A DNA stretch of 64,000 nucleotides from Gracilariopsis chorda (lineage: Eukaryota; Rhodophyta; Florideophyceae; Gracilariales; Gracilariaceae), in NCBI GenBank assembly GCA_003194525.1, contig NBIV01000100.1, positions 124,001 to 188,000 on the forward strand, read 5' to 3'. Shown here piece by piece: positions 1 to 64,000 of the stretch; position 1 is the first letter of the stretch, and each line of letters begins with the position of its first letter. Both the position numbers and the translations under genes were made by a program. The notes below the pieces were generated by a model. It did not search any database. It saw nothing but the letters and a program-made list of their open reading frames with translations, and had not been told where the DNA came from.

Positions 1-291
1 TCCTATGTTCCCAACCTCAGGAGGTTGTCGCTTGCGAGGGACTTCCTGTGGTGTGATCTCTGCTGTAGATGGACCTGCGACACTTGAAGGACCCCCGCCC
101 TGAATGGGATCTGGCATTCTATGTACTGCCCGTGGTACTTGAGGTGTAGCAGCTGGCGCAGTGCCAGAGTTTCTTTGATGACTGAGCTGTAACAAGCCTT
201 GGGCAGCTTCATACCTGTCGCGCTGTTCCTTTCTTCTTCGTTCTGTGCTGTTTGTCGAGTGGTGGCTACTGGAATTGTTTCGTGACGACAT
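1..291 (-). CDS. N-terminus of a C2H2 zinc-finger protein (partial, cut by window edge)
   Basis: Reading from an ATG at 291 down to base 1 gives 97 open codons. They match the first ~97 residues of the intact C2H2 protein at 43112-43936, with about 60% of positions identical by eye. Shared blocks are MSS..NSSSHHST, STERRRKE, AAATP.VPRA and RMPDP.QGG.PSS.AGPSTA. In the intact paralogue this part is a low-complexity Ser/Pro/Ala-rich region ahead of the fingers; the fingers of this copy lie outside the window. The ~400 bp upstream are also shared between the copies, so this is a segment duplication rather than shared protein composition. Whether this copy is intact cannot be judged. Confidence 0.75.
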   Translation of the reverse strand, partial: MSSRNNSSSHHSTNSTERRRKEQRDRYEAAQGLLQLSHQRNSGTAPAATPQVPRAVHRMPDPIQGGGPSSVAGPSTAEITPQEVPRKRQPPEVGNIG

Positions 292-692
292 TATCGTTTA
301 AGTTCTGGTTTGTTTTTTGTAATGGTCTCTTTTTGGTTTCGTTGGTGATGGTTATTGTGATCGTGTTTTAACTATTTTGATTGTAATTGGAAAGTCGCAT
401 CCGCCCTTGCGTTCAATGTATTTATAGAAAATATTGGACTGCTTTGGAAAAAGGCTCCTTTCCAAAATATATACTCCGGTCTGTATATGAAAAAATCCTT
501 CGTTGCATCGCATTACAGGTGCAATTTCTATTTCGTCGACTAGCGAGGATATATTTTATCCTAAAGCTTAGGGGTTTTCTGAATATTCAATATAAAACTC
601 ATAGAAACAGTGCCTGCTGGTGATGTTGAGACGCACTGGCAGAATTTCGTCTAATTAATCGGAGTTCTGTTTTCTTTTGTAAGAGTTCTACA
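292..692. repeat. Duplicated upstream segment of the C2H2 genes (copy 1)
   Basis: This stretch aligns with 43937-44325 through scattered substitutions and small indels. It shares a GTTGGTGAT..TTATT block, a CTCCTTTCC block, a CATCGCATTAC..GTGCAATTTC block and a TTTCGTCGACT block. Homology fades near 692, as it does near 44325 in the other copy. It holds the likely 5' UTR and promoter of the zinc-finger gene. The open stretches within it on the plus strand are not kept open in the second copy and are not called as genes. Confidence 0.65.
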
Positions 693-1559
693 TCAAATCT
701 GTCGGAACTTTGTTCATGTGTCGTTTCATAGCAGGCGCCCTTGTGCCTGATTGTCACAGGTGCTTCAACAACCGCCCCAGAAACCTCCGCGCTACATCGT
801 ACACCTCCCAGGGTTATGAACGAACTCTTTTTCTTCGTTCACTAATACAAGACACGAAGTAGTATCCTCTCGGCAAAGTACTGTGCAATTCATATGACGC
901 TGTCATGACACTATCGACCACACATGAAAAGCGTCTGTCTTTGTTCAGAACGACCAAAAACACCCAACCATCCAAACAAAAACCTGGCTACAACTTTGAA
1001 CGTGCACTGTTAGCCACCAATTTCGGTGCTTGACACACATTATGGCAATCCTCTGTCACCTTGGAAAGAGGTTCTCCCCACCAGCCAACACTAACGCTTA
1101 TGCTATTACGAACGTCTTCATTGAAAAACTTCACCATACTTGAGCACTCTCTTTTCAATAGTACACCAATTATTCGCCCTTGTGTTACAGAAGTTCCCCC
1201 GTTGAAACTGCTATAAAAGTAGCAACTTCACACCAGTTGCACAAGGAAGTAAGAAAACATACTGGTAACGTGAGCCAAGCGATTAGGACGACCAACGCTG
1301 CCCCCTCTGTACCCCATCACGTCTACTAACCTTACCATGTCAGATTTTTTGCCTCCGTCTGAACTCCTTAACCTTCTTCAACTGACCTTTCGAGAAACTC
1401 TCGCAGGCTACAACATTCGAGAAGCTTGAGAAACAATTCAATGTTCTAGAACACAGAATCCGCCGTTAGTACAATATTTGGCTTGAGACTGCGCCTTCCT
1501 CGCAACCAACACATTCTTCTGACACCCATATCCCGATACGAAACTCTGGTCGTCCATCC
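693..1559. other. No supported gene
   Basis: No long reading frame, RNA gene or clear repeat seen. The right end may belong to the 5' part of the pogo-like transposon that follows, but I found no terminal inverted repeat. Confidence 0.5.
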
Positions 1560-2846
1560 GAACTCAATACGGAAGAAGAGAACATGATTGTGGAGTCTGT
1601 CCAGTAGTTTGTAGACAAAAAAATGCCACTTACTACAGTTGGAATATGCGACCTTGTGCAGAGCTATATATGTTCACTGCCGACTGAAAAGCAGGTTCGT
1701 ATTGGATGTGATCAGAATCGTCCGTCGATTGGTTGACGTTCCCGCTTCATCATGCGCCATGGCCTAAAGTTTTTGAGCGTCCGTATTCTAGAGCAAGAGC
1801 AAACAGAAATCACACCGCAGAAGGTGGCACGCCACTTTGCTTTCATGGGTTCGCTCATCGATCCCTTACATATCGTAGATCCTATACGCATCTTCAACAT
1901 TGATGAATTGGGTGTCTAAATCAACAAAATTTTAGACCAGAGCCTTCGCAAAGGCGTCGGCAGCAAAGGTTCTGTATTGATTGAGAAAAATGTCAAGGTC
2001 AAAATTGCAAACGATCGTGTCACTGTGATGCCGGTTGTGTCAGCTGATGGTCATCTTTAAAAGCTAGTGGTTGTATTTTGGGGAAAACGTGCTCACTACA
2101 ACTTTGTGAATGGAAAGATGCAGACCTTACACGATCTTCTTCCTCCGTTCTATATGTACCACAGAGAGGTTCCTGGTGTTTACAGTAGGATCTTCAGGGC
2201 CTGGGCTGAGAAGTTCGTGTTAGAGACCCAAAGTCTACGCACTGGTGGAAGACACTTGCTGATTTTTCTTGATGGATATTCCAAGCATATTTAGCAAGAT
2301 ACACTGAGTTATTTGAAGCAAAACCAGATCATCGTCGTCGCATTTCCGTCCCATACCAGTCACGTTCTTCACCCTCTTCATGTGGGCGTTTTCCCGTACA
2401 AGTCATATGCGCAACGCCAATTCTATCCCATGGCAAGGGTTCGCTCCGTCATTTATGGCTTCGATGTGGCGTACTGCATCTCAGTTGTCCTGTCAGAATC
2501 TCTGACTTTTTCAAACGAACGTAGTGGTTTCGTGCGAACCGGAAATTGGGTGCACGCAAAAGGATGTCCATGCCCTATGGCTTTGGAAGACTTCATGTTT
2601 TTCTAACACTCTCGGAATGACGACTCCTTGACTATGCAGTACTTTGTGGATAACTTTCTGAAGAACGGACGTTCGCTTGTCATCGAAACTGAAGTAAATG
2701 AAAGCGAGACGCTTAAAATTTCAATCGTGTATGATCGTCACCTTACTGTGGACAATGTTTTCGAATCTCTGAAAACCCCCGCCGCTGGGTGGCTGAGTAT
2801 CAAACGGCCTGGTGCGTTCGAACCACAGGTGCGAGGCGCACGGTAG
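1560..2846 (+). pseudogene. pogo/Tigger-like (DDE_1) transposase pseudogene
   Basis: One reading frame (first codon base divisible by 3) can be followed from about 1560 to 2846 and resembles the CENP-B/pogo/Tigger transposase family of Tc1/mariner-type DNA transposons. Visible landmarks are IFNIDELGV at ~1895 (the first catalytic Asp of the family's N.DETG motif), LLIFLDGYSKH at ~2260 (the LDGH.SH motif, second Asp), and VAFPSHTSHVLHPLHVGVF at ~2338 (the family's PPHTSH.LQPLDVGVF). The frame is broken by in-frame stops at 1605 (TAG), 1734 (TGA), 1917 (TAA), 2058 (TAA), 2292 (TAG) and again after 2604, but needs no frameshift. The protein is therefore dead. Terminal inverted repeats were not found. 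Confidence 0.75.
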
Positions 2847-3633
2847 TCCGGAGTGCTACTGAGGTCCACGGCAGACAAGCAGACACAAGGTAGATGCGCT
2901 GTTGAGGTCCCTAAGGACAAACAGACGCGGAGTAGCACGGCAGGCGCGAAGAAGCGCGGACGTACAGAAGAAGAAGTCGAAAGACGGTTGTAGAATAGTT
3001 TGTTGTTGTTCTAGTCGAGAGCTATTGCACTCTCAACAACTACTTAAGTATTGCAGTAACAGTAGACTACATGCACATACAATTTATATGTCCTACACAT
3101 TATCGTAGACCCGCATTGCGCAGATTAGACCACCAATAATGTCAGTATCCATTACAATCAGTCCTACAAGCATCATTATCACTTCATCTCCGTCACCGTG
3201 TGACGTAGCATGCAGATGTACAATCTGGTACATCTCTACAGTACGCATGCATGAATATTCAGTAGCACAAGAACCTACTCCTCCCAACCACACGACACCC
3301 AATCACGTAGATATTCCACACTCAGACCTGAAGCGACTTGATGAGCTTGCACCTCGACGCTAGACGCTGTTTGAACACATGAAAACAACCCGTGTGGTCC
3401 CTTGTCGTGAGGCAGCACTGTGCTGCTCGCAATAATGCTGTTGATGCTATGTTACAGCTGCAGGGCGGGATTAATATTATTGAGTTTACGCAGATGGAAC
3501 TTCGTAAGAATGTGAGTAAAATTGCCTTACAAGTTTAAAAGTTGAGAATGCTGTAACATTGTTTAGTGAAGTTCCTTAGTTTTGGACAGTAAAAAGTGCA
3601 GTAATAGTGAAGCCGCAACCTCAGAAATTCTCG
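2847..3633. other. No supported gene
   Basis: Only short overlapping open stretches on both strands with no recognisable domain. A His/Ser/Thr-coding low-complexity patch lies at 3140-3360. It could be the 3' tail of the pogo-like element or the 5' end of the Harbinger-like element that Gypsy-1 interrupted. Confidence 0.4.
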
Positions 3634-3638
3634 CCTTC

Positions 3639-3936
3639 TGTAGCCGTTCCCGGCTCTGTGTGGGTAGTCGGAACCCAAATGGGAAACAGGGTTCCTCCCC
3701 AACGAACGCTGCGTAGTGTAGCCGTTTCCGGCTCTGTGTGGGTAGTCGGAACCCAAATGGGAAACAGGGTTCCTCCCCCCTCGAACGCGGCGTAGGTGGC
3801 CCCGTAGGTAGCAGTAGCTACGCGCAGCGTTCTTTTTGCTGCTCTGTCTTAAGACACGACAGAGCAGCCTCTGAGAAAAACCCAGAGGCATCGAACCTCG
3901 CCTTTCTTGGTCGAACAACTACCGTAGTTCGCCACA
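3639..3936 (+). repeat. Gypsy-1 5' LTR
   Basis: 298 bp, starts TGTAGCCG and ends TTCGCCACA. Its first 157 bp are two near-identical tandem copies of a 78/79-bp unit (3639-3716 and 3717-3795), both starting with the LTR terminus TGTAGCCG. Each unit contains GGAACCC...GGGTTCC inverted arms. The 3' LTR has the same duplication, so it predates this insertion. Confidence 0.93.
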
Positions 3937-3994
3937 GTGATCACTGGTTTGACTACAACATTTTTTTTCGTTTTTTCTTCCCCGTTCGATCGAA

Positions 3995-5035
3995 ATGTCT
4001 GCTCCACAGCCGACGCCACAATCTAGCACCCAGAGAGATGGCACGCAGCCTGACGTTGCTTATCAAGAGCCTACCTTTGTCTCTACATCGGTTATTCACC
4101 CGCGCTTGGTACAAACTGACTCCCCGTCAATCAGAACCTTTCTCCGCTGTACCATCAGTATTGCAATGAAGTCACCGCCCGCGCCCTTAAATTTGCTGTT
4201 ATCGACGCGACAACCACCGAGATCGTCCGACCAGTCAACCTTACATACTGCGTGGACCCAGAATGGCTGGAATCCATCGTGGAACTCAAACTGATTCCGA
4301 ATCTGACTGACGTGGACATGGTAAGGGACGTAATGTTGCGAACCTTTCTAGAAGAGCGCTCCAAAATCAAGAAGAATACAAGTTCTCTTCCGAAGCTTAA
4401 CGCCATCGTTGAAAGAGAACTCAGAATGAACATGATCGAGACGTCCGCGCCGATGCGCATGGAAAATCTGTTCGCATCACATTTGTCACTTCTAAGACGC
4501 CACCTTTGAAATTGATAACGAAATCGAGACCCAAGATCGCTATTGAGCACATCATCTTGGCAATGAAGCCAAAATCACTGCGAGCGAAATTCGAATCCAA
4601 TCTGGACTTTTTCTCACATGGAGTTGCAAAAGGACTTTAACGGATTCTTCACACATGCAGTAAAAGTCTCTCAATCGTTTGAGGATCTTGTAAATGGTCC
4701 AACCCCTCGCAGCACCAACTCCCGCACCCGCAAGAAATGTTGAGGGCAATCTGAGAGAAACAACATCCGCGGCGAGGCAAGCAGTGCCAGCAGCGAGCCA
4801 CGCAAATCGCGTTCAGGCAACAGGCCTCCACCATATTGCCCTCATCCGCCTTGCAAAACGAAGACCGCCCGTCATTGGGTGGACGATTGCGATCTGGCGA
4901 CGGATGAAGAGAAGCAAGAGTACAAGGCGGCATTTGCAGTGCAAAGGAAGTGGCAGACGGCCCGTCAAAATCTACACGTAGCCAAACAAGCAAGGCCAAA
5001 GCCAGTCGGACACACACCTTGGCAAGGCTCAGTCA
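3995..5035 (+). pseudogene. Gypsy-1 gag remnant
   Basis: Begins with an ATG at 3995 and a Gln/Ser/Thr/Pro-rich N-terminus, 58 bp after the 5' LTR. A frameshift near 4150 moves the reading into the frame that gives NLTYCVDPEWLESIVEL and ends at 4509. A further shift continues toward a zinc-knuckle-like CPHPPCKTKT..H..DDC pattern near 4840-4890, with more stops in between. Gag would form the particle and bind RNA. No full capsid domain can be read through, so this is a dead gene. Confidence 0.6.
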
Positions 5036-5091
5036 ACTGATTGCAACCACGTACAGCACCATGTTCTCCCGCATGATGCATCATCACTGTC

Positions 5092-8000
5092 TCTGACGGC
5101 AGCACCTCCTTAGACAGCACTGGTCGCTGCGATGGTGGAAGCGACGACAGCATTGTATCTCCTCGCATTGCAGAGAAAGCAGCGCTAAAGGGCATTGGCA
5201 AGATTGCAGCCATCGAGACCACAAACCTGTCTGTTGCGCTGAAGTCGGGTTCCACACCCCAAAGCTTCGCATTTTCACGCACATGGACAGCCCCACGTAC
5301 TATCTTGCAGTTACCATCAGGGAGTTTGGCCCTCGCCAATATCACGTATCTCGTAGCAGACAATGACTTAGCGTGCGAAGAACTCCTCATCGACCGCCCC
5401 GTTCTGCGCCACCTTCGCGTAGACACTGAGACTTTGCTTGACAATAATAGTTTTGCGCTGAACGAAGCAGATTGCTCCGAAGTTGGGAACCCAACAATGG
5501 ATTTGGAAAAAGGGTACGTCAGCCGTTTGATGATCGCGCGGCTCTACAAAGACGCTGGTCCAACCCCATCCACCAATACACCATCCGTGCTTCCTGCTGA
5601 TCGCCCGAGGGTTAACTATCATGCTGCACGCCAGGAACAAGACCCATTTCCCGACCCCTCGCTGCTTCACTCTGTAAACAGTGCACAGCACGAAGAAATT
5701 GAAAACGCAGTAAGTGGGATGGTCGAGACCGCACGCCAAAATTGCATGGCAGCCCTGCACCTCACCGAGCTTCAAGCCATCTTAACGGAGCACATGGACA
5801 TTTTTCGGGTATCTCTCTCCGTCGGGCCTCCGGCCAACATCAGACCGCTGAAGATCGAGCTTGTCCCAGAAGCCAAACCTGTCCGTGTTTGCCTCAGAAA
5901 CTACTCTCGAGACCAGCGCATATTTCTCCAGAACTTTGTGGAGGACCTCATCCGCACAGAAATGGCATACCCCAACCCAACATCTCGGTGGGCAAGTGCT
6001 CCGCTCATCGTCCCAAAGCCAGGACCAGCCCGTTTTCGGTTCACTGTCGACCTTCGCCCAGTGAACAAACTCACTGTCAAGCACCAGTACCCCATGCCCA
6101 ACATCGAACAAGAGCTTCTCAAGCTCGCTGGATCAGAATGCTTTGCCACTTTCGACCTCTCGCATGGCTATAGGCAATTCTCACTTGACAAAGCCTCCCA
6201 GGCACTCCAGTCTTTCATCACACTGGACGGCATCTTTTCCCCGACGCGAGTCCTGCATGGAACAATAAACGCGACAACCCACCTACAGTCAGTGTTGGCT
6301 GAGATATTCCCAAAGAACCTTAAAAAACTCCTTTTGTATTGGCTCGAAGACATTCCGCTCCATAGTAAAACTGTCGAGAAGCTTCTACAAGGAATAAGGA
6401 AGATCTTCAAAGTGTGCCGCGAATATTCCATTTGCCTCCACCCAAAGAAATGCATCCTATTTGCGAAGTCTATACGGTGGTGTGGCAGAATCATTTCCGC
6501 AGCTGGAGTAAGGTACGACTCGAGAAAGTTAGAAGGACCATTGCGCATGGAGCCCCCGGTTAACGGGGCACATTTGCAGCAGTTCGTATGCGCACTACAA
6601 TGGGTCAAGATGAGCATTCCAGACTTCTCCAACCTCACCCTACCTCTAGATCATTTTCTGGAAAAGGTGTATTCGAAGGCGGGAAAACCTACGAAGACAA
6701 CAGTCGCGAAGGTAGATCTTGACGCCCTTGGTTGGTCCGCAGCGGAGTCAAAGACTTTTCAGGCATGCAAGGAAGCACTCGCACATAGCGTCACCCTTGC
6801 CCACAGGGACGAGAGCCAGAGACTCGTTGTGTACACGGATGCATCAGACAATATTTGGTCGGGCATCATCCCGCAAGTGCCCCTTTCCAACCTCACTAAG
6901 CCACATAATGAGCAACGGCACAGTCCTTTAGCTTTTTGCTCTGGCCTCTTCAACGCGACGCAGCAGGGGTGGTCGATCATAGAGAAGGAGGCGTTCGCCA
7001 TTCTTGCCACTCTTGAAAGAATGCACTGGCTCGTTGCTACATCTTCTGGCTTCGATCTGTACACAGACCATAACAACCTGATTTTGATCTTTGACCCGCT
7101 CTCCATTATCCCGGACCTGAGCCAACCGTCGTTTCGGAAGGTTCTAGGTTGGGCTGTCAAAATAAGCGTCTACAACTACATCTGCTTTCACATCAAGGAT
7201 ATCGACAACGTGTGGACAGACATTCTCACTCGTTGGGCTGCTTCAGAAGCAGTTCGACGACTTGTCAAGGTCCGAGCTCTCCCATGGAGCTCTGCAGCAA
7301 ACTTTGTCAGGCCCAAGCCTGAAGAAATCCGTTCTGAGCAATTTTCAAACGCTCAACATCGCCCGGAAGGACTCCAACAAGAGGAAGGAATCTGGAAACT
7401 CAAGGATGGCGCTGTATGGATCCCGGAAACTTCTGACTCTCTGCAGCTTCGACTCTGCATTATCGTGCACACTGAACCAGCCGGGCACCGAGGCCGTTTG
7501 ACCACATCAAAGGCTTTGAGGAAACGCTTAGCCCGGAAAACGCAGAACAAAGACGTCTTCACATTCGTGCAATCTTGCATTCATTTTATATCGACCACTG
7601 GAGGCGAAAAGGTCCCTAGACCGTTCGGTCCCGCAGTTCATGGCACAGCTCCAAATGACCTTCTGCAGTTCGACTATCTTGAAACTGGGCCAAGCCGAAG
7701 CGGCGAGAAGTATGTCTTGATGCTACGCAACGATCATTCGCACTATAAATGGTTCTTCGCGTTCGCCAACACGGCCGCTGAGAATGCAGCGCAAGCTATT
7801 GTCGATTGGTCCGCAGCCTTTCCAGTACCACAAGGGCTCATGTCTGACGGTCCCACTCATTTCCGCAACGAGACAATCTGATTGCTCTCTAAGTCTCTAC
7901 GAGTGCCACATCATCTTACGCTGCCTTACACTGCTTGGAGCAACGGTGCAGTCGAACGTTTAGGGAGGGAAGTCATTCGCGCTTTTTCGCGCACTCACAT

Positions 8001-8773
8001 CAGAGTTTCAAACGGAGTTTAAAGAATGGACCGACCACCTACCTCTCATTCAGAGCATCCTTAACAATGCTCCTACGCCGCACCGCAGAAACACAGCTCC
8101 GGTTACGGCTTTCTTTGGCATGACACCGACTCCGCCGATAACGTCTTTCCTTCGTACTACGACACAGAAGATTGTAGAAGCTTCAGACATTGTCGTGGAA
8201 CGTTGCAGTAACGTTGAATCCCTTCAAAAGGCCTGCGCTGAGCTCCACCCGTTAGTACAGAAGATCCTACAGAAGAACCGGGAGGTGTCAAGGAATCAGG
8301 CTTCAAAGGGTACACTGTGCAACTTTGTTGAAGGCGATTTTGTTTTGGTGGCACGGGAAGAGTTTCATGGTGGTGAGAAATTGGCACTCCGCTGGCGCGG
8401 CCCACGACGGGTGCTCAAGATGCCTTCGGATTACGTTTATCAAGTGAAGGATCTACGAAATAGGGCTACAGAAGAAGTTCATGGGTCACGGCTCAAGTTC
8501 TACCACGACAATTCGCTCGACACTGCCGCCAACTTTTCGCATGTCATTGCTTCCGAATCCGGAATGCTGGTTGCACGCTTGATAAAACTCGTGCGCACAG
8601 ACACTGACCTCAAAGTGCAAGTACGTTGGAAAGAACTCGACAATGCAGAAGACACCTTGTAACCTCTGCACCGCATTTTCGAAGATGTGCCGATAATGCT
8701 TAAGCACCTACTCAACCGCAAAAAAACTCCGCCGGAGCTTGCAGAAGCTGTACGCACTGCACTTTCTCTCTGA
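5092..8773 (+). pseudogene. Gypsy-1 pol remnant (PR-RT-RNase H-INT-chromodomain-like)
   Basis: A long open frame covers 5110-7881. A protease-like region (SIVSPRIAEKAAL, ~5150) leads into RT, with RFRFTVDLRPVNKLT at ~6030, ATFDLSHGYRQF at ~6147 and the polymerase box at ~6337. RNase H follows with VVYTDASDN at ~6828, EKEAFAIL, and LYTDHNNL at ~7059. Integrase has H....H at ~7470, a C..F in place of the usual C..C at ~7577, and FDYLETGP and MSDGPTHFRNE for the first two Asp. A TGA at 7879 and a frameshift near 8020 precede AFFGMTPTPP and a C-terminal VARLIKLV..VQVRWKELD chromodomain-like stretch ending past a TAA at 8660. The RT box reads YWLED instead of Y-x-DD, so the polymerase is predicted dead. 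Confidence 0.9.
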
Positions 8774-8783
8774 AAGAGGGGAG
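8772..8783 (+). other. Gypsy-1 polypurine tract
   Basis: GAAAGAGGGGAG directly abuts the TG of the 3' LTR, the expected place of the plus-strand primer in LTR retrotransposons. Confidence 0.85.
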
Positions 8784-9080
8784 TGTAGCCGTTTTCGGGT
8801 CTGTGTGGGTAGTCGGAACCCAAATGGGAAACAGGGTTCCTCCCCCACGAACGCTGCGTAGTGTAGCCGTTTACGGCTCTGTGTGGGTAGTCGGAACCCA
8901 AATGGGAAACAGGGTTCCTTCCCACTCGAACGTGGCGTAGGTGGCCCCGTAGGTAGTAGTAGCTACGCGCAGCATTCTTTTTGATGCTCTGTCTTAAGGC
9001 ACGACAGAGCAGTCTCTGAGTAAAACCAGAGGCATCGAACCTCACCTTTCTTGGACGAACAACTACCATAGTTCGCCACA
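8784..9080 (+). repeat. Gypsy-1 3' LTR
   Basis: 297 bp, TGTAGCC...TTCGCCACA, colinear with the 5' LTR and carrying the same terminal tandem duplication (8784-8861 and 8862-8940). The LTRs differ at scattered bases (roughly 6% by eye), so the insertion is not recent. It is followed by the target duplicate CCTTC at 9081-9085. Confidence 0.93.
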
Positions 9081-9120
9081 CCTTCACATTCTGTAATCTT
9101 TTTGCTCCAACTACATCCAT

Positions 9121-9750
9121 ATGGATGATCAATCACCAGCAACCCCTTCCGAAGCGATATCACTTCATCTATCACCAGGAACACATCGTTCTGATACCCT
9201 CAGCACACCATCCACGCCCACGTTAATTTCTCCATCTTCGTAAGCCTCCAAGCCCCCAAGCAGATTTTCGAAAGAAGAAGACTTAGTGATCGTACAAGAA
9301 ATTGCCGCAGCTAAAACGTATGTAGAACCAAATGTAGAGACTAGGGAACATTTCAAAATAGCTGCCGCTAAACGAAATGCAAGAAAGCGTGTCAAGCACG
9401 CAGTAACATAGAAATCTGTACAAAAAAGATACAAATGGTTCGAAGAACGTTTTGAAAAGAATGAAGATATCGAGTTAATAATAAGTGGACTTGGATGTGA
9501 CGTTGGATAGTTGGAAGATTCAATTTGTACCATGGAGGAAGCGCGTGACGAGGTAGCTAGATGTAGTGGAGAGCACAAAGGAAAGAAGGTGAATCTTGGT
9601 GAGAAGAAGGAAAGATTTGGAGCTCTCATTAGAAATCGTGTTACACGCCGGAGAGACGGCGAAGTGAATAGCGAAGGTGGTGCAAACGGTGACGATGAAC
9701 GAAGTTTAAGGGAAGGAAGCCGAACGTGTCATCTGTGTATTTGTCACTAG
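9121..9750 (+). pseudogene. Harbinger/PIF-type Myb/SANT-like ORF, decayed
   Basis: From an ATG at 9121 one frame runs to 9750, with in-frame stops at 9241, 9409 and 9508 but no frameshift. It reads RFSKEEDLVIVQEIAAA, then KSVQKRYKWFEERF, then a Glu/Lys-rich stretch. The pattern (acidic/aromatic SANT-like helices, then a basic-acidic coiled region) fits the Myb-like DNA-binding partner that Harbinger/PIF transposons encode beside their transposase. A convergent Harbinger transposase remnant lies 0.9 kb downstream, which supports the call. A degraded Glu-rich tail may continue to ~10170 in other frames. Identification by the Myb-like part alone would be weak. Confidence 0.6.
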
Positions 9751-10616
9751 AAGGCGAGGCTTCTTCGTGTACTGCAGGAATAGAGCAGAAAAATGCCAGC
9801 CGTTCTGATTTTCAAGAGGAGAAGTTGAAACTCGAGAGCGAACGATTTGAGGCATCACAGAAAGAAAACGTTATAGACAGAAAAGAGCGTTCATGAGAGA
9901 GGCGGGAGGCACAGCAACTAGAATTGCAAAAGTTCCACCTCATGATGGATGTCATACGGAAATTCAAGAATGCAGACAATGGTGCAACCGTTTCTCCTAG
10001 CACACCGACACTGCCACAAAGCCTACCGCCAGTAAGCGTAGAACGCAGCCTTTCCGGGAAGAACGAATCGCGTGCATTGGAATCTGGTAGATATGGGCCT
10101 CCTGACGCGGCTCATCAACCTAGTGTCGGTCAGAAGGGAGTCGAGGAACTTCAATCAGACAACTGACGGTCTCTCTACAGTTTACGGGGCTGGTTCGAGC
10201 CCTCTTATAGTGCTTGGTGGGCGCTCTAGAGAGCTACAAACTATCTACCGCGCATAGTCAGATGAATTCTATTCTATTACATTCATGGTTTCCGGAACGA
10301 GATAGTGTGAGACTCAAGTTTGAATTGGGTTGAATCAACTTGAGTTCTTGAATCACACTGTACCTGGCTGAATCCAGTTGAATCTACCACCTACGTAACG
10401 ATACCCAGTGCGTTTCGTTGGTGTTTGTGGCAGCTAGATAAGCTTGTCAGGATGGAGCTGTACAATCGAAGTTATTTGATAGCTGATTCTCGTAAATGCA
10501 AGTGCCCATATACATAAGTAGGAGTGGAGTGACATATAAAGAAACAACTAGAGCCTGCAGACCTCTTCGTTTTCTACAAAATCGGTAACGCTCCAGTACA
10601 ACTTGACTTCATTAAA
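9751..10616. other. Intergenic part of the Harbinger-like element
   Basis: Decayed tail of the Myb-like ORF followed by non-coding sequence. At 10303-10359 there is an imperfect inverted repeat (AGTGTGA and ACTCAAGTT against AACTTGAGT and TCACACT) containing several TTGAAT words, placed between two convergent ORFs. It could serve as a two-way transcript end; this is an inference. Confidence 0.4.
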
Positions 10617-11215
10617 TATTCACTCGACTTTTATGCGTCCTATAGCCATCGCTGCATTATAGGCGTTCTGATCTTTGGTCAGTTCGGACCCATGAGGGGG
10701 AACTTGTAGAAACTCTCGTTCGTTGTATCCGCTATCACCGTATATGCAGCACTGCTTTTCGTCTATCATCAGTTTAGATTCCAGCTGTTCGTACATTTCT
10801 GATCTAACGTATAGAGTCCAGTCATGTCGACGTTCTTTCACAGGCCCGTAGGCTTGCATTACGATACCATCCGGCGTATTTTCAGCTTGAACTTCAACGC
10901 ATGTGATCTTTTGTGCCCATTATGAACCACATTCTCTAGCCCATCGTCGCTTGGTCCGGCAATCTTCAGTAAAGTTACATCTATGGACCCAATACAGTTT
11001 TTGAGAGCCTCCGTTTTGTCGTGTACTGAATTTCCCCACCTCTACGCGTTCTGTGCGGTACAAGTGGGATGCAAGGGACCTAATAGAAGTTTTTCGTAAT
11101 CATCGAAAAAAGTATCTACATCTTCTCAGGATATCTCGCTTAATTGGAGAGCATGTTTAAATTAACGATCAGTCCATCGATATGGCGACGCCATTCTACT
11201 TAGTAGAACACAGGT
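10617..11215 (-). pseudogene. Harbinger/PIF (DDE_4) transposase remnant
   Basis: Read on the minus strand from about 11215. Fragments joined by frameshifts give FFDDYEKLLLG, then CIGSIDVTLLKIAGP (first catalytic Asp), HNGHKRSHALKF, PDGIVMQAYGPVKERRHD, IYGDSGYNE, and NAYNAAMAIGRIKVE (terminal R..VE Glu). These are the signature blocks of Harbinger-type transposases in the correct order. At least one frameshift (near 10880) and two stops (near 11035 and 11100) break it. Together with the Myb-like ORF on the opposite strand it forms the usual two-gene layout of this superfamily. Terminal inverted repeats and the 3-bp target duplication were not found; the left end may lie beyond Gypsy-1. Confidence 0.82.
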
Positions 11216-11527
11216 ATACAAAAGGTTAGTCGTGCGATACCTGTTCCGCTCTGTTGGGTACTCCGCTGCACTGCGTACTACTGATCTGAGCTTAAGGACG
11301 ATTGCTTTGAAGAATCTGAAGTTTGACGGACAATCTTGATCTGTCAGACTACTAAAGATGCTTCCAAAAGTAGTAGAGGGGACTATCTGGCTTCACAAAG
11401 AGGCCCTGTAAAAGTTGTTGTAGAACGGTGATACTGATTGTTTGAATGAATCATGTTGCGTTTGTCGCTCTGTCCTCCTCGTTGTCCTTGGGGTTTTTAA
11501 CAATGATCAGTATATTGAATCAAGTTC
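11216..11527. other. No supported gene
   Basis: Short stretch between the Harbinger remnant and copia-A; probably the decayed transposase N-terminus and element end. Nothing further can be supported. Confidence 0.4.
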
Positions 11528-11905
11528 TGTAAGTCTAGTGTCTAGACTTTGTGGCTCGTTCTAATGAGCGGCCACATTCAGTCTATTCACACAGTCCCTC
11601 GCGAACAACTTAGTTACAATCATTTTGCGCTGTGATTTATGTAATTGACGTAGGGGCTACCGTTGAAAACCTCAACACAGTGAAACCGCTCAGGAAAATT
11701 CTGTATCTTCAGGATCAGGTATAGCACTCGTGCCAATCTTGTCAAGCAAACCTGCAAGAACAACAATGTAGCCGCACGCAGAAAAAATAGAGTCCGGTAT
11801 GTAAGAGATATCAAAACACAGAGAGAGAAAAAAAGTCAGTCAAATCAGAAAGAACTCCTATTCGATAGTTAACATACTTAGTCTAAGACATCAGCCACAA
11901 AGCAA

Positions 11906-12553
11906 CTATAGTCGTTTTAACACTTCGTAGGAAACAGGCTTGGTAAATACTCCAGCAGCTTGCACTTCAGTTCCAATTGATTTCAGATCCACAACATTGG
12001 TCTCCATCAGTTCTTTGACGGGATGAAATTTAAGGGCAATGTGCTTGTTCCTTCCTGAAACCTTGGGCTTCTTAACAATCGACAACGCAGTCAAACTGTC
12101 TGTGAAAACAGATGTTAGGTACATTTCGGGTTCATCGTCTAGAACCGTTTCGTTGCGTAAGTGGCAAAACAATCTCTTCAACCACGTAAACGTTGTACCC
12201 CAATACGAAACTGCAATAGATTCTGCTTTTCCTTACGACAACGCAAGACCCGTTTGTTTCTTGGTCGTCCACATGATCGGAGCTTCATTCACTTTGATAA
12301 AAAATTCCGTCGTGGACTTCCTTGTCCCACAAAATCCCGCCCAACAGGCATTGCAATATGCACCCATTAGCGTTATATTATGCGTGGTTAAGAAGAAGCA
12401 AAGACTCTTCATACCCTTCAAGTATCTAAGTACTCTCTTTACAAGTCCCACGTGCCTCCTGCATGGGTTTTTGACTTGCCTTGCTTGCATAGAGGTAGCA
12501 AGCATTATGTGTGGCCTGGACGACACGGCCAAGTACATTGAGTTGCCGACCAT
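11906..12553 (-). pseudogene. copia-A RNase H remnant
   Basis: Two overlapping frames give RHVGLVKRVLRYLKG, AYCNACWAGFCGTRKSTTEF, then TDSLTALSIVKKPKVSGRNKHIALKF and VQAAGVFTKPV. These are the copia RNase H blocks also present in copia-B (the latter with CDSDWAGCRETRKSTTG). The first Asp of the DSDWA motif is lost here (CNACWA). A frameshift near 12200 separates the parts. Confidence 0.85.
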
Positions 12554-12659
12554 CTTTCAGTACCGATTATGAATGCCGGGTGCAAGACTTCGTTCGTCTT
12601 TTCGTCGGCTTTTGAGGTGGCATTCAGAAGGCAATGGTGTCCAAGCATTGTTTGAGTTG

Positions 12660-14910
12660 CTCAATCCGTTTTCTTTGAAGATCTTTTCGACGTGCTTAGT
12701 CTGACGGACCTTGATGCCTGTTTTGTTCCTCTCAATGTCAAGTGCAAGAAATTACTTAACTTCTCCAAGGAGCTTGACTTCGAACAGCCTCTGCACCTCC
12801 ACTTTGAATCCATAAAGTAGAGAATGTGAATCATATGACATCGAGATGTCATGCACAACGATCAGTAGTGTCAATGTACCACTTGTGGATTGGAATATGA
12901 AAAGGCGATTATCCGTACTAGATTATGTGAATCCTAGTCGTAACAATGCCTTATGTAGTAGTGACCTCTATATCTTCCCAGCTTGGCGTGCCTCATAGAG
13001 AGATTTGAGCAGCAAGCATACTTTGCCAGGGACGAATGACGATCCAGAGGCGTTTTATGGGTGCTCCATTATGAAGGGCTCGTCGAGATCCCCGTAGAGA
13101 TACGCGTTGCTTATGTCTATCGTCTCCCATATTCGGCCTTGAGCTGCAGCTTTGGCGAGGATGAGACGGATAGTCTCTGGTCGTCCGACGGGATCGTACA
13201 GGTCGTAGGGGTCAAAGTCCAGGTAACGACGTTGTAAGTCGCCCCGTGCTACGCAGCGTGCTTTCGGAAGTATCAGAGCTCAAGTATTTCGCTATGAATC
13301 TCCAAGGAAAGGGTAAGGGATTCGTACTTGGATTTCTATCTACAAACCTCCACTTTCTGCACTAGGGCGTTGTATTCTCTTTCGATGGCGTCTGCACATC
13401 TCGGCATAATTTTTGCTTCCTCAAAGTTCTTAGGGACTCTTCCATGATCCCTGAGATCTTAAAAGCGAGATTTGACAGTCAAACAATGCGCCAAATAGCC
13501 ATCCAAATGCTCTTTGTCCTCTTGCTCCTTCCTTCTCTCGGCTTCATGACGACGAAGGGAAGAGAAGTGTACTAGTTCTTTGATGGATGGAAGGGCTTCC
13601 TTGTTTACTTTGAAGTCCGCCTTGTGGCACTACTTTACTTTTCACATCGAGGGAACGTAGATTCGTACCAGGGGTCATGGGCTATGCGTCCCAACAAAAT
13701 GTCCTGGAACAGCGCGAGGTAGAAGCGTCTTTTTCTCTACTGTTTCGGACCGATATATGTACGCATGTCCCTGTTGTCCGAACTTTAGGATATTCGTAAA
13801 ACCAGTCTGTCATCAGAACCATAATGTGAAGAGGACTTTAATTCCTACTAGATGATTTGGTAGGCTGTTCTTTAGGTAGTTGGCGTGCAAAATGGCTTCC
13901 TTCCATAGCTGGCAAGGCAAATTTGAACGGAACAGGAAAGTTCGTGGACTCTTCCACAAGTCCTGGATGATGTCCTCCGCGACTCCGTTTCATTAAAGCG
14001 CATACGGTGGAGTGAATTCGAGTATCATTCCGTTCCCCACGGCATAGGTGACGAAGTCTTCGGAACTATTCTTACCCGCCGAGTCAAGGCGAACGCGTTG
14101 TATCCGGTTTGGAGAGGGTTCATTCTCTGTACGAGCCTTGGATTAACGTACTCACTCGAAGAACTGAGTATTTTTGTCGAGAAATTAAACGGAGCTTACC
14201 CTTGCGTTATCGTTGATAAGTACCTGCATGTACTTAGACCCTTGTAGGAAGCTCAGGATTATGGGGCCGGTGAGGTCCGTGTGTGTTTGTTCCAATGGCT
14301 CTTCCACGACCGAGTCAGATTGTGTGAGTGTAGCACGTTTCGTACCAGTGTCGATGCATAGGTTACAGAAAACATTGTTTATTTCTGTCGCAGAGAGTAT
14401 GGGTACTCCATCGCATTGGTGGATTCAAGATAGCAGCCTACTGCGACCGTGGGGTCCAAGTTTCTCATGCAAGTGCTTGGCAGTATTGCCTAGAGAGTTT
14501 GACGCCGTTTGTGCACGAGGGGGAGGTATGGGAAATGGCAAAGCAAGATCCCTCCTTTTGTGTGGACTGGTAAAGCTCTCTGCCAGTTGAACAATGTTCG
14601 ACGATGAACATCGCAGTCTCTTGGCAGTTGGAAAATTTAAAGTCTACGTGCCTCGAAAACACAGAGAGAGATACGAGCTTAGATTCGGTGGATGGCGTAT
14701 GCTTGGAAGGTAACAGAATCACATTCCCAAGCGATATTTTCATTGTTCCAAAGCCTATTATATCAGATGTTGGCCACAATTGTTTACCTTTTGCGTTGTA
14801 ATGGGTTAACATTCCCAAAACAAGTCCTTGTCTTTGACGAAGACGAGACTTGCGCCTGATTCTAGCAATGTTTTTATGATGTCATCATGATGAAAACTTG
14901 CATTTGCTAC
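12660..14910 (-). pseudogene. copia-A protease, integrase and RT remnants
   Basis: Comparison with copia-B shows the same order with many stops and frameshifts: a protease-like LLESGASLVFVKDKDLFWE near 14830-14890, LVSLSVFSRHVDFKFSN near 14690, CTGRELYQ-type and HTDLTGP-type integrase blocks in 14150-14600, and RT remnants in 12660-13300. The RT remnants include a VVHDISMS block where copia-B reads VVVDDLLTS. No open frame longer than ~120 codons survives, so only the position and family are supported. Confidence 0.7.
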
Positions 14911-14922
14911 GGCAACGAAACC

Positions 14923-15548
14923 TCAGTAGAGACCACTTTTCTCGCTGTTGTTACGATTCTTATTTGGTTGTCGTGGGCTACGGTGCGTATCCCAGTTTCT
15001 GTCTGCTTTTTTGTTTTGGTCCTTGTAATGTTCCTTGTTCCGTTTAGAGTTTATGTGAGTTGGTTGCTCTCCGTTGTTGGTATGGTTTTTCTTTCGCGAC
15101 CAGCACTCAGAACCGATGTGTCCTATTCGTCCGCATTTCCAGCAGTGCACTCCTGTGTTTCTTCTTCGATATGGTTGCTTTCCCCCAGTTAAAGACTTTT
15201 TTGATGCGGAGTATGGGTGAAAGCTGTCTTTGTTGGTTACTTCAGTTCTGAATGAGGAGGTAGAGGGTCTGCGTATCCGACGATCCAACTCAAGACGGAC
15301 AAGTGATACTACCTGGTCGTACTCCATGTTCATAGTATCTGATAGTAGTGTTATGGGCATACGTGATTCGGGTGGGGTGCGAAGCAGAGTGGCAGCTCGC
15401 TATTTGTCCGTCAGCGGATCAACAAGTCTGGCAAGCTCCAAGTAAGTTGTTTCTCAATGAGGTGCTTATGCTAGTCCTCACCATTTTTAAACCATAAGGT
15501 GCCTAGCTGCTGCCGGAGGTTTAGTTTGGATTGCATGTTATCCTTCTG
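14923..15548 (-). pseudogene. copia-A gag, C-terminal half (CCHC knuckle)
   Basis: Open frame with TNMEYDQV-type text (here TMNMEYDQVVSLVR), a basic linker, and the zinc knuckle CWKCGRIGHIGSEC (C-X2-C-X4-H-X4-C). It then reads a Lys/Asn-rich tail and a TGA at the place where copia-B has an Arg in NHYRGF. Upstream the match to copia-B gag runs to 15548, where the inserted sequence begins. The N-half of the same gag resumes at 18825. Confidence 0.85.
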
Positions 15549-15553
15549 GTATG

Positions 15554-18500
15554 TGTGGAGCCAAAATTGCAAAAATTTGCAGTGCCGGCCGCGCGGCGCG
15601 TGCAGCGCCATATGCCAATTCCACGCCTGTGGACATGCTCTGTGAGATAGATATCAACACAGTAGTTGTGCTCAACTTCAACAGTCCCCGACGAGGTTCA
15701 ACATTACCAAAGTCCCTTTCGAAGAGTTTCACAGTGCCTCCATTGGAGTTCATTGTATCGTAAAGCCAGATGGTGGTCCATAGCAAATCTCAGTCATCAC
15801 TGATATTTCGCCACGACGGGTCCACGACAACAGCGCCCTCCAGGTAGAAAGTAACCGGAATCAGTAGCAGAGAACCAACTCGCGTCTGCGGCGAACGGCC
15901 TGAGAAACAGGTACCTTCTCAAACATGAGACTTGAAATCCTTCTAGCTTCTTCCCTCACCGTGGTAACATGGACCTTAATAACAGTGTCCCAGACTGAAC
16001 TGGTGATACAATTGCGACCCCAACGTGGGTGTACGTGAGAATCTGTACCCGTAGCATTCGGAGTAACTGTATCGTAGTTGTAAACAGACCCAACGAAGGG
16101 TACGTACCGTTGACGCACCACTGGGGCGAGCGCCGAGCGTCTCGCGACAAAATGAAGATTCCTGCGTTCGGGACCTTCGATAACGTCTTCTTAGTAAGGG
16201 TATACATGCAATTCCCGACAGACTTACCAACCAAATTGGTGATTACTTCGCATCCCAAGCGGTAAGGTATTCCAGCGTTTTTAACCGAGTCAGTCGGGCC
16301 ATGCATCTCTAATTTTGGAACAGTAGAACTCCCATCTATGAGTTGACCGGCTCACGCCGAGACATTATTTGAAGGAATAGTGTCCTCCTTTCACTCCTCA
16401 GAGAGAAATCCAAAACGCAGTATAACCTCCAATAGAGGACTAACTCCGCGAGATTTGTGCAACTGGGCATTTAATGGATTAGACGGAGTTCATTTGGGTA
16501 GCCAAATTGACCGATTTATCAGGGAATCTTCGATCTGGGTGCGGAAGAATCACCAACAGAGACGATGATGTATCTCTGTAGACCATTCATCTTTTGAGGA
16601 TAATCCAAAGTTTGGAGAGCTCTCAAATGAGACGAAAACAATCTCCCGTGATGAGAAAGACAGTGCAAGCGGAGATGTGAGTCCCAACGAGGCGGGGGAA
16701 AAAGCGTGCAAGCGGAGATGCGAGTCCCAACAAGGCAGGGGAAAACCCTTGACCACACAACTTGTGTAAACTTTGAAACCTCGATAACACCAGATCGTTG
16801 AACAAACAAAAACATAACAAAAACGAAACCAACGTCACTACCCGCTCCTTCGGGTTTCAGTACCTCAAAATGAGGATCCCGAACCGTCAGTGAACAAGCA
16901 GTAACGACACATCTAAACAGTGACAGTAATATTTCACGAAACAGAAGTAAACCAAGCGTCCTAAACCGGAAGAACGGTTGAATCCTGATCTTTCGGTGAC
17001 TTCAGGGGACCACATTGAACATGATGATGACTCTCTGCAGAGGCGAACAAATCCAAAGTACAATCTGAACCGGCTTCGGTATCAAGCACAGCAACGAGAG
17101 AACCAATGAAATGGTGACGACACGCAGGCTTGCGAGTCGACTCCATGGAGGATTTTCATTCGATTTGGATACGGATATGTTCCGGAAAAGCATCCCGGGT
17201 TGGCGGTGTGACCAAAAGGCTTCAAGTGTCCATGACCCCTGTGCAAATGACACATATCCCAGATGTGAAACTCCCACTTTTAGTTTTTCAGACCGGGATT
17301 CACTGCAAGTGGTTCGTCCTGTCTGACAGAACTATAATAAATCCCATTCGAAAAAACACTCCTTTGGAGATCCACATGAGCCGCAAGGGCCTTCTTCATG
17401 ATCAGCTATAAATGAGTGAACTCAGCAGCACTGTAATGACCGTGGTCAGTCGCCAATGGCGTCGTACCCTGTTGGGCTACCTTTCAACCTCTCCAGGTCC
17501 AAATGCAACTGAGGGTGCTCTCCGAATGTTCGGATCCAGGTTGTTATCATCCTGACTCTCGGGTGTAGGCGAGTGTCGTCGACACGGCGGATTGAGTGAA
17601 GAAGTTCCCAAGAACGGAGACCGGCAGCATCATACTGCAGACAGAATACCGAGACTGTTCGGGACAAAAAAAACCTGATCACGACACCTCCAAAGAGCTG
17701 ATAACGAACACAAAAAGAACCTTCAGGAAACCTACAATGCAGCTTCGCTGGCTTTCAATCCTCATGAAGGAGTCCTTCACTATCCAAACTCCGGCTTCCA
17801 AAACGTCTCCCAAAAGCGGATGAAACCTTCAAGCGACCAAGAATGGTTCCAAACTCCAATTCCAAATATGGGTTCTAAGTCAGGAGAAAACTTGTGGAGC
17901 AAGACACGTGCGGGCTGTCGCTCTCAAGGCGTCCGAGTCGTTGCTCCCTATGGAGGGTAAAATCGGTGGACGAGCTCTCTACACCACACGAGTGTTGGGT
18001 GTAAATTCAACTGTGGATACTGCCTATACCGGTAGAGGTTAATACGAAGAATCATGAAGGGAACGAGATCAGAGAAGAACCCGAGTGAGGGGAAGTAAAC
18101 AGCGTATGCAGCGAGTGTATTGTCCCAAAGGGGGAATAGAATCAGACAAGGAGGGGGCGAGGGTCGTGCTTACAGTAGCAACAGACCCGAGAACCGAGGG
18201 GTACAATAGGAACAACAACCAACGAAAGAACCCAATACTGGGGCTGAGAGCTGTCCTGCAACAGGATACACAAAATAAACAGAGTAATGTTAGACCCAAG
18301 GTCGGTGTACTTACACAGATGTCCTGAGCGGTCCCAAGGGGGTTGCCGTACTGAAACCAAACTTGGTTACTCTCTAGATGGAGTCGTGAAACTATGAAGG
18401 CAGTTGCGACCAGAGCCCACTGTAGTTTGTCAGACTAGAGCGATGGTTTTGAAGACCAACCTTGGTTGAGTTTACTTTTTGCTCGCGACCGCGAGGTCAC

Positions 18501-18819
18501 TCCCACCTAAGTAAGGTTCACTAGAAACATGTACAATAATTAAAGGAATTAGTTCACACCTTCTCAGGGCCATACATGTGGAGAACCCAGTGTCAGGGGC
18601 CAAAGTAAGCTAACCTACTAAATAGATTCGGAAATCAGAGCCAAAAATTTGCAGGCGTGCCACGCGTTTGTCCTTACCGGGCCATCTAGAATTCACCCGA
18701 AGGAGAAAATTTACACCGAAGATTTCCACAATTGAACCCACAACTGGGGCAAATCCGTACATCGGTAATGCCTCTAAGAAGGGTAAAAGCAACTCCCAAA
18801 GGAGATGTTTACCTCCACC
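15554..18819. mobile_element. 3.27-kb non-coding insertion inside copia-A gag
   Basis: The copia-A gag sequence stops at GTATG (15549-15553) and resumes after a second GTATG (18820-18824); copia-B is continuous here. The 3266-bp insert starts TGTGGAG and ends CTCCACC, close to the short inverted termini of an LTR element. A shared 13-mer (CAAAAATTTGCAG) lies ~20 bp from the left end and ~180 bp from the right end, and pyrimidine/purine tails look alike, so ~190-bp very diverged LTRs are possible but not proven. No coding domain is seen in six frames. It is best viewed as a non-autonomous LTR-type element, which is an inference. Confidence 0.6.
16663..16746. repeat. Two-copy tandem repeat, 43-bp period
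   Basis: GTGCAAGCGGAGATG.GAG followed by TCCCAAC.AGGC.GGGGAAAA occurs twice with a 43-bp shift inside the inserted element. No function is suggested. Confidence 0.75.
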
Positions 18820-18824
18820 GTATG

Positions 18825-19120
18825 TGGAATCAAGTTTCGCCCACAACTCCAAGGCAGAGCAGTACTCCCGTTCTATAAACTCGGCGACAGTGACGATAGG
18901 CTGCATGCCCAAGTTCTGTACGATGGACGATCTTGCCTTTCGATCGGCTTCGTCTTATCGCTTGCGTGCTTGCTCGCTACCATCAGTTGGGCGTGGTTCC
19001 GTGAGCACGAATAATGCTTGCAAGTTATGCATGAGGTCCCGCACGTATATGCGCCATGTGTAGTAGTCAGCGTTCTCCTTTAGTCTGGGTATGCGTTTGG
19101 TCTTCTGATCTTTATCAATG
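18825..19120 (-). pseudogene. copia-A gag, N-terminal half
   Basis: Reads KRIPRLKENADYYTWRIYVR, DLMHNLQALFVLTEPRP, and after frame changes YCSALELWAKLDSTY. These match copia-B gag residues ~9-110 (KRIPRLKGGADYYPWRIYIR and so on). It is separated from its own C-half by the 15554-18819 insertion. Confidence 0.85.
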
Positions 19121-20910
19121 TTTATCGCGGAGCAAACTCTACGCAACACACAGATAAGGTGGCAGATAGAACTTCCTCACTGGTGTCCTACTGGATGAGG
19201 GATCCTTCTTTTACTTGTTGAACGTTCGAGGCCACTGGCAGGAGATGACATCCCCGAACCCCTAAAGGTCAGACCCCTGGCTCCGAGTAAGACTCTCTCG
19301 GTGAGATGCGAATTCAACAGCCTGCCCAAGTTCTGCGCAATCCAGAACGAGGGTGCGTATAACTTACGGGATGTCCAGGAGCGGTTATTAACAGCACGAT
19401 ATTTGTTCACCAGTTTACCTTCTCTGATCCCTTTCGGCTACTTACGCGGCGATCGTGCTCCTATTCGCTTGCTGATCTATCATTGTAGTCCGGACCGAAC
19501 GACGAGACACCCTGTCTCCGTATGAGCAGTTACGCTCACCCCAGCTGGGTCAGGTATACGGAAATTGCACTACCCGCAGACTTAGTGCAGGTCCCCAGTC
19601 GATTCACAACAGGTATTCGGCTTGCGAACATTAGCTCAGCCAAGTGCTAACTACCCTAAAGGGGAAAAAATGGCAGAGGCCTTATTCAGTACTTACGACG
19701 TAGCTGTTCTTATATTCAACTGCCCTTGCAGGGTATTGAAATCGCGAGGGCTTATTCAGAACTTTTTAATTCCCAGTTCACCGTCTGTACTCTTGGTCCA
19801 AGGTTGAAGGTGGTTATGCAGAGCGCGCAGTAACTGCGATGAGTCACCACTAGAAGGTTCAGGTGATCGGTCCAGACCGCAAGCCAGGGGCAAGGGTTCT
19901 TCAAGGACACGGTGGCTTTCAAGAAGCTTCTAGTGCGCACGCTCTAACGCAACGCCCAATACGGGGAGGCCGACAAAAAAGTAAGGTGTGCGGGGGGGGT
20001 GGCAGCGACAGCGCGCCAACCAAGTATGATGTGTGCAGGGGGGCGGGGGCCACAAGAACCAAGTACTATGAAAAGAGGGGGTATGTGGCGTCGTGGCAAC
20101 CAAGAATTGTGCTGGAGAGGCGGCGGCGTGGCAAGAAAGTAGTGTGCTGGAAGAAGGGGAGCCAACGGTGCAGAAACCTAGAAGTATGTGGGAGAGAAGC
20201 GCTAGCATGGCAACCAAGTGATGTGCGGGAGAGGCAGCGGTACGCTAACAAGTAGTGTGTGGGAGAGGCGGCGGCCTGCCAACTAAGTAGTACGCGTGGG
20301 GGGGGGGGGGGGCGGCGTGGTAAGCAGGTATTGTGTGTGGGGAGTGGTAGCGCGGCACCCCTGTGATATGCGAGAAGAGAGTGGCAGCAGGTCAACCAAG
20401 TATTAGGTGAAGAGTGGGGAAGTGCGGCAAATAAGAAGGATTCGCGAGGAGGGCGGGCAGGCGACGCGGACAAGCACGTAAGGTGCGCAGATGGGGGTTT
20501 TTGGGCCGTGCGGACAACCACGGAGGGTGCGCAGGCGGGATGGTGTTGGGCAGCATGACAACCACGAAGGGTGCGCGGGCGGGGGGTTGTTGGGCGGCGT
20601 GACAACCTCGACAGAAGTGGGGTGACGAAGGTGGCACAGATTACTAAATCAGGTGCGGAGGGGAGGGGTCTGCGACGCAAAGCGCACCAAGGGCGCGAGG
20701 GCTATCGAGGTCGGTTGTTGGGGTGAGAAATGCAGTGGGATAGACGGTTGTGAAAGGTGTATATGGTCGAGTGAAAGCGAGCTGGAGACAGTCTACAACC
20801 AGTGTCTGTTTCGGTGTCGATGGGCGCTGTCTGCGGTTTTTCTCGCTATTGTTAACGATACGCCTTTTTGCGTCCACGGTGTTATCGATATCCGCAGGCG
20901 ATGCTACCAG
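19121..20910 (-). other. copia-A untranslated leader with primer-binding region
   Basis: Aligns with the leader of copia-B (56465-57780) at both ends. The gag-proximal part shares GGTCAGAC.CCTGGCTCCGAG and the LTR-proximal part shares GTTATCGATA.CCGCA and GCGATGCTACCA. On the minus strand the last block reads TGGTAGCATCGC, a primer site starting with TGG that abuts the 5' LTR in copia-B. The middle is a diverged minisatellite (separate entry). No coding potential. Confidence 0.75.
19975..20605. repeat. Degenerate G-rich minisatellite in the copia-A leader
   Basis: About 16 imperfect units of 35-44 bp, each with an AACCAAGTA.T-like start and a GTGTG.GGGGG.GGC.GCGTGG-like body, including runs of up to 16 G. 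The copia-B leader has a different minisatellite (81-bp period) at the equivalent place. Confidence 0.65.
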
Positions 20911-20921
20911 GTAGCTGTTTT

Positions 20922-21712
20922 TGTACTGCAATGCCCAGAAGCGGGAGCGCAATGTTTGGGATCTTTCCTCATTAGAGGTGAGCCCAGTTCGGTAGAGCCC
21001 TCCCAGGAGTGGCACGACTATGTCGGGTTGTAAGGCCGAGGCCACCTGTCGCGACTGCGCAGGGAGGTTGAGGCAAGAATCGGGTATCCGCAAGAGCGGT
21101 GTATGGGGGTGGTTGTCCTCTAGATAGGTGAGGTTTCCACGTTAGTGGCACGCGCGAACACGAGCCGTGGGTAGCGGGAAAGCCACCCTGTGAAGGGGAA
21201 AATAAGGGGGAGCTGAGTCACGAGTGTCGTGACGAAGACTAACGGTAGTGCCGGTAAATAAACCTTATACAAGGCGAACACCAAGACAGCTGGGATAACA
21301 ATCCGAATACTCGGGTCCTTTAGATAGGCAAGGGGGTTAGACTTCCCGTATGCGACGGTGCTTCCCTCCAAAAAGGAGTAGAGAACACGCGAAGGCGGTG
21401 AGGTCTAGAGCCAATTCCCCAGGTTGGGGTCCCTTGTTGGGGAAGGTTTACTGGTGCGATGGCAACCCGCCGGCGCAATAAGTACTAACCATCCCAGAAA
21501 TGGGTGTAAAAATAATAGATAGAATTATCTAAATTACTCCACTTTGGTGGTTCATGCCCACTACTGTGGCCAACCGCCAATTGACTCTTCCGTGTCCGAC
21601 GTGTCAAATCCACTATTAGTGGTCGTAGTTCATGCAATGACTACATTACCGAAACATTCGGGAAATCAACCAAGTATCAAGAATCCCTCTCTGAGGGCAT
21701 TGCATTTCATAT
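20922..21712 (-). repeat. C1 3' LTR
   Basis: On the minus strand this aligns with the C2 5' LTR over its whole length. Shared blocks include CTTCCCCAACAAGGG, TGGGCAT, GCATACGG, ACCCCCTTGC, CTCGGC.TTACAACC, GGGCTCT and GGGCATTGCA. It begins next to a purine tract and ends at TTGCAGTACA. By eye identity is far below that of the copia-B LTR pair, so C1 and C2 are old relatives, not recent copies. Confidence 0.8.
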
Positions 21713-21724
21713 CCCCCTCCTTAG
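21713..21724 (-). other. C1 polypurine tract
   Basis: On the minus strand CTAAGGAGGGGG immediately precedes the LTR start. This fixes the 3' LTR boundary and shows that the antisense ORF at 21922 lies inside the element. Confidence 0.7.
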
Positions 21725-21921
21725 TCGGGAAAGCAACCGCGAACGCGGGCGAATCCCAGTAGAAAAAGGGTGATAAAAGTCCAAACCTCTCCGGGTCACC
21801 GGGTCAAGCCTCTGCCTCAGAAAAACAACCTCCTGCAAAAGCTGCGAACCAGCCTTCCGCAAGTGCACGCTCCTCCTTTTTCTGTTCAACGCAGTCAGAT
21901 CATGCCCTTTCGAAGGGGAAT

Positions 21922-23592
21922 ATGAACATCAACAACAACCAGCCTCCAAGACCGACTCCAGCCGGGAACTTCACAACCGGTTTCCGGTCAGTACCCCTGC
22001 CACAAGGGAGGCGAACTCCTGCACAGCTGGCCAACATTGGCACAGCTACCCAGCATGGGTTCCAACTTCCACCAGCGGTGGCTCCTTCCAGACTGATCCC
22101 AGCGGCGACTTGGCCTTCTTATAACGCAATTGTAGGGTTAGATCTGATGAATCGGAGTCACGCCTCTCGGCTCCGACTTGCGCCGTGGTTTCATCCCATC
22201 GCTGCCCTCAAAGAGGATTTGGTTGCGGCCTACGCGGATGGTTCCGGTACTTTGCCCGCGGATCTACCAAGCCTCGTCACCTCGTTGTGGGACTGGCGGC
22301 ATCGAATCGTCATCCTAGTGCACCATATCCGACGAAACTCGGGAGAATCCGCGACTGCGGCTCATGGGGCGCTGGTGCGGATTGCGTATCAACGGCAGAG
22401 CCGTGCGCCTTTCGAATTCCGGGTGGCTACCAGCTTTGGCTTCGACGTCAGCCTATTCTGCATGCGCGGTGAAATCGGTTACGGCGAACGCCTGGCCAGC
22501 CTCGAAACCCTCGCGTGGAGGAACCTTCCCGCTGCGCAGCAAGAAGCCCTGTGTTGGGAACGACCGATACTTCGGGCTGAATTCCGGTACCTTTCCCGGC
22601 AGTTCCGGTCCAACTTCCTCCAAAACTTCATCCATCATGAACGGCGCTGGCGATTCCGATTCGGGTACTTTGTCGCGTATCAAAACGTGGATATTGAGCG
22701 GATTGCTCCGCCTCACCAACACGGTCCGTACGTCGCACTCCCCAGGTGGTGGAGGTTCCATGAAGCCTGCCAGGGTTGCTACGTTGAACTCCCGCCGGCA
22801 TTCACGTACCTCGGTTTCTTTTTGATTCAGGATCCCCGGTCGGGGCTTTGGTCGGTAATCGTAACCGAGTGGGCTGCCCGCACTGCGGCGTATATCCTTG
22901 CTGAGGTTTATGACCAGTATCGACTGTGGTTCATCCAACCGCGTGTGCGGGCCGCTATCCCCAATCTGGACCTCAGCGTCCCCCTTGGGGGTATTGCCAA
23001 TAATGAACAAGTACTCCAATTTCTTGGTTTGATCGACAGTATTGACTAGCGCGAGGTCCCGCTGGAACAGAGCGGTCGGCTTGACGGCAGCGGTGGCGGT
23101 ACCGGTGGTCCGGGTCTTGGAGGGAACACCGCCCTTGGGGAGGATTTCATCTACTTCGATCCGTGGGAGTTCCGAGAGATTTCCTCCGAGGTGGCGAGGG
23201 AACTCCACGACGCACCGCGGCACGTGCCGGACGACCACCCGATTGCGTACGTCGATTCCGATGATTACTACCGCGCGTATAGCGGCGATGACCTGATGGT
23301 CGATAACGAACCCGAAGAGCCGAGGGACATGAAACTAGACGTTGCCGACATGGTCGTAGACGAATCCCCCGAGGGGGTGCTTCCGATTCCCAGTCCTCTG
23401 ACGGCAAGTGCCGGGCCTTCACTCCCCAGCGGGGATACAGTCATTGAAAGCGATATCATTGCCCGCTTCCTCCGCGGAGCGGGTTTAAGCGCTGCAGAGG
23501 TTTCGGGTGACGTCACCGCGATAGCGGATGCCTTGGCTTACCGCTTTGCGGGTGGTCACGCCCCGGACGATGTTGAGGGGTCGAACCTCTAA
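21922..23592 (+). CDS. Antisense ORF in gypsy C1 (unknown function, one in-frame amber)
   Basis: From the ATG at 21922 the frame is open for 375 codons to a TAG at 23047. It then continues open in the same frame for 181 more codons to a TAA after GSNL at 23590, giving 557 codon positions with a single interruption. Residues 1-60 are Pro/Gln/Thr-rich. Residues 60-375 look like a folded protein rich in Trp, Phe, Tyr and Arg (WDWRHRIVILVHHIRR, RFRFGYFVAYQN). The part after the amber has a Gly-rich linker (GGGTGGPGLGGN) and an acidic stretch (DSDDYYRAYSGDD). No zinc knuckle, transmembrane segment or known catalytic motif is seen. It runs opposite to gag-pol and starts ~200 bp inside the 3' LTR purine tract. 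The product is not recognised; an antisense accessory ORF or the gag of a second, oppositely nested element are both possible. Confidence 0.6.
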
Positions 23593-23713
23593 TCCAGTAT
23601 CCTGGTCTCTTTCCCTGGCTTAGCCACTAATGTAGCTTAGCATCACACAGGAGTGCGAGGCTCCTGAGTAAACTTTCTCGTTTAGAACGGCGTTTTCTCT
23701 TTCATTCCCGTCC

Positions 23714-24195
23714 TTGACGCAGTCCATACAAAAAGAGGGTGTACTCCTTCTTTCCTACCTTCCCCGGCTTCGCGGCGTTTTTATCCCACGTGGGCGTTGC
23801 GCAGCGTACTTGGATTTGCGGTACCCGGGCTGCGGGGATATTGGACCACCTTCGAACGAGGGAGGTATTCGATGGGTTCCATGGTGTCCCAGCTTGGGTC
23901 ATATCCGTACCAACGGACGCGGTATCTTAAAATGCCTTCTTGATTTCCAGGCATGCCCTACGATTTGGTCAATCACAAACTCTTGTTTGTATACCTGCCG
24001 GCCTTGCTGTGTTATGATGACCTCGCTTGTCAGGGGTTGCCCGATGGACCGGATATTTCCCCTCAGGGGTACGTCAGGATGCAACGTGCCGGCTTCGCTC
24101 GGAGGATGCGGCGCAGAGTGCGGAATAATATCCCTCAATTGGGTGTCTTCGTGGAACGGTTGCTGCGTACCGCGGTAGTTGGGTCATACCGCTAG
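23714..24195 (+). pseudogene. Second antisense ORF of C1, possibly frameshifted or spliced
   Basis: Frames at 23739-23930 (TWICGTRAAGILDHL, FDGFHGVPAWVI) and 23953-24195 (LVNHKLLFVYLPALLCYDDL, ARRMRRRVRNNIPQLGVF) read as two halves of one protein joined by a frame change near 23930-23950. A GT...TTGATTTCCAG pair there could also be a ~43-nt intron; this is speculative. The first half has no ATG start. It lies 120 bp after the longer antisense ORF on the same strand. Function unknown. Confidence 0.35.
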
Positions 24196-24879
24196 TTTGC
24201 GGGGGTCCTCAGTCCCATGTTGACGGTATTCCGGTGTGAGCTTGCGGGTATCTTGCCGCTTTGGCGGAGTTGTGGAGGTTACTCCCTGGTGGGGCTTTCC
24301 GCGTCGCGCCATGATTGGTGCGGGGCGCACAATCTCCGTGCGTTCACGTGACTTCCACCGCATGTGGCTCTGGGCCACCTCCCTGCGTTCCGCCTCCCTT
24401 GGCTTGGGCCTTACACTGTCCGGCTGAGCCGCGCACTGCTGTGTTGTCACCCGGTATCCGGCGATTACTTCCGGTGCTCCGGTGTGTTGCATCAAACTCC
24501 CTGATGGGGCTTGGACAGCTGGCGCCGTGGAAACCCTGTTCGGGGACTTTGCCTCTAATTAAGGTGTGATGTCTTTCTCAAGAGGTGCATCATCCGGGAC
24601 GACCGGTTTAACCCTGGTGACGACGCCCGGTTTTTCCGAGACGCTCGGTATATTACCGAGATAGCGCAGAGACTCCGGCACTTCTATCTCCGAAGTTCGG
24701 ACAACATTCCTGTTATGAACGGTTCTCAAGTCCGGGGTAGAGCCAGGGACTTGAGTTGCAAGATGTGTATTCCTGCCTTCCTCCCTCAAGAGGGTCTTTT
24801 CAGTTTCCAGCGTTGCTGGTTTTCCAAGGCGTGCGTGCAATCTGTGGGCGAGCTTCGACCAACCAAACGAGGTAGCCTT
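24196..24879 (-). other. Unassigned 3' part of C1
   Basis: On the minus strand, sequence downstream of DPFCMRIRARLNGGEDLSF (the usual segment between RNase H and integrase) should hold integrase. No HHCC finger or D,D-35-E core is seen. Open stretches such as RTSEIEVPESLRYLGN have no recognised domain. The integrase core appears deleted or replaced. Confidence 0.5.
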
Positions 24880-27578
24880 TATCGTTCACCTCGAACGAGA
24901 GGTCTTCGCCACCGTTTAAACGGGCGCGAATCCTCATACAGAAGGGGTCACCGAATTGTTCTAGGATCAATTATTCCGGTGAAACCGGTACAAAACTTCC
25001 TGGTAAGGGGTTCTCAGGGGTCTCGTGGGATGCGAATAAGTTGTCAAAGTCAATATCTTCATCCCAGTCTTCTGGCCATTCCTCAAATTTCCACTCCGGG
25101 TCATCCGGTTCTTCAGCCATGAAGCATGGAATGTCGTCATCCTCCGTTAGTAGTGCTTCCCAATTTTTGGGTAAACGCGACAAAGTGTCGGCCTGGGTAT
25201 TGAGCGCCCCCTTTTTATATATGACTTGGAAGTAATATTCCGCAAGGCGGAGTCTCCAGTGCATGAGGCGGCCCGAGGGATCGGATATGTTCATTAACCA
25301 CCTCAACGAAGAATGATCCGTGTATACGGTTAACTGAACTCCCATAAGATAGGGGCGTAGGGTAGAAAGCGCCCACACGACGGCGAGACACTCTTTCTAC
25401 GACACAGAGTAATTCCGCTCGTGGACATTGAGCGAGCGTGACCAATAACCAATTGGCCTTCGGTCCCCCTCTGGGGTGGTTTGGAAAAGAGCACAACCAA
25501 ATTGGTAGTTGCTCGAGTCCGTGTCCACGAAGTACGGGAGTCCCAGTTTGGGTAGAGATAAGATAGGTGCTGACGTGACAGCCTCCTTTAAGGAGTTAAA
25601 GGGTTCCGATTGCTCGGGCGTGAATTATACCAATTGTGGGGGATTTCCTTTGCGTAACCCCGCCTTCAACGGTGCCACGATATCCGAAAAGTTCGGGATA
25701 AACCGTCGGTAGACGTTTACCAGCCCTAAAAAGGAGCAGAGTTCCGTTTGAGTGCGGGGTTCCTTAGCCCCAACGAGGGACTTGACTGGAGCCTTCTCGA
25801 TCATTAACCGTCCCGTACGGATGATATGTCCCAGATACTTGACACTATCTGTGAAGAACTCGCACTTCCTCAACTTGAGGGTAATTCCCGCATCGCGGAG
25901 CACCATCAGAACATCCCTGACATGGGTGAGATGGTCGTCCAAATTATTGGAGAAGATGATAATATCATCCAGGGTGGACCAGGCAGCTCCGCCACTTGAA
26001 GCAGTTCAGTAGAATATCTATTGCACGCTGAAAGGTGGCGGGAGCGTTGGTCAAACCAAACGGCATCCGCTTGAAGCGGTACAATCCTGCGTGGCAGGTG
26101 AACGCGGTCTTATCGCGATCCTCCTCTCTAACAGGGACCTGCCAATAACCCCAATTGGCGTCCAAAGCCGTGAATACGGTAGCATCTCCAAGGTAGTCGA
26201 TGCACTCGTCCATACGAGGGATGGGATATGTTTCCCTAACAGTCACGGCATTGAGCCGGCGATAGTTGACACAGAACCTCCAGGTTCCGTCGGCCTTCAA
26301 AACCAGTACAACTGGGGATGCCCAGGGTGATTGAGCGCGCTCTATCACACCTGCGCGGAGCATTTTATCCACTTGAGACTGCTCCTGTTCCCGAGCGTTC
26401 GGTCCTGCCCTGTAAGGGGGTTGTGCCATCGGATGTGCACCCGGTAACAAATCTATCCGGTGTTCCGTAGCATTAATCTCGCCGAGCGAGCCATCCCACA
26501 TCGTGGTAGATTCCCGTAGTATTGTACGGCGTTTATCGCGGTGTGACTTCGGCACATGGCCGAGGTCTATAGCTTCGAGTGCCTGCCTTTATGGGGTCCA
26601 CTCGGTCAGAACGCGCTGTAACATTGTCCTGTGATACAGGTGTGGCCGTCGGTTTCGAGTAATTTGGGTTGTTAGACGTTAAAACAACGGTTTCCTCTCC
26701 CTTCTTTGACGATAGTTCGTCAGTAGTGGGGGTGGCTTCCTCAGAAGAGGCGGCAATTCCAAGATCATCGGCGGTCATCATCCTCGTCGGGAGCATCCCA
26801 AGGGGGTGTGGAGTGACGCTTCCAATTACTTGGTTCGTTACCAGATGCTGGGGGCGTTGGCCAAGATTGGGAACGAGTATCCGAAAAGGAGCGTCTGGGG
26901 TAACGTGAACAGTTCCGTTCGCCAGCGCGAGCTGGTATTTCTCGTATAACGAGGACAGAGGTTGAATAACCCGAAGACCGTGTTGACGGTTATTGACTTG
27001 CACCCAGACTTGGGACTCAGGCGGTATAGAAACCGAGGCTGCGACTCGAAGTTCGATGGACTCGCGAGACGCGGGCGGTGGATCCTGCGCAGCAGGTAGT
27101 GGGACTTGCTTTTGCGAAGCCGCTTCAGCGGGCGACGGACGATCGGGACTGACGATCCGTCGTCGAGTTCCACAAGCCTAAGGCGGGGCCTGATTGCATC
27201 GAGAAATCTGTCGCAGTAATCACACCCCAGTATGACTGGAGCGGCCAATGACCGACAAACAATAAAGTCGAGCTTCACCACGGAGGTGCCCAACCGCACG
27301 ACTAAGTCGACGGTACCCACCGTTTTAAACGGATTGTTATTCGCACCTGCGACGTCGGGAACCGTTTCGGAACGGATAGGAGACCGCACCTGTGGGGTTA
27401 GCAATGATTCCACGATGAAGTTGGGGCCTGCACCTGTGTCCAGGACTGTTGGAAATCTCACCATAAAATAGGTGTCAAGGCCAAGGTCGGCGTAAACCTT
27501 GTAGTTGCGCTTGGCCATGACCAAGACTCTATCCGGGATCCGGGGGTTTTCACTCCGTATCCACGGGCGACGCAGCAC
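24880..27578 (-). pseudogene. C1 pol remnant (protease, RT, RNase H)
   Basis: Reads a retropepsin-like VLDTGAGPNFIVE near 27445, RT with WASPVVLVLKADGTWRF near 26310, ALDANWGYWQVP near 26150 and FGLTNAPATFQRAID near 26040, then, after a frameshift, LDDIIIFSNN near 25950. RNase H follows with VDTDSSNYQIG near 25510, and LTVYTDHSSLRWL and NTQADTLSRL near 25190-25340. Frameshifts lie near 27070, 25960, 25620 and 25390, and the RT box has lost its Tyr (TLDD). C2 has the same protein text up to its RNase H. Confidence 0.88.
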
Positions 27579-27713
27579 AGAAAGGTTTGCAGAGTCCGCG
27601 TCTGCGGTGTCCTTCCTTTGAAAGGATTTTCACCGGGGAGCGAGGCGGCGACGCCTCGTGCGTCAACAGCCTCATCTATGAGGACGCCTCTCCCAAAGGG
27701 GAGACTTTCTCAG

Positions 27714-29115
27714 TTAGTTTTCCTGGGAGGTTCTCGCCGTAGGCGGTAGTCCAGTATCCTCGACCACGAGAGCTTCGTTCCGGGGGCCGGGGTTTTTATC
27801 CGCATAAGCGGTGGTTGCGTCGGACGTTTGCGTGACTTCCCGATTCGGGTGAATTGAAGCTAACCACGCACGCAGGATATGTGGCAAGGCATGCGAGAAG
27901 TCCGTTATAGCACGGAGGTAGGAAGCCGTCGGAACGGAACGCTTCTCCTCTGGAGTGAGGGCCTCGTAATTTGCCACCACCTTGGCCATATCCTTCAGTG
28001 AGCAAAGACACTGAGGGGATGTATGGCCATGGGTATAGCAAAATTGGCAAATTAGAGCCAACACGGTGACGAGCCGGTTAATATCCCGAGCATCGGAGAA
28101 GCGTACCGCCGGGCGGGTGTCATTCCATCCAGGCCGTTGATAACTGGATCGGCCGTTCATAAACGGGACTCGTGGCGGCTGAACGCGATTGTTCCCCACG
28201 TACAATACGGGGTTGTGTTGCGCCGTTTCGAACGTGTCCTCCGTCGTTGAAGGTAAGTCCGTGGTTGGAATAGACACACCATCTCCCTGTGCAAAATGCA
28301 CGGTGTCGTATCCCTGTTGGGGGGTTCTATCAGCAAAGAGCGAGGGCGGTGAGGAGTCACTCTCCAGCAACAACGCCTTGGCAGGCCTAGACCGAGGATT
28401 CGGCGTTCTTACACGAAGTGCTTCCCCTTCCGCTTGAGCTTGTTGAACAAGCTCGAGGTAGGTGATCCTCTGCTTGTCCTCGCGGTAAGGAGTGACAAAA
28501 CTCCGGATTGCCGGGTCAAGGCCATCGATGAAAATGGTATAACGTTCCTCTGCGGGGTATACATTCCCACAACGGTGGAAGGCCTTGTTAAGGCGCACCG
28601 AGTAATCGGTTTCAATCTCGCCTGAGCGCTGACGAGTATCTCAAAAAGTGAGGATTGCCTCCTGAATGGCGGTATTGGTGGCATAGGAGCGCAATAAATA
28701 ATGCATCGCCTCCGGCCAGCAGGTTGCTCCTCCCTCTGCGGCACGAGATGATCCTCTGACAGAGGTGTACTGGTCCTCTGCCACTCCCCGTAAGAAATAC
28801 GGTTATGCCAAATAGGCTTGTCCCTCATTCATTCCGAGGATATCGGCTTCCGCTACAAAGCGGGAAAGAAAGTCCAACACCATAATTGGGTCTTTTCCAG
28901 TAAAATACTGGTTACGCAGTGAGAGTTGCATACGTTTTATGCACTCTTTCACCTTCCCCGTGCCACGGGGTGTACGTCCTAAAGAGAAATCTTCGAGCCG
29001 GTAGAACCGGTAGGACAATAGGTTCCGATACAACGGGTTCGTCGGTTTTAATTCCCTGAGGCCAGGGTGCCTTTTCCCCTTGCTGCGGGTCCGAGTCCCA
29101 CCTTTGTAGTGCACG
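27714..29115 (-). pseudogene. C1 gag remnant (CCHC type)
   Basis: Two overlapping frames with a shift near 28600-28800 match C2 gag from the GG.R.RSKG.RH.GL motif onward. They share NQYFTG.DPI.VLDFL and FIDGLDPAI. The zinc knuckle CQFCYTHGHTSPQC (C-X2-C-X4-H-X4-C, near 28025) is intact, and the frame reads through to TSQEN and a stop at 27714. The N-terminal coiled-coil-like part seen in C2 is absent. Confidence 0.88.
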
Positions 29116-29189
29116 CCCTTCTCAAGGGGGGGGGGATTCCAGGCACTGGTTCATAATTTCCGATACATCGGGGATGGCACTTACTACAC

Positions 29190-29991
29190 TGTTATGAACA
29201 GGAGCAATGCAGCGACAGTGGGCATACACGTGGTGCACGGCATAGCCGGAATGCGCCGTGGCAACGGCTCGCTCACGTGTCACACGGGTGGTGGTACTGT
29301 AGTGGATACATGGTTAGAAATATTTTATTTATTTATTTATTTAGTTATTACACTGGGTAGTCTACTGTACTTAGTGCAGCGGCAACCGCCGCTGCACCTC
29401 AGTAAACTTCCCCAACAAGGGTGTTCCTGCTTAGAATCTTCCCGAAGAAGGGTGTCTAACCAAGGACTTGGCTCCGAACATTCACGCCTTCGGCGGTACT
29501 CGACTCCACCACGGAGAGGTATCCCGTTGCATACGGTTTGTTCGACCCCCTTGCTCGCTTAACAGAACCCATTTCTGGGATACCAGTCTACTCACAGTTG
29601 TGGCTTCGCCGTGTATATGGTTTCACCCGGCCCTGCGGATATCCATCGAGTCCCTCTTGTGACTCGCCCCCTTTTCCCTCACTTCCCTATTCCTTTTCCT
29701 TTTCCTTTTCCCCATTTTGGGTAGCCCCCGCTATCCGCGGCTCACACTGACTCATTGTCGTGTGCGCCACCGTTTGGACTCGTGCCTCCTACTTGGAGCA
29801 ATACACCGTGTAGACGGAGCTTCTCTGGTTTGCCAGCTACCCCTTCCTCCGCAAGTCGTGAAGGCTGACCTCGGCTTACAACCGACCTAGTCGTGTCATC
29901 CCTGGAAGGGCTCTGCTACTGCGTTCACCTCGTGAGAGGAAGATCCCGAACTTCTTCGTGGTGTTCTCCCGTCGCCGGGCATTGCACCACA
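29190..29991 (+). repeat. C2 5' LTR
   Basis: Begins TGTTATGAACAGG and ends GCACCACA. It contains an ATTT/TATT run at 29323-29342 and a CCTTTT run near 29695-29715. Boundaries are supported by comparison with the C1 3' LTR and by a TGG-starting primer site 4 bp beyond the end. Flanking TACAC (29185-29189) would be the target duplication, but no partner copy was found. Confidence 0.75.
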
Positions 29992-29994
29992 AAG

Positions 29995-30012
29995 TGGTCT
30001 CCCGACCTAGAA
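29995..30012 (+). other. C2 primer-binding site
   Basis: TGGTCTCCCGACCTAG follows the LTR after AAG. The TGG fits the CCA end of a tRNA primer; the tRNA species was not identified. Confidence 0.55.
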
Positions 30013-30094
30013 GTTTTAACCACTATCGTGTGTTGTTTCCTCTTTCGAGGCCTTTATCCAGAAGTTTCGGTTCTTTCCGTGTGGGCGGGTCATT

Positions 30095-32244
30095 ATGTCG
30101 AGGAAGCCCTCGGATGCCGAACCTGTAACCACTCGCATTCGCTCCCGCGACAGCGCTGTTCCCGGTGACCGGGTTGCTTCGAGAATCCCAATTCGGGCTG
30201 GCTCTACTCTTGCAACCAAGGCCCCACCTCGTCCTCCGAGTCGTCAACCGGAAGACCGGAATATTCCGCCAACCCTGTTGGACAACCTGTCTCCAGGTGC
30301 TGGATCGTCTACGGCTGTTCCCGCTGTACCGGTTCAATCCCCGACACCCGGGCAGGCTGACAACTCCCAGGTATCCCACCTGGAAGAGCAGCTTCGCGCC
30401 TTGCGCGCTGCTCACAACACCCTTGTGGGGGGTTTACCTCTCTCCGAGGCGTAGTTGAGGCTCATCCTGTGAAGGATATAGCCGAGGACCTCCGCATTCT
30501 CCGGTTAGACGCCAACAAATTGTTGGAGTGCTTTGGTAGCCCTGCAGCCTTCGTGGAAGGAGTTGAAGACCGATTCAATCGGGTACGGAACCGTCTGGAG
30601 ACGTTGGAGCGAACCATTCACGTGGTACAGCCCCGTCCGGCGGAGCCGGTCATTGCCTCTCAGCGCGATGAGCGCAAGGGAGATCGAAAGCGCCGCAAAA
30701 AGGGGAAGTCGAAACCGAAGTATGGAACTGATTCGGACACGTCGACATCTTCGGATTCTGCACCGAGCCACTCGGATCCCTCCGATTCCTCGGATTCTGA
30801 ACCTGAAGGTGATCGCCGAGGGCGTTCTTCCCGCTCCAAGCGGTCTGATACCACCGCTGGTGGGATTCGCTCCCGTTCGAAGGGTAGAAGACATTCCGGT
30901 CTCAAGGAGTTGAAGCCAACCAACAACTTGTACCGGAAGCTTCTATCGTACCGATACTATCGGCTGGAAGACTCCTCACTGGAGCGTACCCCCCGTGGAA
31001 CGAGTAGAGTGAAAGACTGTATCAAACGGATGCAACTTTCACTCCGCAACCAGTACTTTACTGGAGAAGACCCCATTTTGGTTCTGGATTTCCTCGCACG
31101 CTACGTGGCGGAAGCCGATATTCTCGGAATGAACGAAGGCCAGGCCTACATTGCGCTGCCGTATTTCTTACGGGGAATCGCCGAGGACCAGTACAAGTCT
31201 GTGCGAGGGTCCTCGCGAGCCTCCGAAGGAGGAGTCACCTGCTGGCCTGAAGCAGTTCAATATTTGTTGCGCTCATACGCCACAAATACCGCCATTCAGT
31301 CGGCAATCCTCGCATTGCGAGATACTCGTCAACGCTCAGGTGAGCTCGAAACCGAATACTCGGTACGCCTGAATAAGGCTTTCCACCGTTGTGGTAATAT
31401 CTACCCCGCTGGGGAGCGTTGCACGATGTTCATCGATGGACTTGATCCGGCTATCAAGAGCCTCGTCGCCCGTCACCGGGAGGAGAAACGGAAGCTCACC
31501 TATCTCGAGATCGTACAGTTTGCTCGAGCTGAGGGTGATGCACTCCGCGCCCGTGCTCCTGCTGCCAGGTCTAAAGCCGCGAAAGCGTTGATGTTGGAGA
31601 ATAACTCCCCTTCTCTCTCGCTTATAGCGGACGACGCCCCTAAACAGGGATACGATAACGTTCAGGTTATGCAAGCCGACGGTCTGTCGGTTCCGACCAC
31701 GGAATTGCCGTCGACGACGGGGTCCACCCGTGAAACGTCTCAGGGTGACACGGTTTTATACGTAGGTAACAACCGCATGCAGGCACCTCGAGTTCCGTTT
31801 GCAAACGGCTTCACCCGTAATCAACGGCCTGGTTGGATTGACAACCGCAATGCGGGAAGGTTTGCTGATACTCGGAATGCAGAGCCGCGAAGCGGAGCAG
31901 TGCCTGTCATTTGCCATTTGTGCTATACGCACGGGCACACCTCACCACAGTGCCTCCTCTAATTGAGGGAGATGGCAAAAGTAGTCTCCAACTACGAGGC
32001 GCTCACTCCATTGGAGAAGAATTCCGTCCCGATGACGTCGTATCTCCGTGCGAAGACAGATTTTCCGAATGCTTTGGCTCAAACACCGCTTGCGCGGACT
32101 GTTCCGGCTTATCGGGGTAACGCTCGATCACTCGGCGATGCGGCCAACACCGTGAGAACGGAAGCTCCTGTTCAACGGGCGTCAGCTCTCGTTGTCGAGG
32201 AACCGGGGCAGCACCCCGTATCTACCCCTTCACAGGGAAACTAA
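30095..32244 (+). pseudogene. C2 gag (frameshift and one in-frame stop)
   Basis: ATG at 30095 opens a Pro/Arg-rich N-terminus with a coiled-coil-like LEEQLRALRAAHN, then stops at 30454. The continuation, KDIAEDLRILRLDANKLLE, is in the next frame from ~30472, so one frameshift lies near 30455-30468. A Lys/Ser/Asp-rich linker follows, then the capsid-like region (YFTGEDPILVLDFLARYV, FIDGLDPAIKSLV) and the zinc knuckle CHLCYTHGHTSPQC near 31913-31954. A TAA at 31960 interrupts the frame where C1 has a Ser codon, and the frame continues to 32244. Gag would coat and package the element RNA; this copy needs two repairs. Confidence 0.88.
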
Positions 32245-32432
32245 TCGAGGGAGTCTCCCCTTTGGGAGAGGCGTCCTCAGAGTTGAGGTTGACGACGCCC
32301 GAGGCGCCGCCGCCTCGCTCCCCGGTGAAAATCCTGACAAAGGAGGACACCGCTGACGCGGATTCGAAGCACCTTGGTGTTTTGCGTCGACCGTGAATAC
32401 GGGTAAGAAACAACCGGATCCCGGATAGAATC

Positions 32433-35400
32433 ATGGTTATGGTCAAGCGCAACTACAAGGTTTACGCTGACCTTGGCCTGAGCCACCAGTTTATGGTGAG
32501 ATATCTTTCAGTCCTGGACACAGGTGCTGGCCCGAGCTTCGTCAACGGGTCGATTTTACCCCCGCTCTTGCGGTCTCGCATCCGTTCTACAACGGTTCCG
32601 GACGTCGCTGATGCGAATAACAATCCGTTGAAAACGGTGGGTGTCATCGACTTGGTCGTACGCTTGGGCACTTTCGTGGTGAAGCTCGACTTTATTGTTT
32701 GTCGGTCGTTGGCTGCGCCAGTTATACTGGGATGTGATTATTGCGACCGATTCATCGAGGCAATCCGGCCACGCCGGAGAACAGTAGAACTAGAGGATGG
32801 AACCACGGTTCCTATTGTTCGCCGACCGCTGAAGCGGGCATGGCAGAAGCAAGTTCCGCTACCTGCCGCGCAGGAACCACCCCCCGCTGCACGGAAGTCT
32901 ACGAAGCTCCGCGTTGCGGCATCGGTTTCTATTCCCCCTGAGACTCAGGTAATGGTGCAGGTCAATTCCCGTCAACACGGTGTTCGGATTGTGCAACCCC
33001 TTGCCTCGTTGTACGAGAAGTATCAACTTGCCGTTGCAAACGGAATTGTCAATGTGACTCCGGATGTCCCGTTCCGGTTGCTTGTCGCCAATCTTGGCAC
33101 AAAACCCCAGTATCTGGTGAAGAACCAAGTGATTGGATCAGTTACGCCGCACCCGCTGGCCATGCTTCCTACGAAGACTACCGCTGCCGATGTCCTCGGA
33201 ATTGTTGCCTCCGCAGAGGATTCGAACTCCGACGTCGTCGTGTCTAAGGAGGGGGAGGAGGCTACCGCGGCAGCGGACAATTCGCCGAGCACCTCGGAAT
33301 CAACGCCTGAAACAGGAACGCACGTGCCCACGAGCTACGATAGAATCGATCCTATCAAGGCTCTGGAGGACCTTGACTTCGTTCATGTACCGGAGTCACA
33401 CCGTCAACGTCTGCGAGACATGTTACGAGAGTTTACCACTATGTGGGATGGCTCCCTTGGGGAGATTAATGCAACCGAACATCGGATTGACGTGTTGCTG
33501 AATACGCGAACCGTCGCGCAACCCCCATACAGGGCAGGACCGAAGGCTCGGGAAGAAGAACAGTTCCAAGTGGAGAAGATGCTCCGAGCTGGAGTTATCG
33601 AACCGGCTCAGTCGCCGTGGGCATCTCCAGTGGTACTGGCCTTAAAGAGCGATGGAACCTGGCGGTTCTGTATCGACTATCGCCGGCTCAATGCCGTGAC
33701 GGTACGGGACACGTATCCTATCCCTCGTATGGACGAGTGTATTGACTCCCTGGGGAGCGCCACTGTGTTCACAGCATTGGACGCCAATTGGGGATATTGG
33801 CAAGTCCCTGTTCGGGAGGAGGACCGCGACAAAACGGCTTTCGTCTGCCATGCAGGATCGTACCGCTTTAAGCGGATGCCGTTCGGTTTAACCAACGCAC
33901 CCGCCACCTTTCAGCGGGCCATCGACATTTTGATGAGCCGCTTTAAGTGGCGGACCTGTTTGGTCTACCTGGATGACATTATCATCTTCTCGAACAACAT
34001 GGATGACCATCTAGACCACTTCCGAGACGTGTTGACCGTGCTGCGTGACGCAGGAATTACCCTCAACCTGAGGAAGTGCGAGTTTTTCACTGACACCATC
34101 AAGTATCTTGGGCACATAATCCGTCCAGGACGGTTGTCAATCGAAGACGTTCGAGTCAAGTACCTCGCGGAGGCGAAGGAACCCCGTACTCAAACGGAAC
34201 TGCGCCCCTTTTTAGGGCTGGTCAACGTCTACAGACGGTTTATCCCGAACTTTTCGGACGTTGCAGTTCCTCTCAACGCGCTCTTGCGGAAGGGACAACC
34301 ACCTAAACTGGACCCCCTTACCTCCCCTCAAAGGGTTGCTTTCAACTCCTTGAAGGAGGCTGTCATTTCAGCACCAATCTTGGCGTTGCCCAAACCGGGA
34401 CTACCATACTCCGTGGACACGGATGCGAGCGGCCATCAGGTCAACTTGGTCAGCGGGAAATTGCATGTCTTGGGTGACTCATTGTCACGAATCCCCGATC
34501 GTGCGGTGCTCCAACAGATACAGTGTGTGACCCCATCTTTTTCGGAGCTCGAAGAAGTCATTTCCGAGTATGAAAAGGATCAATTCTTTGGACGAATAGT
34601 TGCAGCTATTGCCGGCAAGTGGCCTGAGGACGCTAAGCTACGCAAACGACTGGAACTCATGTTGCCCTCGTTTTCGAAGGATGGCTTGCGCCTACTGTAT
34701 AAGGGAAAGCTTTGTGTGCCCTCTCATTGTCATCGCAAAGTCCTGGAGCTGGCTCATGACTCAAGGATAGGAGGCCATTTTGCATTCTCCAAGACACTTG
34801 CGAGATTGGCTGAATTTCATTGGAAACACCAGGCCAAGGATGTGAAGCGATATTGTGCTGGTTGTGGCATTTGTCAGCAACAGAAAGACTATTCGGGACA
34901 GATGTTGAATGATCCTACACCTCTCCCAGTCCCGACGCGACGATGGGGAATGCTTGCCACAGACTTTATTGTCAAACTGCCAAAGACAGATCGTGGATTT
35001 GATGCCATTGCTACGTGGGTCGACAGATTGTCAAGAAGAGTGAGATTTGTTGCATGTAAGGAATCTGACAAAGCATCGGACGTTGCAAACGCTTTCTTTA
35101 CTGACATCTTTCCACATCATGGACTCCCTGATTCTATTATTTCTGATCGTGACCCAAGGTTCATCTCTTCCTTTTGGCAGGAGCTTATGGGGCTTTGCGG
35201 CGTGAATACACGCATGTCTTCGGCTCGTCATCCTCTAACGGATGGATCATCCGAAGTGATGAATCGCATGGTTGAAAACTGTATACGATGCTTCTGCTCG
35301 TTTGAGCAAACTGATTGGGACCTACTGCTACCTAGTGCCGAGTTTGCTTACAACTCTTCCGTTTCTGAGGATATTGGACTGTCGCCTTTTGAAGTCGATC

Positions 35401-36050
35401 TAGGGTGGAAGCCAAAAGGGCCGCTTGACTCCTTATTTCAGACTACGCCATCGCTTGAGTCGTTGTCAGACTTCCGAGACCGCCTCCAAGCTGTGGCCAA
35501 CGATGCTACATATGCTCATGAGCTAGCAAAGGCGCGCCAAACAGCCGAAGCCAGTGTGCACTTCAAGAAGCCAACGTATAAGGTGGGAGATAAGGTTTGG
35601 GTCCCGCAAAAGCTGTTTCGTGACTCATACTCTAAAGCACAGGACTCATCTAAGCTTTCGGTGCGACGGTTTGGGCCTTTTCGAATTGTGGAGCTGGTTG
35701 GGAAGAATGCAGTACGGTTGTAGTTTCCCACTAACATTCGTACGTACCCGGTGGTTCATGTTTTTCAGACAAAGCCACATCAGGAGCAGCCGGCCAGTAT
35801 TGGGCAGTCGCCTCGTCAGACCCCCTCTCCAATTTGTCAGTCGTATGGAAGCAATTTGTACAACGTAGATCGCATCTTGGCCCATCGCAAGCGAGGTAGA
35901 GGATACCAATGGCTCACACTGTTGGAAAATTCTCACACTCACGAGGCTCAGTGGCAACCGACGAGAGATTTTGTCGATGCCGACGGTACACTAACTAAGG
36001 CATTTCGCGACTACATTGTAGACAAAAATCTTCTTTCTCATTTGCATTGA
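32433..36050 (+). CDS. C2 pol: protease-RT fused to foreign integrase-chromodomain
   Basis: ATG at 32433; 1096 codons open to a TAG at 35721, then 109 more in the same frame to 36050. Domains: retropepsin-like VLDTGAG at residue ~28; RT ~360-600 with an intact YLDD box at ~510; VDTDASGHQ (start of RNase H, ~660); then at residue ~669 a jump to VNLVSGKLHVLGDSLSRI, the end of an RNase H from another family. Integrase follows with H..H and CAGCGIC near 770-810, Asp in LATDFIV (~843) and SDRDPRF (~904), and Glu in GSSEVMNRM (~939). After the TAG comes YNVDRILAHRKRGRGYQW, chromodomain-like. Catalytic residues of PR, RT and IN are present, but about 110 residues of RNase H are gone, so it should not replicate by itself. 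Confidence 0.88.
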
Positions 36051-36089
36051 CGTGGACGTCAATGAAGATAGAGGGCAATGGTGCAACGA

Positions 36090-36321
36090 TGTTTATTGGA
36101 ATTGAAATTATCCTGCTTGTAATTGGACGTCAGGATAGACCAGGTGCACGATATTGTAATTGGGCAGCACAGAAGAAGCGTTGAAAGAAGCTTTGGGGAA
36201 CGGCATATAAGCCGCTGTAGAATGATAGAAACATGAAACAGAAAGAACATCGACCTGTCAGAGAACAGAGCCTCTATATTCTACATCCCTTGTTGCAACT
36301 GTTGTGGTGCTGTGAGCTACA
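36090..36321 (+). repeat. Possible 3' LTR of the foreign half of C2
   Basis: Lies 40 bp after the chromodomain-like stop. It begins TGTTTATTGG after a purine-containing AGATAGAGGGCAATGG and ends GAGCTACA, with a CATATAAGCC TATA-like word in the middle. No second copy exists in the window, so boundaries are a guess. Confidence 0.3.
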
Positions 36322-39190
36322 GATGGCAGTCACAGAGAGTCACGATAACACCTTTGGTGGTCTCCACACCGTGAACAGCCATGGCTCAATCGGCAACCAC
36401 CTTCGTGTGGTTTTTGTTTGGTTCAGGGTTCAGACCTTGCGTTGTTAATTTTTGTGGATATTGTGTCATTCACCATTAAAGGACGCAAACCAAACATACC
36501 CTGGGGGCAAGTTTCAGACGTCTCGACGGTTTTCTTTAGGGCCGGGTGCCCGATTCACAAAACTCAGCACAGTCTTCCAAGAGCGGCGGGTTGCTCTGAG
36601 TAGCTGCCAAGCCTCATACATGAGCGGTTTATTCTATCCATGCCTTTGACAGAGTTGGAAGCAATCGTGGGGGATCAATAACCCTCTGTCGATGTGCGTT
36701 TGCTCTGGTTGGAGCATTAAACTACTGTGTAGTTCCCGTTTTAATTTTTGAGTATTCTTTCTTCACCTACATCAGGTTTTCCATGTGCTTTTTGAGCGTG
36801 ATGCGACGGACGCAGGGGTTTACTCAACGACGCACGGAAAGCGAAGATGCGCTCAATCATTGATATGGATATCGCAGATGCGTTGTCGAAATCAAAATGA
36901 ATGGAGTTGAGTAGTGAAAGGTTTTGTTGTACTGTACATGTATTTTGTAGATAGGGTCGCGTGTGCTGCTTATAAAGAGGTTTTCTTGTGCTGTGTTTTC
37001 AGTGTCGAAGGAGTCGTTAGTATTGGATATGCGGACATTTTCGCAGCGCACATGGTCATTGAAAGGGGAGAAGTCGCAGTGAAAAGTGAAATGTCTTCCT
37101 TCTTCGTCACTGTCCCCCGCACTTGCCAGGCTGTGCCAAGCGCGACTCAGGAGTTTATTTTAGCTCGTCATCGGAGCAGCGCGAGCTGCACGAGTTCATG
37201 TCAGCGTAAGTAGTTGAGCTTACGTCAGTCGTGCAGCAATTAGGACTCCGTTTTGGTGTATTAGAAATTAGAAATTTGTATTCATTTGCAGCATGGTGCG
37301 TGTTTCAAACAATCTTCTATACTGTGAGGTTCGCAGGGGCACGCATGTACAGAAGAAGAACAAGGTGCAGCGCCAAAGGGTGTGGCACGTCACAGCTTGT
37401 TTTTCAACCAAGAACGGGTACGAGGGACAGACAGAGCGATGCGGAACGGCGGAGAAGCTGTAGCTGACTAGGAGCAAAGCACGTCGGCGAAGGGAGGGCA
37501 GGAAGATAAGAGCAGTGCAGAACGGGGAGAGAGCGCCACGGAAACGAAGCTGGTGAAGCACGAGCGAAACGGAGAACGGCGGGGCGGTGCTTTTGGAGAC
37601 TGCGTATCTGCAGAGTTCTTAGAGCAAGGCTGGCAGAGAGCTATATCCACAAAAAGAAAGCTAATTGAAGCAACTAATGGGCGCTTGGCATCGGTACCGC
37701 CGTTTTTCATTGCCCTTTGGGCGACGCGGCTGATTTTGTTCTTTCATTTCAGTGCGCGGGAAAAGCAACTCCAGATACCGGGAGTTGAGAGCGTGTAGTG
37801 AAATTGTAGTCGGCATTGATATTTGCATTGGCACTGGCAGTGAGAGTGGTTGAGCTACATTGGGGTGCAGCACGGGTGGCTGTTGTTACAAAAACTGCTG
37901 GCGGCTCGTACAGTAGTCGTGGAGGGTGCACCAGCGGGGTGTTACATGTTCTTAGAGCTAGCAATGCTACACTTTGATCTTTTGGTTGTCATGTCGAACT
38001 TGCTACAGCAGAACATGCAGCACTGGTATGTAGCGCTGCTCTTAGAGCATGCGCAACGGGGTGTGCCAATGGGCAAGACAGCAAACTGGCTTCCACGGCT
38101 GACGACCACTGTTGCCGAAAGCGTATTCACGACTATGGTTGGTGGACAGAATTGTGCGCTTTCTATAAAGAATAAAGGATGTCTACACGTGTGATTTTGG
38201 GTGGCGCGGAAAAAAAAAAAAGGCTCGCGATAGGGTAGACTGCCGAAGGTAGGGATACGTTTGGTAGCTACCTTTGGTACACCTGGGGTAAACGCCAGGC
38301 GACGGTCAACGAGACCTTTCTACTGGACCACATGTGAGATTTACTGCACGTGTACTGAGATAACAAAAACCACTTAGGCCAGAAGTCCGGTGTAAACCAT
38401 GGCAGTGACCCTTATGACAGCGCACATCTACACCACATGTACAAACGGCAGCAGTCGCACCCGTTGGCCCACATCGCACGCTGCCTCCCTCACGCCATCC
38501 CTGTTGTTGTCGCCGCCATCTATTCTTCTCCCTCGCGCTCCTTTTCTCCCACATTACTACGCGGTGACAGCATGCAGTGCTCGTCGGGCAACAGTGCGAT
38601 AAGCGCCTTATATTGAACACTTCGCGCAAGCGCAGCTCTCTCGCGTGCGCCCAAAACTTGCAGCGATCCCAACCCTTCTTGTAGCACGCCTCAACCCCCA
38701 CAGGTGCGTCGATAGAAGTTATTACGCTTGGCAACTCCTCCAAATGACCAATCCAATGGGCGGACACCGCTTCTGTTGTGTTCTGTGCAGCTTGCGTTGT
38801 AACTCAAGATAGAGCCTGGCGGCGTCCCGTTACGTTTGTCTTGCGCGGCGCAAAGCGGTCCAGTAGTAAGCTGCAGGTCACTGTCTCCGCAATTGTCAGA
38901 AGGGCGCTGGTTGTTCAGGGTTAAACTCCACACGGCATGCAGTGCTATAGCTCTGTTTAAGACTCGCCAAACACATGGAGCTGCACTGTATTATGCCAAC
39001 GTCACCCGCGTCAGACAGCGCGCTCCATGCAGCAGTGGTTGGGTGACATAACCTTATATTGCTAACCCTGAACTCGCCCCTATTCTGCAAGGACAGCAAC
39101 TTACTGATAAGATTGTACAACGGTACCATTTACACGAGAAAGAAGATTGCACGTGTATCATCGTGTGACTCCAAAGTCATCACCTTCGTG
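36322..39190. other. No supported gene
   Basis: Many short open stretches on both strands (up to 153 codons), none with a recognisable domain or consistent composition. An AATAAA at 38169 is followed 36 bp later by a run of 12 A (38210-38221). This could be the tail of an old retroposed transcript, but no body could be identified. Confidence 0.45.
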
Positions 39191-39197
39191 TATAAAG
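39191..39197 (+). promoter_or_regulatory. Possible TATA box of the cyclin gene
   Basis: TATAAAG lies 178 bp upstream of the chosen cyclin ATG. If used, transcription would begin near 39220, and a short out-of-frame ORF (39241-39312, starting ATGATG) would precede the cyclin start. Motif only. Confidence 0.35.
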
Positions 39198-39374
39198 CGC
39201 TTCCGCCTTCCCCGTGGCGCTCACCTGAGCGTCTCCAAAAATGATGTCGTTCAACAACTCTGTTGCGTCACAAAGCGCGCCCAACTGCACTTGTTCGCGC
39301 TTCTTCTGCTAAACATCAAGCACACCGGCCCGAAACCACCGCCGTCACTAACAGACAACCTCCCAAGCTCTCCG

Positions 39375-40838
39375 ATGGACTACAAAAGTCGACCGGACCC
39401 GAACCCAAAACACCCTACGTCTAACATTCGTTATGTTTGCCACCCCAACCAACCTTCACCTCATGACCATCCTTCTCCTCCTCTTCCTCAACAGCTGGTA
39501 CGGAGGCCGGCTCCTTCGCACCGTCTGTTCACCGTCTACCAACACCATGCCGCCGCCGACCGCGCCAACCGTCACACTCACGCCAACCAGTCAGCCCAGC
39601 CGCCCCTTATCCGCGCGCATCCGCATCACAATACGCACGTAGTATACCCACAACCTTCTCACCCTAATCGCATTCCCGCTCCACCGCCGCCGCCTTCTTC
39701 CGGCGCGCTTCCGTTTCCCGAACCGTCTCTGGTTGGCCGCTCTCGCCCACACGATGAGCCAATGAACCACACCCGGGCAGTGGCGCCATCGCAGCCTGGC
39801 GCCCTTGTAATACCATACGCGGCACAAATGCACATGATGCCCAAGCTGAACAACATGCATTCGCACTTGTCTCACCCCCAGCCTATGGCGCACGTGGCCC
39901 AAATGGGTGCGGTGCGTCCTTCCGCCGTAAGAGCGGGTCGCAACGCTCATGCAGCACACAGCGAGCGCTTTCTCGCAAGTATGAGCAAGGAACAATTTGT
40001 GGAGAACGCAAGTCGCGACCTGGATGAGTGCGCCAGGCGGAATGAAGGCAGGTTCGCACTTCCGGTTTACTCTGAGCCAGAGAGCGTGTTTTTCAGCGTG
40101 GTGAAACCGGAGATTCCCACCAAAGAATACCTCAAACGGCTTGTAACGTATACACACTGCAGCCCGGCGGCGTTCATAGTTATGCTCATCTACCTGGACC
40201 GTGTTGCACGCAATGAGCCTCGTCTAGTCGTGACGCTGTTCAACATGCATCGACTGCTTATCACGGCTTTGACTTTGGCTTGCAAGAATCTGGATGACCA
40301 GTGTTTTGCGAATGTACACTATGCGAAAGTGGGCGGTATCCCGACTGTTCGGGAGATGAATCGGCTGGAATTGCAGTTGCTCAAGTATCTGGATCGGAGG
40401 CTATTTGTGACGGAAGAGGATTACAAGGCGAAACTGAACCAACTAGCGGGGATGCAAGACCTCACAGGCGGATGCGACGGCAAAGGGCACGGTCCAATGA
40501 AAGGCGAGATGGAAGGGGGTTGCAAGAACTCACCAATGTGTATCGCGGACCAGATGTTCATTCACGGGGGAAGTGGAGCGAGTGGAATGAATACGAACGG
40601 GCGCAAGGGAACGATGGAAGATAGGGGTAATGTTCGTCGAGCAAAATGTGAGGTGATGACAGACAACGGGTACTACTCGGAGATGAACCACGGGGTTGGC
40701 CAACGCGAGGCGACGAAGACGACGCACGGCCGCGTGAGTGTGGCGTATGGTGGAGGACACGCGAATGGGGTTGGTGGAGTTGGTATGAGCGGCAATTACG
40801 GCGGAATGCTGATGGATGTTTGTCGGAAGGCGTTGTAG
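39375..40838 (+). CDS. PHO80-like (P/U-type) cyclin
   Basis: 487 residues, no intron. The ATG at 39375 is the first in-frame ATG of the open frame; upstream codons start only from a TTG and look unnatural. Residues 1-225 are a Pro/His/Asn-rich, probably disordered tail. The cyclin box is at ~227-356: EIPTKEYLKRLVTYTHCSPA, IYLDRV, FNMHRLLITALTLACK, DDQCFANVHYAKVGGI, and the L.YLDRRLFVTEEDY end. These are hallmarks of PHO80/P-type cyclins, which bind a PHO85-like CDK and in yeast and plants link cell-cycle or phosphate signals. Residues 357-487 are a Gly/Met-rich tail. The box is complete and the frame undamaged, so this is probably a working host gene. The partner CDK and pathway are not shown by the sequence. 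Confidence 0.9.
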   Translation: MDYKSRPDPNPKHPTSNIRYVCHPNQPSPHDHPSPPLPQQLVRRPAPSHRLFTVYQHHAAADRANRHTHANQSAQPPLIRAHPHHNTHVVYPQPSHPNRIPAPPPPPSSGALPFPEPSLVGRSRPHDEPMNHTRAVAPSQPGALVIPYAAQMHMMPKLNNMHSHLSHPQPMAHVAQMGAVRPSAVRAGRNAHAAHSERFLASMSKEQFVENASRDLDECARRNEGRFALPVYSEPESVFFSVVKPEIPTKEYLKRLVTYTHCSPAAFIVMLIYLDRVARNEPRLVVTLFNMHRLLITALTLACKNLDDQCFANVHYAKVGGIPTVREMNRLELQLLKYLDRRLFVTEEDYKAKLNQLAGMQDLTGGCDGKGHGPMKGEMEGGCKNSPMCIADQMFIHGGSGASGMNTNGRKGTMEDRGNVRRAKCEVMTDNGYYSEMNHGVGQREATKTTHGRVSVAYGGGHANGVGGVGMSGNYGGMLMDVCRKAL

Positions 40839-43111
40839 GAGCTGCGATTGGCGGTACGCCTTTATATGTCAGAGTGCGAACTGTCTTGAGGAGTATCCTA
40901 CTTTTTTTTTGTTTTTCGCTTGGCATTTACGGGCGCAGGTCGGGGCCGGCGTGGTGTATCCCTCAAATGTTGTACCGTACGCCACGAGGGTACAAGGGTA
41001 CGCCGTTTCATGTTATCAAGTTGTTGACGAAGCGCGTCAATTGCTGCGGACAACAAGTGTGCCCAAGGTTTTTGCGAAGGGTACCAACGGCAGATACCAC
41101 AACCGAAGGAAAGAAGGTTAGTCTTTTTTCGGCATCGCGCACACTACATGACATGCGTCTTCGTGGCAAGCAGACATGCCATCTCGCCCACATCTTTGCC
41201 CGCCCGCGCTGAGGCGCACGTGGCGCACTACCGTTTACCCTTGTTAGCCGCCGCCAATCCCTCCCGCACGTCCACTGAACGTGATTAAATTATTATCTGG
41301 ACGAAGACAGCCAATGCGCGCCCCGTACGCCGCGTGTGAGCCCCGCTTCCGCCGTTCTAGCTGACATGCACTCCGTATAGTTATGGAACGTTGGTTCGAA
41401 AATGTTGGGATAAGACAAATTTGTGTAAGGTGCATCAAGTTGAGATAAGGAGTGTGGTGAGGCAAGAGAAGGGACGGAATCCCGTCCCTTTTCTTGCCTC
41501 ACCGCCTCTTTGTTGCAGCAGTCGTAATTCGACCCAGACGAGTAACGCCTGGGTTTCATAAAGCTTCTAACAGTACTCCAGATATTTTCCGTGGCTCTGA
41601 TAGCACCTTTGCCTGCGCAGGTCAATTAAGCAGATCGCTAAAGAACGCAGATCGTCTAAAGGCGGCGGGCCCCCTGCATACAAACAACTGTTAGGCCTTT
41701 TGGAAGCCTTATGAGACATCACAAATGTTTCGTGAGTCCTTACTTGAGACACCTGCGTCATTTTGCAGTCAGATGCGTATATCTCATTCGCGCTCGCCGC
41801 ACATGCTTCTCAGATGCTAATACTAGAGAGTGTGCGAATATGATGGCTAACCGTTTAGTTTTCCCTGTACCCTTCAATCATGCATAGTGACAAAATCGGG
41901 CACGTATATCTTTGGTACCTTCTACTAACGGCGTATGGAGGGTTGGAAGTCGGTTCGATGGAAGACATTCACGTGGCTCTCTCTGTACTTAACCTTCCTT
42001 GTGGATTGACGCATTCTTGGTGGACTTCGTTTTCGTTCTACCGTTTGGGCTTCACGTTTGACAACATCGAGTATCATACGTACATGTGGTCGTGTATGCT
42101 GGCAGCTTCTTGCTGCTGGCTTTATAGAGTAGCAATGTGTCGAGCTCATATCGATCCGACTGTGTATACGTGTTGTGGTCAAAATTCAATGAAGAAAAGG
42201 AATTTATCGATACAAAGGCTACTTGTTCAACGTGGAGTCCGTCCGAGGGCCTCACTTCGGTTGCTCGCAAGATCATCGACGTTTATCGCACGCAGCCGAT
42301 GAGAATATAACTTTTAACTCAGTCCATGCTCTCACACCATCGGTCATGATGACGATATCATCTCTTTTGTTCATTTCCTAACCATTTTCTGCTTTAAGGT
42401 TGATTGGCTAAACTTCGGGCAACAGTTCGATAAACACGTTACTTCTAACAACTCGTGCAATTACCGGTCACTCGAAGGGAAATTGGTGCCTCGCCTGCGG
42501 CGCGGGACCTATTTTGCCACTTCCTGTGCCCCACAATCCGCACTGGTTCATCGATACAATTCATAATCACATTCATTTTGTGAGCCCTGACAACGCGGAA
42601 GGCGCGAGGGTGTGATTTACTTGGAGTTCGTCTGCTTATCACTGGTGCAGGCAGCCGTCGGCGGCTACTGTACTGTGCAGTCTGACACATTTTAAGTTTG
42701 TGTAAGAGCTCATCGAGCATATCTACGACTTGACCACGTGGTATGCTCAATGAGCCCGATAGTTTCCCAGAAAAAGAACAGTTTACAAGCTAGAACAAAA
42801 ATAAGGTATAGAGCAGAATAATTTGGCGCTACACCTTATTTCTGTTCTTGTCTTTGAATGTATACCCCTTACAACTTAAAAGAACCCTAAAACACAACCC
42901 CCTACAACCGCTAGGCCAGAAGAGTTCAGAGGGGTTCAGATGACATACTCCCAAAAACATGTATGTATAGACTTTTCAGATAACATATCTATAAATATAT
43001 AGTCTATTCTTTCATATTCCTTTTTTTTAGTTATGGAATCAAATGGTAATGCGGCGAACATCGCCGTCTTGTCAATCTTTCACACATGTATGTCCAGTTT
43101 CGACATAACTC
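40839..43111. other. Intergenic, no supported gene; contains one strong hairpin
   Basis: Short open stretches only. One minus-strand stretch (42445-42750) has RAFRVVRAHKMNVIMNC followed by DEPVRIVGHRKWQN, which reads protein-like but matches nothing I recognise. See 41456-41503 for the inverted repeat. Confidence 0.45.
41456..41503. repeat. 22-bp inverted repeat with 4-nt loop
   Basis: GGTGAGGCAAGAGAAGGGAC (41456-41475) continues to 41477 and pairs with 41482-41503 with a single G:T mismatch across 22 positions; the loop is AATC. It would form a long stable hairpin in DNA or RNA. It is intergenic, about 620 bp past the cyclin stop. It could be an insertion end, a transcript terminator or a small hairpin RNA; none is shown. 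Confidence 0.8.
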
Positions 43112-43936
43112 TTACCTATGGTGAACACCACTCATATGCCTCTGCAGGTGGTGTTTTCTTGAAAATTCTCTTCCACAAATTTCACACCTAAATTTGTCTT
43201 TCGGTCTCGTCTCAGGGTGTATAATGCCCACATGGATTTCCAAACCATGTTTGGTAGTAAATGAGGAAAGACAGCGCGAACAGTCAAATTGCTCCGTGAC
43301 TATTGTGTGCTTTTCGCGAATATGCCGTTGCAAAAGTCTTACCGTAGAATACGTCTTGTCACATTCGTCACAGTGACGATTTTGCAGTTCTCCGTGGTGG
43401 CTTTGCATGTGCATGGTCAGAGATTGTTTCGCCCTAAACTTCTCGCCGCAAACAGTACATGGTTTTTCCGCATGCTTTTCTAAATGGCGTTGGAATAATG
43501 CATGGTAAGATGTTTCGTAGGGACAGTGATCACAATTGTACCGTTTGTCACAGGACTGCAGGTGCTGTTCAGCGATTTTTCTCGTCTCAAATTGTCTCAT
43601 GCACTTTCTACAGGTTTTATTCCGCTGTTTCTTAGTTTCACGTTCGTCTGTGGCATCAATATCAGAGGCTGGTCGCTTGCGGGAGACTGCAGGCAGTGCG
43701 CTGCCTGCTGTAGATGGACCTGCGGCACTCGATGGTTCACCTCCCTGAACAGGATCTGGCATTCTGTTTTCTGCCCGTGGTACTTCAGGTGTAGCAGCTG
43801 GCTCAGTGCCAGAGCTTCCTTGACTACTGAGCTCTTTCAAGCATTCGGCAGCTTCATACTTGTCGTGCCCTTCCTTTCTCCTTCGTTCCGTGCTGCTTGT
43901 CGAGTGATGGCTACTGGAATTGCTTTGTGACGACAT
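43112..43936 (-). CDS. Six-finger C2H2 zinc-finger protein
   Basis: 274 residues from an ATG at 43936, no intron. Residues 1-108 are Ser/Pro/Ala-rich with a basic RKR and a KKQRNK patch, a likely nuclear signal. Six zinc fingers follow: 109-129 (CRKC...H..C, a C2HC variant), 135-155, 160-180, 189-210, 219-240 and 251-272, the others with the C-X2-C-X12-H-X3-5-H pattern. It is probably a nuclear DNA-binding protein; the target is unknown. A partial paralogue lies at 1-291, and the duplication includes ~390 bp of upstream DNA. A C2H2-encoding part of a mobile element is an alternative to a host regulator, as two copies flank transposon-rich DNA. Confidence 0.85.
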   Translation of the reverse strand: MSSQSNSSSHHSTSSTERRRKEGHDKYEAAECLKELSSQGSSGTEPAATPEVPRAENRMPDPVQGGEPSSAAGPSTAGSALPAVSRKRPASDIDATDERETKKQRNKTCRKCMRQFETRKIAEQHLQSCDKRYNCDHCPYETSYHALFQRHLEKHAEKPCTVCGEKFRAKQSLTMHMQSHHGELQNRHCDECDKTYSTVRLLQRHIREKHTIVTEQFDCSRCLSSFTTKHGLEIHVGIIHPETRPKDKFRCEICGREFSRKHHLQRHMSGVHHR

Positions 43937-44325
43937 TAACCTTGTAGGTTTAAATTTGTTTTTGGTGATGGTCTCTTTTGGTTTTGTTGGTGATAGTTAT
44001 TCTGATAGTTTCTTAACTATTCTGATTGTTACAGGAAAGTCACATCCGCTTCCGTGCTCAATATTTTATGGAAGATATTGGGCTGCTGGAGAAGAAGGCT
44101 CCTTTCCGAAATACAGATTCCAGTCTGTACATGATTAAATCTTTCGTTGCATCGCATTACGAGTGCAATTTCTATTTCGTCGACTGGCAAGGATATAGGT
44201 TATTGACATAGAACTTAGAGTTTTTCTGCATATTCAATACAAAATCATAGAAACAATGCTGCTGGTGATGTTTAGACGCATCAGGAGAATCTCGTCTTGT
44301 GAATCAGCGTTCCTTTTTTCTTATA
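43937..44325. repeat. Duplicated upstream segment of the C2H2 genes (copy 2)
   Basis: Matches 292-692. It ends close to the 3' end of the non-LTR element at ~44311. No open frame is kept in both copies, so conservation is at the DNA level, fitting promoter and 5' UTR or plain duplication. Confidence 0.65.
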
Positions 44326-46245
44326 TATATCCCGACCATGATGCGCGTTTGGAATTTTGAAACAAAATCAACCCTTTATTTCCTTCAGCTTGATTCACAT
44401 CTTGCCTACCACAGAAAGACTAAAGCTCATCTCTCTCTCTCTTTTACAGGCACACTAGTCTAATTCCTACGTAGTGTAGACCGCTTCATGTGAAAGAAGC
44501 GTTCTCTCGCTAGGAAGACCAGCATACTTTCAGGCCACTTCTTGATGATATCGTTAACCGTCATTCCTTGCCTTTCTCGCATACTCGGCAGGCAGATACG
44601 ACGAGACCTCGTTCTCAGTGGACATCTGAGAACAAAGTGGTCCACGTCGTTAAGCACTCCTGGTCGACAGGCGCACACGATTCTTCGCCTGAGCAGGTGC
44701 GAACCAAGTGGGTGCAACTGCGGGGTATGTCCCACTGCAAATTGCGCCAAAGTAACCTCGGCTTCTCTTCTTGTTACTACGTTTGCTAACTCCTCCGGAA
44801 TGGACTGGATGATGCTTCGACAGTGTGCTTGGTTGCTAACTCTTTGCTTAACATCCCTGTAATCAATAGGCACCTGTAGATGCATTTCCTGTGGCAATTC
44901 CAAGGCTTCTTTGGCTAAACTGTCAACCAGATCATTGCGGTGCAAACCACAATGGCTAGGTACCCAAACCATGTCTATATTACACAAAGTGCCAATCTCA
45001 TACAGTAAGATCGAAAGTTGCTGCACAGAAAAGGGCTGACCTCGTACCGCTCCTCGAACATTTTCCATCACACTCTGCGAATCTTTGACTACTCTGATGC
45101 GTCCAGTCCAACCAGCCCTTATCCTCGCTCGTACTGCCTGAAATGAATGGTATACTGCCAATGTTTCTGCGAAGAAAGAAGTCGTTCCTATTCCGGCTGG
45201 TTCCATTCCTATTTCAGGGGTCACGGAGGCATTCCACCAAATCGCAAAAGCACTTCCGCCCACCTCTGAGATGTTGAGTACTCGCCATTGCAGCTTATGC
45301 CCATCTGAATCTAGCAATTCTGTATTTTCTTCATCTATCTCGTAAGCCATGACAAATCCATCATCATATCTGATAACTACACTCGGTAGACGATTATGCT
45401 TCTCTCGAAAGTCTGATACTGTTCTTGCATGTGACGAAAATGTGTCTGGATAGTGAACTGCACCTGTGTACCATCCCTCGTCCCATTCTACTGCTGCGCG
45501 AATCGGTTTCGCGTCCTTAACCCATTTCGGTTTACCGACTGAGCCATCACTCCATATCTCGCAGTCCGCGGGCGTCAAAGTACTCAATGTTTGAAGCGCT
45601 TGGTGCCTCTGATATTCTAGAGAATCTTCTTTCTTGCAAGGCGTGTATGAAAAACTGATGCTTCCGGTATGGTATAATCCTCTCTCTCTTGGTAGGGGTG
45701 CTCTACGGAGTTACAAAACTCCACACTCCGCCAGCAATTGCTCCGCTGACTTCTTGAATGACGACCTCTTTTTACGTATACGCATTGAGGCTTCACTGTT
45801 GACCGCAAACGCCAGAGGTGTCGGATCACGTTCAGAGCATCTTTTCGCTTTTTCGTACAACTTTGCTGCTTGAGTAGCAGCAACTTCTTGAAGGGAGGGT
45901 AGATTCAGTAGGTTTCTCAGCTTTTGCACCGGTGAAGACTTCGCACAGCCTGTTTGAATTCTGGCTGCCTCATTTCGTGCTCTTTCCAATTCTCCTATGG
46001 CGCAATTAAGAGCGTTCGGTATGACTACACAGGCTGCGTATCTGGCTATGGGCTCGACGAAGCCCATTCTGAAAATGTTCATGGTCTCCCAATCAGCACC
46101 CCATGTGGTCCCCGTTAGACATCGCAGAATGCGCGATCTTGATCTATATCGTGCAGCTACTTTGTGGATATGGTGTTGGAATGTAAGGCGACTGTCCATG
46201 ATGACTCCAAGAAACCTTGTGAAGCTTGACAGAAAGCTCATCTAG
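44311..46245 (-). mobile_element. 5'-truncated non-LTR retrotransposon (RNase H-bearing)
   Basis: Minus strand. The 5' end of the recognisable part (46241) starts in the C-terminal RT region with RFLGVIMDSRLTFQHHI, the block that ends RT in Jockey/I/R1/Tad-like elements. It continues to 45711 and, after frameshifts near 45700 and 45635, into an RNase H domain and a cysteine-containing tail ending at 44460. A short 3' UTR ends at an A run (TTTTTT on the plus strand, 44311-44316). Endonuclease and RT core are absent, so this is a typical dead, 5'-truncated copy. Confidence 0.85.
44460..45640 (-). pseudogene. Non-LTR element RNase H domain and C-terminal tail
   Basis: Reads EIWSDGSV (first Asp), FFAETLAVYHSF (Glu), IRVVKDSQSV (Asp), VWVPSHCGLHRNDLVDSLAKEA (last His and Asp), so the RNase H DEDD set is present. 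The tail has a VCACRPGVLNDVDHFVLRC pattern, the C-X..H-X4-C motif often found after RNase H in I/Tad-like elements. The listed open frame has no ATG at its start and is continuous with RT after a frameshift, so it is the end of a polyprotein, not a separate gene. Confidence 0.88.
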
Positions 46246-46854
46246 CCCATTAGAGCCGTAAAAGATTATGGAAGTTTACCGGAGTACGCACATACACCTA
46301 ACGCTCTTGCTACGCCGTCGCCCGTTACTGTTCCCTACGTTTGCTACTTTCTCTGAAAGCCCTTAGCAGCTAGATTTGGGCTCGACGTACCAGAAGCTCT
46401 TCTCCAATGTCTGTGAAAGCTCACTTATACGCCATTGAGAAACTGACACATGTTCTTGTTATTAGCACCAATTAACAACATTAAAAACATCAATAACATA
46501 CGAATCGGATTGGAGCCCACTTTACGAGTTCTGCTTTCCGAGTACCGCCGGCAAGTTTACATGCTGCGCAAAGAGAGTTGCAAAGAATTTCAGTTCAATG
46601 AGATATGAACAGTGTGTGACACACTATTAGGGAAACGGCCGTATCAAGCTTAATCTTCTTTCTTGTGCTGATCAAACAATCTGGTTTCGTATAGAGCAGA
46701 ACCCTACGAAGAATTTCACAAGCTATTAATCTATAGATAGGATGAATTACTAGTCACGGAAGACACGAGTTCGTATCATTATTGCAGTCTCCATGAGTAC
46801 ATCGTCCTGCTTCTTCAAAAAAGCCCGTTCGTATGTACAGATTCATAACTCTCT
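46246..46854. other. No supported gene
   Basis: Between the truncated end of the non-LTR element and the stop codon of the secreted-protein gene; probably holds that gene's 3' UTR. Nothing else recognised. Confidence 0.5.
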
Positions 46855-48653
46855 TCAGTTTACGCGGGGATCCAGTCCATAGCCGTCGCTGCTCTGACCA
46901 GAATCAGCATCAAGCACCAGCTCTCCACCCCAAGGCTCCACCATATCGTAGTGTCCGCTCATTTCAAACTTGAAACCAGGCTTCACATATTGTCGAATAT
47001 GGCCTTCTCCAGGACCACTCATCAACTGCTGTCCACTAGCATCTGTGTAAAAGGTTCCATTCACCGATCGCCCTCCAAAAATATCGCGCAATGGGAATAT
47101 GCAATGATCCTCCCCAAATTGGAACTCTCGCATGTGCACAAGACGTGAGGATCCATCGTGTCTGATGAACTTGTCGGATCTCTCAAAGCCGAGGTTAACA
47201 CTTTCGTCAGATCTCTCTGCGGAGACGACACCTGTTATAGGGTTTCGCATGTCCATGTTCAACATTCCCCGACGCCCACGCCCTGAACAGATCGGATTCG
47301 TGCTCCATTCTTCGTACCTTCCACGCAAGAGGTCATCATTGTACTCGTAAGACGGATTCAGATTGTCCACGTCAATCACATTTACCGAACGTTTATTCGA
47401 AGCCCAACCGTTTTCTCGAAGAGATTGTTGCATGGTTTCTTCCTCTTTGGTGATTCCGACGAAGCCACCACCCTTCTTCCTTGTGCCAATGAAGCCAAAG
47501 AAACCCTTGTGGGTCACTTCGGCAAGAACATCCTTTGTTTCAGCGTCTGCGACGACGAAAATAATTGAATGGGAACGAGTGTCTACCCTTCGAAGTGACG
47601 ATGTCTGAGCATGAATGCAGAAACATACGTAGTAGTCCCCAGTCTTGAATACGGTACATTTGAAGCCCGCGTGTGACTCTTCTTCTCTCCCGTTTTTCCA
47701 TGGTGTGTATCCAAATCTTGGAGCGTAGTTCATCAAATGAAGTGCAGATGATCCGTGCTCATGATCATAGGCGCTTCAACATCAGAAATAAGGAGTTAGT
47801 GAAATGTTCGAGGGCCTTTTTTGAGGAATGCCGACAAGTATATCACTCGAAAACATGAAACTTACCACCAATAACACGGATCCCACTGTGGATGCCATGT
47901 TGGCCACATTCTTCCCTTCACATCTGGATCAGATTCATCAGTTTCAGGAGTAACCCACAAAGCGTGTAGCTCGTCAGGACATCTCTTGTTGGGAAGAATT
48001 GAATCGACGACGCTTGAAGGAGATGTTGGTGCAAGCGAAGCAGAGCCATCGATTTCCGCAAGCATCACGTACCAACTCCCAACAGGCTTCACACCAGAAA
48101 TGTTGTCTTTCACCCATGCTTGTGATGGCAGCGTTGCAGATTCGCCAGCGTTTCGCGAGAAAATGTACACATACTCCGGGAGCCACCTAGTAGCTCTCTG
48201 GTGAACACCAACCGTAAACTCGTTTTCAAGTTCGTCTACTCGACGAGCCCATCCTTCACTGTCCCAATCTTTGAGAGTAGCTGGCGGAAAATCTCGATCG
48301 TAGGATACAGCTACAACAAGAAATACCTTGGCAGGACGATGAAGGTTCAGGCGAATAAAGTTATCCGTATTAGGTTGTTCGTAATTGGAAGCATAGAACC
48401 AGTCGAGACCTTCGTATACCGTGGAATTTTCGTTCGGAAGCGGAGCGAATCTATGACTCGTATACCGGGGATGATAGTCTGCATCCGTTCCGCGTCTGGC
48501 ATTGATAGGCGTCCAAGATGAAACTAACACAGGATTGAAACCATCGGAGTATGCTGGATGGTCGTGACAGGTCAAGGGACCCGCTCGAACGAGACAGAGG
48601 AAGAGCAGCTGTAGCAAAACAATTTGAAAACATCCAATTTTTGTGAAGATCAT
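46855..48653 (-). CDS. Secreted protein with CAYDHEHG motif, two exons
   Basis: Exon 1 is 48653-47866 and exon 2 is 47773-46855. The 92-bp intron (47865-47774) has a donor GTAAGT and an acceptor TTGAAG; joining restores CYWCAYDHEHGS in frame, giving 568 residues. The start is the ATG at 48653 (a TTG lies 6 bp upstream). Residues 1-25 are a clear signal peptide (hydrophobic IVLLQLLFLCLV, then RAG). The N-half includes TCHDHPAYSDGF, YEGLDWFYASNYEQ and LHRPAKVFLVV. The C-half follows HEHGS with FGYTPW, ESHAGFKC and acidic stretches. Cys and clustered His/Asp suggest disulphides and possibly metal binding. No transmembrane segment is seen. I do not recognise the family, though similar HEHG words occur in bacterial secreted proteins. 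Both exons are intact, so it is likely functional. Confidence 0.82.
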
Positions 48654-50336
48654 GATCAATGAACTCCGATATAGCCCTCTTCACCTGCGCGATGTAGACT
48701 CGAAGACGGAAGCTTGTTCGGTTGGATTCAAGCTTTGGACGGCACTTAAAAGAATCCAACTTCGATGCTTGCCCCATTCTCCTGGGAATGTATGACATAT
48801 GTGGTAGACTAAATGGCATGATGTTTGTATGAGATGTGTAAATGTGCTGCAAGGATTAAGATCCATGAGAAGAAGTTCCCATCGGCAGTTCATGCCGGTC
48901 AGTGCGGGTTATACCGAAAAGAAACAAGGCACATACGTCACCAACACCAATGGACGTAGCCATCTGGGAACGTAGAGAACGCACAACAACGATCAGTTCC
49001 ACGTATTGAGGCTACACTGGAACTAGGAAGAATCTAAATCAAGTCCAAGCTTCTTTTGAATCATTCAGATATGTGAGACAGCCACGATGCATTAGAGTTT
49101 GGAGATAGCCTTATGCTTCAGGTGTCACGATCGATGCAATTCTCAACAATTCAAGTGTCGAGAACGCATAGAATTCAAGACTGAAGGGTTTGAAGTAAGA
49201 ATATGGGAGATCCCAATCTGGAGGGATATCGGGGCTATCGGGGCTATCGGGGATACCCAGTATGCTATTAATGAGCCTGTTGAGTCACGATGAAGGACCG
49301 CGGTTTGCCCTGTTGCACTTCAAGCCGAAACAAATGGTCAAAGTAAATTACCAGATTGGCCGATGTCAGCAGCTGCCCTCATCAACCAGGATATACCTTA
49401 ATCTAAGGGAAAGCTTTGTGGAACTCAGGAATCACGGGCGTTTGCAAATCTCACCAAAAATATGACCATTCTCGATCTGGAGTAAGCGAGATCTGGCTCA
49501 AAATATAAGTTTTCGAGCAGCACATAGATGCATGGAATCAAATGGTTTGGTTCCAAGTTGAATTCAACGGTTGCACTCCGAGGCACCAAACATAAGTAAT
49601 CATTGATGCATCCCCTTCCCTAAACCGTACGTGCTTGATCTGAAAATATGCTAGGCTTGCGTCCCTTTTCGCTACGTTGAAGCTTGAAACCGGGCTCCAA
49701 GCCTTAGGCCTTTTCTACACATACAATGGACAGCAATCTATCTTGTCAATTGTTCACGATTTTATGGTCGCTTTTGAGCGACCCCACAGAAGAGACACTT
49801 CAAAATCGTTCTATCAGATTTGTTTTTAATTCATCGCTTAGTAAACAAGAATTGTTTTTAGTTCTTTTCCTGGTGCAGTGCCAAAAAGGCATGTCCATGT
49901 CCATATGTAGAAAGGGGGCCTTATATTACCTGCCCAGTGAACATCGAATACTGTGATTCACTGCTACTGTACGTAGTTCATAAGTGTAGACCGCAAAGCC
50001 GTGCAGTGGTCATGTGATGTTTATTGTAAACCATGTCACAGTAGGTGTCACGAATCCAACAAGTCAAAAACCTAAGAGATCAACCTCTCCATTAACCTTA
50101 TAAACTAAAATCCAGTATTCTCTGTAAATTGAACAGTAGCATTTATCCCGGTTTTCAGTATTAAAAATGGTCAAGCATATGACTACCCAAAAACTCTCTA
50201 ACAACCTATTTTCATAGTATGACCTTTGTTACACTTTGCAACTTGCCCTCCTGTTTCTTGGCGAGTTACTCTTTTCCTATTTTTCATTCACTGCTTATCA
50301 TTCTATCGTTTCTCGGATAAACTAATTACGGATAAT
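48654..50336. other. No supported gene
   Basis: The first few hundred bases hold the presumed promoter of the secreted-protein gene. A short GGGGCTATC triplet repeat sits at 49232-49255. From about 49500 the DNA becomes AT-rich. No domain-bearing frame seen. Confidence 0.45.
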
Positions 50337-50980
50337 ATGCCTTTTCAACATCAGCGAATCAATCATTCACAATACTGTATCATATGTCTTGAAAAGCTGG
50401 AACGAGAAGTTACTGAGCTGCATTGCAACCATGTGTACCAAATTAAGTTTTTTGAGCCAGTATACAAACCACCACTCATTTTTACTATTGAAACGGATTG
50501 AAATTGTGATCAAATAATAGTTCAAAACATTCTGCTGCCACTTAAATGTCCCGCTCTCAGAATTCCTATTGATAATGAAAATTAGAAAGCAGAACTACAC
50601 CTGAAATTGTTGAGTTAGCAGGATTGAAAACGTGTATTTGAGCGTCGCAAAAAAGTGCATAAAGCGACGTATATGAGAGATCGATGTTCAAGAGATGTAG
50701 AAGTGAAGAAATGTCAAAGGCTATGCTCATCAACGAAAATAAAAGTTCTGAAGTGCCATCATAGCCTTCCAAAGAGATGATTCCACAATTTCTTCAATAT
50801 CCTGATAACATCGCCGCAATGCATATTACAGATGCTTGCTTTAATAATGATGTTGAAAAGTACCAGCTCAATTTGATGGATTTTGATTCATGCATTGTTG
50901 CAAAAAGTTTACCTCTAGATATGGAGAATTCAGATTTTGAAAAGCGGACAATGAAAGAAGAGGTGATATCATAAATCTGC
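50337..50980 (+). pseudogene. Broken RING-type zinc finger sequence
   Basis: From an ATG at 50337 the frame reads HSQYCIICLEKL and ELHCNHVY, the first half of a RING finger (C-X2-C-X12-C-X-H). The next metal ligands are lost after HVY and the frame stops at 50499. A LPLKCPALRIP block near 50530 in another frame may be the remains of the final CPLC. A second open stretch (50777-50974) has no domain. RING proteins are usually E3 ubiquitin ligases; this copy cannot fold normally. Only half of the motif is present, so the call is tentative. Confidence 0.35.
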
Positions 50981-51173
50981 TTTAAGAAAGAAGGATAACC
51001 CCGAAGATGAAGCTGTGGTACAACCGATTGGGTGTCCAGTACTAGCAGGGTAGTCCATTTGGAAAACATTTGGTTGAAGGGCGACGAGCGCTAGAGATGA
51101 AGGCTAGAAGTTTGGTAACCGAATGTGTGTGGGGGAATCAGACTACAAATGTACATCAGAATGGTGCACTGAT

Positions 51174-51504
51174 CTCATATGAGGTCAGCGCAAAGGCACT
51201 CAAAATTAAAAAAAAAAATTGAACTCTTATCCGCATTGCCCCACATCTCAAATTTGGAACTTGAAACATGGCCAACCAGGTGGTCTTTTGACTATAAGAT
51301 CTGTACATGGGGCCATTGTGTACGAATATTGTTCACGATAGTGCTTGATGTGACAGCGACGACTGTTGGTTATGTGTTGTGAACATTGTTCAGCGCTGCT
51401 GGCGTATAGGACATGATGAGAAGATCAAAGTGAAAAAGTTTTTGGAAAAGTTTTAAATTTTTGATAAAGTTTTAGAGTAATTAAAATTGACCTCATATGA
51501 GGTC
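51174..51504. repeat. ~305-bp AT-rich segment between 13-bp direct repeats
   Basis: CTCATATGAGGTC occurs at 51174-51186 and 51492-51504. The second copy is part of a perfect palindrome GACCTCATATGAGGTC (51489-51504). The enclosed 305 bp include A11 and T-rich runs. A 13-bp target duplication around a small retroposon is one reading; palindromic ends of a small DNA element is another. Confidence 0.5.
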
Positions 51505-52050
51505 GCTGGTCAGATAGACACTAGGGGCGCAAGGTAATCAGGAGGGCTTACTGTAACCAATTGGTAGGGTTGCGCTGCACCAACCTTAAGGGGAAGCGAG
51601 GCTCAATTTCAGGTGCATTAGGCTACGTGGCATACGTTGGGGCCGGCTTTAGTGGCATGGCCCCACACCACAGTAGCTGGGTGTCACTACCTATCTAAAA
51701 TAATTAAATAAATTAGAAAACTAATTAGTTAGCCACTCTGACCCACGTGCCACACTAACTAATTGGTCCAGAGCGCGTTGCACTGCCTGCGTGGTTCGAT
51801 TTCACTGTATTACAAAAGCCACGCAGCGAGATAAAGTTCTCCAAAAACGGAACAGAATAAGCATTGTGCTGCCGAAAAGAAAAGTTATCCACCTCGCTTT
51901 CAGACCCTGCTACCTCTCTGTTCAGAATGTAAAACTATCAGGCAACATGTCTCGTGGCACGTCCAGTACAATATTACATCAAAGGCGAACAACAATTGGG
52001 ATATAACTGCATTGTTGCTTTTTGCAGTCTATGATTGACTGCATATAGTG
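51505..52050. other. No supported gene
   Basis: AT-rich, with a 10-bp perfect inverted repeat AATTAGTTAG (51723-51732) / CTAACTAATT (51755-51764). The last 5 bp (GGCAC, 52051-52055) are the target duplicate of copia-B. Confidence 0.5.
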
Positions 52051-52055
52051 GGCAC

Positions 52056-52211
52056 TGTAGCTGTGTCTAGCTTTGCGGCTTCTCCACTGTCTCTTCCTTC
52101 CCGTCATGCTGGTGAAGGCAGATCAGCGAGGTCATTTATTTGGTGCCTCCAGTCGGGACGAGAGGACTGTAAACCACGTCCCAACTGGTGGCCAGCGTGT
52201 CTCCATTCACA
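52056..52211 (-). repeat. copia-B 3' LTR
   Basis: On the plus strand TGTAGCTGTGTC...CCATTCACA, 156 bp, same length as the 5' LTR. It is followed on the plus strand by the pyrimidine tract CCATCCCTCGC (52212-52222), which on the minus strand is the element's polypurine primer GCGAGGGATGG. Confidence 0.95.
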
Positions 52212-52477
52212 CCATCCCTCGCAAGCAAGTCATTCGGCGCAGATTGCGACTAATCTACTCTATGATTATGAAGCATAGTAACCACCATTAAAAACCTTTA
52301 CCACAGCAAAACCTTATAGGAAAAACCTGCAGTCTAGGAAAAGGTATGATACTCTTATTACATCCAATACTAATCACCATGAAATATAAGAATCTACTTT
52401 CAAAACAAAACTTGGTAGTATAGAAGCAAGGTTAGTTAGAAATCAACATATTCAGATAATAATTACAAGTAGCAATA

Positions 52478-53086
52478 CTACTTTGTCAAGCCACAAAGTA
52501 ATGTCAGTCTTATGAGCTTGTCAAAGACAACAGGCTTAGTAATTATGTCGGCAGCTTGCACAGCAGTCCTTATTGACTTCACGTCAATTATCTTGGTCTC
52601 CAGCAGCTCTTTTATGTAGTGATGTTTTAGAGCAATATGCTTGTTCCTTTCCGAGACCTTCGGACTCTTCACGATCGACAAAGCAGTCGAACTGTCCGTT
52701 GCTATGGATATAGGGTACATGTGAGGTTCATCCTCCGGGACTGATTCGTTGCGTAGTTCCCAGAATATTCTACGCCACCACATTAGTGCTTTTCCACAAT
52801 ATGACAGTGCAATGTACTCCGCCTCTCCAGACAACAGAGCAACAAAAGTTTGCTTCTTGGTCGTCCATATTACAGGTGCTTCGTTCAACTTTATTAATAA
52901 TCCTGTCGTAGACTTTCTCGTCTCACGACAACCGGCCCAATCTGAGTCACAGTATGCCTCCATTGGTGCTGTGTTATTAGCGGGAAAGAACAAGCAAAGA
53001 CCCTTTGTACCCTTCAAGTATCTCAGTACTCTTTTTGCATGCCCAACATACCTCATGCATGGATCATGGACCTGCCTTGCCAGCAT
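52478..53086 (-). pseudogene. copia-B RNase H (pol C-terminus, after in-frame TGA)
   Basis: In the same frame as the upstream RT but separated by a TGA at 53087-53089. Reads VLRYLKGTKGLCLFF, AYCDSDWAGCRETRKSTTG, LSGEAEYIALSYC, ATDSSTALSIVK and RNKHIALKHH. The copia RNase H residues DSDWAG, GEAEY and D.S.ALS are intact. RNase H removes the RNA template during reverse transcription. If the TGA is not read through, this domain is not made. Confidence 0.9.
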
Positions 53087-55615
53087 TCATGCGGCAAACA
53101 TGATGTCTGGCCTCGATGAGATGGCTATGTACATCAAACTTCCTACCAGTTTCCGGTAGCGGTCATGTACGCCTGATGGAATACGCCGTTCGTCCTCTCG
53201 ACGAGCTGTGATGTCGCGTTGTGACGGCAATGGAGTCCGAACAACGTTGGAGTTAACCAGACCATTTTCCAGCAGTATCTTGTCAATATACCTGCTCTGT
53301 TGTACCTTTATTCCGTTCTTGTCCCTCGTTATGTCAAATCCAACGAAACGTTTCGCCTCTCCAAGTACCTTAACCTTAAAGAGGTTCTGCATCTTTGTCT
53401 TGAAGTCTTCCAGAAGAGACCGGGAGTTACAAGATGTCAGTAAGTCATCAACGACCACTACGATGGCCAAGGTTCCGCTGTTGGACTTGTATATATATAG
53501 TCGGCTATCGGTGCTCGACTGCTTGAATCCCAAGCGCAATAGCTCATTGTGCATGAGAGATCCCCATATTTGACCGGCTTGTTTTGCGCCGTATATTGAC
53601 TTTAGAAGCAAGCATACCTTTCCAGGAACAAATGAGGATCCAGATGCGTTTTGGGGTTGTTCCATGATTAGAGGCTCGTCTAGATCACCGTACAGGTATG
53701 CATTGCTAATATCCATAATCTCTAGTATCAGGCCCTGAGCTGCGGCCTTTGCCAACAAAAGACGAATGGTTTCAAGACGGGCAACCGGGGCGTACAAGTT
53801 GTCTGGGTCGTAATCCAAGTACGGGCGTTGCAGGTCGCCCCGTGCTAAGCAAAGCGCTTTTGGAAGGATACGCGGAGGGTCGGGGCTTAATAATTTTGCT
53901 AAGAACCTCCATAAGAATGGCAATGGTTTCATGCCAGGTTCTCTATCGATCAGCTTCCAAGTTCCTCTTTCCAACAACGCATCGTACTCTCTGTCGATTG
54001 CTTCTGCCCATCCTGGCATCACTCTGGCTTCTTCAAAGCTCTTGGGGACTCTGCCATCATCCCCGAGGTCTTTGGAGCGTGAGTGTGCGATAAGGCAATG
54101 AGCAAGAGAAGCGTCTAGATGGTCTTCATCATCTTCACCCATAATTTTCTCGGCTTCGTATCGTCTGAGAGACGAGAAGTCCATAAGGTCTTTGATTGAA
54201 GGGAGGGACTCCTTGGTAACCTTGAAATCTGCCTCGCGGCACTTTATTACCTTTCCCATGGATGGGATGTATATTCTATACAGTGTCCGCGGGCTTTGCA
54301 TCCCCACGAAGTGTCCAAGAGTAGCGCGTGGTAGGATCTTCTTATTTTTGACGGTTTCAAGCCTATATATGAGCGCATGGCCTTCTTGCCCGAACTTCCG
54401 TAAGTTTGTGAAGTCCGGTTTTTGTCCGAACCATAAGGTGTAAGGAACCTTCATTCCTGCTCGATGATTTGGTAGGCGATTTTTCAAGTAGTTTGCGTGT
54501 GAAATGGCTTCTTCCAATAGCTCATGCGGTAGCTTGGAGGCGAACAGGAATGTTCTAGCCATCTTCCACAAGTCTTGGATGACTTTCTCTGCTACAAAGT
54601 TCGATTGGTGTGCGTACGGTGGGGTGAACTCCAATACTATGCCATTTTCCATCGCGTATGAGACGAAATCGTCTGACCTATTCTCACCCGCTCCGTCAAG
54701 GCGAACGCGGTACATTAGGTTGGGAGGTAGTTCGGTTTCCACGCGAGCATTGTACCAGCGGACAGATTGAAAGAATTGTTTCTTCTTACTTAGAAAGTAT
54801 ATTGAACTTGCCCTTGTGTTGTCGTCAATGAGGACTTGCATATACTTCGATCCTTGTAAAGAGGTCGGGGTTATTGGTCCAGTGAGGTCGGTGTGCGTTA
54901 ACTCCAAAGGTCTCTGCACTACCGAGTTTGATTGCTGAAGTGGAGCACGTTTGATGCCGGCGTCAATGTACGGAGTGCATATGACGTTGTTGACTTCGTC
55001 TGGGAAGAGTTTAGATACCCCTTGACACAAATCAATGCATGTCAAGAGTTTCTCTTTTCCAGGGTGTCCGAGTTTCTCGTGCCAATCCTTGGCTCTGTTG
55101 TCAGGTGCATGTGTTGCAGCTTGTACCTGTGGTGGTGATACGGGGTTCGGTAGGGGATAGAGTCCGTCCTTCGGGGTGGAGTGTTGTATGACTTGGCCCG
55201 TTGTGCAGTCTTTAATTACGAATCCGTTTGAGTATTGCACCTCGACGTAATTCACCAGGACAGATAAGGATACCAAGTTAGAGTCGAAGGTTGGGGTACG
55301 TTTGGCCGGTAACATGAGTCCAGTTCCAAAGGGTAGCTTTATTTTTCTGCAACCTACGATCTCTGACTGGTGGTCGCAAGTGTTTACTGTTTGCAGAGGT
55401 GTTTGGTGATATTCCCAGAACAACGATTTGTCCTTGATGAAAACATGACTAGCCCCAGAGTCCAGCCATGTTGGGGTTATGTTGTCCTTGTGGAGACTGG
55501 CATTAGCTAATGCTATGAATCCGCGGTAGTGGTTCCTGTCTCTGTCGCTGTGGTGGCGGTTAGCGTTTGGTCGCCCTTGGTTGTGGGCGTCAGTGAAGTT
55601 GTTAGAGTCCCAAGC
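53087..55615 (-). pseudogene. copia-B pol: protease, integrase, RT
   Basis: Continuous with gag in frame across a TGA (55616-55618). Protease: WLDSGASHVF near 55450. Integrase: HEKLGHPG near 55095, CTPYIDAG in place of the usual C..C, then Asp in LTHTDLTGP, Asp in RVRLDGAGEN and Glu in VAEKVIQDL, so D,D-35-E is kept although the zinc finger has lost its second Cys. RT: DISNAYLYGDLDEP near 53700, KSIYGAKQAGQIWG, and VVVVDDLLTS as the catalytic box near 53450. The text between PFLWRF and LCLARGDLQRP departs from the family's usual WVFK.K...G....KARLVA, suggesting two compensating small indels. Ends SSRPDIMFAA before a TGA. Confidence 0.9.
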
Positions 55616-56464
55616 TCAATTGTTATTGCGTCCTTCGCCTTTGGTATGTTTATTATTATTGGAGTTTTTATTGTTGGGCTGTTGTTGGTTTTGATTTTTC
55701 TTGCGCCAACATTCGGCCCTGATGTGGCCTATGGGTCCACAATTCCAACATACAACTCCCTTCTTGTTCCCTTTTGCATGCTGCTTGCGTCGGGTTGTAG
55801 TCTTCTTCGAAGCGGGGTAAGGGTGAATGCCATCTTTCTTGGCTTCGGTAGCCTTCGTGGTATATGTCGATGCCCGATGAACACGTCGGTCCATTTCGGA
55901 TCGCACATCCGAAATGACTTGATCGTATTCCATGTTGGTTGCGTCTGCCAATAATGTGATTGCCATTAGTGAGTCTGGCAAGGTACGGAGCAGAGTCGCA
56001 GTTCGCTCCTTTTCCGTGAGTGGGTCACCCAGTCTAGCAAGTTCTAAATAGGTTGCCTCCAACTCGAGTACATGTCTCTGTACGTCGTCGCCATCCTTGA
56101 ATGTCAAGGTGCTTAGCTTTTGGCGGAGGTTCAATTTGGATTGTATGTTGTCCTTCTTATATGTAGACTCGAGTTTATTCCATACCTCCAAAGCAGAGCA
56201 GTGTTCTCTTTCGAGTAGTTCCGAAACTGTGATGATCGGCTGTGTGTCAAGGTTTTGGACGATGGCCGATCTTGCCTTTCGATCGGCGTCGTCCCATCTC
56301 TTTCGAGCTGCAGCGGATCCTTCATTTGGACGAGGTTCCGAAAGCACGAATAATGATTGGAGGGAGTGCATGAGATCCCTAATGTATATGCGCCAAGGGT
56401 AGTAATCGGCGCCCCCTTTTAGACGGGGTATACGTTTATTTTCTTGGTAAGTCTCAGAGTCCAT
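55616..56464 (-). CDS. copia-B gag
   Basis: 282 residues from an ATG at 56464. N-terminal KRIPRLKGGADYYPWRIYIR and the DLMHSLQSLFVL helix, a UBN2-like copia capsid layout (CSALEVWNKLESTY, RQKLSTL, ELARLGDPLTEKE, LLRTLPDS), a basic linker, and one zinc knuckle CWNCGPIGHIRAEC (C-X2-C-X4-H-X4-C) near residue 240. A Lys/Asn/Gln-rich tail ends at TGA, beyond which the pol frame continues in phase. Copia-A has sense codons at that point, so the family's gag-pol was probably one continuous frame. Gag packages the element RNA. Confidence 0.9.
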   Translation of the reverse strand: MDSETYQENKRIPRLKGGADYYPWRIYIRDLMHSLQSLFVLSEPRPNEGSAAARKRWDDADRKARSAIVQNLDTQPIITVSELLEREHCSALEVWNKLESTYKKDNIQSKLNLRQKLSTLTFKDGDDVQRHVLELEATYLELARLGDPLTEKERTATLLRTLPDSLMAITLLADATNMEYDQVISDVRSEMDRRVHRASTYTTKATEAKKDGIHPYPASKKTTTRRKQHAKGNKKGVVCWNCGPIGHIRAECWRKKNQNQQQPNNKNSNNNKHTKGEGRNNN

Positions 56465-57757
56465 CGCGGAGTATCACTCAACGCGAGACTAAGGGAGACT
56501 GGCAGATAGAATCCTTCACCGGTCCCCTACCGGTTGAGGGATCCTTCTACTACTTTTGCGTAGCCGGGTCCACTGGCAGGAGATACTATCTCCGGTTCCC
56601 TAAAGGTCAGACCTCTGGCTCCGAGTAAGACTCTCTCGGTGAGATGCGATTTCAGCGGCCCGTCCAAGTTCTGCAGAATCCAGAACGAGGGTGCGTGCAA
56701 CCTACGGAATGTCCAGGAGAGGTTACTAAAAACGTGATATGTGTTCACGAGTTGGCCTCCTCTGTTTCCTTACGGCTACTTGCGCGGCGATCTTGCTCCT
56801 TGAAACGTTCTTGTCTTCACTAAGGTCCGGGTCGAACGACGAGACACCCTGTCCTCTTACGAACAGCTACACGCACCCCAGCTGAGCCAGTTATACGGCT
56901 AGTGCGCTATCCGCAGGCTTAGTTCAAGTCCCCAGTCGATTCCCAACCGGTATTCGGCTTGCAAACCTTAGCTCAGCCAAGTGCTAACTTCCCTGAAGGG
57001 TTAATAGCGGCGGAGGCCTTATTCAGGACTTTATATAATAGTTCCAGTTCACCGTCTGTGTTGGTGGTCCAATGGTGAAGGCGGTTATGCGGAGCGTGCA
57101 GTAACTGCGATGTGTCGCCACTAGAAGCTCCAGGTGACCGGTCAAGACCACAAGCCAGGGGCAAGGGTTGTTCAACAACACGGTGGCTTTCAAGAAGCTT
57201 CTAGTGCGCACGCTCTAACACAACGCCGGATACGGGGGGATTTTGGCTGCGACTCAACAATGGGCGCAGGCGGGGGAAGTTTGTCCAGCGTGTAGTAGGC
57301 GGATTGTGCACGTGCACGGGCTGCCGGGGGGGGGGAAGATTGTTCGAGAGCAGCACACCAGTAGGCGCAAGTCTTGCGCGGAGAACGCGGACTGTGCACG
57401 GGCTGCCGGGGGACATAAGATGGTTTGGGAGCGCAACACGAGTAGGCGCAAGTCCAGCGTGGAGAGGGCGGAGTGTGCACTGGCTGCCGAGGGGCGCGAG
57501 ATGGTCTGGGAGCGCAAAACGAGTAGACGCAAGTCCAGGAAAAAGTTGTTGGGCGCAAGGCGCGCCGAAGGCGCAAGTGCTATAGAGAGTGGAGAAGGTT
57601 GGCGTTTTTCACTCTTTTGTGCAGATAAGCCATGCGTTTTTCGAGAGAAGCCTAAAGCAGGGTTTATTCAGTGTCGGCTTTTGTGCCGGTGGTTGCTGTG
57701 TCTTTTAGGTTTTCGATACTGTTCACGATACGTTTTTCTCACGTCGACGGTGTTATC
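56465..57757 (-). other. copia-B untranslated leader
   Basis: About 1.3 kb between primer site and gag ATG, very long for a copia leader. No conserved frame with copia-A, whose leader is homologous only at its two ends. The middle is a minisatellite (next entry). Confidence 0.75.
57268..57545. repeat. 81-bp minisatellite in the copia-B leader
   Basis: About 3.5 units with an exact 81-bp period: AGCGCAAxACGAGTAG.CGCA starts at 57349 (variant), 57430 and 57511, each followed by GTGCAC.GGCTGCCG. As 81 is a multiple of three, frames on both strands stay open through it, which explains the repeat-rich open stretches here; they are not genes. Confidence 0.85.
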
Positions 57758-57780
57758 GATAACCGCATGCGATGCTACCA
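57758..57780 (-). other. copia-B primer-binding region
   Basis: On the minus strand TGGTAGCATCGCATGCGG directly abuts the 5' LTR. TGG fits a tRNA CCA end. The same block is kept in copia-A (20888-20910). The tRNA, or an internal tRNA site, was not identified. Confidence 0.6.
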
Positions 57781-57936
57781 TGTAGCTGTGTCTAGCTTTG
57801 TGGCTTCTCCACTGTCTCTTCCTTCCCGTCATGCCGGTGAAGGCAGATCAGCGAGGTCATTTATTTGGTGCCTCCAGTCCTGACGAGTGGACTGTAAACC
57901 ACGTCCCAACTGGTGGCCAGCGTGTCTCCATTCACA
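57781..57936 (-). repeat. copia-B 5' LTR
   Basis: 156 bp, differs from the 3' LTR at about five positions. Followed by GGCAC (57937-57941), the target duplicate. Confidence 0.95.
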
Positions 57937-57941
57937 GGCAC

Positions 57942-60900
57942 TATTCCTTGAGCTTGCTCTAGAGAGATGACGTCAGTGACCCGCCTCGAGCTCTAATTGA
58001 GAAAATATCAGCAACTGATACCAAAACTCTGGGGTGATAGAAAAACAGTGCGGACAATAGTTGCAGCCTACACATGCCGTAGCTGTCGTCACTGTAGAAA
58101 AGCTTAGCATCTTAAACCCTCGCACTCCTGCGCATTTGTCAAATGACATCATCGGCACAGTACAGAGTGCCCTTCAGCTGCGTAGTGGTCTGCAAAAAGG
58201 CAGATAAAGGACGTTCTTCTTCTTCTTCTTTATGGGCACACATTACTAGATAACGGCATTGTGGTAGAATCTAACACTATAGAAGAGCTTTTCTTCGTAT
58301 AGCATGCTAAACTCTATGTAAGTAAAGCTCTTCGGAAAAAAAAGATTCCCTCTGGCCCGTAGTACCAATCTCTATTCATGTCCCGGAATGTAACCGATTA
58401 CTGGTGCTTGCTCTCACTTTGCAGCAACCGTGTTGCGCTCACGAGCTACAATCTCGGAATATTGAAAGATTGGCACCAAGCTTCTGCGGGAAGACCCGAG
58501 ATCGGATCCATTTTACTATGACGTGGCTCGCCTTTTCCATTCTTTTCTCTGCTATTCCTTCCCTTTCCACCAGAGGACGTCAGCTAAGGGGCACACCACG
58601 ACAAGGCAGATTTTGGTGTGCCCCGTTTTCGTCGTCTAGAAGCACTAACGACGTTCTAGCCACTCTTTCCTCTTTACCTTTGGCGATTTCGGGTAGTAAA
58701 ACCGACCTAACACTCGTTCTTTCCTTCAATCCTGGCCCAAGTTCCATATAAACCCTGTAAAACCATTCAGATCCCTGTACAGGCGGGCCTGTTTTCTTCC
58801 ATCATCCACGCGGTGCTGAGATGCTGCGTGAGTTAGTGTGTAGACTGCCGCCTCATTTTCCTTGGGAAACTCCTGACCAGTCCGGGAGAATTCAGGGAAA
58901 GGCTGGCAAGATCTTCCGGGATGCGCGTGCGTCGTGCCTACCGTTTTGCACAGCGTAGCGGGGGTCTTTTTTTGACAGTGCCACCCAGGTCGCTTGGGGC
59001 CGTCAGTCTGCCGACTGCCTGGTCGCTTTCAGAGACATCCCGGGTCGACGAAGGCAACCAGCCCGCCGATCGCCTTGGCGAGTTTAAGAACATCCCGTGT
59101 TATAAAGGACGTCGATAATGTGGTAGTGAGACGTTGTTCATTTCGTTTCCTCGCTGGTCCTAATCCTAAAATTATATAGCCATAAATTTTCCAATACTGG
59201 TATCAATTCATAGCCACAATCCCGGCGTTTTTCGAGGGATAGGACTGTTTGGTCTTGATCCCTAGTGGCAACTGCCTCTGATCAAGATCAGTACTTCCGT
59301 TCTGTAGTAGAATACTATGTCTAGGAGTTCTGGTCCCGGTTGCTCACCATCTTAGTTGCTACATTAGATCCACGACCTTCCAACAACCTTCAAGTCACCA
59401 GTCCAGGTAGTTTGGTGCCGCTTGCACCTCTCGTCCCTGCCCGCATACTGCAGCAATACTTGGCTCTATTGAACGGAATAGGTGTGAGGTGTGGTGGCCG
59501 TAAATTTAACCAAGACGAGAGAAGACTTTGCAGTGTTTATGAAATGAACGGTTGTGACAAATGCAGATGGAGATATTCACTCCTTCAATGAATTGACAAT
59601 TTAATTAGGCTTCCGCAAATCTGCAACTTGTGTAGTGCAGAAATGTATAAGCTCAAATCACCTGAGCATAGGACGCAACACTCTAACAAGTGCTATAACA
59701 TGATCACCAGCCGTTTCTAAAGCAATACCTTGGCGAATGCTACGAGCCAAGCATTGCCTGCAACTAATGCAAGACTTCTGCGACAAAGGTTGCAGGCAAT
59801 AATGTGCAGCATCAACGAATGGGCGCAAAAGCAAAGCGGAGCCCAATAAAAGGCGTTGATAGACAGAGCTTAGAAGAGAAAAAGAAAGGCAGAGGACGAA
59901 AAAGGGATCACAGTTCTTTGCGAGCCATTGTGCTCAACACTTTGACTGCAGAGTTACGCCCAACCACCAGTCGTTATCATATCTATCCATATCTCTTTTG
60001 CTGATCAAGTCACGACCGGTACATTTTTATGCAAAAGTTTTGGGAGTGCCTTAGAGAAAAGCATGCGAGAAAAGCATGATACAAGCAAGGCGAAGGGAAG
60101 CACCGAGCGGACTTTTTTGCACACCTGCCAAGAGGCTTTGTAGAGTTACTGTGCCTCCTCAGGCCTTTTGTAGTTGAGAAGGGTGGATCCGTCGGCCGCG
60201 GCGGTGGGCGAGTCTACAATCGCACCCGCCGGCAGGCGTCATATCGCATTAGCATGGCGATCTAGTCTGCTGTGGTCGACTCCTGCTTCCACGAGGCATC
60301 ATGGAAAGGGTTGCAGTAGCCGATATCGCTTGGGCTGAGGCCGCACCCGTGGCGAGGACTATATTAGGGGCCAATTCAGGCGTTGGAGTTATTGCAGCTC
60401 TCAGTGGCAATGCAGCGACGGCATCGAATCCAAAGACGGATAACAAGTATAAAAACAAAGTTATACTTGGTGTTGGTGACAGCTTCCAAGTTGGAAATAG
60501 TCTTTGCTGGTACCGTAACTAAGACTAGGAAAAAGGCGGAGATGAAAGTTTCTACGCATCGGACATTATATTGCAGCTATAGTAGATGTGAGCGCCTTTG
60601 TTAATGTAGCCGGGAAGCATACGCAAGCAGAACAAGGGGCGCTCAAACGACAAGGTGACGATGTAGCTGCAATCTGCTACGAAAGCCAAATTATGTAGAC
60701 ATCGCTGGCACGCTCGACGTACTTAAAGAGCAAATGAGAATTCCATTTCATGCTGTACGTGATGTGCATCCGATTGATATATTACCTCTTCTCTTCTCGC
60801 CATATAGTGTATGTAGATTCTGAATGCTCTCGTGAGACTTGGGATACGCGAACCTACCTTGCACAATAATTGATAACCTTGGACTCGATAAAACGAAACA

Positions 60901-62271
60901 TAAGTGGTCTAGTACCCATCACACGAAGCAGTTGACTAGTTCTCAGTTGAAACCCTTGCTTTTAATCACTCAGATATGTCGAATCCTGCGAACTGCTCCT
61001 GAGCATCGTGAAACTCTTGCAGCCAACGCAGAAGCCATGCAAAAGCAGAAAACGCAAGTCGAGAAGATGCCGAAAGATATTGCAATTGAATATGACTATT
61101 TGGACAATCTTGGCCAGCGAGTTTCATTTGACCACAAAGAGGTCCCTGATCTATCGTGCTTCTTCCTCATGTCGGCCTGATGGCATCATTGATAATGTTA
61201 CCAAGCCCAATCTTGTTAAAAGAAAGAAAGAATGTAGTTTTTATTCACATGGAACGGAATGACCTGATATCTGGCCGTCCTTGTGATGTAAGGGTCCCAA
61301 TCGATACCTAATTGCCAGTTTGGCTACGATACTCTCCATATTTTTGCCTTTATGCATTCCCTCGTGTGGAACTGTGGAAGGAATCCGAAACTAAACCACT
61401 CGATGGTACCTTTGGTAACACAACCACGCAAAAATGAAAGCAGAACTGGGTAACTTTAGTTCTCTACGCTATCCCTGCACCTCTTAAGTCTGTAAGGAAG
61501 CTGTTAAGTTGGCACTTGTAATAACCTTGTACGTGTATCTGATGGACCAAGCAAATCATTGGCAGCGCTTACCAATAACCATTTACATATAAACCAATAA
61601 GGCATTTCATCTAATAATCGACTGTACCCTTGGTAGCAAAGGCACGCCTGCTGTTTTAGACATATATCTATACTCACCCAAAGTTCATTGCCAAATCCTC
61701 GCGCGGAGAGACTTTAAATCTTGATTCGGCAGGCGTCCGCGTCCTAATCTCTCCGGTTGCACATTCTCACAGCTCTACCTCTGATGGATACCCTGGTTTG
61801 GGTCATGTTAGAACGTCAAAATGGAAGAACATATCCTTGCCCATCTCGGCGTCGGATACAAACTAGCCTCATGTGTGGTAGCTAGGAGCCCCCTATATCA
61901 ACTGGCTATGGGTAGGATCGGTTTCGCAGGGTGTACGATCGTAAGGGCAGTAAGATATAAGAGTAGTAGCAGTGATTTGTATCCCGAAGAAGTAAAACGA
62001 TAACCATTCTGTATCAAATTCTAGCCTCTTAAGTTAAAGCAACTACTCTCCGTCCCCTTGCTGTTCGCCATTGTCTCCATCGCCGTCACTCAGGACCCAA
62101 GCCCAGTCGGCACTTGTGCGGAGTTCGTACAACCGCTCCTCCAACTCCAGTACCCACGGTCTCCCCTCGAAGAACCCTGACTTTGTCATAAACTATGCAC
62201 GTGCACGCGACCACGCATAGACCCAGAGCACCATTCACATGGGCACCGCAAACCACAATCACAGTTTAACT
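57942..62271. other. 4.3 kb without a supported gene
   Basis: Only short open stretches (up to 115 codons). 60839-61180 has a Gln/Lys-rich ETLAANAEAMQKQKTQVEKM stretch that could be a fragment of a coiled-coil protein, but it matches nothing I recognise. 58404-58751 has a hydrophobic start without supporting features. No RNA gene or repeat array was seen. Confidence 0.45.
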
Positions 62272-62276
62272 TACCC

Positions 62277-62430
62277 TGTAAGTTAGCTGTTGTCATCTTA
62301 CTGTCCGTCTTCACCGTCATTCCGGGTAGGGGGCAGATCAGTGATGTCATTTATTTACTGCCTCCAGTTGGAACTATGTAGTGGACTGTAAACTACGTTC
62401 CAACTGGTGGCCAGGGTGGCTCCATTTACA
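62277..62430 (-). repeat. Solo LTR of the copia-B family
   Basis: 154 bp, TGTAAGTTAGC...TCCATTTACA. It aligns with the copia-B LTR (shared GGCAGATCAG.GA.GTCATT, GCCTCCAGT, GTGGACTGTAAAC, CCAACTGGTGGCCAG). Flanked by perfect TACCC duplicates at 62272-62276 and 62431-62435. Both target copies with a single LTR mean that the internal part was lost by LTR-LTR recombination. Orientation (minus) follows from the match to copia-B. Confidence 0.88.
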
Positions 62431-62435
62431 TACCC

Positions 62436-62930
62436 GTTCCCAGTTTACCCGTTAACCCTTACCCTTGGTAAGTCATACAGTAGCCTTATCTATGACACAT
62501 TCGGGGTATGTTTTCTGAAGTACTTGGATGCCTTTGGTACTGTCGGCAAACCAAGCGGTTCTTTAGTGGCATTGGCGCCTCCGTCACGGACGGGTGTGTC
62601 TTGTTTTGTCTTCAATATCTAACGCACAGCACTTACTAACGAGTTGAACAATAGACCGCGAGCGCGCGCACTGCCTCAAACCACGTCAAATAATCCGACA
62701 TGAGCCACGGAAGTTCTTGGCCGTCTTGAAAAGAGAAAGCTTTTAATGAAAGCTCTCCTTCAGCTTTGTAAAAGAAAGCTGTTGTCCACAATAAAGAAGA
62801 AAGAAGTAGAAGACGTCAAATAACGAGGTATCTTTCAGAAAAGGTCAATTTCAACCACAAGATACCAGAAGCTTGTACCGGCGTTAAAGCACTCGATACT
62901 ATCTGTGCTGTTCATTACCGCCTCCGACTA
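62436..62930. other. No supported gene
   Basis: Short sequence between the solo LTR and the family-C remnant. An AAAGAAAGCT-type repeat lies near 62735-62780. Nothing else seen. Confidence 0.45.
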
Positions 62931-63290
62931 CTATGGGTCAGTACAGACATCTTTCAGCCGCCCTTCAACCACCAGATTATAAAGGCTTGAAGATCTCAAG
63001 AATGACTTCACCAGTCCCGTTATCGCCCTGTGCGTGATTTCAATGCTCTTCGCTCTGTCCCATGTATACCCGTAGTTCTTCAGGGGATTTTCATTCGCGT
63101 CAGCGATATCCAGGCCTGGTCCACCACGAATGTGAGTCCGAAGAGCCGGCGGTACTAATTCAGAGTTGATAAGGTTGGGCGCGGCCCTTGTATCTAAAAG
63201 AAAACTGGCAAACCATATATTGGTTGGACAGGCCAAAACTTGGCATAAACGTTTTAGTTTCTCTTGGCCATGATCAGAGCTCTATTTGGA
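62931..63290 (-). pseudogene. Family-C gypsy protease remnant (third copy)
   Basis: Minus strand, with frameshifts: LRHPWIRCHT (C1: LRRPWIRSEN), ALIMAKRN, FLLDTRAAPNLINSEL (C1: VLDTGAGPNFIVE) and IADANENPLKNYG (C1: VAGANNNPFKTVG). The catalytic DTGAG has become DTRAA, so it is dead. The match fades near 62931. Confidence 0.75.
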
Positions 63291-63530
63291 CTACGAAAAG
63301 TATGACAACGTATCCACGGATGACGTAGAACCAAGATGGCATCTCAGCTCACGGTAGTTTCAGCCATGTTCCTAGTAATGATCTTGACGGCGGGGGAGCG
63401 AATCCATACCGTTTTTGGCGTCAAATACGGCTCGAAAGGCGCCCTTTTTATAGACAAGACTCCCCAATCTAGTTTTTCGAAGAGGTATTTACCGAAGTCG
63501 ATGTCAGTATCCCATGTTGCGAACCAGAAT

Positions 63531-64000
63531 TAATCCCATTCGGTGATACGACCAAGCTCACTGGTTGATCAGGTTTTCGTTTAACTAGGGAAATATTCGT
63601 TCGTGCCAGTGTGGTTTTTGCGAGTAATGCTTTCAATTCTTAGTATGAAGTACTTGGCACTTGGGCTAAACCAGGCGGGTCAGCACTTCGTAATTCATAA
63701 TGTTTCTGCGCACCTCTCGGAAGTTCAAGTCACATTTTGGTAGAATATGACCGTAATGGTAACCTATATGACAGATAACCGGTGCTAGTTTACCGTATGG
63801 GCGGTGGCTTTCCGTTTGACGTTGCTGTTTCGGTACGACCTATCCAGAGCGGGTAAGACGCTATGTGTTTGACACGTGAGCGAGCATAGTGCCCTGAATC
63901 CTTGCCACACGGGCGTAGAAAGCGTGTTTTTCTTTCAAAATCGGGGCCCATGTTGACGGCAAGTTTATAGTCCCAAACGTATCATAGCGACTTTCTGCGT
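63531..64000 (-). pseudogene. Family-C gypsy gag C-terminus (third copy, runs off window)
   Basis: Minus strand: PVICHIGYHYGHILPKC near 63770 corresponds to the zinc knuckle CHLCYTHGHTSPQC of C2, with the second Cys replaced by Gly. It is followed by a NYEVLT-like block, VPSTSY and SLVVSP, and a stop near 63531 at the same place as the gag ends of C1 and C2. The order gag then protease matches the other copies. The rest lies beyond the window. Confidence 0.65.

What the first reader, a model, noticed from the sequence alone, without database searches (positions are those of the whole stretch)
21922..24195. Long antisense ORFs between RNase H and the 3' LTR of gypsy C1
C1 is fixed on the minus strand by gag, pol, a polypurine tract (21713-21724) and a 791-bp 3' LTR. 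Between RNase H and that tract lies a plus-strand frame of 557 codons with only one interruption, while gag and pol on the other strand have several frameshifts. Antisense ORFs at this place are known in plant Tat/Retand-type gypsy elements. A protist or algal family with an unrelated antisense protein would be new. No known domain is seen. This is my best candidate for an undescribed system.
Basis: partly seen in the sequence, partly recalled or inferred. Interest (0 to 1): 0.8.

Follow-up and report, generated by a model that had tools for sequence, protein, structure and literature searches.

The report
Antisense gene in red-algal retrotransposons
A family of retrovirus-like jumping genes in what looks like a red alga carries an extra protein gene on the opposite strand, kept by natural selection and unlike any protein family we could compare it with.

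Summary
Window 21922-23592 (+) is one frame of 557 codons with a single stop, opposite to gag-pol. It is a real gene, not chance. The host genome carries dozens of copies; in two subfamilies (B, D) most listed places have no stop, and B elements are young (LTRs 99-100% identical). Between subfamilies A (the window's) and B, dN/dS is 0.19 (bootstrap 0.15-0.24), with 99/79/247 changes at codon positions 1/2/3. One reverse frame mirrors this pattern (0.33) but holds 39 stops. Private changes look neutral, shared ones constrained. Four subfamilies (A, B, D, E; 36-72% amino-acid identity) carry the gene at the same place and orientation: tail-to-tail with a chromodomain-bearing pol, starting some 55-60 bases from the 3' LTR in A and B. 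The second small frame (23953-24195) is the shadow of pol. The window copy lacks the integrase, which is why RNase H lies so near. The host is most likely a red alga (phycobilisome-linker genes on three of the same contigs). The kind is known: antisense accessory ORFs of plant Grande/RIRE2/Retand and fungal Boty (brtn). The protein matches nothing in Pfam or the PDB. Expression and function are untested; I infer a soluble accessory regulator transcribed from the 3' LTR.

The parts
20934..21709 (-). 3' LTR of the element (sense orientation is minus); its inner edge faces the antisense gene
   Evidence: of 40 scored matches 26 stop at query 776-780; 21384-21534 is its best conserved block between subfamilies A and B (86-88%)
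21713..21724 (-). polypurine-like tract next to the 3' LTR
   Evidence: Sequence; a similar C-rich stretch at the same place in B and D, seen by eye
21766..21921 (+). N-terminal part of the antisense gene as judged from relatives; the start codon used by relatives is not present in this copy
   Evidence: (B protein aligns from residue 2 at window 21769)
21922..23592 (+). Antisense accessory gene (595-633 aa in the uninterrupted relatives measured), here with one stop at 23047-23049
23784..24660 (-). C-terminal part of pol: chromodomain end (23784-23945) and linker; runs tail-to-tail with the antisense gene
   Evidence: matches residues 1594-1884 of the subfamily-B pol; PF00385 at 1820-1867 of that pol
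24661..24838 (-). Junction region where the integrase part of pol (about residues 974-1593) is missing in this copy
24839..27774 (-). Decayed pol up to RNase H, in several frames; RT and RNase H matched Pfam, the protease was recognised by eye only
27735..29060 (-). Decayed gag
   Evidence: 79% identity to the part of subfamily-B gag used as query, 2 stops
23953..24195 (+).
   Evidence: lies opposite the pol linker; open in 28 of 38 copies, its reverse frame in 23 of 38; shared changes 4/3/2 by codon position

Best explanation
It is an accessory protein gene that belongs to a lineage of chromodomain-bearing Ty3/gypsy retrotransposons of a (most likely) red alga. Shown: the gene is coding, was under purifying selection while the elements were active, and lies inside the LTRs on the strand opposite to gag-pol, convergent with pol. 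Inferred: since its start lies only some 55-60 bases from the LTR edge (A, B), its promoter is probably within the 3' LTR. There an antisense transcript starts, runs away from the LTR and ends before or in the 3' end of pol. The product is a soluble protein of about 600 aa with a conserved core whose unchanged residues are richest in Arg, Pro, Leu, Glu and Trp, and an acidic C-terminal part. It most likely acts in trans on the element's own cycle, as a regulator of expression or silencing or of the nuclear steps, as proposed for plant aORF-3R proteins. Likelihoods: coding accessory gene of the element about 0.95; promoter in the 3' LTR about 0.7; regulatory role about 0.4.
For: Copies: 40 scored places in the first DNA search, the window included. 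Protein search (109 places): 33 of subfamily A, 5 of them without a stop over the 375-codon part (the window itself is one of the 5); 76 others, 70 without a stop. Subfamily D: 53 of 70 places without a stop. Selection: A versus B dN 0.178, dS 0.93, ratio 0.19 (0.15-0.24), changes 99/79/247 by codon position; the 39 A copies against one B copy 0.17-0.28, median 0.20. B-E 0.38/1.33, A-E 0.38/1.47 over the part of E read. Stops in 38 copies: 106 in 21069 codons in this frame, 355-812 in the other five. Singletons N:S 292:95 in A and 85:33 in B; changes shared by 4 or more copies 52:33 and 19:24. Inside the element: 7 same-strand LTR pairs about 10.7 kb apart, a B gene in each. Whole pol with RT, RNase H, integrase and chromodomain in a B element. 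An E element chosen by its RT/RNase H stretch also carries the gene. No hydrophobic stretch of membrane type. An ACGTG motif lies 167 bases upstream of the start in A and B and one lies in the D LTR (a five-base motif may be chance).
Against: No RNA or protein evidence. One reverse frame also shows a low ratio (0.33; 78/97/248), since its third positions coincide with those of the gene; its 39 stops speak against it. Within subfamilies the pairwise ratio is higher, median 0.64 in A and 0.33 in B, as expected for decaying copies. No TATA-like motif was found in the A and B LTRs; CCAAT boxes of A and B are absent from the D stretch. No run of 3 or more K/R in A or B, one in D. No fold: single-sequence AlphaFold2 gave pLDDT 30. 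The regulatory role rests on analogy. The searches were seeded mostly with the gene itself, so the share of elements lacking it was not measured.
Confidence: 0.72

Rival explanations
1. The antisense transcript itself, not the protein, is what matters: pairing with sense RNA it feeds or tunes small-RNA silencing.
For: The host has Argonaute-like genes: two long Piwi-domain matches without stops. The antisense gene and pol are convergent, about 200 bases apart in B. PMC7264820 (passages) raises this for plants.
Against: Selection acts on the amino-acid sequence: third-position excess and dN/dS 0.19, 112 of 391 shared columns invariant over four subfamilies. An RNA role alone does not predict that.
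Confidence: 0.06
2. The protein is a structural or integration partner (for example packaged with the particle, or helping the chromodomain integrase), not a regulator.
For: It sits next to a pol with a chromodomain end in the four subfamilies examined (Pfam match in B; A, D and E by alignment to B pol). It diverges faster than pol: B-E 56-58% amino-acid identity against 76% for pol residues 1-770 of the E-type element in the window, as gag-like proteins do.
Against: No domain match. An antisense gene would be expressed apart from gag-pol, which is odd for a particle part.
Confidence: 0.25
3. A foreign element or captured host gene nested in some copies.
For: No homologue of known function, so an origin by capture is open.
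Against: Four subfamilies carry it at the same place and orientation; it lies inside the LTR pairs of B. If captured, it was before the subfamilies split.
Confidence: 0.04
4. Chance open frame, or the shadow of a sense gene.
For: True for the small frame 23953-24195.
Against: Shuffles never reached the open run (0 of 500). The five other frames hold 17-39 stops between one A and one B copy.
Confidence: 0.01

Closest known systems
Boty and its antisense gene brtn (Botrytis cinerea; also named for Sclerotinia sclerotiorum)
   Same: Antisense gene between pol and 3' LTR of an element whose gag-pol has a CHROMO domain (PMC7264820 and PMC4227169, passages)
   Different: Fungal host; no brtn sequence was at hand, so homology is untested. 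The label 'brtn-106' in PMC4227169 may point to a shorter product; that reading is a guess. Zhao et al. 2011 was not seen, only its citation.
Plant Retand, RIRE2 and Grande elements with aORF-3R (their Tat grouping is recalled)
   Different: Retand is a non-chromovirus lineage; 97% of its clusters carry the TRP28 domain (PF04195), which was not listed for any of the proteins scanned here (cut-off E = 10, but the filters drop most matches above about 0.1)
PvRetro13 ORF2 (SMC-type aORF-3R)
   Same: Antisense gene at the same place (PMC7264820, passages)
   Different: No SMC family was listed here
Antisense genes of deltaretroviruses (HTLV-1 HBZ)
   Same: HTLV has an antisense promoter inside the 3' LTR (PMC7264820, passage); works-like comparison only
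   Different: No sequence relation tested; the name HBZ and its details are recalled

Membership tests
aORF-3R (antisense accessory ORF between pol and 3' LTR) | Lies between pol and 3' LTR, opposite to gag-pol | tested here: met
aORF-3R (antisense accessory ORF between pol and 3' LTR) | Kept in most copies, with coding constraint | tested here: inconclusive
   Constraint met. Share of elements that carry it not measured: most searches were seeded with the gene; 7 of 7 LTR-seeded B pairs and 1 of 1 RNase H-seeded E place have it
aORF-3R (antisense accessory ORF between pol and 3' LTR) | Antisense transcript | not testable with these tools
   No RNA data
Retand-type TRP28 accessory gene | TRP28 domain PF04195 | tested here: not met
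   not listed at a cut-off of E = 10 (filters drop most matches above about 0.1)
Retand-type TRP28 accessory gene | Non-chromovirus carrier | tested here: not met
   Chromodomain PF00385 at the pol C-terminus; RT clade not tested
brtn of Boty | Sequence homology to BRTN | not testable with these tools
   No BRTN sequence in the tools; the 2011 paper was not seen
brtn of Boty | Antisense gene 3' of a chromodomain pol | tested here: met
Chromodomain-bearing Ty3/gypsy element (chromovirus) | Chromodomain at the C-terminus of integrase/pol | tested here: met
   (PF00385, E 4.7e-10, in subfamily B)
Chromodomain-bearing Ty3/gypsy element (chromovirus) | RT falls in the chromovirus clade | not tested
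   No RT tree was built; Ectocarpus chromodomain gypsy lineages are said not to be related to chromoviruses (PMC12477816, passage)
env-like third gene | Sense orientation and membrane segments | tested here: not met
   Antisense; highest 19-residue hydropathy 0.95-1.31
Nested foreign element | Present in a few copies only, at differing places | tested here: not met

The most novel reading that the evidence does not exclude
A so far undescribed protein family, carried antisense by chromodomain gypsy elements of red algae since before their subfamilies split, that arose independently of the plant and fungal antisense genes and controls the element (or blocks its silencing) from a promoter in the 3' LTR. 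It would be a convergent invention of an HBZ-like layout in another branch of eukaryotes.
Probability: 0.35. Interest if true: 0.68.

Novelty: new variant of a known kind. Interest (0 to 1): 0.52.

Why it matters
Antisense accessory genes of LTR retrotransposons have been seen for years without a known function (PMC7264820, PMC11963269, passages). Here is one with a clear selection signal, in many young copies, in a host lineage for which I found none in print (literature searches: open-access papers only, and each lists just the top 12-20 of its hits). It suggests that such genes turn up again and again next to pol in unrelated hosts, and it gives a clean set of sequences with which function can be tested.

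Tried and rejected
Second frame 23953-24195 as a gene: rejected, shadow of the pol linker.

Fungal host: my first thought, from RPB2 (top PDB matches 3h0g, 5ip7 and 1i3q; that these are fungal and 28jc human is recalled, the call names no species). Seven phycobilisome-linker matches lie on contigs C12, C427, C153, C88, C144, C101 and C60, of which C88, C101 and C60 also carry copies of the gene. That red algae keep such linkers and few introns is recalled. A glaucophyte is not strictly excluded. I did not identify the species.

Fold: one AlphaFold2 job on the 375-residue window part alone gave pLDDT 30 and pTM 0.18, useless, so no fold search was made.

Relatives elsewhere: none in viral contigs (19 pattern matches, 0 confirmed). 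No other red algal genome was at hand. PDB profile search: 0 of 177635 distinct sequences.

An element without the gene: the plus-strand element in the window (C2) seemed to be one, but its 3' half is joined at a junction that none of the other 39 scored matches spans, and the family of its 5' half does carry the gene at the one place looked at.

Rows set aside: L033 and L039 (partial copies) were left out; one search also left out L030 and L034; one search left out L033 and L039 from A, and L055 and L056 from B; three short pieces were not counted as places. In one search I split A from the rest by table position after row 33; two diverged places (C56:296417, C107:187836) fall in the rest. 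The bootstrap and shuffles are from one script.

Full report
What is there. On the plus strand of the window, 21922-23592 is one frame of 557 codons with a single stop at 23047-23049. It lies between the 3' LTR (20934 to about 21709) and the C-terminal end of pol (chromodomain end at 23784-23945 on the minus strand). Relatives show that the gene begins about 156 bases upstream of 21922. Its start thus lies some 55-60 bases from the LTR edge.

The window copy is damaged. Its pol matches residues 1-973 and 1594-1884 of an uninterrupted relative; the missing part holds the integrase domains (H2C2 at 975-1032, rve at 1049-1146). The other copies part from the window at about 24840; the one read out, L004, has there an integrase-like C-terminus, a linker and a chromodomain-like end (by eye). 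So the closeness to RNase H is an accident of this copy. No second LTR was found in the window.

Copies. A DNA search of the window's genome (91.3 Mb, 1081 contigs) gave 40 scored places of the segment; the 39 besides the window are 82-92% alike to it, two of them partial. A protein search listed 109 places: 33 of the window's subfamily A (5 without a stop in the 375-codon part, the window included) and 76 others, all but two at 71-73% identity and called subfamily B here, 70 of the 76 without a stop. A third subfamily, D, was met in locus L040; 53 of its 70 listed places have no stop. These counts are lower bounds, since only the best candidates are scored.

Intact, young carriers. Pol is one open frame of 1875-1884 codons in 2 of the 6 ten-kilobase loci read (L041, L043); in L041 it has RT, RNase H, integrase and chromodomain. 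A search with the L041 LTR listed 40 scored matches, among them seven same-strand pairs about 10.7 kb apart (C66, C8, C161, C23, C46, C290, C135), all 99-100% identical to that LTR; the second LTR of the L041 element itself is 100%. Each pair encloses a B accessory gene. The gene is therefore inside the element and travels with it. LTR pairs of A, D and E were not checked this way.

Selection. Between a stop-free A copy and a B copy dN is 0.18 and dS about 0.93; the ratio is 0.19, bootstrap 0.15-0.24. Changes fall 99/79/247 on codon positions 1/2/3. The five other frames have ratios of 0.33-2.11 and 17-39 stops; the one at 0.33 is the reverse frame whose third positions coincide with those of the gene, and it has 39 stops. 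The 39 A copies against one B copy give 0.17-0.28, median 0.20; pairwise within A the median is 0.64, within B 0.33. For comparison the pol chromodomain end gives 0.17/1.41 and linker plus chromodomain 0.53/1.02. Changes private to one copy are near neutral in make-up (N:S 292:95 in A, 85:33 in B), those shared by four or more copies less so (52:33 and 19:24). This is what one expects if selection acts while the element is active and stops when a copy dies. Over 38 copies the frame holds 106 stops in 21069 codons, the other five 355-812; only 3 of the 38 are fully open, so A is an old, decaying subfamily.

Age. A fourth subfamily, E, was reached through an RT/RNase H stretch, not through the gene. 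The one E place looked at carries the gene in the same place and orientation. Identity between subfamilies: A-B 72%, B-E 58%, A-E 56%, B-D 40%, D-E 40%, A-D 36%; 112 of 391 shared columns do not vary (E with its first 483-codon stretch only). With D the synonymous distance is very large or saturated. The gene was thus present before these subfamilies split.

The protein. 595-633 aa in the A, B and D copies measured, pI 5.2-5.9, no membrane-type stretch, an acidic C-terminal part. Most unchanged positions lie in the central part, and are richest in Arg, Pro, Leu, Glu and Trp. Pfam lists only chance-level matches for the five members of alignment A1 and for E; the PDB gives none by profile. The single-sequence fold is worthless.

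The host. Seven phycobilisome-linker matches lie on contigs of this assembly, three of which also carry the gene. With long open frames in three polymerase-subunit genes this points to a red alga. The species was not identified.

How it may work. The closeness of the start to the LTR means that a promoter probably lies in the 3' LTR; the best conserved LTR block between A and B (21384-21534) lies 230-380 bases upstream, and an ACGTG motif 167 bases upstream in both, with one in D too. No TATA-like motif was found in A or B and CCAAT is not shared by D. The transcript would converge with pol, whose end is about 200 bases away in B. The host has Argonaute-like genes, so convergent RNA could feed silencing, which is one reason why a protein that regulates expression or silencing is a sensible guess. 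This part is inference.

What is known. [quoted passage not shown] Retand carries TRP28 in 97% of clusters (PMC11963269, passages). Boty is a chromodomain element with brtn (PMC4227169, passages), a BRTN-like transcript is reported from Monilinia (PMC5987419, passage), and PMC8365987 notes that brtn is missing from the current annotation (passage). Ectocarpus gypsy elements with chromodomains are described in PMC12477816 (passages); no antisense gene is named in the passages seen. Passages of PMC5348765 and PMC5408684 held nothing on antisense accessory genes. I found no red algal case in searches, which cover open-access papers only and list only the top of their hits; the Bostrychia genome paper cited in PMC12477816 was not seen.

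Verdict. Real gene, real constraint, known kind; a protein without known relatives in a host lineage where I found no report: a new variant of a known kind.

Noticed in passing
window 34437-34442: The plus-strand element C2 (gag match from 30901, pol from 32184) is a chimera: left of this point it matches one group of elements (35 of 40 scored places), right of it another (4), with a 6-base overlap; only the window itself spans the junction.
   Followed up: partly
contigs C483, C648, C777, C944 of the window's genome: Piwi-domain fragments, many with stops, recur at a spacing of about 8 kb on several contigs, beside two long uninterrupted Piwi-domain matches on C77 and C163; they look like part of a repeated unit.
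   Followed up: no
window 6733-7998: Another, distant gypsy-like pol (23% identity to subfamily-B pol) within a long plus-strand frame 5077-7878.
   Followed up: no
window 53090-56473, minus strand: Two long adjoining frames that by eye look like a copia-type element.
   Followed up: no
window 62961-63971, minus strand: Weak gag and pol matches at the window edge: perhaps a further gypsy relic.
   Followed up: no
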